A stretch of 41,257 nt of DNA from positions 1-41,257 of IMG/VR virus record IMGVR_UViG_3300034198_012662, one strand, 5' to 3'. The notes below the pieces were generated by a model. The model did not search any database. It worked only from the letters and a program-made list of their open reading frames with translations, and had not been told where the DNA came from. Positions 1 to 41,257 of the stretch are shown here, piece by piece. This DNA is from a virus. Every line of letters begins with the position of its first letter. Position 1 is the first letter of the stretch. Made by a program: the position numbers and the translations under genes.

Positions 1-85
1 ACCTTGTCATATCTAAGTGTGTCAGCTACTCTAAGACCACCTCATTAAAGAAACTCTTAGCGTCTACCAATTCCGCCACCTGACT
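1..85 (-). tRNA. aberrant tRNA-Leu-like sequence, 3' end outside window
   Basis: Read on the minus strand from 85, the sequence has a 7-base acceptor strand (AGTCAGG), TG at positions 8-9, and a D-arm of the form GCGGAATTGGTAGACGC that is typical of bacterial tRNA-Leu. The anticodon arm is abnormal. TAAGA can pair with TCTTA, but they enclose about 18 bases instead of 7, so no anticodon can be assigned. No T-loop is visible before the window edge, although AAGGT at the end could begin a T-stem. It may be a decaying tRNA gene, a tRNA with an insertion in the anticodon loop, or a fold I cannot resolve. It is the last of three tRNA-like units on this strand. Confidence 0.35.
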
Positions 86-90
86 AAGTT

Positions 91-276
91 TTAATATATT
101 TCAATCTTACCTAAATAAACAGGTTCTTCAATATGGCCAGTAAAATCTACTACAGATTTATTTTGATCATCATAAATAGTGCCTCCGTATTTATTACCAT
201 ATTTATCCTTAAACACACTCATATATTGTGGTTTACCAAATAATAATCTTTTAAGTAATTTTTTTATTGTTCTCAT
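91..276 (-). CDS. small basic hypothetical protein (61 aa)
   Basis: The 61-residue ORF lies between the tRNA-like sequence and the complete tRNAs. The N-terminus is basic (Lys/Arg-rich, residues 1-15), followed by a polar stretch rich in Gly, Tyr and Asp. No family is recognised and there are no transmembrane segments. Its ATG follows the stop of the small upstream ORF by a few bases, so the two look co-transcribed with the tRNAs. Function is unknown. Short ORFs like this are common fillers in phage tRNA clusters. Confidence 0.5.
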   Translation of the reverse strand: MRTIKKLLKRLLFGKPQYMSVFKDKYGNKYGGTIYDDQNKSVVDFTGHIEEPVYLGKIEIY

Positions 277-280
277 AATT

Positions 281-379
281 CTAATTTTTATTATTCAATT
301 TATTTGCAAGATGTTCTATTATTGAAACGATTGTCATACAGACAATATACGTAACAATTAAAAATAATATCAATTTCAT
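281..379 (-). CDS. 32-aa single-span membrane peptide
   Basis: A short ORF beginning ATGAAATTGATA encodes 32 residues with one hydrophobic segment at about residues 3-21 (Leu, Ile, Val, Phe, Met, one Cys), followed by a polar tail rich in Asn and Lys. That is the usual shape of a small inner-membrane peptide. It ends just upstream of the 61-aa ORF and starts just downstream of the tRNA-Thr-like gene. No Shine-Dalgarno sequence is visible. It could be a chance ORF in AT-rich DNA; the head-to-tail arrangement with the next ORF is the main support. Confidence 0.35.
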   Translation of the reverse strand: MKLILFLIVTYIVCMTIVSIIEHLANKLNNKN

Positions 380-397
380 ATTTTTTTATCATTATTG

Positions 398-480
398 AGC
401 CGAGGATAGGATTCGAACCTACGTGCCCTTACGAGTCCTGATTACAAGTCAGGTGCAATCAACCGCTATGCGACCTCGGC
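398..480 (-). tRNA. tRNA with UGU (Thr) anticodon on a class II (long variable arm) body
   Basis: The minus strand folds into a full cloverleaf. The acceptor GCCGAGG pairs with CCTCGGC, and the D-arm has stem GCA/TGC with loop TAGCGGTTGAT. The anticodon arm is CCTGA-CTTGTAA-TCAGG with an exact 7-base loop, giving anticodon TGT. The T-arm is GTAGG-TTCGAAT-CCTAT. The anticodon arm is typical of tRNA-Thr(UGU). However, the variable region is 14 bases (ACTCGTAAGGGCAC) and can form a short stem with a GTAA loop, a feature of Ser, Leu and Tyr tRNAs. The D-loop also looks class II. The discriminator base is T and CCA is not encoded. Confidence 0.8.
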
Positions 481-494
481 TTTCAACATCTGTG

Positions 495-580
495 TACCGG
501 GTGAGGGAATCGAACCCTCACGGACATTTTTTGTCCAGTGAATTTTAAGTCCACCTCGGCTACCTTTACGACAACCCGGT
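495..580 (-). tRNA. tRNA-Leu(UAA)
   Basis: A complete class II tRNA is on the minus strand. The acceptor ACCGGGT pairs with ACCCGGT and the D-stem is TCG/CGA. The anticodon arm is GTGGA-CTTAAAA-TTCAC with anticodon TAA. A long variable arm forms a GGAC/GTCC stem, the T-arm is GAGGG-TTCGATT-CCCTC, and the discriminator is A, as expected for Leu. CCA is not encoded. UUA is the favoured Leu codon in this AT-rich genome, so the gene probably supports phage translation. It lies 14 bases upstream of the UGU tRNA in transcription order, so the two are probably processed from one transcript. Confidence 0.93.
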
Positions 581-738
581 ATTTTCATGTAAAAATAACA
601 AATAATCTGAATCAAACAAACAGAGGTGTGTTGTCAATATGTCAATGAACCACTTAACAAATATATGAAAAAAAATCCAACTTAAAAATTTTTTAATATA
701 TAAGTATATAAATATGACTATTTTATAAAATCAAAAAA

Positions 739-746
739 TATTTATA
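739..746 (+). promoter_or_regulatory. TATTTATA late-type promoter motif
   Basis: TATTTATA ends 14 bases before the ATG at 761. It is one copy of a motif found upstream of many genes here on both strands, and is proposed to be read by the phage gp55-like sigma factor. Confidence 0.5.
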
Positions 747-760
747 TAGAAAGATATCTT

Positions 761-1132
761 ATGTTAACCACATTGCCTTTAACATGGTATTATGAAACCC
801 CAATAGATTTTGAACATAAACAATACGTTTTATTTTCTTATTTACAATCTGTTGAAACATCATTTATAAATAAAGTAGTTTCTCCTCATCTTTTACATAT
901 GGAAAAGATGGTTATTGAATTAACGAATTTTGAGGAGTCCATAAATAATTTAAAGTCCAATTTTAAAAAACATAAATATATATATCTTTTTGACAATCCC
1001 CAATTAGAAGGTGAAAATGATGTATTGATTCAAGAATTGTCAGATATTGTCGAATTCTCTATACCACAAGTAAAATCAAGAATAGACTTTGGATATGAGG
1101 TTTTAAAGAAACATAAGCAAATACTGTATTAA
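761..1132 (+). CDS. conserved-looking hypothetical protein (123 aa)
   Basis: First gene of a plus-strand cassette that continues into three small membrane proteins. The protein is soluble and mostly alpha-helical by composition, with aromatic residues near the N-terminus (Trp-Tyr-Tyr at about 9-11) and a Lys-rich C-terminus. I recognise no domain. It has its own TATTTATA promoter motif, and the reading frame is clean and well separated from the tRNA block. Its position ahead of the putative lysis genes suggests late expression, but nothing in the sequence assigns a function. Confidence 0.75.
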   Translation: MLTTLPLTWYYETPIDFEHKQYVLFSYLQSVETSFINKVVSPHLLHMEKMVIELTNFEESINNLKSNFKKHKYIYLFDNPQLEGENDVLIQELSDIVEFSIPQVKSRIDFGYEVLKKHKQILY

Positions 1133-1146
1133 TATTGGCAACCATA

Positions 1147-1154
1147 TATTTATT
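1147..1154 (+). promoter_or_regulatory. TATTTATT late-type promoter motif
   Basis: TATTTATT ends 19 bases before the ATG at 1174. It lies inside the 5' extension of the longer TTG-initiated frame and so favours the ATG start. Confidence 0.4.
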
Positions 1155-1173
1155 GACAAGAAAAATAACAACT

Positions 1174-1434
1174 ATGAATACATCAAAAATCGTAAACTTT
1201 ATTGGGTCTCTTTTAGTTATTGCAGTTGCAATAATGATTTTCTTTATGTTAATGTCTAATGAAATGCCAGCTAGTAACCGTGAGCTTTTAATTGCTTTCG
1301 TTTCGGTTCTATTTGGGTCTATGGCGGTTTCTATTAAGAAAATCACTGGAGATGATGACAATGACCTTATAAAAGAATTGACAGAAAAAAATAAACAATT
1401 GGAAAACCAAATTAAGGAATTAACTTCAAAATAA
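1174..1434 (+). CDS. small protein with two membrane segments and a coiled-coil tail (holin-like)
   Basis: From the ATG at 1174 the product is 86 residues. Hydrophobic segments lie at about residues 8-27 and 36-54, then an acidic turn (GDDDND), then a Lys/Glu heptad-like tail at 63-86. The frame is open back to a TTG at 1135, but a TATTTATT promoter motif at 1147-1154 makes the ATG more likely. Two membrane spans in under 100 residues, next to a spanin-like gene and a second two-span protein, suggest a holin or antiholin role. This is topology and context only, not family recognition. Confidence 0.6.
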   Translation: MNTSKIVNFIGSLLVIAVAIMIFFMLMSNEMPASNRELLIAFVSVLFGSMAVSIKKITGDDDNDLIKELTEKNKQLENQIKELTSK

Positions 1435-1435
1435 G

Positions 1436-1738
1436 ATGAAAATTAAAGAATTGATTATTGTTTCTTTAGGGGTATTAATTTTCCTCACATTCATGTCTCT
1501 TATGTTTAAAAATTACATAAGAAATCAAGAATTACAAATAATCAAAAAACGAACTTATTATGATTCACTATTACTTAATGAACAAATTAAAATGAAAAAA
1601 AAGGATAGTATTATTTTGCACCAACAAAAACTTTTGAAAGATATGTTAAATGGTCACGCAAATCAAATACACACCATAAATAAAAAAGTTAAAAATTTAG
1701 AAGAAAATGGAGAAAACAAACAACAAAATAAAAATTGA
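1436..1738 (+). CDS. membrane-anchored coiled-coil protein (inner-membrane spanin-like)
   Basis: The 100-residue protein has one N-terminal hydrophobic anchor at about residues 6-24. The rest is a highly charged, Lys/Gln/Glu-rich predicted coiled coil (about 27-92) with no Cys or Pro. This is the architecture of an inner-membrane spanin (Rz, i-spanin), which reaches from the inner membrane through the periplasm. It starts one base after the previous stop and overlaps the next ORF by 32 bases. If it is an i-spanin, the partner outer-membrane lipoprotein could be the 55-aa lipoprotein at 3395-3562. That pairing is speculative because the genes are on opposite strands. Confidence 0.5.
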   Translation: MKIKELIIVSLGVLIFLTFMSLMFKNYIRNQELQIIKKRTYYDSLLLNEQIKMKKKDSIILHQQKLLKDMLNGHANQIHTINKKVKNLEENGENKQQNKN

Positions 1739-2000
1739 ATTAAGTGGTATTAAGAAATTTTTTCACGATTTATTTAATGATGAAAATAATATAAATGAGA
1801 AATCTGTAATTGGATTTGCATCATTTTGTATAATGGTGATTTTCGCACTTGCGGATATTATTACTGGTGCACTAGGAAAAGATTTAGTAGTAAATGAATT
1901 TATTTTTAATTCATTTCTTATTATGACATTAGGTGCATTAGGTATTGGTTCAGTTGACAAATACATCAATAAAAAATCAAATACATCTTCTGAGGAATAA
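1707..2000 (+). CDS. two-span membrane protein, probable holin
   Basis: The 97-residue protein has a polar N-terminus containing a FFHDLF segment, hydrophobic spans at about residues 33-54 and 64-84, a Gly-rich second span, and a charged C-terminus with Lys and Glu clusters. This layout resembles small phage holins seen in Bacteroidota phages (assessment by eye). The start overlaps the end of the coiled-coil gene by 32 bases, which implies translational coupling. A strong terminator follows directly, so this closes the cassette. The endolysin is not in this window. Confidence 0.55.
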   Translation: MEKTNNKIKIELSGIKKFFHDLFNDENNINEKSVIGFASFCIMVIFALADIITGALGKDLVVNEFIFNSFLIMTLGALGIGSVDKYINKKSNTSSEE

Positions 2001-2004
2001 AAAA

Positions 2005-2026
2005 CCCCACATAAGTGGGGCTTTTT
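2005..2026. terminator. bidirectional intrinsic terminator
   Basis: Stem CCCCAC/GTGGGG with loop ATAA, followed by CTTTTT on the plus strand and preceded by an A-run that reads as a T-run on the minus strand. It serves both the membrane-protein cassette and the convergent kinase operon. Confidence 0.88.
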
Positions 2027-2075
2027 GACAAAAATAACAACTGTATCTTAACAGATACATTTAAAATGTATTAAA

Positions 2076-2417
2076 TTAATTTGATGAAGTCAAATCATTA
2101 TAAAGATTATTTATTTTTTGACAAGTCTCATAATCTTCAATAGTTTCAAAATACGGTAGGATATCTCTTTTTAAAACAATAGATTCATTTTTAAAAAAAT
2201 TAAATTTAGTATCCCACTCCATATTATCAATTTGAGCAACAACAGAAAGTGTTATAGACTTTTTTCTGGATGTTTTAAACTCCTGAAATATATCAATAAC
2301 TTTAGTGTAAATTATTCCTTTGTTATTATCAAAAAAATCTTTGAAGTCTTTATGAATGCCCTCAATTTGGAGGGAATATTCTTTTTTGGATTTTTTGTTA
2401 CTTACTTTTTTAGTCAT
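2076..2417 (-). CDS. unknown third gene of the kinase/receiver operon (113 aa)
   Basis: The protein has a Lys/Ser-rich N-terminus (residues 1-14), then a mixed alpha/beta pattern with a central beta-like stretch around 50-75 and an acidic C-terminus. No family is recognised. Its start overlaps the stop of the receiver-domain gene by 8 bases, so it is translationally coupled to that gene, and it is followed by the shared terminator. Co-occurrence with a polynucleotide-kinase-like protein and a cyclic-phosphate-processing protein suggests a nucleic-acid-related accessory role, but nothing in the sequence shows it. Confidence 0.7.
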   Translation of the reverse strand: MTKKVSNKKSKKEYSLQIEGIHKDFKDFFDNNKGIIYTKVIDIFQEFKTSRKKSITLSVVAQIDNMEWDTKFNFFKNESIVLKRDILPYFETIEDYETCQKINNLYNDLTSSN

Positions 2418-2901
2418 CGGTTTTAGGTTTGTTTAGTTTAAAAAATTTGTCCCATTTTAACCTTCGTTCTTCCAAAGGTATAGTATGAGACTCATGTAAT
2501 GAATGTGGTATTTTTATTTTTTCACATGTGGGCATTTCACCACTAAATTTAAGATAACTATTGATAAATGACATCATATTATAGCTTCCGATGGGATTGG
2601 CTGAATGAACATAAATCTGTGGGAGTGTTTTATTTTCTTCAACACTTTTATTAACTAAGAATTTACAACAATCCATTCCAGTTTTTTCAGATATGTTATT
2701 ATAATCCAATTCGTTATTGTGTTTTACATTGGAGTAGTATTCTGTCATAGCTTCATCACCCAAATCATGGTCTAATGAAATTGTTGATATATTATCTAAA
2801 CCGTGTTTGTTTACTTCATCAACAAATTCAATATAATTTCTTACTACAATCCACCCATCTTCAAGTGGAGTTCTCACGTCGTCCAAATATATTTTAACCA
2901 T
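2410..2901 (-). CDS. cyclic-phosphate-processing receiver-domain (cREC) protein
   Basis: The 163-residue protein matches the cREC family of receiver-like domains, which comparative genomics has predicted to act on cyclic phosphates at RNA ends. Visible signatures are LDDVR at residues 6-10, Trp17 followed by VVRN, the SLDHDLG motif at 42-48, Gly-Met-Asp at 75-77, and the HSANPIG motif at 99-105. The clustered Asp/His residues form the predicted metal site. The gene is 4 bases downstream of a P-loop kinase and overlaps the next gene, so it sits in a three-gene operon. The family call is confident; the reaction is a literature prediction, and substrate specificity cannot be read here. Confidence 0.8.
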   Translation of the reverse strand: MVKIYLDDVRTPLEDGWIVVRNYIEFVDEVNKHGLDNISTISLDHDLGDEAMTEYYSNVKHNNELDYNNISEKTGMDCCKFLVNKSVEENKTLPQIYVHSANPIGSYNMMSFINSYLKFSGEMPTCEKIKIPHSLHESHTIPLEERRLKWDKFFKLNKPKTDD

Positions 2902-2905
2902 AAGT

Positions 2906-3331
2906 TTAAAGTTTAATTTTAAATTTTTTCTTCATTTCCCTTATCTTTTCTTTGGGGATTCCATGAACATTTTTACTACCGTGTCTATTTTCAACAACAA
3001 TTGTATGTACTCGATAATTGTACATTTTGGCAATTTCGAAATATGGTTCCATTTCAGATTCTTCAACAAAGGTATTCGCCACAACAATTCTTTGGGTCCC
3101 AATTCTCATTTTTTGTGCACATCTATTTTGACAATCATTAATTGCTTCTTTTGTTTTTAATAGATCAAATATATATTCGTTATTTTCATTAACAAAAAAA
3201 TCATCAGAAGAAATTACATCTGGCTTCTCGGATGAAGGCCACATTAAGATTATGTTTGACAATGTTGTTTTACCTGACCCCGGTAGTCCCCTCACTAAAA
3301 TTAAATCTCCGGTAAATTGATTAATTTCCAT
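2906..3331 (-). CDS. P-loop polynucleotide-kinase-like protein (N4BP2/PNK type)
   Basis: The 141-residue AAA/kinase-fold protein has Walker A RGLPGSGKTT at residues 14-23, an acidic SSDDFF motif at 41-46 in the place of the kinase catalytic Asp, and a VVANTF segment at 83-88 typical of the N4BP2-like and PNK kinase group. The C-terminus is basic. These enzymes phosphorylate 5'-hydroxyl ends of RNA or DNA. The protein is short and has no phosphatase or ligase domain, unlike T4 Pnkp. Together with the downstream cREC gene it could heal both ends of cleaved RNA. A TATTTATT motif lies 9 bases upstream. Confidence 0.8.
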   Translation of the reverse strand: MEINQFTGDLILVRGLPGSGKTTLSNIILMWPSSEKPDVISSDDFFVNENNEYIFDLLKTKEAINDCQNRCAQKMRIGTQRIVVANTFVEESEMEPYFEIAKMYNYRVHTIVVENRHGSKNVHGIPKEKIREMKKKFKIKL

Positions 3332-3340
3332 TTCTTTTTA

Positions 3341-3348
3341 AATAAATA
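3341..3348 (-). promoter_or_regulatory. TATTTATT late-type promoter motif (minus strand)
   Basis: TATTTATT on the minus strand ends 9 bases before the ATG of the kinase gene at 3331. Confidence 0.45.
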
Positions 3349-3394
3349 TCAAAAAGGGGGAATATTATCTACTCCCCCAATTTAATATAGTTTT

Positions 3395-3562
3395 TTACCG
3401 TTTCATAACGGTAGTGTCAACTGGTACGGGTTTTAACGAAACACTATCCACAGTGACATTAGTATTAGAATCTGTTGATTCGGTTGTGGTAGATCCTGAA
3501 CCACAAGCCATTACAATCATAACAATGAGAGAAATAGCAACAAAAGAAAATTGTTTAATCAT
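3395..3562 (-). CDS. 55-aa lipoprotein with lipobox
   Basis: This short ORF encodes an N-terminal basic residue, a hydrophobic stretch (residues 5-18) and the lipobox VMAC with Cys20. A Gly/Ser/Thr-rich linker and a short acidic/Val-rich tail ending in MKR follow. The mature part is about 36 residues, so it is a tethered peptide without a folded domain. Phage lipoproteins of this size include outer-membrane spanins and superinfection-exclusion proteins, and either role is possible here. It lies between the RNA-processing operon and the Clp gene on the same strand, just downstream of the Clp terminator. No Shine-Dalgarno sequence is visible. Confidence 0.65.
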   Translation of the reverse strand: MIKQFSFVAISLIVMIVMACGSGSTTTESTDSNTNVTVDSVSLKPVPVDTTVMKR

Positions 3563-3612
3563 ACTTCCGTAAATATAGAAAAAAATAACTATAAATCAAT
3601 AAATTCAATAAA

Positions 3613-3713
3613 AAAAACCCCAACAAAGTTTGTTGGGGTTTAAGGTCTTTCGGTGAGTTCAACCTCACTTACTTTTATACTAACGAAAAGGACATCGACA
3701 AAGAAGCCTCATG
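3613..3713 (-). other. possible structured 3'UTR or small RNA after clp
   Basis: Between the clp stop and its terminator the minus strand carries a hairpin with stem GTGAG/CTCAC. Around it are complementary arms, TTTTCG at about 3695 and CGAAAGA at about 3650. Together with the terminator hairpin this resembles a small structured RNA of roughly 100 bases. No known RNA family is recognised. The spacing could equally be an ordinary 3' UTR. Confidence 0.25.
3616..3640 (-). terminator. intrinsic terminator downstream of the Clp gene
   Basis: Near-perfect 12-base inverted repeat (AACCCCAACAAA / TTTGTTGGGGTT). On the minus strand it is followed by a T-run (the plus-strand A-run at 3611-3617). It ends the clp transcript about 100 bases after the stop codon and separates it from the lipoprotein gene. 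Confidence 0.85.
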
Positions 3714-3743
3714 AGATATAAATATATATATTTTTTTAAAAAG

Positions 3744-5771
3744 TCAAGAATTTAATACTTTTTTCGAGATTATTAGTTTATCATCTCTAAACTTAAGAGT
3801 AAAAGGTTCATCTTCAATGATATTACCTTTAAGAATTTCTTCGCTTAAGTAATCTTCACATAAGTTTTGAATAATTCTTTTAATTGGTCTTGCACCATAT
3901 TCTTCTTTTGAATTTAATTCGAAAATTCTATTAGTAACACTTTTATCAACTGTTATTAAGTAATTCTTTTCTTTTAATCTAAAAATCAATTTATTCATTT
4001 CAATACCGATAATTTTTCTTAAGGTATTTTCATTTAATGAATTGAATAAAATAACATCATCTATTCTATTTAAGAATTCGGGGTTAAAGTGTTGCTTTAA
4101 TGACTTTTGTATAATTCCTTTTTTGATTTCATAATTCTGTTTTTCGCTTGATGATGTTGCGAATCCCATTCCAGACCCATATTCTGAAACTTTTTTTGCT
4201 CCAATGTTTGAGGTCATAATAACAATTGTATTTGTGAAATCAACTTTTCTACCAAATGAATCATTTAAATGTCCTTCATCCAATATTTGTAAAAATATGT
4301 GGAACACATCTTTATGTGCCTTTTCAATTTCATCAAAAAGAATTACAGAAAATGGATTGTTTTTAACTTTCTCAGTTAATTGACCACCTTCCTCATAACC
4401 AACATATCCTGGAGGTGAACCAATTAATCTAGATACCGTATGTTTATCCATAAATTCACTCATATCAACACGAATGATTTTATCTGGACTTCCAAATAAC
4501 ATTTCGGCAATTGATTTAGCTAAATAAGTTTTACCAACTCCTGTAGAACCTAAGAATATAAAGGATCCTATTGGTTTATTCGCTTCTTTTATTCCGACCC
4601 TATTTCTTCTGATTGCTTTTGATATTGATGTAATTGCCTCTTCTTGTCCAATTATTTTTTCATTTAATACTTCCTCCATTTTTAATAACTTATTACTTTC
4701 TTTTGTGTCTAATTTACTTATTGGTACACCAGTAATTTGTGATATCATTTCATATACATCATCAAGAAATATTGGAATTTTATTATTTTTTTGTTTATCG
4801 GACCACTTATTTTTTTCCTCATCAAGTTTTGTTATTAGTTTTCTTTCTTCATCTCTGAGTTTAGCTGCTAATTCATAATTTTGTGTTTTTACTACTTGAA
4901 TTTTTTTATCTTTTACTTCATCAATTTCTTTCCTGAGTTTATCAATAAATTCTGGAATCTTACTTGATACTCTTTTTTCGGCACCAAGCTCATCCATAAC
5001 ATCAATTGCTTTATCTGGAAATTGTCTATCGGTAATATATCGATGAGATAATTTGACAATATTTTCTATGACCTTATCTTCATATGTTACCCTATGAAAT
5101 TCTTCATATGACTTTTTTAATTTATTTAAAATATCAACTGTATCAGATAATGATGGTTCTCTAAGAATGATTTTTTGGAATCTTCTAACTAATGCGCCGT
5201 CTTTTTCAATTGATTTTTTATATTCATCAAGAGTTGTAGCCCCAATACATTGTATTTCACCTCTAGCTAATGCGGGTTTTAAAATATTTGCTGCGTCCAT
5301 AGAACCACTGGCATTTCCGGCTCCAACCATAGTATGTAATTCATCAATGAAAAGAATTACGTTAGGGGCCTCTCTTAGTTCATTAAGAATGGCTTTAATT
5401 CTTTCTTCAAATTGTCCTCGGTATTTTGTTCCAGCAACAAGTGAAGTTAAATCCAACGACATTATTCTTTTGTCTAATAAATTAGTTGGGCAATCTCCCT
5501 TTTGTATCATCAATGCCAACTTTTCAACAACTGCGGATTTACCAACACCAGCCTCACCCACAATTACCGCATTATTCTTTTTCTTTCTAGATAAAATTTG
5601 GGCAATTCTTTTAATCTCTTTTTCTCTTCCAATAATTGGGTCAATTTTACCCTCCTCCGCGAATTTGATAAGATCTCTAGAGAAATTATCAAGAATTGGG
5701 GTGTTGGAATTTTTCTTAGTTTTTCTAGGTTGATTTGTTGTCGAACCTTCTTCAAAAAAATCTACTGACAT
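3744..5771 (-). CDS. ClpC-type AAA+ unfoldase lacking the N-domain
   Basis: The 675-residue protein has two AAA+ modules. The first has Walker A GEAGVGKS at residues 72-79 and a Walker B ending FIDELH. The second has Walker A GSTGVGKT near residue 410 and Walker B ILFDEIEKAH. A UVR-like stretch (about 285-320, ELAAKLRDEE) lies between them, which points to ClpC rather than ClpA or ClpB. The Clp_N repeats are absent; only about 45 residues precede the D1 module, so adaptor-dependent substrate choice is probably altered. A GMGF loop in D2 could be the ClpP-docking loop. No ClpP is encoded here, so host ClpP would be the partner. It is divergent from hsp20. Confidence 0.93.
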   Translation of the reverse strand: MSVDFFEEGSTTNQPRKTKKNSNTPILDNFSRDLIKFAEEGKIDPIIGREKEIKRIAQILSRKKKNNAVIVGEAGVGKSAVVEKLALMIQKGDCPTNLLDKRIMSLDLTSLVAGTKYRGQFEERIKAILNELREAPNVILFIDELHTMVGAGNASGSMDAANILKPALARGEIQCIGATTLDEYKKSIEKDGALVRRFQKIILREPSLSDTVDILNKLKKSYEEFHRVTYEDKVIENIVKLSHRYITDRQFPDKAIDVMDELGAEKRVSSKIPEFIDKLRKEIDEVKDKKIQVVKTQNYELAAKLRDEERKLITKLDEEKNKWSDKQKNNKIPIFLDDVYEMISQITGVPISKLDTKESNKLLKMEEVLNEKIIGQEEAITSISKAIRRNRVGIKEANKPIGSFIFLGSTGVGKTYLAKSIAEMLFGSPDKIIRVDMSEFMDKHTVSRLIGSPPGYVGYEEGGQLTEKVKNNPFSVILFDEIEKAHKDVFHIFLQILDEGHLNDSFGRKVDFTNTIVIMTSNIGAKKVSEYGSGMGFATSSSEKQNYEIKKGIIQKSLKQHFNPEFLNRIDDVILFNSLNENTLRKIIGIEMNKLIFRLKEKNYLITVDKSVTNRIFELNSKEEYGARPIKRIIQNLCEDYLSEEILKGNIIEDEPFTLKFRDDKLIISKKVLNS

Positions 5772-5857
5772 ATTTAAAAATTTTGTTATATGACAAACAT
5801 AATGGAAAAAACTTTAAAAAACAAATACTGACAAAGTGTGTGTTGTATAAAATAAAT

Positions 5858-5874
5858 TATGACATAATGTCATA
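5858..5874. promoter_or_regulatory. 17-base palindrome between divergent clp and hsp20 genes
   Basis: TATGACATAATGTCATA is a perfect inverted repeat around a single central base, in the 153-base region between the clp and hsp20 starts. It abuts a TATTTATA motif at 5876-5883 that faces hsp20. A related half-site (TATGACA...CATAATG) occurs near 5789-5804 in front of clp. The layout suggests an operator controlling both chaperone genes. It does not match the CIRCE element. Confidence 0.4.
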
Positions 5875-5875
5875 T

Positions 5876-5883
5876 TATTTATA
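5876..5883 (+). promoter_or_regulatory. TATTTATA late-type promoter motif
   Basis: TATTTATA lies 41 bases before the hsp20 ATG and directly follows the palindrome at 5858-5874. Confidence 0.4.
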
Positions 5884-5924
5884 TTGGTAAGGAATTTGTT
5901 AAAAGTATAACAAAAAATAAAATT

Positions 5925-6290
5925 ATGTTAACACTATTCAAAGATCCATTTTACAGTGTGTTTGATACAGTATTAGACACACAAATTAACAAAATCCCAC
6001 AAGTTAATATTCGTAAGAATGAAAACGAATATAAACTGATAATGAGTGTACCCGGATTGACAAAGGACGACATTAAAATTACCACAAAAGAAGGTCTTAT
6101 AACAATTTCCTATAACAAAGAGGAAAAGAATGAAAGGACTTATTTTGTAAGTAGTTTTGAGAAGTCATATTCATTACCGACCGATGTGGTGGAAAAAAAC
6201 ATCGAGGGTAAAGTCGAAAACGGTGTACTAGAGTTAATTTTACCATTGGAAAGAAAGAAACCATTGGAGAGGTTAATCTCATTAAACTAA
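5925..6290 (+). CDS. Hsp20 / alpha-crystallin small heat-shock protein
   Basis: The 121-residue protein has an alpha-crystallin domain at about residues 24-115. It contains the conserved PGLTKDDI stretch and the diagnostic GVLEL motif (VENGVLELILP) near 100-110. The N-terminal arm is short and the C-terminal IxI-type extension is reduced. Small heat-shock proteins hold unfolding proteins in a refoldable state. Hsp20 is also found in other T4-like marine phages, where a role in capsid or scaffold folding has been suggested. It is transcribed divergently from the phage ClpC-type unfoldase across a palindromic region, suggesting joint regulation, and ends in a strong terminator. Confidence 0.95.
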   Translation: MLTLFKDPFYSVFDTVLDTQINKIPQVNIRKNENEYKLIMSVPGLTKDDIKITTKEGLITISYNKEEKNERTYFVSSFEKSYSLPTDVVEKNIEGKVENGVLELILPLERKKPLERLISLN

Positions 6291-6294
6291 TAAG

Positions 6295-6320
6295 AACCCC
6301 CGGAAAATCGGGGGTTTTTT
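6295..6320 (+). terminator. intrinsic terminator after hsp20
   Basis: Stem AACCCCCG/CGGGGGTT with loop GAAAAT and a T-run to 6320. Confidence 0.9.
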
Positions 6321-6332
6321 ATTTATTATAGA

Positions 6333-6340
6333 TATTTATG
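6333..6340 (+). promoter_or_regulatory. TATTTATG late-type promoter motif
   Basis: A one-mismatch copy of the motif, 40 bases before the KTSC gene and just after the hsp20 terminator. Confidence 0.3.
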
Positions 6341-6380
6341 AAAAGATAATTAATTTTTATTATATTATATAAAAAAAATT

Positions 6381-6626
6381 ATGAGTATAAGTTCAGAAAA
6401 AATTAATGGTAAAGTAATTGAAGTTGAAATCAAATCTTCAAATTTAAAATCTGCGAGTTATAATACTGAGACTGAAGATTTGACTATAACTTTTAATAAT
6501 GGGTTTGTTTATGAGTATAGTAAAGTACCTTGGTCTTTATTCACTAAATTTAGAATGGCCGATTCACAGGGTAAATTTTTTAACTTAAACATCGCAAAAA
6601 AATATAACTATAAAAGAATAGAATGA
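6381..6626 (+). CDS. KTSC-domain protein
   Basis: The 81-residue protein spans one KTSC domain: a Ser-rich strand with SASYN, a TFNNGFVYEYSKVP core, and the closing DSQGKFFNLNIAKKY pattern. KTSC domains are small beta-rich modules found alone or fused to Lys-tRNA-synthetase-like and phage proteins; their biochemical role is not established. The stop overlaps the start of the downstream nucleotidyltransferase-fold gene by 4 bases (ATGA), which implies coupled translation. It opens the plus-strand run that leads into the head genes. Confidence 0.85.
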   Translation: MSISSEKINGKVIEVEIKSSNLKSASYNTETEDLTITFNNGFVYEYSKVPWSLFTKFRMADSQGKFFNLNIAKKYNYKRIE

Positions 6627-7396
6627 GTTTAATTGACGAATTATTAGAATATTCAGATGAAGATAAAAAAATAGTTAAGTCTTTTAAAACCAAAGATTCA
6701 CTATCCGATTCAATTTTTATGAAATCAGATGGTGAATTTTTAATGCGTAACGATGTTAGAAAAAGTTTATTAGAAATTGCTGATAATTTCATCGATTCTT
6801 TGGGGGTGGATTTTTTTATACACGACATAATTCTTACGGGGTCATTATCAAATTATAATTGGTCTGAGTATTCGGACGTTGATTTACACATATTAATTGA
6901 TTTTAATGAAATTGGGGATAATCTCAATGATAGTATTACACAAAAAATATTTAAAGAATTTTTTGACGCTAAGAAGAATATTTGGAATGAAAATCATGAT
7001 GTTAAAATAAAGGGTTATGATGTGGAGATTTATGTTCAGGATGTAAATGAAAAACATGAGTCAACGGGGATATATTCCATTTTAAATAACAAATGGATTA
7101 TAAAACCAGAAAAGAAAATTCATAAAATAGATGAAGATAAAATACTTAAAAAAGGTGAAGATTACATTAAAAAAATAGATTTATTATACAATAAAATGAA
7201 ATCAGGTATTAATGTAATTGATGAAATAACCAAATTAAAGGATAAATTAAAAGAGTTTAGAAAATCTGGTCTTGAGAAAGGTGGGGAGTATTCATATGAA
7301 AATTTAACTTTCAAATTATTAAGAAGAAATGGTTATATTGAGAAGTTATTGGATATGAAAAATCATTTTATCGATAAAAAATTATCGATTAGATAG
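6623..7396 (+). CDS. nucleotidyltransferase-fold (pol-beta superfamily) protein
   Basis: The 257-residue protein carries the minimal NTase signature GS (residues 73-74) followed by DVDLHI with Asp85 and Asp87. A possible third acidic residue lies in the VEIYVQD strand near 135-140. These residues bind the metal and nucleotide in this superfamily. The C-terminal 110 residues are Lys-rich and helical and may bind nucleic acid or a partner. The substrate (nucleotide addition to tRNA, protein or small molecule) cannot be inferred. It is coupled to the KTSC gene by a 4-base overlap and sits directly before the head-gene run. Confidence 0.75.
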   Translation: MSLIDELLEYSDEDKKIVKSFKTKDSLSDSIFMKSDGEFLMRNDVRKSLLEIADNFIDSLGVDFFIHDIILTGSLSNYNWSEYSDVDLHILIDFNEIGDNLNDSITQKIFKEFFDAKKNIWNENHDVKIKGYDVEIYVQDVNEKHESTGIYSILNNKWIIKPEKKIHKIDEDKILKKGEDYIKKIDLLYNKMKSGINVIDEITKLKDKLKEFRKSGLEKGGEYSYENLTFKLLRRNGYIEKLLDMKNHFIDKKLSIR

Positions 7397-7428
7397 TAAT
7401 GATGTCTAATTTTTTTGTTTTATCTATG

Positions 7429-7436
7429 TATTTATA
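7429..7436 (+). promoter_or_regulatory. TATTTATA late-type promoter motif
   Basis: TATTTATA lies 33 bases before the ATG at 7470, in the gap after the nucleotidyltransferase gene. It probably starts the four-gene virion transcript. Confidence 0.5.
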
Positions 7437-7469
7437 GGATAATAATAGTTTTATTAAAAAAAATTAAAA

Positions 7470-8510
7470 ATGGGAGATTTAAAGCCACTTGGTAGTGAGA
7501 AATTAAATGGGGATGATAAATTAAAAAGAATCCTTGAACTTACTTACTATAATCAAAATAAAAATAAATCATCTAATAAAGTAGAATTAGTTAAAGAATC
7601 TAAAAACGGTGCTGTATATGGTATTGTAAAAGAAAAAGATGGTTATTATGTAAAAAAGGGACTAAATGAACAATCACTCGATTATATTGGTGGTATGTTT
7701 ATGAAAAATAAGAATAGATTTTCATCATATGCTGAGGCTCTTAAAAGACTTGAGTTACTAAGAGGACAAGAAAGTGTAATTAGTGAAGCCACAAAATATG
7801 TTTTGAAAAAAAAGACTGAGGAGAAGCCATCAGAACCAATTGTAGGTTCAGAGACTCCATCAGAATTACCCCCACCATCACCAGAATCTGAAGAACCGGC
7901 TGGAGAGGTACCATTACCTATGCCCGACGCGGCTCCAGAACCTGTAGATGCTGATGAACCTATTAAGACAACAGAACCATCAAACGATGAAGGATCAAGT
8001 GAGTCTAAACGTTCAGATTATATGGCGGAAGTTCAAAAATTCGCCGGTAAACTTGGCCAAGAATTAAGAGATCAAAAAGAAAAAATGGAGAGTGATGATA
8101 TTAAGTATGTTCTTAATATGATAATATCTGCTGTAGATTTAAATAAATTAGAATTTGAAGATTTAGAAGAAATAGGTAAGAAATTTGATAGAGAAGAAGA
8201 GTCTCAATCTCCAGAGAGTGAGGAAACTCCATCCCCCGAGGGTGAAGAACTTCCCGAGCCAGAGGGTGAGGAAACACCATCCCCTGAAGGTGAAGAAACT
8301 GCTCCTCCATCCCCAGAGGATGGTGAGGATTTTGGTGCAATGAAAGAATTAGAAGAATTTATCAATACACCGATATCAACTAAAGAAATTGATTTGAGTA
8401 AATACGCAATGAAAGAAGAAAACGATAATTTAGTTGAACTTGATTTGGATGAAATTAAAACACAAATCAATAAGAGTGTTGATGAGATACTCGCAAAACA
8501 TTTTAAATAA
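7470..8510 (+). CDS. acidic Pro/Glu-rich probable virion protein (346 aa)
   Basis: The N-terminal 115 residues look folded, with a strand-rich segment YGIVKEKDGYYVKKG near 50-65 and an ISEATKY segment near 102-108 that contains an I-x-E site. Residues about 115-170 and 240-300 are low-complexity Pro/Ser/Glu repeats built on SPEGEE. A helical acidic C-terminus follows. No enzyme motif is present. It overlaps the next start by 1 base and heads a four-gene run ending in a terminator before the large terminase. A structural or head-internal role is inferred from position only. Confidence 0.7.
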   Translation: MGDLKPLGSEKLNGDDKLKRILELTYYNQNKNKSSNKVELVKESKNGAVYGIVKEKDGYYVKKGLNEQSLDYIGGMFMKNKNRFSSYAEALKRLELLRGQESVISEATKYVLKKKTEEKPSEPIVGSETPSELPPPSPESEEPAGEVPLPMPDAAPEPVDADEPIKTTEPSNDEGSSESKRSDYMAEVQKFAGKLGQELRDQKEKMESDDIKYVLNMIISAVDLNKLEFEDLEEIGKKFDREEESQSPESEETPSPEGEELPEPEGEETPSPEGEETAPPSPEDGEDFGAMKELEEFINTPISTKEIDLSKYAMKEENDNLVELDLDEIKTQINKSVDEILAKHFK

Positions 8511-8911
8511 TGAAATTAATTTACATTAATGAGATTGGTTCAGATTATAAAGGTCAAAAACAGTATGAATTTATTTTTAGTAATTCTACTGAACTTGATA
8601 TAGATGAGTGGTTTGCAATTCCCGCAACATCAACGTCAGAATCAAAGTCTCCAGATGTAAAATATATTGATTTAGTTGGTCTACTAAAAAACTCAGACAT
8701 TGACTTAGAATTAATTCAAAATTCCGATTATTTCGGAATTATAGATGCCGTTGACGGTATTATTTCGTTGGCATGGGAAAAATTTGATATCAATTCAGAT
8801 GTTCAAAGACTTAATTTTATGTTTGGTGAGTCATTAGATAAAGTAACAACAAAATTAAAAGATAGAGGGTTTCACTTAATAAAAGAAGAGATAAAATTTA
8901 AACAATTATGA
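8510..8911 (+). CDS. hypothetical protein in the head-gene run (133 aa)
   Basis: The protein starts with a beta-like segment (MKLIYINEIG), followed by a strand rich in aromatic residues (QYEFIFS) and an acidic middle (residues 30-75). The C-terminus is amphipathic, with FHLIKEEIKF at the end. No family is recognised. Overlaps of 1 base upstream and 4 bases downstream tie it into the operon between two probable virion proteins. A virion or assembly role is suggested by position alone. Confidence 0.7.
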   Translation: MKLIYINEIGSDYKGQKQYEFIFSNSTELDIDEWFAIPATSTSESKSPDVKYIDLVGLLKNSDIDLELIQNSDYFGIIDAVDGIISLAWEKFDINSDVQRLNFMFGESLDKVTTKLKDRGFHLIKEEIKFKQL

Positions 8912-9765
8912 AAAGAGAAAAGATAGTTTCCGACTTAATAAAAGAAGGTTTTTCAGAAAAAACATTGGTAAGATTTACTGATAAACAACTTAATGAATTA
9001 CATAGTAGAATTATAAGTGAACAAATATCAGCAACAACTAAAGCGGGTATTGAGATGCCACATGTTAAAAGTGGTAGTCCAGATGAAAAAACCTTAAAAA
9101 CACAGGGCAGAACGTTTGTTGCGTATGAGAATGAAATGAAAGAAGATAAAGAATTAACAAATAAACAAATTAAAAATATTGCAAGTAAAGCTGAACCCAA
9201 AGATAAAATAACTAAAGATGATTTTGAAGTTTTAAGAAAACAGAAAAAACAAACTAACGAAACAAAAGGTGAAAAATGGATTCAAAAAGCAATCCATCCA
9301 AGTAAAGAAGGTTCACTTAAAAAGGCTTTGGGTGTTAAAAAGGATGAAACAATTCCAGTTAGTAAACTAAAGTCAGCAGCAAAAAAAGGTGGAAAATTAG
9401 GCCAGAGAGCAAGACTTGCGATGACATTAAAAAAATTAAAAGAGAGCAAGGAAATTGAAAATTGGGTAGGTGACTTAACTGAAAAACAATATCACCCATT
9501 TACATCTAAGGGCGATATCATGAATTTAATTAATGAAAAATTAAATAAAACTAATGTTAAAAATGATGATAAATCTTTACCAGATTTTTTAACTTACGAT
9601 TCGATTAAATCTCATGAAATTTCTGAAGATAAACCAACAATTGCACCATCTAAACCAAAGGTAGAACCGGGTAAAAAACCTAAAACTCCATATCAACCAG
9701 GTCCAGGAAAAAATCCAAAACCTAAAGCTCTTAAAGAAAATAATGTCAAATCAAAATCTAATTAA
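8908..9765 (+). CDS. basic Lys-rich probable head-associated protein (285 aa)
   Basis: The N-terminus is an amphipathic helix (MKREKIVSDLIKEGF) with an I-K-E site, then a second helix ending in IISE near residues 34-37. Both match the (I/L)-x-E consensus of T4 prohead protease sites. The centre contains a Lys/Gly-rich domain (about 125-185, LKKALGVKKDETIPVSKL and GGKLGQRARLAM) that resembles modules seen in other phage virion proteins. The C-terminus is Pro/Lys-rich. High positive charge suggests DNA contact inside the head. The function is inferred. Confidence 0.7.
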   Translation: MKREKIVSDLIKEGFSEKTLVRFTDKQLNELHSRIISEQISATTKAGIEMPHVKSGSPDEKTLKTQGRTFVAYENEMKEDKELTNKQIKNIASKAEPKDKITKDDFEVLRKQKKQTNETKGEKWIQKAIHPSKEGSLKKALGVKKDETIPVSKLKSAAKKGGKLGQRARLAMTLKKLKESKEIENWVGDLTEKQYHPFTSKGDIMNLINEKLNKTNVKNDDKSLPDFLTYDSIKSHEISEDKPTIAPSKPKVEPGKKPKTPYQPGPGKNPKPKALKENNVKSKSN

Positions 9766-9776
9766 GAAAAATTACA

Positions 9777-11090
9777 ATGGAGATAGATAAAAAAAAATTA
9801 TTAAAATTAATTAAAGAAAATTTAAAAGAGATGGCTATGGAGTTTGACCCTTCTCTTCCTGCTCGACCAGACCCGGGTATAGAAAGAAAACTACAACAAA
9901 AAGATACTCCATTAAAGAAAGTACCTTTACCATCTACTAATGAACCAAATAAAAATTTTCAAGAATTATTAGCGTCAGAAAGATATAAACAGGTGGTAGA
10001 AAGGATTAGACAATATACTAATCAAAATCCAAATGTTAGAGGTATGGAAGGAATGTTTCCTTTAATTTCAATGATGATGAATGCACATAATGCGATAGTT
10101 AGAATTGAATCCGCACATAGAGAAGAATTAGAAAAATTAGCGGTGGAACTTGTAATGAATGAAATGGGTATTCCTGAAGGTTCTGTTGAATTTGATGCTA
10201 AGATTGTTGGTATGGGTGAGATAGATAGTACTGATTTTAATAAAGAAGAAGGTCAAACAGAAAATCCAGAAGAAGTTAATTTGGATGTTGAAGTAGAACT
10301 TCTTGGTGATTTAGAAAAATTAAATTTAGAAAAAGCCAAACGTAGAATGATTAACGCCATAATTCAGGGGGCGTCTAAAAGAGGTCATTACATGTATCAT
10401 TTAGTTTCAGATAAACTTAGAGAAGTTACGGGTTCTAATGAATTATTAAATTTATATGGTGTTATGATGTCCGTAAATGATATCAATTATTGGCAAATGA
10501 GTGATGAACAAATTAGAGGGATGGGTAATAGTGTTGCCGGTAAAGAAAATGTAGAAAGACCAGAAGATGAGGATGGAACAGCGAAAGTCGTGGCTAGAGG
10601 TATTAATTTTCCGGTATTGGTTCACGAATTAATTAAGGGCGTTTTAGAACTATTTGCAATTCAAGGAAGACCTGAAGGTGAAGAAGGGTTCGAAGACGTT
10701 GAGAGTAGTGAAGATACATTAGAAAAAGAAATGTGGGATTTAAGACTTGGTCCCCCAATATGGGACAGAATAAGAAGTCAATTTCCTGAAAGAATTTTAA
10801 GAGACGATTCAAAAAAAGAACTGCAAAATTATATTTTAACTAATATTTTTAAATTACCCGCAAAAGAATTTTTTGTATTCTTGAAAGAAGTTGTTTCAGG
10901 TTCTGAAAGAGGAAAAACAATGATGGATGATTTTGTAACAGGTATTGAGATGATGTTAAATAATCAAGAATATGAATCATCAGTTGAAGAATTTAGAAAT
11001 GATTTAGAACAAACAACTAATGAAACAGATGATGATGATTTATACGGATTTTTGGATAGTTTAGGTATAGATCGTCCAAAAGACAATTAA
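9777..11090 (+). CDS. large probable head-region protein (437 aa)
   Basis: The protein begins with a Lys/Leu amphipathic helix (MEIDKKKLLKLIKENLKEM) carrying an L-K-E site and a Pro-rich linker at about 25-55. A long predominantly helical body follows, with an acidic region at about 160-185 and an acidic tail rich in Asp. There is no Walker, nuclease or membrane signature. It ends 42 bases before the large terminase start, with a terminator between. No small terminase was recognised anywhere in the window; neither this gene nor its neighbours resembles gp16 by eye. A virion-assembly role is likely but unproven. Confidence 0.7.
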   Translation: MEIDKKKLLKLIKENLKEMAMEFDPSLPARPDPGIERKLQQKDTPLKKVPLPSTNEPNKNFQELLASERYKQVVERIRQYTNQNPNVRGMEGMFPLISMMMNAHNAIVRIESAHREELEKLAVELVMNEMGIPEGSVEFDAKIVGMGEIDSTDFNKEEGQTENPEEVNLDVEVELLGDLEKLNLEKAKRRMINAIIQGASKRGHYMYHLVSDKLREVTGSNELLNLYGVMMSVNDINYWQMSDEQIRGMGNSVAGKENVERPEDEDGTAKVVARGINFPVLVHELIKGVLELFAIQGRPEGEEGFEDVESSEDTLEKEMWDLRLGPPIWDRIRSQFPERILRDDSKKELQNYILTNIFKLPAKEFFVFLKEVVSGSERGKTMMDDFVTGIEMMLNNQEYESSVEEFRNDLEQTTNETDDDDLYGFLDSLGIDRPKDN

Positions 11091-11094
11091 CAAT

Positions 11095-11119
11095 AAGGTG
11101 GTTTTAACCACCTTTTTTT
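11095..11119 (+). terminator. intrinsic terminator before the large terminase gene
   Basis: Stem AAGGTGG/CCACCTT with loop TTTTAA and a T-run. It ends the upstream operon immediately before the terminase promoter motif. Confidence 0.88.
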
Positions 11120-11120
11120 A

Positions 11121-11128
11121 TATTTATA
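11121..11128 (+). promoter_or_regulatory. TATTTATA late-type promoter motif, 4 bases from start codon
   Basis: TATTTATA lies between the terminator and the terminase ATG with only 4 bases to the ATG. If it is a -10-type element, transcription would begin at or next to the start codon. Confidence 0.6.
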
Positions 11129-11132
11129 ATAT

Positions 11133-12905
11133 ATGAATCAAAGAATAGAACAATTAAAGGAGTACGCTAAAATACTTAAGGATACCCCATACGCATTAAA
11201 AACCTATTTACAAACATACGATAATACACAAAAGAAATTTGTACCGTTAGAATTATTTCCTGACCAAATACAGTTACTTAATGATTACGAAAAGTATAAT
11301 GAAAATATAACAAGAAAGTATAGACAGGCCGGTGTTACTACGGTAACAGCTGCATGGATATCAAAGAGATTACAATTCGCTAAACCAGAAAATCCTGAAA
11401 GAGTTCTTGTAATTGCTAACAAACGAGACACCGCAATTGAAATGGCCAATAAAATAAGAGCATTCTTAGAACAATGGCCTGAATGGATTAATGTTGGTTT
11501 TTCACCTGATAAAAACGCTGAAAGTAGATTTAAATTAAATAATGGTTGTGAAGTTAAAGCAGTTGCAACATCCGCCGACGCTTTACGTGGTTATACACCA
11601 ACCATTCTTGTATTTGACGAAGCGGCATATATTGAGGCGGGTGATGATTTTTGGGCAGCATCTATGGCGTCTCTTTCTACAGGTGGTAAGATAATATTAA
11701 TATCTACACCAAATGGTTTTGACCCAATTTATTATGGTGTATATGACCAAGCGTTACGTGGAATAAATGATTTTCATATTACAGATTTAAGATGGTTTAA
11801 GGACCCTCGATACACAAAGGATTTAAGATGGGTAAAATGTGAGGATATTGTTCATTATATGTTGAATAGAGAACTTTATGATGATGATAAAGTTGTGTTA
11901 CATGATTTTGATATTAACAAATATAGAGAATATGAGGAGCAAGGATATAAACCATTTTCAGGATGGTTTGAATCAATGTCAAAGAAATTCAAATATGACA
12001 AAAGGAAAATTGCACAGGAATTGGAGTGTGATTTCTTAGGTTCTGGTGATGGTATTATACCTAGTGATGTACAAGATAATATTGCTAAAAATATGATAAG
12101 GGTTCCTAAAGAAAAGTATATGCAGGGAACATTTTGGCAATGGAAAGAACCAATAGAAGGACATAGATACATAATGGGGGTTGATGTTAGTAGAGGTGAT
12201 AGTGAAGATTTTTCTTCGATAAACATTATTGATTTTGATGATAGGGAACAAGTTGTTGAATACATTGGAAAAATACCACCAGATGATTTGGCGTCAATCG
12301 CATATAAATGGGGGGTTTTATATGATTCATTTATTGTAATTGATATTACGGGTGGTATGGGTGTTGCAACATCCAGAAAACTACAAGAAATGAATTATAA
12401 AAATTTATTTATTGATGGTGTTAATACACAAAATATATGGGAATATAATAAAAAAGGTATTGAGAAGATTCCCGGTTTAAATTTTAATAATAAAAGAACA
12501 CAAATAATTGCGTCTTTTGAAGAACAGGTCAGAAAAGGGTTTTCAATTAGGTCTAATAGATTATTAAATGAATTAAACACATTTGTTTATATAAATGGAA
12601 GACCTGACCACATGAAAGGGGCTCACGATGACTCAATAATGAGTTTATCAATGGCTCTTTATGCGGGTGAAATTTGTTTTAATCAACTAAAAAGAAACGA
12701 TTCACAAAATAAATCAATGTTGGAATCATGGACGTTATCTGAAAGAACATATGAACCAAATAAGACGTTTTATTCATATGGAACAACATTAGACCCTTTA
12801 GGTGCATTACAAGTTAGTGGTGACTTTTATCATAAAGATAACCCAATGAAAGTAAGTAAAGACGCATATAGTGAATATTCTTGGCTTTTTGGTAAAAGAA
12901 AATAG
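11133..12905 (+). CDS. terminase large subunit (T4 gp17-like)
   Basis: The 590-residue DNA-packaging motor has an ATPase with a degenerate Walker A RQAGVTT at residues 64-70, Walker B ILVFDEAA at 158-165, and coupling motif STPNG at 191-195. The C-terminal RNase H-like nuclease has GVDVSRGDSEDF with Asp351, DITGG with Asp404, and HDDS with Asp499/Asp500. It powers DNA translocation into the prohead through the portal and cuts the concatemer at head filling. It is followed by portal, protease, scaffold and capsid genes in T4 order, but no tail sheath or tube genes lie between terminase and portal as in T4. Confidence 0.97.
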   Translation: MNQRIEQLKEYAKILKDTPYALKTYLQTYDNTQKKFVPLELFPDQIQLLNDYEKYNENITRKYRQAGVTTVTAAWISKRLQFAKPENPERVLVIANKRDTAIEMANKIRAFLEQWPEWINVGFSPDKNAESRFKLNNGCEVKAVATSADALRGYTPTILVFDEAAYIEAGDDFWAASMASLSTGGKIILISTPNGFDPIYYGVYDQALRGINDFHITDLRWFKDPRYTKDLRWVKCEDIVHYMLNRELYDDDKVVLHDFDINKYREYEEQGYKPFSGWFESMSKKFKYDKRKIAQELECDFLGSGDGIIPSDVQDNIAKNMIRVPKEKYMQGTFWQWKEPIEGHRYIMGVDVSRGDSEDFSSINIIDFDDREQVVEYIGKIPPDDLASIAYKWGVLYDSFIVIDITGGMGVATSRKLQEMNYKNLFIDGVNTQNIWEYNKKGIEKIPGLNFNNKRTQIIASFEEQVRKGFSIRSNRLLNELNTFVYINGRPDHMKGAHDDSIMSLSMALYAGEICFNQLKRNDSQNKSMLESWTLSERTYEPNKTFYSYGTTLDPLGALQVSGDFYHKDNPMKVSKDAYSEYSWLFGKRK

Positions 12906-12946
12906 GATTTCAAATATGAGTAATTAAGTTTATATTATAATAAAAG

Positions 12947-12954
12947 TATTTATA
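12947..12954 (+). promoter_or_regulatory. TATTTATA late-type promoter motif, 3 bases from start codon
   Basis: TATTTATA ends 3 bases before the portal ATG at 12958. Confidence 0.6.
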
Positions 12955-12957
12955 TAC

Positions 12958-14751
12958 ATGGCTGAAAATCAAAATTTAACAATATTTCAAAAATTAACTA
13001 GAATGTTTGGGTTTCCTGGTCAAACAAAACCAGATGAAAAACCCACATTTAATTTTTCTAAAGACGAACTTTTAAAAACACCAAGTAGAGAAGAGTTTGA
13101 AAAAAGTCTTTTACAATCACAACAAAGTCAATATATCACAGATAAATGGACTAAGTTAGACCAATCGTTATATAATCAATCCGTTTACTATGAACCGAAT
13201 AGATTAGCAGCATATTATGATTACGAATCTATGGAATTTACTCCTGAAATATCTGCGGCTCTTGACATTTATGCTGAAGAATCAACAACGGTATCTGAAA
13301 AAGGACAAATTTTAACGATATATTCTGAATCTGAAAGAGTTAAAAAAATACTTGAAGATTTATTTAATAATAAATTAGATATAAACACCAATTTACAAAT
13401 GTGGACGAGAGGTCTATGTAAGTACGGTGACAATTTCGTTTATTTAAAAATACATCCTGAAGAAGGTATAATTGGTTGTCAACAATTACCAAATATAGAA
13501 ATAGAAAGATTGGAGGGTGCATCATCAAAGACTCCAAATCAAAAAGATATTAAGATGCCAACCAGAGAATTGAGATTCCAGTGGAAAAATAAAGACTTGG
13601 AATTTCAGTCATGGGAAATCGCACATTTTAGATTATTAGGTGATGACAGAAAATTACCATACGGTACTTCAATGTTAGATAAAATAAGAAGGATATGGAA
13701 ACAACTCTTACTTGCTGAAGACGCGATGTTAATTTATAGAACATCAAGAGCACCTGAAAGACGTGTGTTTAAAGTATTCGTTGGTAACATGGATGATAAA
13801 GATATTGAGGCATACGTACAAAGAATAGCGAATAAATTTAAAAGAGATCAGATTACCGACCCAAAGAATGGTCAGGTGGATATGAGATACAATCAAATGT
13901 CTGTTGATCAAGATTACTTTATACCTGTTCGTGACCCATCATTAACTAATCCAATTGAAACATTACCAGGAGCACAAAATCTTGGGGAAATTGCTGATAT
14001 TGAATATATTCAGAAAAAACTATTGGCGGCATTGAGAATACCAAAGGCGTTCTTAGGTTTTGAAGAAGTGGTTGGTGAAGGTAAAAGTTTAGCTTTAATG
14101 GATATACGTTTTGCCAGAACTATAAATCGAATTCAAAAATCGTTAGTTCAAGAACTTAATAAAGTAGCATTAATACATCTATATCTTTTAGGACTTGAAG
14201 ATGAATTAAATAACTTTAATTTAACGTTAACAAACCCATCCGCACAGTCTGACTTATTAAGAATAGAACAGTGGAAGGAAAAAATAACACTATATAAGGA
14301 CGCTACTTCCGACCAATCTCAGGTCGGTATTTTACCTGTATCACATACTTGGGCTAAAAAGAATATTTTAGGAATGAGTGATTCTGAAATCATTCTTGAC
14401 TTACAACAACAAAGACTTGAAAGAGCAATGGGTACCGAATTAACAAATACACAAAATATTATAAAGAGATCTGGTGTATTTGATGAGGTCGATAAGAAAT
14501 ATGGAATTCCTGAAGAAGAAAGAAAGAAATTAGAATCAAGTTCTTCGGGACAGCCTCCTGAAGGTGGAATGGGTGCGGAAATGTCATCTGATCCAACACC
14601 ACCACCAGCTGGGGAACCTCCATTAAGTGAATCAAAAGCACCAAAATTATTTAATTCAAGTTCTTTAGATGGATTATTTGATATAGAAAGGGCACAACAG
14701 AATATTTATGAAATAGAAAATAAATTGAAAGATATATTAAACGACAATTAA
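12958..14751 (+). CDS. portal protein (T4 gp20-like)
   Basis: The 597-residue protein has the T4-type portal pattern. The N-terminal region has an EFTPEISAALDIYAEES stretch near residues 91-107, a central region with GTSMLDKIRRIWKQL, and a well-conserved RIPKAFLGFEEVVGEG segment at about 360-375, followed by long stem helices. The last 80 residues are a flexible Pro/Gly/Ser-rich tail. The portal forms the dodecameric ring at the capsid vertex, nucleates prohead assembly and docks the terminase. It starts 52 bases after terminase and ends one base before the next gene. Confidence 0.95.
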   Translation: MAENQNLTIFQKLTRMFGFPGQTKPDEKPTFNFSKDELLKTPSREEFEKSLLQSQQSQYITDKWTKLDQSLYNQSVYYEPNRLAAYYDYESMEFTPEISAALDIYAEESTTVSEKGQILTIYSESERVKKILEDLFNNKLDINTNLQMWTRGLCKYGDNFVYLKIHPEEGIIGCQQLPNIEIERLEGASSKTPNQKDIKMPTRELRFQWKNKDLEFQSWEIAHFRLLGDDRKLPYGTSMLDKIRRIWKQLLLAEDAMLIYRTSRAPERRVFKVFVGNMDDKDIEAYVQRIANKFKRDQITDPKNGQVDMRYNQMSVDQDYFIPVRDPSLTNPIETLPGAQNLGEIADIEYIQKKLLAALRIPKAFLGFEEVVGEGKSLALMDIRFARTINRIQKSLVQELNKVALIHLYLLGLEDELNNFNLTLTNPSAQSDLLRIEQWKEKITLYKDATSDQSQVGILPVSHTWAKKNILGMSDSEIILDLQQQRLERAMGTELTNTQNIIKRSGVFDEVDKKYGIPEEERKKLESSSSGQPPEGGMGAEMSSDPTPPPAGEPPLSESKAPKLFNSSSLDGLFDIERAQQNIYEIENKLKDILNDN

Positions 14752-14752
14752 A

Positions 14753-15490
14753 ATGAAAAAATTCGGACAAATAAAAAATAAGTTTTTTAGTAAGATGTTG
14801 GAATCATATACCACTAACAAAAAAGATGTTACTAAATTAATGAATATTATAAATGAAGATAAAAACTTTAAAGAGTTATATCTTTTATATGAAAAAGTTG
14901 AGAATCAATACTTTAAAGATAAGGAGACCGCAATTCAGTATGTGAATGAATTAAGTAGTTCATTAAAAGGTAAAAATAAATTAGTTTCCGAAACACTTAA
15001 AAAATTAGACAATTCTATTGGTGATATTGAGACAAAGTATTTTGCTGTATATGATTCATTAGATAGTCTTCTTGAAGAAGATAACTTATTAAACATTGAA
15101 TCAAAGGTAAGAGCTAAGATAGATTTAGTAGAACATCTAACAAGTAAAAAAGATATAACAGAGTCTGGAGTACCTCAAAATTTCTCACAAAATGAAAACT
15201 TATTGCATTCGGTATTAGTAAATAATTTTAATGTGTTGTATAATCACATATTAAGTGAAGAAGAAAAGGAAGATTTTAAAAATATAGTAGCAATGTCAGA
15301 TGATGACATTAAAACAAAAACCGAAGAATTAAAAGAAAATATAATATCTAAAGTTAATAATCTTTTATCAGAATCTTTAGAAATCGACTTTTTAGATAAA
15401 TTACAAAATGTAAAAGATGAGGTTATTAAAACAACACCATCTAAATACGGTTATTATAAACTAAAAGAATTAAAGAAAGGTCTAGATTAA
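14753..15490 (+). CDS. helical probable prohead core protein (245 aa)
   Basis: The protein is Lys/Glu-rich and predicted mostly helical, with coiled-coil-like stretches at about 20-125 and 165-235. The start is basic (MKKFGQIKNKFF). It occupies the place of T4 genes 67/68, small prohead core proteins between portal and protease, but I see no residue-level similarity to them. Several (L/I)-x-E sequences (for example LLEE and ILSE) could be protease sites. Its stop overlaps the 3' end of the convergent bS21 gene by 4 bases. Confidence 0.65.
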   Translation: MKKFGQIKNKFFSKMLESYTTNKKDVTKLMNIINEDKNFKELYLLYEKVENQYFKDKETAIQYVNELSSSLKGKNKLVSETLKKLDNSIGDIETKYFAVYDSLDSLLEEDNLLNIESKVRAKIDLVEHLTSKKDITESGVPQNFSQNENLLHSVLVNNFNVLYNHILSEEEKEDFKNIVAMSDDDIKTKTEELKENIISKVNNLLSESLEIDFLDKLQNVKDEVIKTTPSKYGYYKLKELKKGLD

Positions 15491-15681
15491 TTATCAAGAC
15501 TTTCTCTCTTTTTTTGGACATATTTTGCTTTAAGTATTTCACTTCTTCTTTTGACTGAAGGTTTTACATACTCTTGTCTTTCTCTTAATTGCTGAATTAA
15601 TCTAGTCTTTTGAACTTTATTTTTTAATGTTTTAAGAGCGTTTTCAATGTTCTTTTCTTTGTTTAATTCTATTACTAACAT
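15487..15681 (-). CDS. rpsU: ribosomal protein bS21, phage-encoded
   Basis: The 64-residue basic helical protein has the bS21 pattern: N-terminal VIELNKEKNIENALKTLK strand-helix, central RERQEYVKPS, and a Lys/Arg-rich C-terminal helix. It resembles the Bacteroidota form rather than the proteobacterial one. bS21 binds the 30S platform near the 3' end of 16S rRNA; in Bacteroidota, bS21 with bS18 and bS6 hides the anti-Shine-Dalgarno. Tyr54 is present, the position I recall as contacting the rRNA tail. The leader is AT-rich with no Shine-Dalgarno, so host-type autoregulation of rpsU would not apply. It stands alone against the direction of the head genes. Confidence 0.88.
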   Translation of the reverse strand: MLVIELNKEKNIENALKTLKNKVQKTRLIQQLRERQEYVKPSVKRRSEILKAKYVQKKRESLDN

Positions 15682-15785
15682 ATTTTAAATATTATATTTT
15701 AAATATATCGAATATTTTTGTTTAATTAAAATATTTTACATATTTTTTTAAAAACACCATAAAATATAATATTATAATGAGATAA

Positions 15786-16211
15786 ATGAAAAACGGGAAA
15801 TATATTCCTTTAGGAGTATACGATAATGTAAAGATGGGTTATGGTACAGTTGATTTTAAAAATTTAAAAACAATTTATTTAAAATTAAATTCTTGGATTC
15901 AACCTAGTAACGAAACGGATGATTTCGATAGGAAGATAATATCTTCAAAAAAAAGAATAAAACATATAATAATGAACTTAAATGACGATAATTTTAAGTC
16001 TCAAAGTATTGTTGATTTAGACATACGAACAAATGGGATAAAACTTAAAAAGAAATCATTTATGAATTTAGAAATAACATTATATGTTAATAATTTCTTA
16101 GAAATAAAAACAAAAAAGACAAGGGAACTAATTAAAAATTTAATGAAAACAATTGTTGACAATGGACTAAATGATAAAACATTGTTCAATTTTTATAAAA
16201 CTAAGAAATAA
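15786..16211 (+). CDS. hypothetical protein between bS21 and the prohead protease (141 aa)
   Basis: The protein is rich in Lys, Asn and Ile with a strand-rich middle (residues 55-105) and a helical Lys-rich end. No known domain is recognised and no membrane segment is present. It starts in a 104-base AT-rich gap shared divergently with bS21. It lies 27 bases before the protease gene and belongs to the head cluster by position. A T4 gp68-like or head-completion role is possible but not supported by sequence. Confidence 0.65.
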   Translation: MKNGKYIPLGVYDNVKMGYGTVDFKNLKTIYLKLNSWIQPSNETDDFDRKIISSKKRIKHIIMNLNDDNFKSQSIVDLDIRTNGIKLKKKSFMNLEITLYVNNFLEIKTKKTRELIKNLMKTIVDNGLNDKTLFNFYKTKK

Positions 16212-16216
16212 TCATA

Positions 16217-16240
16217 ATATCCCGATATTTATTGGGATAT
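16217..16240 (+). promoter_or_regulatory. hairpin over the start codon of the prohead protease, with TATTTATT in its loop
   Basis: ATATCCC (16217-16223) pairs with GGGATAT (16234-16240). The right arm includes the first two bases of the ATG at 16239. The loop contains TATTTATT (16226-16233), 5 bases from the ATG. If the transcript starts upstream, the start codon would be partly sequestered; if it starts at the motif, the hairpin cannot form. Confidence 0.45.
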
Positions 16241-16922
16241 GAATGAGATAAAATTCAAAGACGGTAGACATCTTTTAATTGAATACGACGCGGGTCACGT
16301 GTCCCCTGAGGATAATAAACATTTAATTTCCGAAATGAAGAATATGGATTTTTCACAAGATCTGATTCTTTATGCTGTTTTACAAAAATATGATACCCCT
16401 AACAAAAACGGAAGAATATATCCGGAAGTAATTCTTAAAAGAGAAAACGAAAAATATCAATCTCTAATTAAAAAAGGTGGTGCATTAAATGAGTTAAACC
16501 ACCCAACATCTTCACTTATTGACTTAGATAGAGTTTCTCATTCCATATTGGAAACGTGGTGGGAAGGTAAAATGTTAATGGGTAAAATTAAGTTATTTAC
16601 CTCACCGGGATGGAAAAAGATGGGTATTGTATCTACTAAGGGTGACCAAGCCGCAATGTTGATAATGAATGGAGCCACATTAGGTATATCATCAAGAGGT
16701 GTTGGTTCATTAAAACAAGTTAAAGGTCAAAATATTGTTCAAGATGATTTTGAATTAGTTTGTTTTGATTTGGTATCATCCCCATCAACACCAGGTGCAT
16801 ATGTATTTTCAGATCCTTCTGAAAGAGAACAATATCAAGAAATGGTTCAAGAAAAACCAATTGTTGATGATAGAATGAAGAAATTAATGTTTAATCTTGA
16901 TTCATTCTTATCTAAGAAATAA
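16239..16922 (+). CDS. prohead core protease (T4 gp21-like, peptidase S80)
   Basis: The 227-residue serine protease of the herpesvirus/T4 assembly-protease type has a core with NGRIYP at residues 57-62, ELNHP with candidate catalytic His88, and LGISSRG at 148-154 with candidate catalytic Ser151 or Ser152. A VCFDLVSSP strand follows. In T4 this enzyme sits inside the prohead and cleaves scaffold, capsid and internal proteins after (L/I)-x-E. Several proteins encoded here carry such sites. It precedes the scaffold and capsid genes in T4 order. Confidence 0.93.
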   Translation: MNEIKFKDGRHLLIEYDAGHVSPEDNKHLISEMKNMDFSQDLILYAVLQKYDTPNKNGRIYPEVILKRENEKYQSLIKKGGALNELNHPTSSLIDLDRVSHSILETWWEGKMLMGKIKLFTSPGWKKMGIVSTKGDQAAMLIMNGATLGISSRGVGSLKQVKGQNIVQDDFELVCFDLVSSPSTPGAYVFSDPSEREQYQEMVQEKPIVDDRMKKLMFNLDSFLSKK

Positions 16923-16971
16923 AAATATCAGATATTGAGGTTAAAAAACGAATTTTTCTATAAAATCGTGA

Positions 16972-16979
16972 TATTTATA
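16972..16979 (+). promoter_or_regulatory. TATTTATA late-type promoter motif
   Basis: TATTTATA ends 18 bases before the scaffold ATG at 16998 and probably drives scaffold plus capsid expression. Confidence 0.55.
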
Positions 16980-16997
16980 TTATAATAAAAAAACAAA

Positions 16998-18224
16998 ATG
17001 GCAGAAAAATCTATTTTAGAACAAGCGTTACTTCAAGTTCAAACACTTGAGGAAGCAGTTAAGCAAAATGCAAAGGGTATACTTGCTTCTACTATGAAAC
17101 AAGAACTAAATGAATTGCTTAAAGAATCACAAGAAGAAGAGGAGGAATCAACTGAAGCATCCACTCCTGAAGAATCAAAAGTCATGTCAGACGAAAGTAC
17201 TGAAGAGAAAAAAGAGGAAGTATCCAAACCCGAAGAGGAAGAAGAAATGTCTAAACCTGAAGAGGAAGAAGAAATGTCTAAACCTGAAGAGGAAGAGGAG
17301 ATGTCTAAATCCGAAGAGGAAGAAGAAATGTCTGACTCCGAAGAGGAAGAGGAAGAATCCGATATCGATTCAGATATGGATACGGATATGAATTCAGATA
17401 TGGATGTTGATAGTCCATCATCAGATGATGACGTTATGGATATGACACAAGCTTCACATGATGAGCTTATGAAAGTATTTAAGTCAATGAAACCCGAAGA
17501 TGGTGTTGTAGTTAAAAAAGATGGTGATGATATATCATTAGAAACAGGTGATGATGAATTTATCATCAAACTCGACGAAGAGGAATCTAATATTTCAGAA
17601 GATTGGAATGAATCCGAAATGGAGGAAGAATCTAAAATGGAAGATGAAGAAACCGTATATGAAATCGAGTTAGGTGAGGAAGAAGAAGAGGAGTCAAAAA
17701 CTGAAGAAGATGAGGAATCTAAAAAAGTTGAAGCTACTGAAGCTGCAAGAACAAAAACAAATGCTCATGGTGACAAAGGTGGTGCAAATCGTCTTGGTAT
17801 CAAGGGTAAGAAAGTGTTCAGAGCAGGTGCCCCAATTAATGAAGAAGTTGAAAACTTGAAAAAACAGAATAATGAGTATAAAAAAGCTCTAGTTCTTTTC
17901 AAGGAGAAACTAAACGAAGTTGCGGTATTCAATGCTAATTTAGCTTACGCTACACGTCTTTTCACAGAACATTCTACAACAAAAAAGGAGAAACTAGAAA
18001 TTTTAAAGAGATTTGATACTGTTTCTACCATGAATGAATCCAAAAAATTATATACCTCAATTAAGGATGAATTAGTATCTAGAAAACCTATTACTGAATC
18101 CGTAGTTGAGAAAATCTCTACAACGCCAACAACTTCTAGTTCTGCTGAGATTTTATCAGAGTCTAAGGCTTATGAGAATCCTCAGTTCAGAAGAATGAAA
18201 GATTTGATGGCAAAAATAAAATAA
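16998..18224 (+). CDS. prohead scaffold protein (T4 gp22-like), strongly acidic
   Basis: The 408-residue protein has an N-terminal helix with an I-L-E site (MAEKSILEQ), then a very long Glu/Asp/Ser-rich region (about 45-260) that includes five 9-residue repeats of the type KPEEEEEMS. A basic linker (about 255-275) and a C-terminal coiled coil (280-340) follow. The protein ends with several possible protease sites (ITE, ILSE) and MKDLMAKIK. In T4 gp22 forms the inner scaffold that shapes the prohead and is degraded by gp21. Position between protease and capsid genes supports this. Confidence 0.85.
   Translation: MAEKSILEQALLQVQTLEEAVKQNAKGILASTMKQELNELLKESQEEEEESTEASTPEESKVMSDESTEEKKEEVSKPEEEEEMSKPEEEEEMSKPEEEEEMSKSEEEEEMSDSEEEEEESDIDSDMDTDMNSDMDVDSPSSDDDVMDMTQASHDELMKVFKSMKPEDGVVVKKDGDDISLETGDDEFIIKLDEEESNISEDWNESEMEEESKMEDEETVYEIELGEEEEEESKTEEDEESKKVEATEAARTKTNAHGDKGGANRLGIKGKKVFRAGAPINEEVENLKKQNNEYKKALVLFKEKLNEVAVFNANLAYATRLFTEHSTTKKEKLEILKRFDTVSTMNESKKLYTSIKDELVSRKPITESVVEKISTTPTTSSSAEILSESKAYENPQFRRMKDLMAKIK
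17223..17354 (+). repeat. 27-bp tandem coding repeat in the scaffold gene
   Basis: Five head-to-tail units (the last partial) of a 27-base sequence encoding Lys-Pro-Glu5-Met-Ser, with copies at 17223, 17250, 17277, 17304 and 17331. Differences between units are mostly synonymous Glu codon changes plus Lys-Ser and Asp-Ser variants, so copy number probably varies by slippage or recombination. Confidence 0.9.
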
Positions 18225-18257
18225 TAATAAAATAAATTAAAATTAAAAAAAAACAAA

Positions 18258-19988
18258 ATGGGAGCATTATTAGAATCAGGTATGGTTGGTAACATCGGTT
18301 TAAAACACCTTCGTGTTATCAAAGAAGATACCATTAAAAAGTGGGATGACCTAGGTTTCTTAGAGGGACTAGACGGACATCAAAAAGACAACATCGCTCA
18401 GTTGTATGAAAACCAAGCATCATATTTAATTAATGAAGCTGCGGTTGCGGACGCATCAGGTTCTTTCGAAACTGTTGTATTCCCTATCATCAGACGCGTG
18501 TTTTCTAAATTATTAGCTAACGACATCGTGTCTGTACAAGCTATGAACTTACCAATCGGTAAGTTATTCTATTTCATTCCTAAAATTCAGGAAAGAAATA
18601 ATGAGGCACATTATCATCCTTATGGATGGCCTAACACTAGTAACGGTGCTGGTGCTGGTTATCCTGCAACTGCAAGAAACCTTTACGATCGTTTCTATGA
18701 GTCAGGTGATGGTAACGCAGCAGATACCGGTCTTTTTGACTATTCAAAAGGTGAGTATTCTGCAGTAACTCTTAACGGAGACGCAATTGTTACATTCTCA
18801 AATGGTGTAGTTTCAACTGTAAGTGCACCAACAATTACTGGTACTTCTGTATCTTCAGTAATTATTAAATTCTCTGGTTTCACTAAAGATGGTCAGGGTA
18901 AATTAATTGGACCTAATGGTAACGTAATGGATACTGAGGAATTCTTAGCATCCGCTACTGTTAGTTACTCAGGTGTATCTAGAAACTTCAACGTGGTAAC
19001 ACAGAAGTATGGTAAAGGTATTGTTGAGTATGGTCAGAAATCTACTGCATCTGGTTTCCCTACAGGAAACTATAATGACATCTGTGATGAGGAAGGTTCA
19101 ATCTACATTTCTGTTGATTTACAATCTTATTCTTCAACATCAGGTTTCTCTAATCTAGTTCTTCCTCAAGCATTTACTGCTGATGATGTTACATTAGAAT
19201 TTAGAGTATATGATACTTTAGAATTTGAGGATCAGATTGGTGAAGTTTCTTTTGACCTTCAGTCTGTAACTGTGTCTGTAACTGAAAGAAAGTTACGTGC
19301 TACATGGTCTCCTGAATTAGCTCAAGATGTTAGTGCATTCCACAACATTGATGCTGAAGCTGAATTAACTTCATTATTGTCAGAGCAAATCGCTGCTGAG
19401 GTTGACCGTGAGATTTTACGTGACCTTAGAAAAGGTGCCGCTTGGACATCTAAATGGGATTACAACGAATGGAAATACGGTGCAACTGGTAACACTCCTT
19501 TCATGGGTTACACTCAGAAAGACTGGAACCAAACATTGGTTACCAAAATTAACCAAATTTCCGCTCAAATCCATAAAACAACCTTAAGAGGTGGAGCAAA
19601 CTGGATTGTGGTATCTTCGGAGATTTCCGCAATTTTCGATGACCTAGAATACTTCCACGTAACAAACGCTGAACCTGAGCAAGATCAATACAACATGGGT
19701 ATTGAGAAAATCGGTTCACTTTCTGGAAGATATCAGGTTTATCGTGACCCATACTTCCCACCTAACAAAGTGTTGATTGGACATAAGGGTAAATCATTAT
19801 TGGATGCTGGTTACATCTACGCTCCATATGTACCTCTACAATTAACTCCAACAATGTATAATCCTTTCACTATGACACCTATCAAAGGTATCATGACCCG
19901 TTACGCTAAGAAAATGGTTAATAACCGTTATTTTGGTGTGATTACTGTGAACGGTATTACTACATTCAATTTGGATACCTTAAGATAA
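18258..19988 (+). CDS. major capsid protein (T4 gp23-like)
   Basis: The 576-residue precursor has the gp23 signature of an N-terminal delta region, then SYLINE|AAVADASG with a prohead protease site after Glu60. This matches the T4 FLTE|AE site near residue 65. The HK97-fold core continues with VVFPIIRRVFSKLLANDIV and QAMNLPIGK. An insertion-like beta-rich stretch spans about 165-345. The C-terminal part has the TPFTMTPIKGIMTRYAKK strand. Codon choice differs from its neighbours, with many TTC, AAC, ATC and GGT codons, as expected for the most expressed late gene. A strong terminator follows. Confidence 0.97.
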   Translation: MGALLESGMVGNIGLKHLRVIKEDTIKKWDDLGFLEGLDGHQKDNIAQLYENQASYLINEAAVADASGSFETVVFPIIRRVFSKLLANDIVSVQAMNLPIGKLFYFIPKIQERNNEAHYHPYGWPNTSNGAGAGYPATARNLYDRFYESGDGNAADTGLFDYSKGEYSAVTLNGDAIVTFSNGVVSTVSAPTITGTSVSSVIIKFSGFTKDGQGKLIGPNGNVMDTEEFLASATVSYSGVSRNFNVVTQKYGKGIVEYGQKSTASGFPTGNYNDICDEEGSIYISVDLQSYSSTSGFSNLVLPQAFTADDVTLEFRVYDTLEFEDQIGEVSFDLQSVTVSVTERKLRATWSPELAQDVSAFHNIDAEAELTSLLSEQIAAEVDREILRDLRKGAAWTSKWDYNEWKYGATGNTPFMGYTQKDWNQTLVTKINQISAQIHKTTLRGGANWIVVSSEISAIFDDLEYFHVTNAEPEQDQYNMGIEKIGSLSGRYQVYRDPYFPPNKVLIGHKGKSLLDAGYIYAPYVPLQLTPTMYNPFTMTPIKGIMTRYAKKMVNNRYFGVITVNGITTFNLDTLR

Positions 19989-20013
19989 TCTTAACGATTG
20001 TCAATATAAAAAA

Positions 20014-20037
20014 CCCCACAGAAATGTGGGGTTTTTT
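20014..20037 (+). terminator. intrinsic terminator after the major capsid gene
   Basis: Stem CCCCACA/TGTGGGG with loop GAAA, flanked by A-run and T-run, so it may also work on the opposite strand. Confidence 0.92.
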
Positions 20038-20066
20038 GTTTTTAATTAAATTTGTATATTTGTGTT

Positions 20067-20372
20067 ATGGAAACAAAAGAATACGAAACATTAAGACTGG
20101 ATGTTATTCGTCGTCTAATTGACGAAAGAAATATCGAATGTAAAGACAAAAGGGATGAGATGATTACTTATCTAAAATTATACGATGAAGGTAAGTACGT
20201 GAGAGAAACAACCTATAAAAAAGATGGAGATGGATATATTGTGGGTATTGATTTATCCAATAGAAAACACCTTCAAGATATTGCTAGATTGGTTGAAAAG
20301 AAGGAAGCGAGATGTCTTAGTCGTTATTGTGATAATAGACTACAATACCATTCAAATCAGAAATTAATATGA
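20067..20372 (+). CDS. small SAP-like helical protein (101 aa)
   Basis: The ATG at 20067 is preferred over the TTG at 20052 because a TATATTTG element, resembling the Bacteroidota housekeeping -7 box (TAnnTTTG), occupies 20055-20062. The N-terminal 40 residues (LRLDVIRRLIDERNIECKDK...MITYLKLYDEG) follow the helix-extended loop-helix pattern of SAP DNA-binding domains. The C-terminal half is basic with two Cys. The stop overlaps the dCMP deaminase start by 4 bases. A nucleic-acid-binding role is inferred; the SAP match is by eye. Confidence 0.65.
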   Translation: METKEYETLRLDVIRRLIDERNIECKDKRDEMITYLKLYDEGKYVRETTYKKDGDGYIVGIDLSNRKHLQDIARLVEKKEARCLSRYCDNRLQYHSNQKLI

Positions 20373-20809
20373 ATTGGACCGAATATTTCTTATTGATAGC
20401 GGAAAGTGTAAAACTTAAGTCTAAGGACCAATCAACCCAAATTGGGGCTGTTATTGTTGGTAAAGACAGAGAGATTTTATCTACCGGATATAACTCATTT
20501 CCAAGGGGTCTGGACGATAATTTATTGGAAAGACAGGAAAGACCCGAGAAATATTATTTTATGATACACGCGGAAGCAAATGCAATTGTAAATGCCGCTA
20601 GAACAGGTGTGTCAATAAAAGATTCAATAATGTTTTTAACTTGTGGTATTCCTTGTGCTGAATGTGCAAAATTAATTATCAATAGTGGAATTAAAGAAGT
20701 TTTTTGTAAAAATACACAAAATGATGTTAAAGGTGAACATTGGGTTGAATCTAAAAACAAAACATTAAAAATGTTTAAGGAGTGTGACGTAAAATTGAAT
20801 TATTATTAA
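20369..20809 (+). CDS. dCMP deaminase (zinc-dependent)
   Basis: The 146-residue cytidine/deoxycytidylate deaminase fold has HAEANA with His67, the catalytic proton shuttle Glu69, and the zinc ligands of PCAEC (Cys96, Cys99). It converts dCMP to dUMP, feeding thymidylate synthesis. The dUTPase at 33059-33661 supplies the same product from dUTP, which fits an AT-rich phage genome. The protein resembles the ComEB/T4 Cd family in length. It is coupled to the upstream SAP-like gene by a 4-base overlap. Confidence 0.95.
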   Translation: MNWTEYFLLIAESVKLKSKDQSTQIGAVIVGKDREILSTGYNSFPRGLDDNLLERQERPEKYYFMIHAEANAIVNAARTGVSIKDSIMFLTCGIPCAECAKLIINSGIKEVFCKNTQNDVKGEHWVESKNKTLKMFKECDVKLNYY

Positions 20810-20817
20810 ATAGCATA

Positions 20818-20825
20818 TATTTATA
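20818..20825 (+). promoter_or_regulatory. TATTTATA late-type promoter motif, 4 bases from start codon
   Basis: TATTTATA sits 4 bases before the homing endonuclease ATG at 20830. The endonuclease therefore appears to carry its own late promoter. Confidence 0.55.
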
Positions 20826-20829
20826 TAGT

Positions 20830-21669
20830 ATGAAACCACTATATAAAATAAATGAAAAGTATTTTGAAAATATCGATACGGAGGATAAGTCTTATTTTTT
20901 AGGTATTATTTTTGCTGATGGATATTTAAATGATAAAAGAAAATATTTATCAATCTCATTACAAGAAACAGATGTTGATATATTGGAAAAATTAACATTA
21001 TCGATAGAAACAAATAAACCATTACAATACATAATTAGAAAAGAGGTAAACACAAGTAATCAATATCGATTATTAATTACAAGAAAAAAAATTGTTGAGG
21101 ATTTAAAAAAATTAGGTGTTCATCAAAATAAAAGTTTAACATCTAAGCCCGATAATATTACTTTTTCTAATGACATTTTACTGAAACATTTTCTCAGGGG
21201 TTATTTTGATGGTGATGGTTCATTAACATACTATAAAGTAAAAAATACACTCAATTCTTCAATTAATATTGTCTGTACTAATGAATTCTATAATTATTTT
21301 TCATCATTTATTTCAAATGTTTTATTGATTAAAACAACTAGAGGTAAAAGATTTAATGATAATAAAAATTGTTATGATTTGAGAATTTGTGGGAATAGAA
21401 ATGTTATCAAATTTTTGGATTATATTTATTCAGATTCTAATATTTTTTTAGAAAGAAAAAAACATAAATTTATTCAATTTAAAAAAATTTATGAAAATAA
21501 AATTAACAAATCTTTAGGTGATACTGTAACGATAAATGTTATAGATAAAACATTTTATTCATTCAAAGAAGCGTCAAAATATTTTAAAATACCCTTAACC
21601 ACGTTCAAAAGAAATATTAAAAATAACCCAAATTATATGGGGTATGAATGGACAATAACTCGTAAATAG
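20830..21669 (+). CDS. LAGLIDADG homing endonuclease, free-standing
   Basis: The 279-residue protein has two LAGLIDADG motifs, FLGIIFADGYL at residues 23-33 and FLRGYFDGDGSL at 121-132, each with the catalytic Asp. It is therefore a monomeric two-repeat enzyme. The C-terminal 45 residues (VIDKTFYSFKEASKYF... to MGYEWT) look like a NUMOD-type helix-turn-helix DNA-binding module. The adjacent dCMP deaminase ORF is complete, so this is a free-standing gene and not intron-borne. Such genes spread by cutting endonuclease-less alleles. It is more AT-rich and Lys/Asn-rich than its upstream neighbour. Confidence 0.9.
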   Translation: MKPLYKINEKYFENIDTEDKSYFLGIIFADGYLNDKRKYLSISLQETDVDILEKLTLSIETNKPLQYIIRKEVNTSNQYRLLITRKKIVEDLKKLGVHQNKSLTSKPDNITFSNDILLKHFLRGYFDGDGSLTYYKVKNTLNSSINIVCTNEFYNYFSSFISNVLLIKTTRGKRFNDNKNCYDLRICGNRNVIKFLDYIYSDSNIFLERKKHKFIQFKKIYENKINKSLGDTVTINVIDKTFYSFKEASKYFKIPLTTFKRNIKNNPNYMGYEWTITRK

Positions 21670-21699
21670 AGATATGGTGTTGAGGTTATCTATTATTGA

Positions 21700-21972
21700 T
21701 TACAATTTTTTAACCTTAACAATTAAATCACCATTTCCCTTTATAACTCTATGATAAATTCCTTCAGGAATAAAAATAGGGACTCCGTTTTTTATTTTTT
21801 TAGGTAATTCATTATCTATTTGAATCATCCAGTCAGTATTGTGTTCACAAACAACAATTCTGTCTTCATTATCGAAATGCCATTTTAATTCGGTTTCAGG
21901 AACATCGGACTTAAATGTTCTAATATTAAATCCTCCTGATAATCTCTCATCAAAAGGTAAACTATTTACCAT
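21700..21972 (-). CDS. small cupin-like protein (90 aa)
   Basis: The 90-residue strand-rich protein has a WHFDNEDRIVVCE segment followed by IFIPEGIYHRVIKG, the HxD and PxGxxH spacing of a small cupin barrel. Usual cupin metal ligands are only partly present. I recall similar short proteins next to virion genes in other marine T4-like phages, but cannot confirm it here. The start overlaps the end of the upstream virion gene by 7 bases. Possible roles are a virion component or a small-molecule-binding protein. Confidence 0.65.
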   Translation of the reverse strand: MVNSLPFDERLSGGFNIRTFKSDVPETELKWHFDNEDRIVVCEHNTDWMIQIDNELPKKIKNGVPIFIPEGIYHRVIKGNGDLIVKVKKL

Positions 21973-22931
21973 GGATTAGATGATTTGATACCTAATGCTT
22001 TACGATATCTTGACACCGAACATGACCAGTATCCGGCCGTTGTTCTATCCTTTTTCTGTGAACATTTATGTCTAGCTCTGAATGACTTTGCCGCTTTTTT
22101 ATTGGAGTTTCTAATCTTTAGATTAGGGTCACCAAATGTAACTTTTTTTATTGTTCCTTTTGGTGTTTTTACATATACAGCAAATTTCTTAGGTCCACCT
22201 GGTGTTCTAAAAGGTTTGTTTAGTTTAACATTTCTTCCTCTATGTTTAGCTTCAACTAAGTATTCTTCTTCTCCATCAACAAATGGAACATCAAGATATA
22301 CTTCTTCACCTTCATAGATTCCAGTTTTACCAATATCCGTCTTTATCAATTCTTCGTCATCTCCACTTAATTCTAATACACCAGATTTATATAAATCTCT
22401 AGCCTCGTTAAATAAACCAAAGAATTTATCTGAATAAACTCTATATACGTTTTCAGTTAAAAATCTATTATTATCTAAATGATATAACAAACCTTCTGAT
22501 GCTGAGTATCTTAAATCTTCGTTAATTAATGATGGTGGTTTTGGGGTGGTATTTTTAATTTCATTAATGACCAAATTAACTAATTTAGATTCATCAAATC
22601 TAGTAAATGTTGGTTTATTACCTTTACCCAATTTAGGTTCTTTCTTTTCCGCTCTTCTTTTTTGAGCTGTCATGGACTTCTTTTCTTTCTTATCATAAGA
22701 AGACGCAATTTTAGGTGTTTCTTTTGACACTTTCTTTGAAGGTCTACATTTAGGATATGATTTTCCGTCAGCTTTTTTACGACCACATGGGGGGTATTTA
22801 CCGTTTACTTTTTTTGAAACGTCAACCCATTTTTCTTTAAACCATCTTTTTAAATCTTCTTTAAGAATCTCACCATTCATTATGGATTCTTCAATGTATT
22901 TTAAATCTTCTTCGTTTACTAGTATCTTCAT
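21966..22931 (-). CDS. two-domain basic virion-associated protein (321 aa)
   Basis: The N-terminus is a helix (MKILVNEEDLKYIEESI) with an L-K-E site near residue 24. A first module around 28-70 (RWFKEKWVDVSKK...PPCGRKKADGKSYPKCRP) has Cys residues that could bind metal. After a Lys-rich linker and a helical middle, the C-terminal module (about 245-315) reads KKVTFGDPNLKIRN...FRARHKC...GYWSCSVSRY, again with paired Cys and His. Both modules resemble small Cys/His domains seen repeatedly in T4-like phage proteins, which I cannot name with certainty. It is a candidate prohead-internal protein. Confidence 0.75.
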   Translation of the reverse strand: MKILVNEEDLKYIEESIMNGEILKEDLKRWFKEKWVDVSKKVNGKYPPCGRKKADGKSYPKCRPSKKVSKETPKIASSYDKKEKKSMTAQKRRAEKKEPKLGKGNKPTFTRFDESKLVNLVINEIKNTTPKPPSLINEDLRYSASEGLLYHLDNNRFLTENVYRVYSDKFFGLFNEARDLYKSGVLELSGDDEELIKTDIGKTGIYEGEEVYLDVPFVDGEEEYLVEAKHRGRNVKLNKPFRTPGGPKKFAVYVKTPKGTIKKVTFGDPNLKIRNSNKKAAKSFRARHKCSQKKDRTTAGYWSCSVSRYRKALGIKSSNPW

Positions 22932-22932
22932 G

Positions 22933-23424
22933 TTATTTTACTTTTTTCCACTTACCACCTTTTGATTTATATCGTTTGGCGGCGGCGCCATTACAATAGG
23001 CACTTGGACAAACTTTATATTTTGATTTAGCCCATGATAAACAAGCCGCCCACAATTTAGGGTTAGTTGGTTTATTTTTAGATTCATCAATTTGATTTTC
23101 TTCATTTAAACTAAATGTATTTGGGTCGGCTTTAAAACCAAGTGACATGTTACTTTTACCACCCGTCTTTTTTGTCTCATTCATAAGGAAATCAAAGACT
23201 TGGTCTAATAAACTTTTAGCTTCCGCAATGTGATCTTGAGCCCAATCATGTTCCTTTAATATTTCATCTATTTGTTCGTGGTTTTCATTCATTAACAATT
23301 CACATTGTCTTTGCATTTGTTGAATGTTACCAAAAAACATATAGTTTTCGGTTTCTTGATGTTCACTAATAATATTAGTGATTAAATTTTTTATTTGAGT
23401 TTCGGTTAATTTAATTGTTTTCAT
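22933..23424 (-). CDS. virion-associated protein with C-terminal WYKxKGG-type module (163 aa)
   Basis: The N-terminal amphipathic helix (MKTIKLTETQIKNLI) is followed by NIISE, a match to the prohead protease site. A helical middle follows. The C-terminal 45 residues (LWAACLSWAKSKYKVCPSAYCNGAAAKRYKSKGGKW) match a small module found at the ends of many phage proteins, normally KFDVYPSAYANAWAVKWYKKKGG; here extra Cys residues replace usual positions. It starts 4 bases from a TATTTATA motif and ends one base before the next gene. It is likely packaged and processed in the prohead. Confidence 0.75.
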   Translation of the reverse strand: MKTIKLTETQIKNLITNIISEHQETENYMFFGNIQQMQRQCELLMNENHEQIDEILKEHDWAQDHIAEAKSLLDQVFDFLMNETKKTGGKSNMSLGFKADPNTFSLNEENQIDESKNKPTNPKLWAACLSWAKSKYKVCPSAYCNGAAAKRYKSKGGKWKKVK

Positions 23425-23428
23425 AATA

Positions 23429-23436
23429 TATAAATA
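23429..23436 (-). promoter_or_regulatory. TATTTATA late-type promoter motif, 4 bases from start codon (minus strand)
   Basis: TATTTATA on the minus strand ends 4 bases before the ATG at 23424. Confidence 0.6.
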
Positions 23437-23439
23437 TTT

Positions 23440-24813
23440 TTATTTTTCTGATAAAATTTCAAATTTAATGAATTCTTTATAAAAGATTTCTTGTCCATGA
23501 ATTCTACCTTTTATTTCTATGTAATATTCTCTTGGAATATATATAGATGTATCTAACATGAATGAATTTTCATTTGTTACATCAAGTTGTGTCCATTCGT
23601 GTACAATAACATCTACTCTACCTTCCTTTATGAACATCCTATAATATACTTCATTGAATAATTCAGTTTTAGGTGTGTTAATTGATTTAAAATCAACAAC
23701 TATTTTTCTAAGTTCACCCCTTTTTATCTTTTCATTTTGTTTTATTCCGGATATTTGTACGGAATAGTTATTATAATCTGTTTGATTTGCACCAATTGTA
23801 AAAGTGGATGTAAATGGTTTAGGTATGAATTTTTGGGTGACATCAGGAATTGATACGGTATCAATTTCTAAACCTGTCCACCTATCATAGAAGAATTTTT
23901 TACCATCACAGTTTAATCCATCAAAACTAAAGGTCACTTTATAAACTCCTTTTCTAATTTTTGTTGTAGTTAGACCCGTTAACCCATCAATTGGTGATCC
24001 GTTACTATCTAATATATCAACCGTTGGTGTTGTGTCTAAATCATAGAAATTGGTTGTTTTTGTAACATATAGAAATAAATTTTGTTCAAATTTTTCAATG
24101 AAATTATTTCTATTATCCACAATATTATCAACGAAAATAGTCTCTACAAATGGTTCAAAAAATGTTTGGGTATACTTTGAGAAGAACGCTACAGACCTAT
24201 CAACGTCTGGATTTATGTTTTCATAATCATTGCTAAAAGCAACACCTAATCCGTGGTTAGTATTACCAGATAATAAGATACCATTTACATAGTCGGTTAT
24301 GTCAACATTTAAATTTTCATTACCATTATCAAAATGAATTGTTGAGACTATATCTGGTGAATCACTATATATACCATCATACTCCCATGTATATAACGTA
24401 GTTCTATATGACCAATTCGATGGTCTTTCATCATAGGTATTATTTCCCATTGTAGAGTGATTTGAATCGTATTCATAATCGAAACCAACACCTTCATCCC
24501 AAAATTCACTTATTTTAAATAAAATTAAATCAAACGATGAGGCTCTTTTTTTTGAGTTTCCTCTTGGGGCACCTAAAAATGTTTCATTACCAAATATTGT
24601 ATTGGTCATTTTTAGATAATGTTTAGTATTAGAATCTATAACGAATTCACCACTATTTATTCTATTTTTTAAGTCCGAAAAATCTACTTTGAATATAAAT
24701 TTAGAAAAACTCGAACCATAAAAAATTTCAGTTGTAGGGTTTTTGGCCGTGTTAACTGATGTTTTTTTAATTATTGTGTTATTTTTTTCAAAATATGAAC
24801 GAAAATATGACAT
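23440..24813 (-). CDS. large beta-rich virion protein (457 aa)
   Basis: The start is placed at ATG 24813 (MSYFRSYFEKN) because a TATTTATA motif at 24823-24830 lies inside the longer frame that would begin at 24834. The protein has a beta-rich N-terminal region containing ISEFWDEGVGFDYEYD and ITDYVNGILL, reminiscent of DNRLRE-type carbohydrate-binding domains. It continues as Ig-like strands, for example DSNGSPIDGLTGLTTTKIRKGVY. No enzymatic motif is seen. It lies directly after the OB-fold baseplate protein, so a tail or baseplate-peripheral role is likely. Confidence 0.75.
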   Translation of the reverse strand: MSYFRSYFEKNNTIIKKTSVNTAKNPTTEIFYGSSFSKFIFKVDFSDLKNRINSGEFVIDSNTKHYLKMTNTIFGNETFLGAPRGNSKKRASSFDLILFKISEFWDEGVGFDYEYDSNHSTMGNNTYDERPSNWSYRTTLYTWEYDGIYSDSPDIVSTIHFDNGNENLNVDITDYVNGILLSGNTNHGLGVAFSNDYENINPDVDRSVAFFSKYTQTFFEPFVETIFVDNIVDNRNNFIEKFEQNLFLYVTKTTNFYDLDTTPTVDILDSNGSPIDGLTGLTTTKIRKGVYKVTFSFDGLNCDGKKFFYDRWTGLEIDTVSIPDVTQKFIPKPFTSTFTIGANQTDYNNYSVQISGIKQNEKIKRGELRKIVVDFKSINTPKTELFNEVYYRMFIKEGRVDVIVHEWTQLDVTNENSFMLDTSIYIPREYYIEIKGRIHGQEIFYKEFIKFEILSEK

Positions 24814-24822
24814 CTTTTTACC

Positions 24823-24830
24823 TATAAATA
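24823..24830 (-). promoter_or_regulatory. TATTTATA late-type promoter motif (minus strand)
   Basis: TATTTATA lies 9 bases upstream of the ATG at 24813 and just after the stop of the preceding gene. It decides the start of the 457-aa protein. Confidence 0.55.
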
Positions 24831-26324
24831 TCAATTAATTTTAATTGATTTATTTAATATGTCATTTTCTAGGGTTTTATGTAATTCTTCAAGTATTTGA
24901 TGTGGGTCGTACCCTGATTTAACGTAGGGTTTATTAATATTGTGTACATGATTCTCAAAAGCAATGTATAATGCTCGTAGATATTTAACCAAATTTTCAC
25001 CTCTTACTGTTGAATATGTATTTGGTTCAATTTTACTTACATAATCTTCTTGAGTTAATTCATATTTGTCTAAAACATCAAAATTTATTGTTTTATCGAC
25101 TTCATTTGTATCGGTAGACAAAAGGAATATTTTATCAGATTTAATTGCTCCGAATGTCTGTTCAATGTTATTATTTTCCATAGTCATAACATTTTCATTG
25201 ACTTCGTTAAATACTTGTTTTGGGGTCATCCTGTCTTTTGACCAAATAAGACCTGATGAGGGTCCAACTATTGAAACATACACAGTATTGAGTATAGAAT
25301 TTTTATTACTACTTTCTGTTTCGTTTGTTGGGGTTAATGTGATGAAATTTTGTGATGGTCTAAAGAAAAACGGATGTAAATCTTCATTTGAGTAAATTGT
25401 GGATAACTCATTTAAACTTTTATCATGTATTGTAAATATAGTGTTTCTTATCTCTAAATGTGCATTATCAATTGAAATACCTGTTATTGTATAAGTTGGT
25501 GTTGTATTTGAGTTGTCCTCATTTATAAGTTTTATTTCCGATTGTGTTATTGGAGTTGTTTGATTAAAAAAATCTGTTTTAAATTTTATTGCGTTTGGAT
25601 TGAGTACTCTATATACATAGAATTTTATATCGGTTAATCCCGTTAAACTTGTTATTTCATATTCTACTATAAAATTTAAATTTCCTGTTATTTGTTTTAC
25701 TTTACTTATTTTTCTATTTTCTAATCTAGCTTTATTTGGAAATTTTTTTAAATATAAATTTGCTGATTTTTTAGCCATCAACGGGTAATCAATAAGATTT
25801 ACTAAATCGGATAGATTTTCTTTAGATTTTAATTTCCCCCCTCTTAATTGTAATCCATTATTAGTGAATAATATATCAGAACCATACTTACCATAAAAAG
25901 CTTGGTCAGTTTCTTTTGCAAACGCATTCAGTACCCTATCATCATATCCTCCGTTTGTATTTCTAATATTTGGTTTATGTTTAATTGGTACACCATAAGT
26001 GGTATTCTCAACTTGTTGGGTAAAGTTTTGTGAATTATAATCATACATTGTTGTAAAAGGTCCCGCAATGTATTCTTGGTTTACAGTTTCTTTATCTGTA
26101 TTATAATTTAATATTTTAACAGATTGTCCAATTTCAGGGATGAAGTTTATATTATTTGGTAAAAATGGTAAAGCAACAAATGGGTCATAGTCATCCCATT
26201 CTTCATAATTTTTAACTGATTTTTCTTTTTCACCAACGTAATCATTATATCGAATACATCTAATTCTACCAATACCTTTAGGGTCTATGTTATTTACACA
26301 TATTCCTATATCAATTATTTTCAT
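24831..26324 (-). CDS. baseplate hub-type protein with N-terminal OB fold (T4 gp5-like region)
   Basis: The 497-residue protein's first ~110 residues show the OB-fold pattern of gp5/VgrG-type hub proteins: DIGICVNNIDPKGIGRIRC, then FLPNNINFIPEIGQSVKI and EYIAGPF. No lysozyme domain follows, unlike T4 gp5. The middle is beta-rich. The C-terminus contains VRGENLVKYLRALYIAFENHVHNINKP, a segment common at the ends of phage hub or spike proteins. It is probably the central tail hub connector. It is flanked by small coiled-coil and large virion genes on the same strand. Confidence 0.7.
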   Translation of the reverse strand: MKIIDIGICVNNIDPKGIGRIRCIRYNDYVGEKEKSVKNYEEWDDYDPFVALPFLPNNINFIPEIGQSVKILNYNTDKETVNQEYIAGPFTTMYDYNSQNFTQQVENTTYGVPIKHKPNIRNTNGGYDDRVLNAFAKETDQAFYGKYGSDILFTNNGLQLRGGKLKSKENLSDLVNLIDYPLMAKKSANLYLKKFPNKARLENRKISKVKQITGNLNFIVEYEITSLTGLTDIKFYVYRVLNPNAIKFKTDFFNQTTPITQSEIKLINEDNSNTTPTYTITGISIDNAHLEIRNTIFTIHDKSLNELSTIYSNEDLHPFFFRPSQNFITLTPTNETESSNKNSILNTVYVSIVGPSSGLIWSKDRMTPKQVFNEVNENVMTMENNNIEQTFGAIKSDKIFLLSTDTNEVDKTINFDVLDKYELTQEDYVSKIEPNTYSTVRGENLVKYLRALYIAFENHVHNINKPYVKSGYDPHQILEELHKTLENDILNKSIKIN

Positions 26325-26524
26325 TATTTTTTGGTTCTTTTGCTTAACTCATTATTTGTTTTATTATATAAATCTTCAATTCGTTCTAAATGATGTGTTA
26401 AATCTATAATCAATTCTTTTGTTTTTTTAAATTCAATTTCTAATTCACTAATAACAGTTAATAAATCTTTATTTGATTTGTTTTCAACATCCCCAACAAT
26501 TTCAAAAATTTTTTTTACTTCCAT
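26324..26524 (-). CDS. small coiled-coil protein (66 aa)
   Basis: Starting at ATG 26524, one base after the upstream stop, the product is 66 residues, nearly all helical with heptad-like Leu/Ile spacing (residues 20-60). A start 21 bases further upstream would overlap the preceding gene and is less likely. There is no known domain. The stop overlaps the start of the hub gene by one base. It may be a baseplate assembly factor or small structural subunit; this is inferred from position. Confidence 0.6.
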   Translation of the reverse strand: MEVKKIFEIVGDVENKSNKDLLTVISELEIEFKKTKELIIDLTHHLERIEDLYNKTNNELSKRTKK

Positions 26525-26525
26525 A

Positions 26526-28436
26526 TTAAAAAGATTTACCTGCAATATTGATTATTCCTGGAGGTATAATATATGGTCCTATTTGTACTTCTTTATTAGA
26601 TCCTTTAATAAATTGGTTTTTATCTCTTTCTTCCGTATCACCGTCAACATGTGATTTTATTATAGATAGTAAATCATTACTTTCACCATAAATTGGTCCT
26701 GTTGGTATCCCCGCAGCATTTAATCTTTCAACAATATTTAAATACGCTCTATCTTGACTATATCCCGGTAAATTATCAGATAATCCCAATAAAAATCCGG
26801 GTATATTTATTGCTCTTCCACCTGATAGAGTTCCATTTATAGTATTAATAATTGTATTGAATAAATCTGAACAATTATCTATTCCATTTTGTAAAATATT
26901 TTTTAATAAAAATATTAATGCTGTTACAATTGTGACATATCTTTTATATCTGTTTTTGATAATATTAAAAATAATTAATTCTAAAAATATTAACAAATCT
27001 TTTTTAATTCTTTTCCAAAATTCTCTAATGAATTTCCAAAAAATTTCTTTAACAATTAAATAAATTAGTTTTTTTAATTTTAATATAATTGTTTTTATTT
27101 CCACAACAACATTTGTTAAGGAATTAAATACTTTATATAAAATCACAATCGGTAAAAATATTTTTGGTGATAATATTGACATTATAAGTGATTTTGGTAA
27201 ATTCATAATAAATGAATTCATAATTGATATGTGAAAATTTAATAGTGGTATTGACCCGTCAGATTGTTCAAAAGCATCTGATGCCGATTTACTTAAAGCA
27301 CCATCTACAACATCATTTATTGTTTGTTTATCTGTTAAATAAACAAAATCTTCAAAATGTCTATCATTTACTGGTAATTCAAAATTATTACAATCTGTAA
27401 ATTTTAATACTCTTCTTACTTTACTATCTTCATCGTCTAAATCAATTCCTTCAACACTATCAAAGTCAAAATAAAATTCTAAATCTTGGTCATTTTCTTC
27501 AAATTGTTCTACCGCGTTTTGATTTTTTAATGTTTCTTTATTAGTTTGTGATCCACATATTGAAAATAATTTTTTTAATAATCGATTAATTTCATTTTGT
27601 GATAAAATAAATTCAGATGATGCACTTGTATCTGGTTGTAATGTTAACATCATAGAATTTTTTACAATATTATTTATGTCTGGTAATTCAATTGAGGAAT
27701 AGTAATCATTTAAAAAACTATCAACTTGAATACTTGGTCCTGTTTGTGTCAATCCTGAAATCATGAATTGTTGATTAGATTGATCCCAGGATGTTGTAAA
27801 TAATGTATTGTTATTATTAGTTACGAAATTATAACTACCAGAAGAAAATAAGTTATATAGTTCTCTATTAACTTTTTGTTTATTTATATTTGGATTTTGT
27901 GGTTCATAAACAATTTTACCAACATTACTAGTTGGGTTAATTGTTAAGGTATTAGTTAAATCAAATTCTTTTGGACTTAAATTAACAGAATCGACATTTA
28001 AAATTGAATTACCACCACATATTCCATCTCCAGCAAACAATATTTTTTTAACATTATTTAAAATTGTTTTTCTATATGACGATGTTGCAATTTCTGCGGA
28101 TTCTACCGCATATCTTTTTATTTTAGATTTTGTAACTAATTTATCCGAACTGTCAACAGATACATTTTTTCTAGATTTAGTATTTTTTTTATCTATCCCA
28201 AGAAATGAGTCTGCGATATCGACCATTTCCCCGAATATATCTTTATTATTATCTATTTTCTTTTTTCTCTTATCTAAAAATGCGTCTAGTTTTTTTCCAA
28301 ATAATTGGTCTGTAGTTGGTAAATCATTTAAATACTTATCATATATGTTATCTGAAGAAATGAGTTTTGGGTCATCATTAATTTTTTTGATGGTTTCTAT
28401 TTTAGATTTAATCTCATTTCTTGTTCTTTTTAACAT
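26526..28436 (-). CDS. large virion protein with hydrophobic helical region (636 aa)
   Basis: The N-terminal ~110 residues are Lys-rich and helical. Residues 140-330 are polar and beta-rich (ICGGNSILNVDSVNLSPK). An acidic stretch lies at about 325-360. A striking hydrophobic zone at about 410-540 contains several Ile/Leu/Phe-rich segments interrupted by Lys/Arg clusters. The C-terminus is Gly/Pro/Ile-rich. The hydrophobic zone could be membrane-active during genome entry or buried in a tail or baseplate assembly. It sits between small structural genes and the hub gene. No T4 homologue is recognised. Confidence 0.65.
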   Translation of the reverse strand: MLKRTRNEIKSKIETIKKINDDPKLISSDNIYDKYLNDLPTTDQLFGKKLDAFLDKRKKKIDNNKDIFGEMVDIADSFLGIDKKNTKSRKNVSVDSSDKLVTKSKIKRYAVESAEIATSSYRKTILNNVKKILFAGDGICGGNSILNVDSVNLSPKEFDLTNTLTINPTSNVGKIVYEPQNPNINKQKVNRELYNLFSSGSYNFVTNNNNTLFTTSWDQSNQQFMISGLTQTGPSIQVDSFLNDYYSSIELPDINNIVKNSMMLTLQPDTSASSEFILSQNEINRLLKKLFSICGSQTNKETLKNQNAVEQFEENDQDLEFYFDFDSVEGIDLDDEDSKVRRVLKFTDCNNFELPVNDRHFEDFVYLTDKQTINDVVDGALSKSASDAFEQSDGSIPLLNFHISIMNSFIMNLPKSLIMSILSPKIFLPIVILYKVFNSLTNVVVEIKTIILKLKKLIYLIVKEIFWKFIREFWKRIKKDLLIFLELIIFNIIKNRYKRYVTIVTALIFLLKNILQNGIDNCSDLFNTIINTINGTLSGGRAINIPGFLLGLSDNLPGYSQDRAYLNIVERLNAAGIPTGPIYGESNDLLSIIKSHVDGDTEERDKNQFIKGSNKEVQIGPYIIPPGIINIAGKSF

Positions 28437-28441
28437 ATTAA

Positions 28442-28816
28442 TTATAAATTATAATTGTCAGATTTTTCGTTTGTTAGGTCATTTGTAAGTTTATCGATTA
28501 ATTCTCGGTCTTCCTCGGTTAATGTCATTTTACCTAATGGCATGTTTTTAGATGACCCGGATGAATTTTTTAAGAGTAAACTTTGTAATTTAACTAGTGA
28601 AATTTTCTTTTCAGTACATTCGTTAAGTATCTTTTGTTGTTCTTTTATTACTGGTCCAATTACACTCATATCCTCAGAATCTTTCATAAAAGCTAACATT
28701 TTTTTCATAATTAACGATGCCGTATTCTTTTGTTCTACAATATCGTTATAAATCTCCTGCATTAGGGCTAATGCTGAGTCAACCTCTAATGATATTATAT
28801 TTTTTCTGTTTTTCAT
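28442..28816 (-). CDS. helical hypothetical protein (124 aa)
   Basis: The protein is predicted to be all-helical, with Met- and Leu-rich segments (residues 15-60) and a C-terminal acidic segment (TLTEEDRELIDKLTNDL). No family is recognised. It has its own TATTTATT motif 5 bases upstream and ends 5 bases before the 636-residue virion gene. It is therefore probably the first gene of the late baseplate operon that runs to about 23440. Confidence 0.65.
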   Translation of the reverse strand: MKNRKNIISLEVDSALALMQEIYNDIVEQKNTASLIMKKMLAFMKDSEDMSVIGPVIKEQQKILNECTEKKISLVKLQSLLLKNSSGSSKNMPLGKMTLTEEDRELIDKLTNDLTNEKSDNYNL

Positions 28817-28821
28817 ACAAT

Positions 28822-28829
28822 AATAAATA
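28822..28829 (-). promoter_or_regulatory. TATTTATT late-type promoter motif, 5 bases from start codon (minus strand)
   Basis: TATTTATT on the minus strand ends 5 bases before the ATG at 28816, in the gap after the sigma factor gene. Confidence 0.5.
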
Positions 28830-28832
28830 GAT

Positions 28833-29531
28833 TTATTCTAAAAAATTATCTAAAATACCCTCATATAATTTTTTAAACCGTTTTAGTGATATTCTTATCT
28901 CTTTTGTGGATAGGGATGTCATTTCCCTTAGTGATAGTAAAATGAGATTTTTATTGAACTTATTACCATCACCTATTTGGAATATTTTATCAAAATTACT
29001 AAAAATTTCAATTAGTGCGTATCCTAATTTTTTTTCATCAGATGTTAGTTTTTCGGTTTCAATAAAATTTTCCAAAGATGTTGTAAATTTTATTATAACA
29101 AATTTATAATCTAATTCATGTCCATCAATTACGTATGATAATTCCAAATTTTCCTCAATTTCACTTGAGATATCGTCATATGAAATATTTCTATTTTTCT
29201 CTTTGGTATCTTTTTGTATTGAACCCATTAGATAATTTTTACAAATAGTTCCGAAATAAGAATATGCTTTAGTATTCTTTGTGTGGTCAAATTTGCTGAT
29301 TTTAGTAACTAAAAAAGACATAGTATCATTATGTATCTCATCAAATTCTAAATCTTTTCTATACAATTTATAACGTCGAATAATACTTTCTACCATTATA
29401 ATTAGGGGGTCCCTTAAATATTCATTGAATATCTTATTTCTTTCTTCTTCGGAATTAGATTCTATATATCTGACAACCGCTTTTTCTTGGTCCTCCCCAA
29501 AATACATTTTTTGGGTTCTTTTTTTAGGCAT
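28833..29531 (-). CDS. sigma-70 region 2 protein, T4 gp55-like late sigma factor
   Basis: The 232-residue protein's best-conserved part is residues 68-112. It reads NDTMSFLVTKISKFDHTKNT and then AYSYFGTICKNYLMGSIQK, the sigma region 2 helix that binds RNA polymerase beta-prime clamp and reads the -10 box. Region 4 is not evident, which fits T4 gp55-type late sigma factors; in T4 region 4 is replaced by the gp33 co-activator and the sliding clamp. It is the obvious reader of the recurrent TATTTATA motif. No such motif precedes this gene itself, which is translated with the glycosyltransferase operon, so it is probably expressed earlier. Confidence 0.85.
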   Translation of the reverse strand: MPKKRTQKMYFGEDQEKAVVRYIESNSEEERNKIFNEYLRDPLIIMVESIIRRYKLYRKDLEFDEIHNDTMSFLVTKISKFDHTKNTKAYSYFGTICKNYLMGSIQKDTKEKNRNISYDDISSEIEENLELSYVIDGHELDYKFVIIKFTTSLENFIETEKLTSDEKKLGYALIEIFSNFDKIFQIGDGNKFNKNLILLSLREMTSLSTKEIRISLKRFKKLYEGILDNFLE

Positions 29532-30311
29532 TTATGATTCTACATAACTTATATCTCGTTTATTTTTAAAGAAAAATTCTTTTTTTGCTGTTTCTAACCA
29601 AAACTTAACTTCTTTTTCGGATAGTTTAGTGTTTTCATCATTTTTGTAACTCCAAAATAATGACTCTTCTCTAAAATTGACATGTTGATATCCAATTTTC
29701 GGTACAGTCATAATCTTTACTCCATTATGAGTTAGTCTAAGTAAAAATTCATAACCAAATGTTAATTTTATGTTTTCTTTTAATTTACCCATTTCTTTTA
29801 TTTTATCGGTTTTGTAAACACCACCACTTATTTGATAATTTTGAAAATCTAATAATATTTCATTATCTAGGAATCCTTGTTTATCACTAAAACCATACGC
29901 CCATACGGATTCGTTTGTAAAACTTATTATTTTACCATCAACATTAACATCTTTTACAATAGGTAAGAAAACTTGAACATCGTCGTATTCTCTCATGTAT
30001 TCATTCATTGACTTAATCCATACGGGATTGAATTCGTCGTCAACTTCCAATATACTGAACCACTCAGTGTCACAATCATCAATTCCTTTATTAATTTGTG
30101 AACAAAAATCTGTTAATCCATTGTTTACTAGAATTTTAATTTCTAATTTATCAGAATTACTTGTGATGGTTTTAGAAACATCGGGAGGACAAATAATTGT
30201 TAATTTAACATCATTATAAAATTGTTCCACAGAACTAATTGCATTGTCAAGTAATTCTTTGTAATAATCATTAATAATATGAATAGGTAATAATACTGTT
30301 ATATTTTTCAT
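29532..30311 (-). CDS. family 2-type glycosyltransferase (259 aa)
   Basis: The 259-residue protein has a GT-A fold: an N-terminal nucleotide-binding start (ITVLLPIHIINDYYKELLDNAISSV) and a long middle helix-strand with LVNNGLTDFCSQINKGID. ILEVDDEF near residue 107 is a DxD-like metal/nucleotide site. ISGGVYKTDKI and FGYEFLLRL are acceptor-site-like motifs. It probably transfers a sugar onto a phage or host surface target, or modified DNA. It overlaps the second glycosyltransferase by 4 bases and abuts the sigma factor gene. Confidence 0.82.
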   Translation of the reverse strand: MKNITVLLPIHIINDYYKELLDNAISSVEQFYNDVKLTIICPPDVSKTITSNSDKLEIKILVNNGLTDFCSQINKGIDDCDTEWFSILEVDDEFNPVWIKSMNEYMREYDDVQVFLPIVKDVNVDGKIISFTNESVWAYGFSDKQGFLDNEILLDFQNYQISGGVYKTDKIKEMGKLKENIKLTFGYEFLLRLTHNGVKIMTVPKIGYQHVNFREESLFWSYKNDENTKLSEKEVKFWLETAKKEFFFKNKRDISYVES

Positions 30312-31369
30312 ACGGTCTCTTCTTGTTTTAATTTATCTAATGTGTTTTTTAATACGTCTACTCTTTTATTTTTAAATGAATTAAATACGGATAAAATATT
30401 ATTTTCAGTTGTATATGAAATATACGGTAATAGGGTGTCTTTCATTTTATCTTTTACTTCATCATTTAGTTCAACACCCTCTAACCAAGCTAAAATATAT
30501 GTACCCAATATATCCACAAGTTTATTGGTGTCATATGTCCACATACCATTTTCTGTTAACCAATCTGGTTCCGTATTTGGAATTTTACCAACAACAGGTG
30601 CACCACATTTAATTGATTCCAATGGAAAAGTACCAAAAGTTGATTCATCATCAACCCATAGAGATACCATACATTCTTTTAATGAATCTGAAAATTCTTC
30701 ATATGTTAATTGAACCATATCTCTAAAAGTAATCCATCTTAGTTGTGGATATTTTAAATAAAATTGTGATATTAGTTTTCTATGTGTAACTCTATCTCTA
30801 CAACTAATTGCCACATATGGTTTTAATGGTTTTGTTGATGGTGTAAAATTATCTCCAATCATTGGGGGTATAACATAAACTATCGATTCTGGAAAATATT
30901 CTAAAATAAATTTTTTAGAAGCTTCAGTTGTTGTGATGATTCTATCAAATCCATAATCACTAAATCTACTACCAATTGGTAGTGAATCAAACATATAGTC
31001 TTTTTGTTGTACTAACATTATTTTTACACATCTAATGTTGGACAATTGTTCCATTATGTTTGAATAATATTCTGGAACAACAATTACATCATCTACTTTT
31101 AATTCAACTTTATCGTCTTTTATTGAATTGACAGGTATATCATTATACTTATCACCTAACCATACTGAAACACCTTTATATGTGTTATCTTCTGTTAGTA
31201 TTTTGGAATTAAATCCATTATTTCTGAGAGTTAACGCTAAATCGTAGATATATTTAACGGATGCCCTAGCATTATTTTTGGTATCATATACCAAAAAATA
31301 AACTGAACTTTCGTTTGAAAGTAATCTGTTTAATGCTGATTCTAAAACTTCGACATTTTTATTCATCAT
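30308..31369 (-). CDS. GT-B type glycosyltransferase (353 aa)
   Basis: The 353-residue protein has two Rossmann-like halves. The N-terminal half has VYFLVYDTKNNARASVKYIYDLA. The C-terminal half contains the typical GT4 nucleotide-sugar motif FGTFPLESIKCGAPVVG near residues 245-262. It is soluble with no membrane segment. It overlaps its neighbours by 11 bases upstream and 4 bases downstream. With two other glycosyltransferases in the window, it may decorate virion proteins or modify host surface sugars. The acceptor is unknown. Confidence 0.83.
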   Translation of the reverse strand: MMNKNVEVLESALNRLLSNESSVYFLVYDTKNNARASVKYIYDLALTLRNNGFNSKILTEDNTYKGVSVWLGDKYNDIPVNSIKDDKVELKVDDVIVVPEYYSNIMEQLSNIRCVKIMLVQQKDYMFDSLPIGSRFSDYGFDRIITTTEASKKFILEYFPESIVYVIPPMIGDNFTPSTKPLKPYVAISCRDRVTHRKLISQFYLKYPQLRWITFRDMVQLTYEEFSDSLKECMVSLWVDDESTFGTFPLESIKCGAPVVGKIPNTEPDWLTENGMWTYDTNKLVDILGTYILAWLEGVELNDEVKDKMKDTLLPYISYTTENNILSVFNSFKNKRVDVLKNTLDKLKQEETV

Positions 31370-31640
31370 CTTCTATTAATATTTGATTTTTTATTAGTGT
31401 ATTAAAAGCTATTTTGAAAGAAATACTTGTATCAGTCTGTCCAAACGCTCCCATTTCTTCATCAACATCCTCAATATCGTTTAGGATTCTTTCGAGACAC
31501 ATTTTGATTATTTCATATTGAAATATGTTTATTTCAAAAGTTTCTCCACCCTCATCTGTTTTTACTGTATTTCCGGTTCTACATTTTTCTGAGATACCGT
31601 CAATGTTGATATAGTAGTTTTTTCCAAATATTTCGACCAT
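31359..31640 (-). CDS. small hypothetical protein (93 aa), start nested in upstream gene
   Basis: The protein is acidic with a beta-like N-terminus (MVEIFGKNYYINID) and a helical C-terminus (EIIKMCLERILNDIEDVDEEMG). No family is recognised. The first 79 bases lie inside the 3' end of the HAD-like gene in another frame, an unusually long overlap for this genome. No later Met in the N-terminal strand provides an alternative. It is coupled to the glycosyltransferase by an 11-base overlap. Confidence 0.65.
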   Translation of the reverse strand: MVEIFGKNYYINIDGISEKCRTGNTVKTDEGGETFEINIFQYEIIKMCLERILNDIEDVDEEMGAFGQTDTSISFKIAFNTLIKNQILIEDDE

Positions 31641-32212
31641 ACATTTTCTATTTCTGTTAATTTATTTATTTCTGTGTCACATGTAAAGAATTTATTATAT
31701 GTTGTATTGAATTTTATTGCCGTTTTATTTTGGGGACATAAGTCTATTATTTCTTTTGAGTCCGTAATCCAAAAATCGCATTCTTCCCACTTTTGACTTA
31801 TTTCGAAACTTTTTATAAATTTTATATTATTACCTAAAAACCCATTTTTTGATAAAAAGAATAATGTGGCTGGTTTAGATTTACCTAATTCATTTAAACC
31901 TATTAAAGTAAAATTATAATCTGGGTGGTCATAAATAAGTTTATTTAAATCCGTAAAAGTTGTTGAATAACTAAGACCCGCGTGTCCGAATATCTCAATT
32001 GGGTATTCGATATAAAAGAAATATTCAAACTCTTCCTTTGACTGGAATTTATATGAATCCATCAAATTATTATTTTTAATTGGTTCAATTATACCATATT
32101 CAAAATTATCTGGATTTTCAAATTCAGAAGATAAGTAAGCGTCATTATAATGATAATCAAATTTTTGTATGGTATTTCTTATTACACCGTCAATACTTAT
32201 AAAAATTTCCAT
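31562..32212 (-). CDS. HAD-like protein (216 aa)
   Basis: The protein opens with MEIFISIDGVIRNT, similar to the DxDGVIxxT nucleophile motif of HAD hydrolases, but with Ser in place of the first Asp of the pair; Asp8 remains. A later strand with LIGLNELGKSKPATLFFLSKNG and a WITDSKEIIDLCP segment match the motif II and motif IV regions. With the nucleophile Asp missing it may be inactive or have another activity. It heads the operon that continues through two glycosyltransferases and the late sigma factor. Confidence 0.55.
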   Translation of the reverse strand: MEIFISIDGVIRNTIQKFDYHYNDAYLSSEFENPDNFEYGIIEPIKNNNLMDSYKFQSKEEFEYFFYIEYPIEIFGHAGLSYSTTFTDLNKLIYDHPDYNFTLIGLNELGKSKPATLFFLSKNGFLGNNIKFIKSFEISQKWEECDFWITDSKEIIDLCPQNKTAIKFNTTYNKFFTCDTEINKLTEIENVWSKYLEKTTISTLTVSQKNVEPEIQ

Positions 32213-32260
32213 GAATTAAATATAATATTTAAATTTTTATAAGTAAATGATACGCAGGAT

Positions 32261-32300
32261 AATAAACTCGTTTTATGTTAATAAACTAAACGAGTTTATT
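32261..32300. repeat. 13-bp inverted repeat with extra direct copies
   Basis: AATAAACTCGTTT (32261-32273) is perfectly repeated in inverse at 32288-32300. A further GAGTTTATT copy at 32311-32319 overlaps the phoH stop codon. There is no T-run, so a classical terminator is unlikely; an operator or RNA hairpin is possible. Confidence 0.6.
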
Positions 32301-32317
32301 GAGCAAAAATGAGTTTA

Positions 32318-33022
32318 TTATTCGTACTTTTTAAGTATCTCCGTTATGATTGGATTTCTAACAATATCAGAGTGACCGAATTCATAGATACCAATTCCCT
32401 TTACTCCTACCAATCTTTTCTTTGCGTCATATAGACCTGATTTTGTCTTATCTTTAAATTTATCTGATTGTTCTAAATCACCAGATAAAAAGAATTTTGA
32501 ATTAAATCCAATACGAGTTAAGAGTAATTTAATTTGTGCTGGCGTTGCATTCTGAGCTTCTTCAAAAACAAGAATTGTATTATCAACATTCCACCCTCTC
32601 ATATAAGCTAATGCCGCTACCTCAATATAACCAAGTTCTTTTAGAGATTCTCTTGCTTCTTTACCAATTATTTTATTTAATAGGTAATATGATGGATAGA
32701 TATACGGGTCTAATTTTTCTTCAATACCACCTGGAAGACTACCTAAATGTTCTTCCGCTTCAACTGCTGGTCTAACTATTATTATCTTTTCGTATTTGTT
32801 ATTTTCATCCCAAAGTAACTCTACCGCTTTTTTCATCGCGATATATGATTTACCTACACCCGCAGGTCCAAAACAAAGAGTAATTTGATTTTCATCAAGT
32901 ATTTTCCAATATTCTTCTTGTGATTTAGTTAGAAATTTTTCTTTGGGTTTTTTTATTATCTGTCTTATTCTTTCTTTATGTGGTGTTTTGAATTCCTCTA
33001 TTGTTTTATTTTTAGTTTTCAA
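32318..33022 (-). CDS. phoH: PhoH-family ATPase
   Basis: The 234-residue P-loop protein has Walker A GPAGVGKS at residues 52-59, the PhoH-specific VRPAVEA segment, Walker B-like ILVFEEAQNATPAQIKLLLTR and FFLSGDLEQSD. PhoH is very common in marine phages; it is linked to phosphate starvation or RNA metabolism, and its exact role is unknown. The start is a TTG (33020-33022); no in-frame ATG exists before residue 62, and an upstream stop prevents extension. A TATTTATA motif 28 bases upstream supports this start. It follows the dUTPase gene on the same strand. Confidence 0.93.
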   Translation of the reverse strand: MKTKNKTIEEFKTPHKERIRQIIKKPKEKFLTKSQEEYWKILDENQITLCFGPAGVGKSYIAMKKAVELLWDENNKYEKIIIVRPAVEAEEHLGSLPGGIEEKLDPYIYPSYYLLNKIIGKEARESLKELGYIEVAALAYMRGWNVDNTILVFEEAQNATPAQIKLLLTRIGFNSKFFLSGDLEQSDKFKDKTKSGLYDAKKRLVGVKGIGIYEFGHSDIVRNPIITEILKKYE

Positions 33023-33050
33023 AAATGTAAATTTAAAAAGTTTATTATCC

Positions 33051-33058
33051 TATAAATA
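33051..33058 (-). promoter_or_regulatory. TATTTATA late-type promoter motif (minus strand)
   Basis: TATTTATA lies between the dUTPase stop and the TTG start of phoH, 28 bases from it. Confidence 0.45.
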
Positions 33059-33661
33059 TCATGTTCCTGTGGAACCAAACCCTCCATTACCCCTATCTGT
33101 ATCGGATAATTGATTACTTTCAACAAATTGAATTCTTGGGTAGGGTAAAATAATAATTTGAGCTATTCTATCACCAACCTTATATTTTTCAGAAGAATCA
33201 CCTTTTAACCAATTTGTTTTTTTAAATGTTGCTTGTATTTCGCCTCTATATCCACTATCAATAACACCAACACAATTTGTTAAAGATAAGTCATATTTTC
33301 TAATAGATGAACGAGGAAACACAAGTCCAACATACCCATATGGAATTTCTAGAGCAATACCCGTTCCATAATTAACTTGTTCGGTGGTTTCGTTTAATAT
33401 TTCTGTCGCGACTAAATCCATACCAGCATCTCCCTCTTTTGAGTATGTTGGTATCACCGCATTTGGGTGTAATTTTTTAATTTTTATTGACAGAGTATTA
33501 ATAAATTCACCACTTCTAGAAGCGATTGCATCATTTCTTAAAACATTTAAAAGATTATCTAAATCTTTGGCATATTCAAAGTCAATAGAATCTTCGTCTG
33601 TTAATTCTTTTTCGATTAAGGTTAATTTTTTAATGTATTCTTCAATCTGGTCTTTATCCAT
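33059..33661 (-). CDS. dut: dUTPase (dUTP diphosphatase) with N-terminal extension
   Basis: The 200-residue trimeric-type dUTPase has all five motifs: DAGMDL (78-83), PRSSI (116-120), GVIDSGYRGEI (132-142), YKVGDRIAQII (160-170), and RGNGGFGSTG (190-199). The catalytic Asp of motif 3 is present. It hydrolyses dUTP to dUMP and pyrophosphate. About 55 acidic helical residues precede the core and are not part of the usual fold; they may mediate a protein contact. The gene follows a conserved small gene by one base. Confidence 0.96.
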   Translation of the reverse strand: MDKDQIEEYIKKLTLIEKELTDEDSIDFEYAKDLDNLLNVLRNDAIASRSGEFINTLSIKIKKLHPNAVIPTYSKEGDAGMDLVATEILNETTEQVNYGTGIALEIPYGYVGLVFPRSSIRKYDLSLTNCVGVIDSGYRGEIQATFKKTNWLKGDSSEKYKVGDRIAQIIILPYPRIQFVESNQLSDTDRGNGGFGSTGT

Positions 33662-33662
33662 T

Positions 33663-33884
33663 TTATTTTATAACTTCTTTTTTATCAACAATCCATTTAT
33701 CTAATTTTTTAATTCTTCCTCTTAATTCATCATCAACTGGACGAAGACAACATTCTACTAGAATGTCTGTCATTCTCTGTAACTCTTCAACTGAAGGAGT
33801 AATGTTTAATGATGTTAAATATTCGATAGCCAATTTAGATTGTGATTGGCGTAAAATTTGTACGTCTCTACTGTAGAATTCCAT
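33663..33884 (-). CDS. small helical conserved protein (73 aa)
   Basis: The 73-residue helical protein contains paired Cys (VECCLRP) and a basic C-terminal helix (RGRIKKLDKWI). The pattern of MEFYSRDVQILRQSQSKLAI is familiar from small proteins in Bacteroidota phages, but no function is known to me. It lies one base before dut and three bases after the next upstream gene, in a run of small genes that probably are middle-expressed metabolism genes. Confidence 0.75.
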   Translation of the reverse strand: MEFYSRDVQILRQSQSKLAIEYLTSLNITPSVEELQRMTDILVECCLRPVDDELRGRIKKLDKWIVDKKEVIK

Positions 33885-33887
33885 AGA

Positions 33888-34121
33888 TTATTTTTTATAA
33901 TATTCAGGGGTATTTTTAGGGTCTATTACACATTCAATTGGCATTTGTACAATTGCAATTACTTCACTTCCTCTAGTGTCGCCAGAAGCATACTTTGAAG
34001 CAAGTATTGATGCTTCTTCTACTGACTCAGCTTGGAAAACATACTTAACTTTTTGTAGACGGGGATTTCCGTTTCGGTCCATTTGTTCGGTTTCATAACC
34101 GATTGTTACTAAATAATACAT
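33888..34121 (-). CDS. small conserved strand-rich protein (77 aa)
   Basis: The 77-residue protein has a start YYLVTIGYETEQMDRNGNPRLQKVKYVFQAESVEEAS. It resembles the general pattern of a small Bacteroidota/phage family (strand, KKV..YLV-A-S-EA) known as DUF4494-like, although this match is by eye. No catalytic motif is seen. It belongs to the dut gene run, with a 3-base gap to the downstream gene. Confidence 0.7.
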   Translation of the reverse strand: MYYLVTIGYETEQMDRNGNPRLQKVKYVFQAESVEEASILASKYASGDTRGSEVIAIVQMPIECVIDPKNTPEYYKK

Positions 34122-34148
34122 AATTTTAATTGGTTTTAAGTGATTTTT

Positions 34149-34367
34149 TTATTCGTTATTTATTTCTTCTCCTTTGTAAGTTTTGTTGTAATATTCTTCT
34201 GCTACTATTCTTTGGAATTTGTTGTCTTGTACAATCCAATCAGATATAATCTGTTCTTTTTCGATTTCTTTGGCTTGTTGAAAGAATCCTTCAAATTGTA
34301 TTTGTTGTTCATATGTAAGGTGAATGTTTAAACATTCTTGTAACCATTCTATTGCCGTTTGTTTCAT
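34149..34367 (-). CDS. small conserved helical protein (72 aa)
   Basis: The 72-residue acidic helical protein begins MKQTAIEWLQECL and contains FFQQAKEIEKEQIISDW and AEEYYNKTY. This exact pattern is widespread in phages and mobile elements of Bacteroidota, with unknown function, and is one of the better host hints in the window. It overlaps the glycosyltransferase gene upstream by 4 bases and leads the run of small genes. Confidence 0.8.
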   Translation of the reverse strand: MKQTAIEWLQECLNIHLTYEQQIQFEGFFQQAKEIEKEQIISDWIVQDNKFQRIVAEEYYNKTYKGEEINNE

Positions 34368-35590
34368 TTGTTTATAATTGATTTAAAAAATTCTACTCTA
34401 TCAGCACAAACATTCTTTAATGAATATTTGTCTTTTACTGTCTCATAAAGTTTATTACCCAAATCTTCAATCATGTTTGGATTTTCAATTAATTTCTTCA
34501 TGTGTTTACCCCACTCTTTATGATTCTTTGATGGTGGAACAACTAATGCGTTTCCTTTATCGTTAAATTTACCATCATTAAGTGCGGAGATTAAATCCAA
34601 AGTATATGGTTTAACATGACTGGCAATTACCGCTTTTTTATGGAAACCCGCTTCAATCACTTTTAATTGTGATTTATTTGAATTAAAATTATTTTCAACT
34701 AATGGTGCCAAAGATACATCAAATGAATTATAATTCGAAGCATATGATGTAATTTCTTTTGTCCATTTTCTAACATATGGTTTATCTAAATCATTATATG
34801 GTTGATCAATAAATTGCATTAAATATTTTTTATAATCTTCATCTACTGATTTATACTTATCGGTAAAAATCTCTTCATATTTATACCAAACAGTTTCCAA
34901 TGGTTTTATTGGTCTAGTTCTCATTTTTCCCGTTTCTCTTTCTATTTCAGTAACATTACCTCTTAAATCAAAACCACATAAAACAAATTGAGTTTTATCT
35001 TTAAAAGAATTTATAGTTTGAGAGATACCACCTTGTAATAATTCCAAATCATATAAATGTGACGACCCCCCTAACCATCCGAATCTTATTTTATTGGATT
35101 TAGTGGGATTTATTTTAAATTGTTGTTCATCTTCATTTACTGAATTTGGAAAAACCAAAACATTTTTTACATTTAATTTATCTTTTATTGTTTGTGCAAA
35201 TACAGATGTTGTTGTGGTAATATAATCGGATAATTTTAACATTTCTACTTTTTGTTCTCCGATTTTTGATTCCTTTATTTTAAAATACATTGGGTGTCTT
35301 TGGTCTACAAACCAAAAATCGTCAATGTCCATGATTACTTTTATACCTTGTTTTTTTAACCAATTAATTCTTCTTAAGTTTTCATCATGATTTGTTTGAT
35401 GAATAAAACTATGGAATATGACCGCATCGTATCCGTCAAATGATTTATCATCATTTAATAAATTAAAAACCAAATCTACATGGAATTCATTGGCGTAATT
35501 ATCCCCAATATACTTATATGGATCTGTTATTCTAAATTTACCGACCCCGTGTACATCTGGGGGGATTGCTAATATTTTTATTTTAGACAT
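34364..35590 (-). CDS. GT-B (GT4-like) glycosyltransferase (408 aa)
   Basis: The 408-residue protein begins with KILAIPPDVHGVGKFRI and has an early DIDDFWF motif (residues 92-98). In the C-terminal half it has RFGWLGGSSHLYD, a typical GT4 nucleotide-sugar-binding start, and LAPLVENNFNSNKSQLKVIEAGFHKKAVIAS as the acceptor/donor motif. It is soluble. It resembles glycosyltransferases found in T4-like phages. The acceptor is unknown. It is separate from the other two glycosyltransferases, and its start lies in a 55-base AT-rich leader without the TATTTATA motif. Confidence 0.85.
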   Translation of the reverse strand: MSKIKILAIPPDVHGVGKFRITDPYKYIGDNYANEFHVDLVFNLLNDDKSFDGYDAVIFHSFIHQTNHDENLRRINWLKKQGIKVIMDIDDFWFVDQRHPMYFKIKESKIGEQKVEMLKLSDYITTTTSVFAQTIKDKLNVKNVLVFPNSVNEDEQQFKINPTKSNKIRFGWLGGSSHLYDLELLQGGISQTINSFKDKTQFVLCGFDLRGNVTEIERETGKMRTRPIKPLETVWYKYEEIFTDKYKSVDEDYKKYLMQFIDQPYNDLDKPYVRKWTKEITSYASNYNSFDVSLAPLVENNFNSNKSQLKVIEAGFHKKAVIASHVKPYTLDLISALNDGKFNDKGNALVVPPSKNHKEWGKHMKKLIENPNMIEDLGNKLYETVKDKYSLKNVCADRVEFFKSIINK

Positions 35591-35644
35591 TATTTTTTAT
35601 GTATGTCTATATAATATGAAAAAAATATTAAAAAACAAAATCTA

Positions 35645-36223
35645 TTATTTGGATTTTTTAACCCCTGTAATCTTACCATTGAATATAGAGTCACCAACTT
35701 TAAGTACTAAATTTTCATTCATACTTGCCGTTTGATGTGCGGTTAGAATTTGTGTTAATTTCTCGTCCATTACTTTCCTGACAACGTTTTCAATAATTGG
35801 TGTGATTGTTTCAATTAAATCTGAAGTATTGATAGGTGCTGTGTTTGATTTAGATTGTCCTTGATTACTCTTGCTAATCATCCCTTCTCTTTCCATTAAT
35901 TTTTTAGCACCTTTAACGATATCCATATCTATAGTATCATTAAGTGATATTTGGGGTATTGGATTCTCAATCATTGCTCGCTTTATTGCATCTGGTAATT
36001 TAGATTGTTTTATTTTTTCTACAGACGGTGCCCCATGGGTCTTTTTCGATGGTGTTCTTTCTATATTCTCACTTATAGTTTGTTCCGTTGGTAATTTTAA
36101 TAAATCTTGATTTATATTTCCTTTTTCATATGAACCAGTTTCTACTTTATCCATAACTTTTTTAGCCATGACTAGTTTTCCCATTAATTCATCTGGTGAT
36201 ATTTTTTTAATTTCTTGTGACAT
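35645..36223 (-). CDS. hypothetical virion-associated protein (192 aa)
   Basis: The protein is mostly polar and helical, with KLPDAIKRAMIENPIPQ near residues 76-92, a Ser/Asn-rich linker around 115-130, and a C-terminal strand-rich segment ENLVLKVGDSIFNGKITGVKK. No known domain. The TATTTATA motif sits 3 bases upstream of the ATG, which groups it with late structural genes. It precedes, on the opposite side, the WYL-like gene. Confidence 0.7.
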   Translation of the reverse strand: MSQEIKKISPDELMGKLVMAKKVMDKVETGSYEKGNINQDLLKLPTEQTISENIERTPSKKTHGAPSVEKIKQSKLPDAIKRAMIENPIPQISLNDTIDMDIVKGAKKLMEREGMISKSNQGQSKSNTAPINTSDLIETITPIIENVVRKVMDEKLTQILTAHQTASMNENLVLKVGDSIFNGKITGVKKSK

Positions 36224-36226
36224 AGT

Positions 36227-36234
36227 TATAAATA
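36227..36234 (-). promoter_or_regulatory. TATTTATA late-type promoter motif, 3 bases from start codon (minus strand)
   Basis: TATTTATA on the minus strand ends 3 bases before the ATG at 36223, inside the palindrome-like TATAAATATTTATA. Confidence 0.6.
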
Positions 36235-36256
36235 TTTATAGTAATAGTATTATATT

Positions 36257-37093
36257 TTATAATAACATTAAAGTTTTAATTCTATTAATAGATTCTGATA
36301 TATTTTCACCACTAATTTTTATATTCTCTTTATCCATTAAAGATTTTAAATCAGTTTCTGCCGATTTATTAAATTTATTTCTTGTTCCTTCACCTGGTCT
36401 GGTATTACCTCCAATATTTGTTTGTGTGGTTATCCAATTATCTTCCTTAACTTTATATAATTGTTTTACCGCATCTTGAAAATCTTTTAAATCAATAACT
36501 CTGTTGTTGTTTTCAGATTTTATTTTTCTTTTTAAGTTATTGAATATTTCAGTTTTCTTAATATTTTCATCTGGTGTTATTGCCGGTTTTTCCTTAGCTT
36601 TTGGTTGTGGTAATTCAGTAGGTTTTTCTGGTGTAGTTGGCTGGGTTCTACTAACTGGTTTTTCGGGGGTTTTAGTTTGTGATAATCTAGTCCAATCCGA
36701 AGTAACATAAGTTACTGACATTGATTTATCATTACCCTCTTTATAATTTGGTCTTTTATTGTCAAATGTTTCATCTGTTATCTCCACAGAAGTCATTCGA
36801 CCCACCATAAAAGTTCTCCAATTAGTTTTATCAAAACCTTTTTTAGAAACTGATGGTGGTTCTACCCATGCCCTTATAACTAAATTACCTTTTTTACTTA
36901 ATCCAATTGCTACTGGTTCAACTTTATATCTTTTACCAGATTTTACACTATCTTTTTTTGGTTTTTGTGGACCGGTATAAAAAAAATTAATTTTTTTTCT
37001 ATTTTTTATTGCATCAACAATTGGTTTAGTTTTTGTTGTTTTTAAAACCGATTGTTCATTTAAAATTTTGAATATGGTATTATTTAACTCCAT
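36257..37093 (-). CDS. WYL-like domain protein with Pro/Thr-rich linker (278 aa)
   Basis: The N-terminal ~16 residues form a helix with an L-N-E site (MELNNTIFKILNEQSV). Residues 24-115 follow a WYL-type Sm-like beta barrel: AIKNRKKINFFYTG, RYKVEPVAIGLSKKGNLVIRAW, WRTFMVGRMTSVEITDETF. A long Pro/Thr/Lys/Glu linker (125-170) and a helical C-terminal region follow, and the protein ends MLL. WYL domains usually sense ligands or nucleic acids in regulators. Here there is no DNA-binding HTH, so a structural or packaged role is more likely. It overlaps the next gene by one base. Confidence 0.7.
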   Translation of the reverse strand: MELNNTIFKILNEQSVLKTTKTKPIVDAIKNRKKINFFYTGPQKPKKDSVKSGKRYKVEPVAIGLSKKGNLVIRAWVEPPSVSKKGFDKTNWRTFMVGRMTSVEITDETFDNKRPNYKEGNDKSMSVTYVTSDWTRLSQTKTPEKPVSRTQPTTPEKPTELPQPKAKEKPAITPDENIKKTEIFNNLKRKIKSENNNRVIDLKDFQDAVKQLYKVKEDNWITTQTNIGGNTRPGEGTRNKFNKSAETDLKSLMDKENIKISGENISESINRIKTLMLL

Positions 37094-37611
37094 TAAAAAT
37101 CAGGATACCCTTTTTGGTCATTATAAATATTTCTTGCGACGTTATCTACTCTTCTATTGATATCTGTTAATGAACCGATGCTACCGTTACTTTCCCCTTT
37201 ACCAAATTCATCTCCGTCAGATAATGCGTCTCTGTTAATTGATGAGTATTCGTTATTACTGTTATATTTATTTCTCCCTAAATTGTCAATTCTGTTTAGG
37301 ATATCAACACTAGACCCTATACTACCATTATTCTCACCCTTACCTTTTTCATCACCATCAGATAACGCATTTAAATTATTTAAATTATATCCATTATTTT
37401 TATTGTATGGATTTCTGGCAATTGATTCAGTTCTTGCATTAATATCGGTTGACGAACCTACTTGTCCATTATTATCTCCTTTACCTTTTTCATCACCATC
37501 AGATAACGCGTTTCTATTATTTGAATCGTATAAATAGTTTGAGTTATATTCATTTCTAGCTATACTTTCTTGTCTGTATTTTTCTGATAATTTTTCTAAC
37601 TGTGTTGCCAT
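37093..37611 (-). CDS. repeat protein with LSDGDExGKG units (172 aa)
   Basis: After a short helical start (residues 1-16), the protein consists of about three and a half repeats of roughly 45 residues. Each runs from (S/N)xARNxYNxxNxY through NALSDGDEKGKGxNNGxxGSxTDINxR. The acidic DGDE turn followed by GKG is conserved in every unit and could bind calcium, though no standard EF-hand or RTX unit is complete. The gene is in the virion-associated minus-strand cluster, and a head or tail structural role is likely. It is flanked by overlapping genes. Confidence 0.8.
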   Translation of the reverse strand: MATQLEKLSEKYRQESIARNEYNSNYLYDSNNRNALSDGDEKGKGDNNGQVGSSTDINARTESIARNPYNKNNGYNLNNLNALSDGDEKGKGENNGSIGSSVDILNRIDNLGRNKYNSNNEYSSINRDALSDGDEFGKGESNGSIGSLTDINRRVDNVARNIYNDQKGYPDF

Positions 37612-37612
37612 A

Positions 37613-38110
37613 TCAATATAAAATTAATTTTTTTATTTTCTTTAATTCTTCATATAGTTTTAAAGATTTTAATGGTGTTATTGTTGATTTATGTGAATTA
37701 CTTTTTATTAAATTAGTCGGTATTTTAAAATTAAATCTTTTTTTATGTTTTTTTAAAAACGCATTTTTTCTTTCCCCAGTCATACTGGTAATTTCATCCG
37801 ATTTCTTTTTCGACTCTTTACGGTTACTTATTAAATCTCTCTCACCTTTAAGATATTGTTTACCCCAGTTAAACATTAAATCTCCCCCATACAAATCATA
37901 TCTTTGTTTTTCTTTAATTTTATCAATATTTTGTAAATCGTGGATAATTCTTTTTAATTGTCCATATTTTACTTTTTTATCTGATAAAAGTTTTTTAGCT
38001 CTCTGGCATCCTTTAACAGTTTTCCCATTTAAACTAACCACAGTGTGATTAATTTTATTTAGTATATCTTGTGGGATATCAAAAACGCTATTTTTTAATT
38101 CTTTATTCAT
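37613..38110 (-). CDS. very basic probable virion protein (165 aa)
   Basis: The protein is Lys/Arg-rich. The N-terminal half is helical (ILNKINHTVVSLNGKTVKG...RIIHDLQNID). A middle segment LYGGDLMFNWGKQYLKGERDLI and Lys-rich SKKKSDEITSMTGERKNAFLKKHKKR lie at about residues 75-128. No catalytic motif. The charge suggests contact with DNA or acidic scaffold. It starts inside the last 8 bases of the upstream gene, indicating coupled translation. Confidence 0.7.
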   Translation of the reverse strand: MNKELKNSVFDIPQDILNKINHTVVSLNGKTVKGCQRAKKLLSDKKVKYGQLKRIIHDLQNIDKIKEKQRYDLYGGDLMFNWGKQYLKGERDLISNRKESKKKSDEITSMTGERKNAFLKKHKKRFNFKIPTNLIKSNSHKSTITPLKSLKLYEELKKIKKLILY

Positions 38111-38822
38111 TATTTTTAAGATATTCAGTAATTTCTTCTATGGAAAGTCCTTCACTTTCCATTGAACTTTTTAAAGAATTTAATTGTCTTTTTATTATTG
38201 GAGTAATCTTTCCGGTTTTTTCTTTAACTAATTCTTCGTCTTTTGTTCTTTTAGATAATATACTTTCAATAAATTCTTCTATGAATTTTTTTGGATTTTC
38301 CACTAATCTAACTTTATCGTCTGGTAAATCTTCATCATATCCCATTTGATCCATTCTCTCTTTAGCTTCGTCATCACTTAATCCCAAGTCTTTTTCAAAA
38401 TGTTTTTCTGCGTCATCATAGTCAGCGTCTTGTTTAAGGGTTTCTTTATACCCTAATGCTTTACTCATATCGGATTCCGCCCAATATCTTAATGATGTAT
38501 GTGTACCATGAACACCATGAGTACCCATTGATCCAGCGGCTGCTTTAACTACTTGGTCAGTTGTTTTTTTCTGACTAATACCCTTTTTATTAATATCTAG
38601 CGGTGTTTTACCTCTTTTTATATTACCCACCTCATCTACGATTTCATCGACCTCTTTTTTCTCAGGTAGGTTTGAAAAATCTGTTTTTTTAGAAAACTCT
38701 TTAGCCCATTTAGTCCACTTCTTACCTTTTTTTCCCTTTTTACCTGCTTGAGCGTAAAAAAATCTCTGTTGCGCTTTTGACTCAAATTTCTCCTCAATAA
38801 CTTGTTTTATAAAATTATTCAT
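38103..38822 (-). CDS. SKAQQRFF-motif virion-associated protein (239 aa)
   Basis: The start is placed at ATG 38822 rather than the GTG at 38831. The protein opens with a helix (MNNFIKQVIEEKFE), then SKAQQRFFYAQAGKKGKKGKKW, a basic segment similar to the SKAQQRFFG motif common in T4-like phage structural proteins. A THGVHGTHTSLRYWAES segment and a C-terminal acidic helical region (about 125-235) follow. No enzyme motif. It leads the minus-strand cluster that runs to 35645. Confidence 0.72.
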   Translation of the reverse strand: MNNFIKQVIEEKFESKAQQRFFYAQAGKKGKKGKKWTKWAKEFSKKTDFSNLPEKKEVDEIVDEVGNIKRGKTPLDINKKGISQKKTTDQVVKAAAGSMGTHGVHGTHTSLRYWAESDMSKALGYKETLKQDADYDDAEKHFEKDLGLSDDEAKERMDQMGYDEDLPDDKVRLVENPKKFIEEFIESILSKRTKDEELVKEKTGKITPIIKRQLNSLKSSMESEGLSIEEITEYLKNNE

Positions 38823-38837
38823 ATAAATCACTTTTTA

Positions 38838-38845
38838 TATAAATA
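38838..38845. promoter_or_regulatory. TATTTATA / TATAAATA motif between divergent genes
   Basis: It reads TATTTATA toward the minus-strand gene (15 bases from ATG 38822) and TATAAATA, the T4 late consensus itself, toward the plus-strand gene (9 bases from ATG 38855). It could serve either or both. Confidence 0.45.
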
Positions 38846-38854
38846 TCAAATCTT

Positions 38855-39979
38855 ATGAAAGATATTTATGTGAAGATGAATACTCAAAATATTTTAAAGT
38901 ATTGGGGGTCTAAACTTGATGTCAAATTAGATTATTCGGAGTTTTATGATTACGAATTATATAAAATAGATGGAGATTTAGATTTAGATGTAATCGATTA
39001 CACAAAAGAAATAACATATTCTTCTTTGGTGATAGATTCCTCTTGTTTAGATACGTCCGTAAATAACATAAAACCATGGGAAATTGAGATAAATTCACAA
39101 TATACTCATATTGATTCTTGTGATTTTACGGTTAGAAGAAGAACAGAAAGAGGATGGACATTGGATTTTATTTTTAACAGAGATAATCTTCCGTGGAGTG
39201 GTGGAAGTACTTTTTATTATTGGGGTATTAAAGATGAAACAGACCCATTAAATTATTTAGACAATAATTTATCTTTTTCTTTTACTAATGATGGTAGAAT
39301 ACAGTGGAAATCTCACAGATATTCAGGTTTTTGTGAAACTGTATCAGGTTATACTGAAATAGATTATATATCATCTGGTCAAACAGAGGTATTATGTACA
39401 AGTGGAACATCAGAAGATTTTAACATCACTGTAACATTTAAGAGAAATAACGAATACACCGATTGTGATATACTGAATAGTGGAGGTTCAAATGATTTGA
39501 TAACCGGATGGACTGTAACAAATCCATATGAAGTATTAACTGGAGCGACCGAGGATTACACTATAGTTGAGGTTCTGAATAAAAAATGGAACTCAGAAAG
39601 AAATAATAGACTTGGTACACTAAAAATTTATTTAAACGGAAAACCAATTTATAAATTAAATGATTGGGAGGAAATAATTCCATCTGTTAGAAATTCCGCG
39701 AATCCAATAGTTCAAGTTTTTGGGGGTGGAACATCTGGTGTTGATAATTTACACACAGGCACTACTGAATTTAATTTATTAAGAGTCAAATATTTTGAAG
39801 ATTTTCTTATTTATCCAAATATAAAACATCATTATATCGTTTCAACTAAACCATATTACAATATTATTGAATGTGGACAAATATGTGAGGATAATTTATC
39901 GGTTTTTTCATTTGAAGGTATTTTATCTGAGAATTCATCATATTTGTTAACAGAAAACAATAACGTGTTGCAATATTAA
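38855..39979 (+). CDS. lectin-like beta-rich virion protein (374 aa)
   Basis: The 374-residue protein is rich in Tyr, Thr, Gly and Asn and dominated by predicted beta strands. Characteristic stretches are RRRTERGWTLDFIFNRDNLPWSGGS at about 95-119, KIYLNGKPIYKLNDWEEIIPS at about 258-278, and VQVFGGGTSGVDNLHTG at about 288-304. This resembles a concanavalin/LamG-type jelly roll used by phage fibres or baseplate proteins. It is directly upstream of the repeat-rich fibre gene on the same strand, supporting an adsorption role. No assigned family. Confidence 0.75.
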   Translation: MKDIYVKMNTQNILKYWGSKLDVKLDYSEFYDYELYKIDGDLDLDVIDYTKEITYSSLVIDSSCLDTSVNNIKPWEIEINSQYTHIDSCDFTVRRRTERGWTLDFIFNRDNLPWSGGSTFYYWGIKDETDPLNYLDNNLSFSFTNDGRIQWKSHRYSGFCETVSGYTEIDYISSGQTEVLCTSGTSEDFNITVTFKRNNEYTDCDILNSGGSNDLITGWTVTNPYEVLTGATEDYTIVEVLNKKWNSERNNRLGTLKIYLNGKPIYKLNDWEEIIPSVRNSANPIVQVFGGGTSGVDNLHTGTTEFNLLRVKYFEDFLIYPNIKHHYIVSTKPYYNIIECGQICEDNLSVFSFEGILSENSSYLLTENNNVLQY

Positions 39980-39981
39980 AG

Positions 39982-39989
39982 TATTTATA
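39982..39989 (+). promoter_or_regulatory. TATTTATA late-type promoter motif, 3 bases from start codon
   Basis: TATTTATA ends 3 bases before the fibre ATG at 39993. Confidence 0.6.
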
Positions 39990-39992
39990 ATA

Positions 39993-41257
39993 ATGGCAAG
40001 TAAAAAAATATCGGAATTACCCTATAATGGGTCCCCTACATTAAGTGGTATTACTGTAGTTGTTGATAATGATGTAACTTATCAAACAACATTAGATAAT
40101 TTAAAAAATACACTTATTCCTCCATCACTTGTACCTATATTATTTACTGGTACTACAATATACTCAAATAATCCGGCTGCGGGTCCAAATTTTACGTTAG
40201 TTGATGGTTTGTTTATTGGTTTAGAAAGTGGATATCAAGCAACAGATGCTAACGGAAGTATTTTTATTGGTAGTGGTTCAGGTTATTTAGCGCATAGTTC
40301 AAGTAATTCAATTTTTATTGGAAGTCAGAGTGGTTGGGGGTCTTCTGACGCTGACGATTCAGTTTTTATTGGACATGATTCTGGTCGTTTTGCTCCTAAC
40401 GCTAATTTTTCAAATTTTATAGGTAATTCTGCGGGTTACAATGCAACAAACGCAAATAACTCCAATTTCTTTGGTGATAATACGGGTAATGGGGCTGAAG
40501 ATGCTCATTATTCAATTTTTATTGGTTCATCCGCGGGTTTATCTGCGGTTAATTCAAGTGGTTCTATTTTAATCGGACATACTGCGGGATTTCAATCATC
40601 AAATTCAGCGTTCTCAGTTTTAATTGGATACAGAGTTGGTACTAATTTTTTTGGAAATAATTCAATTGGAAAAAATAATATTATAATTGGTAATTCAATA
40701 ACATTAGATGATGGTAGAGAAAATTCAATTAATATAGGTGGAATTATATTTGGTACTGGTTCATTTTCTCCTGGTCCAGAAGATGTGGAATTTAAAGGAA
40801 CAGTTGAGGATGGAAGAATAGGTATCAATCAACCTTATCCTAATTATAATTTCGATATTAGTGGAAGTTTAGGTGTTTCCGGTGATGCATATTTCACTAG
40901 TTCTGTTTATGCTCTTAATTTCATTGGTGATGGAAGTCAATTGACGAATTTACCAACACAAAGTGTAGATGTGTCGATGTTTTTGTCTTCGAGTACATTT
41001 ACAAGTGCAAGTGCATCTTTTGATCAAAGAATAATAGACGCAACAAATGAACAAGATTTAAGTTCGTATGCCACAATAACATCGTTAAACGAATTAACTT
41101 CTAGTATTAATGATTTAACTAATGCAACTAGTAGTTATTTAACATCATTAGGCCTTGGTATAGTTAGTTCTTCATCTCAAATAGTATATTCAGGGGTGAC
41201 TGGAATTCCATCAGATATCGTATCTAGTTCATCTCAAATAGTATATTCAGGGGTGAC
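39993..41257 (+). CDS. tail fibre / adhesin with (F/I)IGxxxG repeats, C-terminus outside window
   Basis: The reading frame stays open for 421 codons to the window edge. Residues 1-70 are an N-terminal attachment region. Residues 73-235 contain about nine or ten 17-residue repeats, each with a hydrophobic FIG core followed by xxxG and a Asn/Ser-rich turn, consistent with a beta-solenoid shaft. NFIGDGSQLTNLP at about 309-321 is a motif often found before the chaperone or tip domains of phage fibres. A second, 19-residue repeat (SSSQIVYSGVTGIP) begins near the end. It is probably a receptor-binding fibre; its tip domain and any S74 peptidase lie beyond the window. Confidence 0.85.
   Translation, partial: MASKKISELPYNGSPTLSGITVVVDNDVTYQTTLDNLKNTLIPPSLVPILFTGTTIYSNNPAAGPNFTLVDGLFIGLESGYQATDANGSIFIGSGSGYLAHSSSNSIFIGSQSGWGSSDADDSVFIGHDSGRFAPNANFSNFIGNSAGYNATNANNSNFFGDNTGNGAEDAHYSIFIGSSAGLSAVNSSGSILIGHTAGFQSSNSAFSVLIGYRVGTNFFGNNSIGKNNIIIGNSITLDDGRENSINIGGIIFGTGSFSPGPEDVEFKGTVEDGRIGINQPYPNYNFDISGSLGVSGDAYFTSSVYALNFIGDGSQLTNLPTQSVDVSMFLSSSTFTSASASFDQRIIDATNEQDLSSYATITSLNELTSSINDLTNATSSYLTSLGLGIVSSSSQIVYSGVTGIPSDIVSSSSQIVYSGV
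41172..41257 (+). repeat. 57-bp-spaced direct repeat at the end of the fibre gene
   Basis: A 29-base stretch starting at 41172 recurs identically at 41229, 57 bases (19 codons) apart. The second copy is cut by the window end, so the full array length is unknown. Confidence 0.85.

Follow-up and report, generated by a model that had tools for sequence, protein, structure and literature searches.

In a 41,257-nt viral sequence (IMG/VR record IMGVR_UViG_3300034198_012662, positions 1 to 41,257; hereafter the window), we detected a gene for ribosomal protein bS21 that lies antisense to the head genes and whose product, in our best explanation, would replace host bS21 in the 30S subunit of a Bacteroidota host (a probability of roughly 0.55 for this explanation taken as a whole). 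The open reading frame starts with ATG and its 64-residue product matches Pfam PF01165 (E 1.8e-12, 47.2 bits against a cut-off of 27), TIGR00030 (E 1.5e-10, 40.7 against a cut-off of 28.95) and PHROG 21469 (annotated as ribosomal protein S21). Its best solved relative is bS21 of the Flavobacterium johnsoniae ribosome (PDB 7jil chain z, E 2.2e-12). The AlphaFold model (pLDDT 87.7) predicts helices at residues 12-26, 28-36 and 41-63, and all 11 PDB matches of a fold search with this model look like mitoribosomal bS21, at weak scores (best E only 0.28). The nearest cellular bS21s are nearly all from Bacteroidota, the closest (about 46-52% identity) being from Owenweeksia, Cyclobacteriaceae and Flammeovirgaceae MAGs. 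Judged by these matches, the protein belongs to the Bacteroidota kind of bS21, and the gene map (Table 1) agrees with the first-pass annotation, which had described a 64-aa bS21 homologue inverted among head genes.

Table 1. Features of the head-gene region of the window and of the divergent bS21 locus
Feature	Coordinates	Strand	Remark
Terminator-like hairpin ahead of TerL	11095..11114	+	
TATTTATA motif upstream of TerL	11121..11128	+	
Terminase large subunit (TerL)	11133..12905	+	
TATTTATA motif upstream of portal	12947-12954		
Portal protein	12958..14751	+	
Conserved convergent neighbour of bS21, 245 aa	14753..15490	+	No assigned function
Phage bS21 (rpsU-like), 64 aa, Tyr54, SD-less leader	15487..15681	-	Profile and PDB matches
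Divergent intergenic region, 104 bp	15682..15785		Common to bS21 and the 141-aa partner
-7-like element TATATTTA, 26 nt upstream of bS21 start	15700..15707	-	Putative promoter role
ACACCATAAAATA, conserved ahead of the 141-aa partner gene in the close clade	15754..15766	+	Putative function
Conserved divergent neighbour of bS21, 141 aa	15786..16211	+	No known family
Prohead protease	16239..16922	+	
TATTTATA motif upstream of 408-aa gene	16972-16979		
Acidic 408-aa protein between protease and MCP, scaffold-like	16998..18224	+	Putative function, from position
Major capsid protein (MCP)	18258..19988	+	
Terminator-like hairpin past MCP	20006..20039	+	

TerL, portal and the 245-aa gene lie on one side of bS21, and the 141-aa gene, the protease, the 408-aa gene and MCP on the other; the stop codons of bS21 and of the 245-aa gene overlap (15487-15490). 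Further along, a deaminase-like ORF (20369-20809) precedes an ORF (20830-21669) whose LAGLIDADG-like stretch (FLGIIFADGYL) suggests a possible homing endonuclease; both were recognised by eye.

This arrangement is conserved in related phages. Using the protease to scan viral contigs, we retrieved 80 loci (87-91% identity), 79 of which carry bS21 in the same place on the opposite strand; in the 80th (L241), the contig stops short of where the sister loci have it. The gene is on the strand opposite to its 141-aa neighbour in 163/163 loci that hold both and to its 245-aa neighbour in 161/161 fetched loci, with many of the contigs in both counts being near-copies of one another. Ten pairs of relatives gave a dN/dS of 0.08-0.13 for bS21, so the gene is kept by purifying selection. 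Two records stand apart: a Prochlorococcus single-cell contig (L092) has a phage-type bS21 and probably represents phage DNA within the single-cell assembly, and a viral contig (L172) has a host-type rpsU with an alternative-anti-SD leader and probably represents host DNA within a viral contig.

Huge phages of freshwater Bacteroidetes that encode bS21 were described as clades a-e by Chen et al. 2022 (PMC9723584), who also published the antisense placement, Tyr54 and the idea of ribosome substitution. The window shares with those phages a reverse-strand bS21 flanked by two hypothetical genes within the TerL-portal-protease-MCP region, an aromatic residue 54, a co-conserved neighbour on the opposite strand (bS21_CN), PhoH and Clp genes, and an N-terminal helix that has diverged from that of hosts. 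It differs in being a 41 kb fragment and another member, likened to them by locus layout. A phage-encoded bS21 is likewise found among the viral bS21s that include that of Pelagibacter phage HTVC008M (Mizuno et al. 2019, PMC6375957), although phage group and host type differ from those of the window; the HTVC008M protein is reported to be taken up into E. coli ribosomes (cited in PMC9723584).

The bS21 gene and the head genes have separate upstream motifs. In distinct upstream regions of the clade, TATTTATA precedes TerL (27/29), portal (32/32), the protease (28/31) and the 408-aa gene (29/31). Within the window, 11 of its 21 occurrences lie no more than 60 nt ahead of a gene, where 0.7 are expected, and the same motif stands upstream of genes in two large relatives (G186, 56 versus 4.1 expected; G005, 51 versus 3.7), which makes it a likely phage-specific promoter element of the structural genes. 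For most relatives we rejected membership of bS21 in this class, since TATATTTG takes its place in 25 of 35 distinct leaders, 24-26 nt ahead of the start (TATATTTA in the window), and only 8/35 have TATTTATA. The -7 box of Bacteroidota is TAnnTTTG. A -33-like TTTG or TTG is additionally present in only 14/46 bS21 leaders. Thus bS21 would be read from a -7-like element of its own, a putative promoter in the divergent region shared with the 141-aa partner, whose gene is preceded by a third element, ACACCATAAAATA.

A TTTG-N18-21-TAnnTTTG class was also detected in the 287-kb relative G186 (22 versus 2.3 expected) and is plausibly early and read by the host polymerase. At about 140-170 kb of this genome (L293-L298), a cluster of small genes, plausibly the early region, has TTTG-N18-21-TATATTTG upstream, resembling a Bacteroidota host promoter. 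We found no terminator-like hairpin between the 245-aa gene and bS21; the head-gene stretch has hairpins only at its two ends, so late transcripts could run antisense through bS21. The separate motifs agree with Chen et al. (PMC9723584), who state that the TerL-to-MCP region is not one operon. The same authors found bS21 transcripts to be abundant, alongside those of structural genes, in phages apparently in late replication (PMC9723584), and against this co-expression, a bS21 motif unlike that of the structural genes counts against our best explanation.

The bS21 proteins of the clade differ from those of hosts in a defined region. Comparing 52 distinct clade sequences with 67 distinct Bacteroidia host sequences, we found positions 8 and 10 to be acidic in 67/67 hosts but basic in 37/52 and 50/52 clade sequences, and positions 14, 18, 21 and 30 to be basic in 67/67 hosts but in only 2, 0, 0 and 1 of the 52 clade sequences. 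Position 24 is acidic in 65/67 hosts and 0/52 clade sequences, and position 27, basic in 7/67 hosts (mostly Gly), is Lys or Arg in all 52 clade sequences. The mean net charge of residues 1-31 is nevertheless alike (4.57 versus 4.75). The C-terminal rRNA-tail region is conserved between clade and hosts in the alignment: K40, R46 and A52 are each invariant (52/52 and 67/67), and position 54 is Tyr in 49 and His in 3 of the 52 clade sequences and Tyr in 62/67 hosts. As read from these alignments, residues 8-30 carry a fixed charge rewrite beside an unchanged C-terminal rRNA-tail region. The bS21 of F. johnsoniae (McNutt et al. 2023, PMC9976891; PDB 7jil) is homologous over 63 residues and about 44% identical to that of the window, in which Gly27 is replaced by Arg and the N-terminal charges are rearranged; Tyr54, which the first-pass annotation had pointed out, aligns with Tyr54 of F. 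johnsoniae. Chen et al. call Arg21, Phe23, Asp25 and Thr28 divergent in phage bS21 (PMC9723584). Other phage bS21 groups have Lys/Arg27 and Gln28 without the full charge pattern. In the tree, the phage bS21s group together (SH-aLRT 89) except for one host-like contig, and the 64 columns resolve little else.

In our best explanation, a phage-specific bS21 would, during infection, take the place of host bS21 in the 30S subunit. The C-terminal half with Tyr54 would anchor it and keep the anti-Shine-Dalgarno (anti-SD) tail of the 16S rRNA tucked away, so that ribosomes would stay competent for the SD-less mRNAs used throughout the phage, and the rewritten residues 8-30 would be where an altered mRNA choice, or exchange with host bS21, arises. 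The protein would be expressed from a separate, divergent transcription unit whose leader is short, A/T-rich and SD-less. Where the host has a strong-SD rpsU, phage bS21 would fill bS21-less ribosomes and host rpsU would be turned down through its own loop; with the phage gene outside that loop, the effect would be one-way. We thus infer incorporation, its timing, loop capture and the effect on mRNA choice. The charge rewrite could alternatively be a fit to a slightly different rRNA, or an escape from a protease, and not concern mRNA choice.

A simpler possibility, to which we give about half the weight or less, is that phage bS21 is equivalent to the host protein and only completes ribosomes once host synthesis stops, leaving mRNA choice as it was and capturing no loop. 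The retained Tyr54 and C-terminal region fit such a role, the absence of an SD would simply be the phage default, and because Flavobacterium ribosomes that lack bS21 handle SD-less mRNAs poorly (PMC9976891), a stock of bS21 would benefit any phage there. An equal copy, however, needs no near-fixed changes at positions 8, 10, 14, 18, 21, 24, 27, 28 and 30, and the phage proteins form one lineage apart from those of hosts, bar the one host-like contig noted above.

The 22-nt leader of bS21 pairs with the 16S tail at +1.8 kcal/mol at best, i.e., it has no SD, as the first-pass annotation had claimed. This value lies above the -13 kcal/mol below which the extended SD of autoregulated rpsU falls, and the leader differs in this from the F. 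johnsoniae host type (-14 to -21 kcal/mol; PMC9976891). The lack of an SD, which had been taken as distinctive of bS21, turned out to be the default of the whole phage: no gene among the 51 tested in the window reaches a 16S-tail pairing below -6 kcal/mol, and relatives are alike. In G186, SD-like pairing below -6 occurs before 12/355 starts against 55/355 control windows, which were taken 60-84 nt upstream and differ in base composition from the region before starts. We therefore rejected SD absence as a special signal of bS21.

On the host side, we surveyed rpsU leaders in 110 Bacteroidia genomes sampled evenly across the class, grading an SD as strong when pairing was below -10 with either anti-SD form and as weak when above -6. 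Strong SDs were found in 20 and weak ones in 79, and a TAnnTTTG box lies at most 40 nt from the rpsU start in 68/110 leaders. None of 31 distinct clade leaders has a strong SD (strongest pairing -4.7 kcal/mol), against 20/110 hosts (Fisher P = 0.007, with rows that are not independent). The rpsU leaders of the nearest cellular homologues (Owenweeksia, Cyclobacteriaceae, Flammeovirgaceae MAGs) have no strong SD. According to McNutt et al. (PMC9976891), rpsU pairs below -13 in about 80% of Flavobacteriales and about 20% of Cytophagales, autoregulation of rpsU was demonstrated in F. johnsoniae, host mRNAs are SD-less as a rule, and ribosomes deprived of bS21 or of its C-terminus are poor initiators on SD-less mRNAs and do better on rpsU with a strong SD.

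Several apparent exceptions were rejected. Phage rpsU genes with a strong SD (L005, L168 and others) are no counter-examples, because other genes on those contigs use SDs too (median about -5), which points to phages of SD-using hosts. Contig L172 was set aside as host-like, being of the same type as alternative-anti-SD host rpsU. The AGGAGG of the L028-group leaders resembles a retained SD but is no stronger than chance, since 24-nt control windows in the same genome are equally strong (10/333 below -10 versus 6/333). The leaders of L028, L029 and L058 read AGGAGG, 7 nt, and an in-frame ATG-TAG or ATG-TAA just ahead of the bS21 ATG; in those of L057, L060 and L061 both AGGAGG and the stop codon are lost.

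The premise of a host feedback is therefore host-dependent, given the difference between Flavobacteriales and Cytophagales. The first-pass annotation had assumed a strong SD in host rpsU, which agrees with the published Flavobacteriales but with only the minority of Bacteroidia leaders surveyed here, and not with those of the closest homologues; the proposed escape from feedback stands as regards the SD-less leader and holds only if the host has such feedback. The loop may be absent from the phage's own host. This bears on an extended version of our best explanation, which we consider unlikely and place somewhat below plain completion of ribosomes: that a charge-rewritten bS21 hides the anti-SD and shuts off SD-driven host rpsU in a one-way capture of the loop from which its own gene is exempt, while its N-terminus alters the preference among SD-less mRNAs with the 141-aa partner assisting.

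Less probable still is the original proposal, that the SD-less leader was selected for escape from autoregulation and that exchanging bS21 biases translation in favour of SD-less phage mRNAs. The difference in strong-SD frequency between clade and host leaders speaks for it, but with every phage gene SD-less, selection on the bS21 leader is not needed, and many host rpsU genes are SD-less too. Nor is the shift itself upheld: because nearly all host mRNAs are SD-less (PMC9976891), a swap acting through the anti-SD provides no SD-based discrimination and cannot by itself favour phage messages. The SD argument for phage bS21 is thus weak.

The 141-aa partner is found in every locus with bS21 and the protease, and is probably the bS21_CN (fam498) of Chen et al., with which we equate it by position. 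We obtained no informative match for it with Pfam, PHROGs, PDB profiles, fold searches against PDB and BFVD, or phage tblastn; the sole match of its model is an uncharacterised myovirus protein (A0A8S5L9A5, E 1.7e-11). Its predicted alpha/beta model is confident (pLDDT 87.9, pTM 0.84) and has no PDB match. The constancy of this partner, the conserved place among head genes and the possibility of virion packaging raised by Chen et al. (PMC9723584) would suit a bS21 that acts mainly off the translating ribosome, either as a packaged virion component or together with the 141-aa protein, but we regard this as improbable, since the conserved rRNA-tail region and Tyr54 are what ribosome binding requires and location among head genes is by itself uninformative on virion content.

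A phage-borne bS21 is a known trick of Bacteroidota phages, to which the window adds another case; new here are the charge rewrite at positions 8, 10, 14, 18, 21, 24, 27 and 30, the leader survey and the difference in promoter motifs. The leader survey means that the SD argument alone gives no selectivity for phage over host messages. With that route excluded, any such selectivity would have to come from elsewhere, for which the rewritten N-terminal region is a candidate. The bS21 case bears on the debated question of whether phages build specialised ribosomes, and it is unusually testable in Bacteroidota, since it is known how the loss of bS21 affects mRNA choice and F. johnsoniae offers working reporters. 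The most useful result is the set of fixed charge differences, which singles out the residues for exchange between the host and phage proteins.
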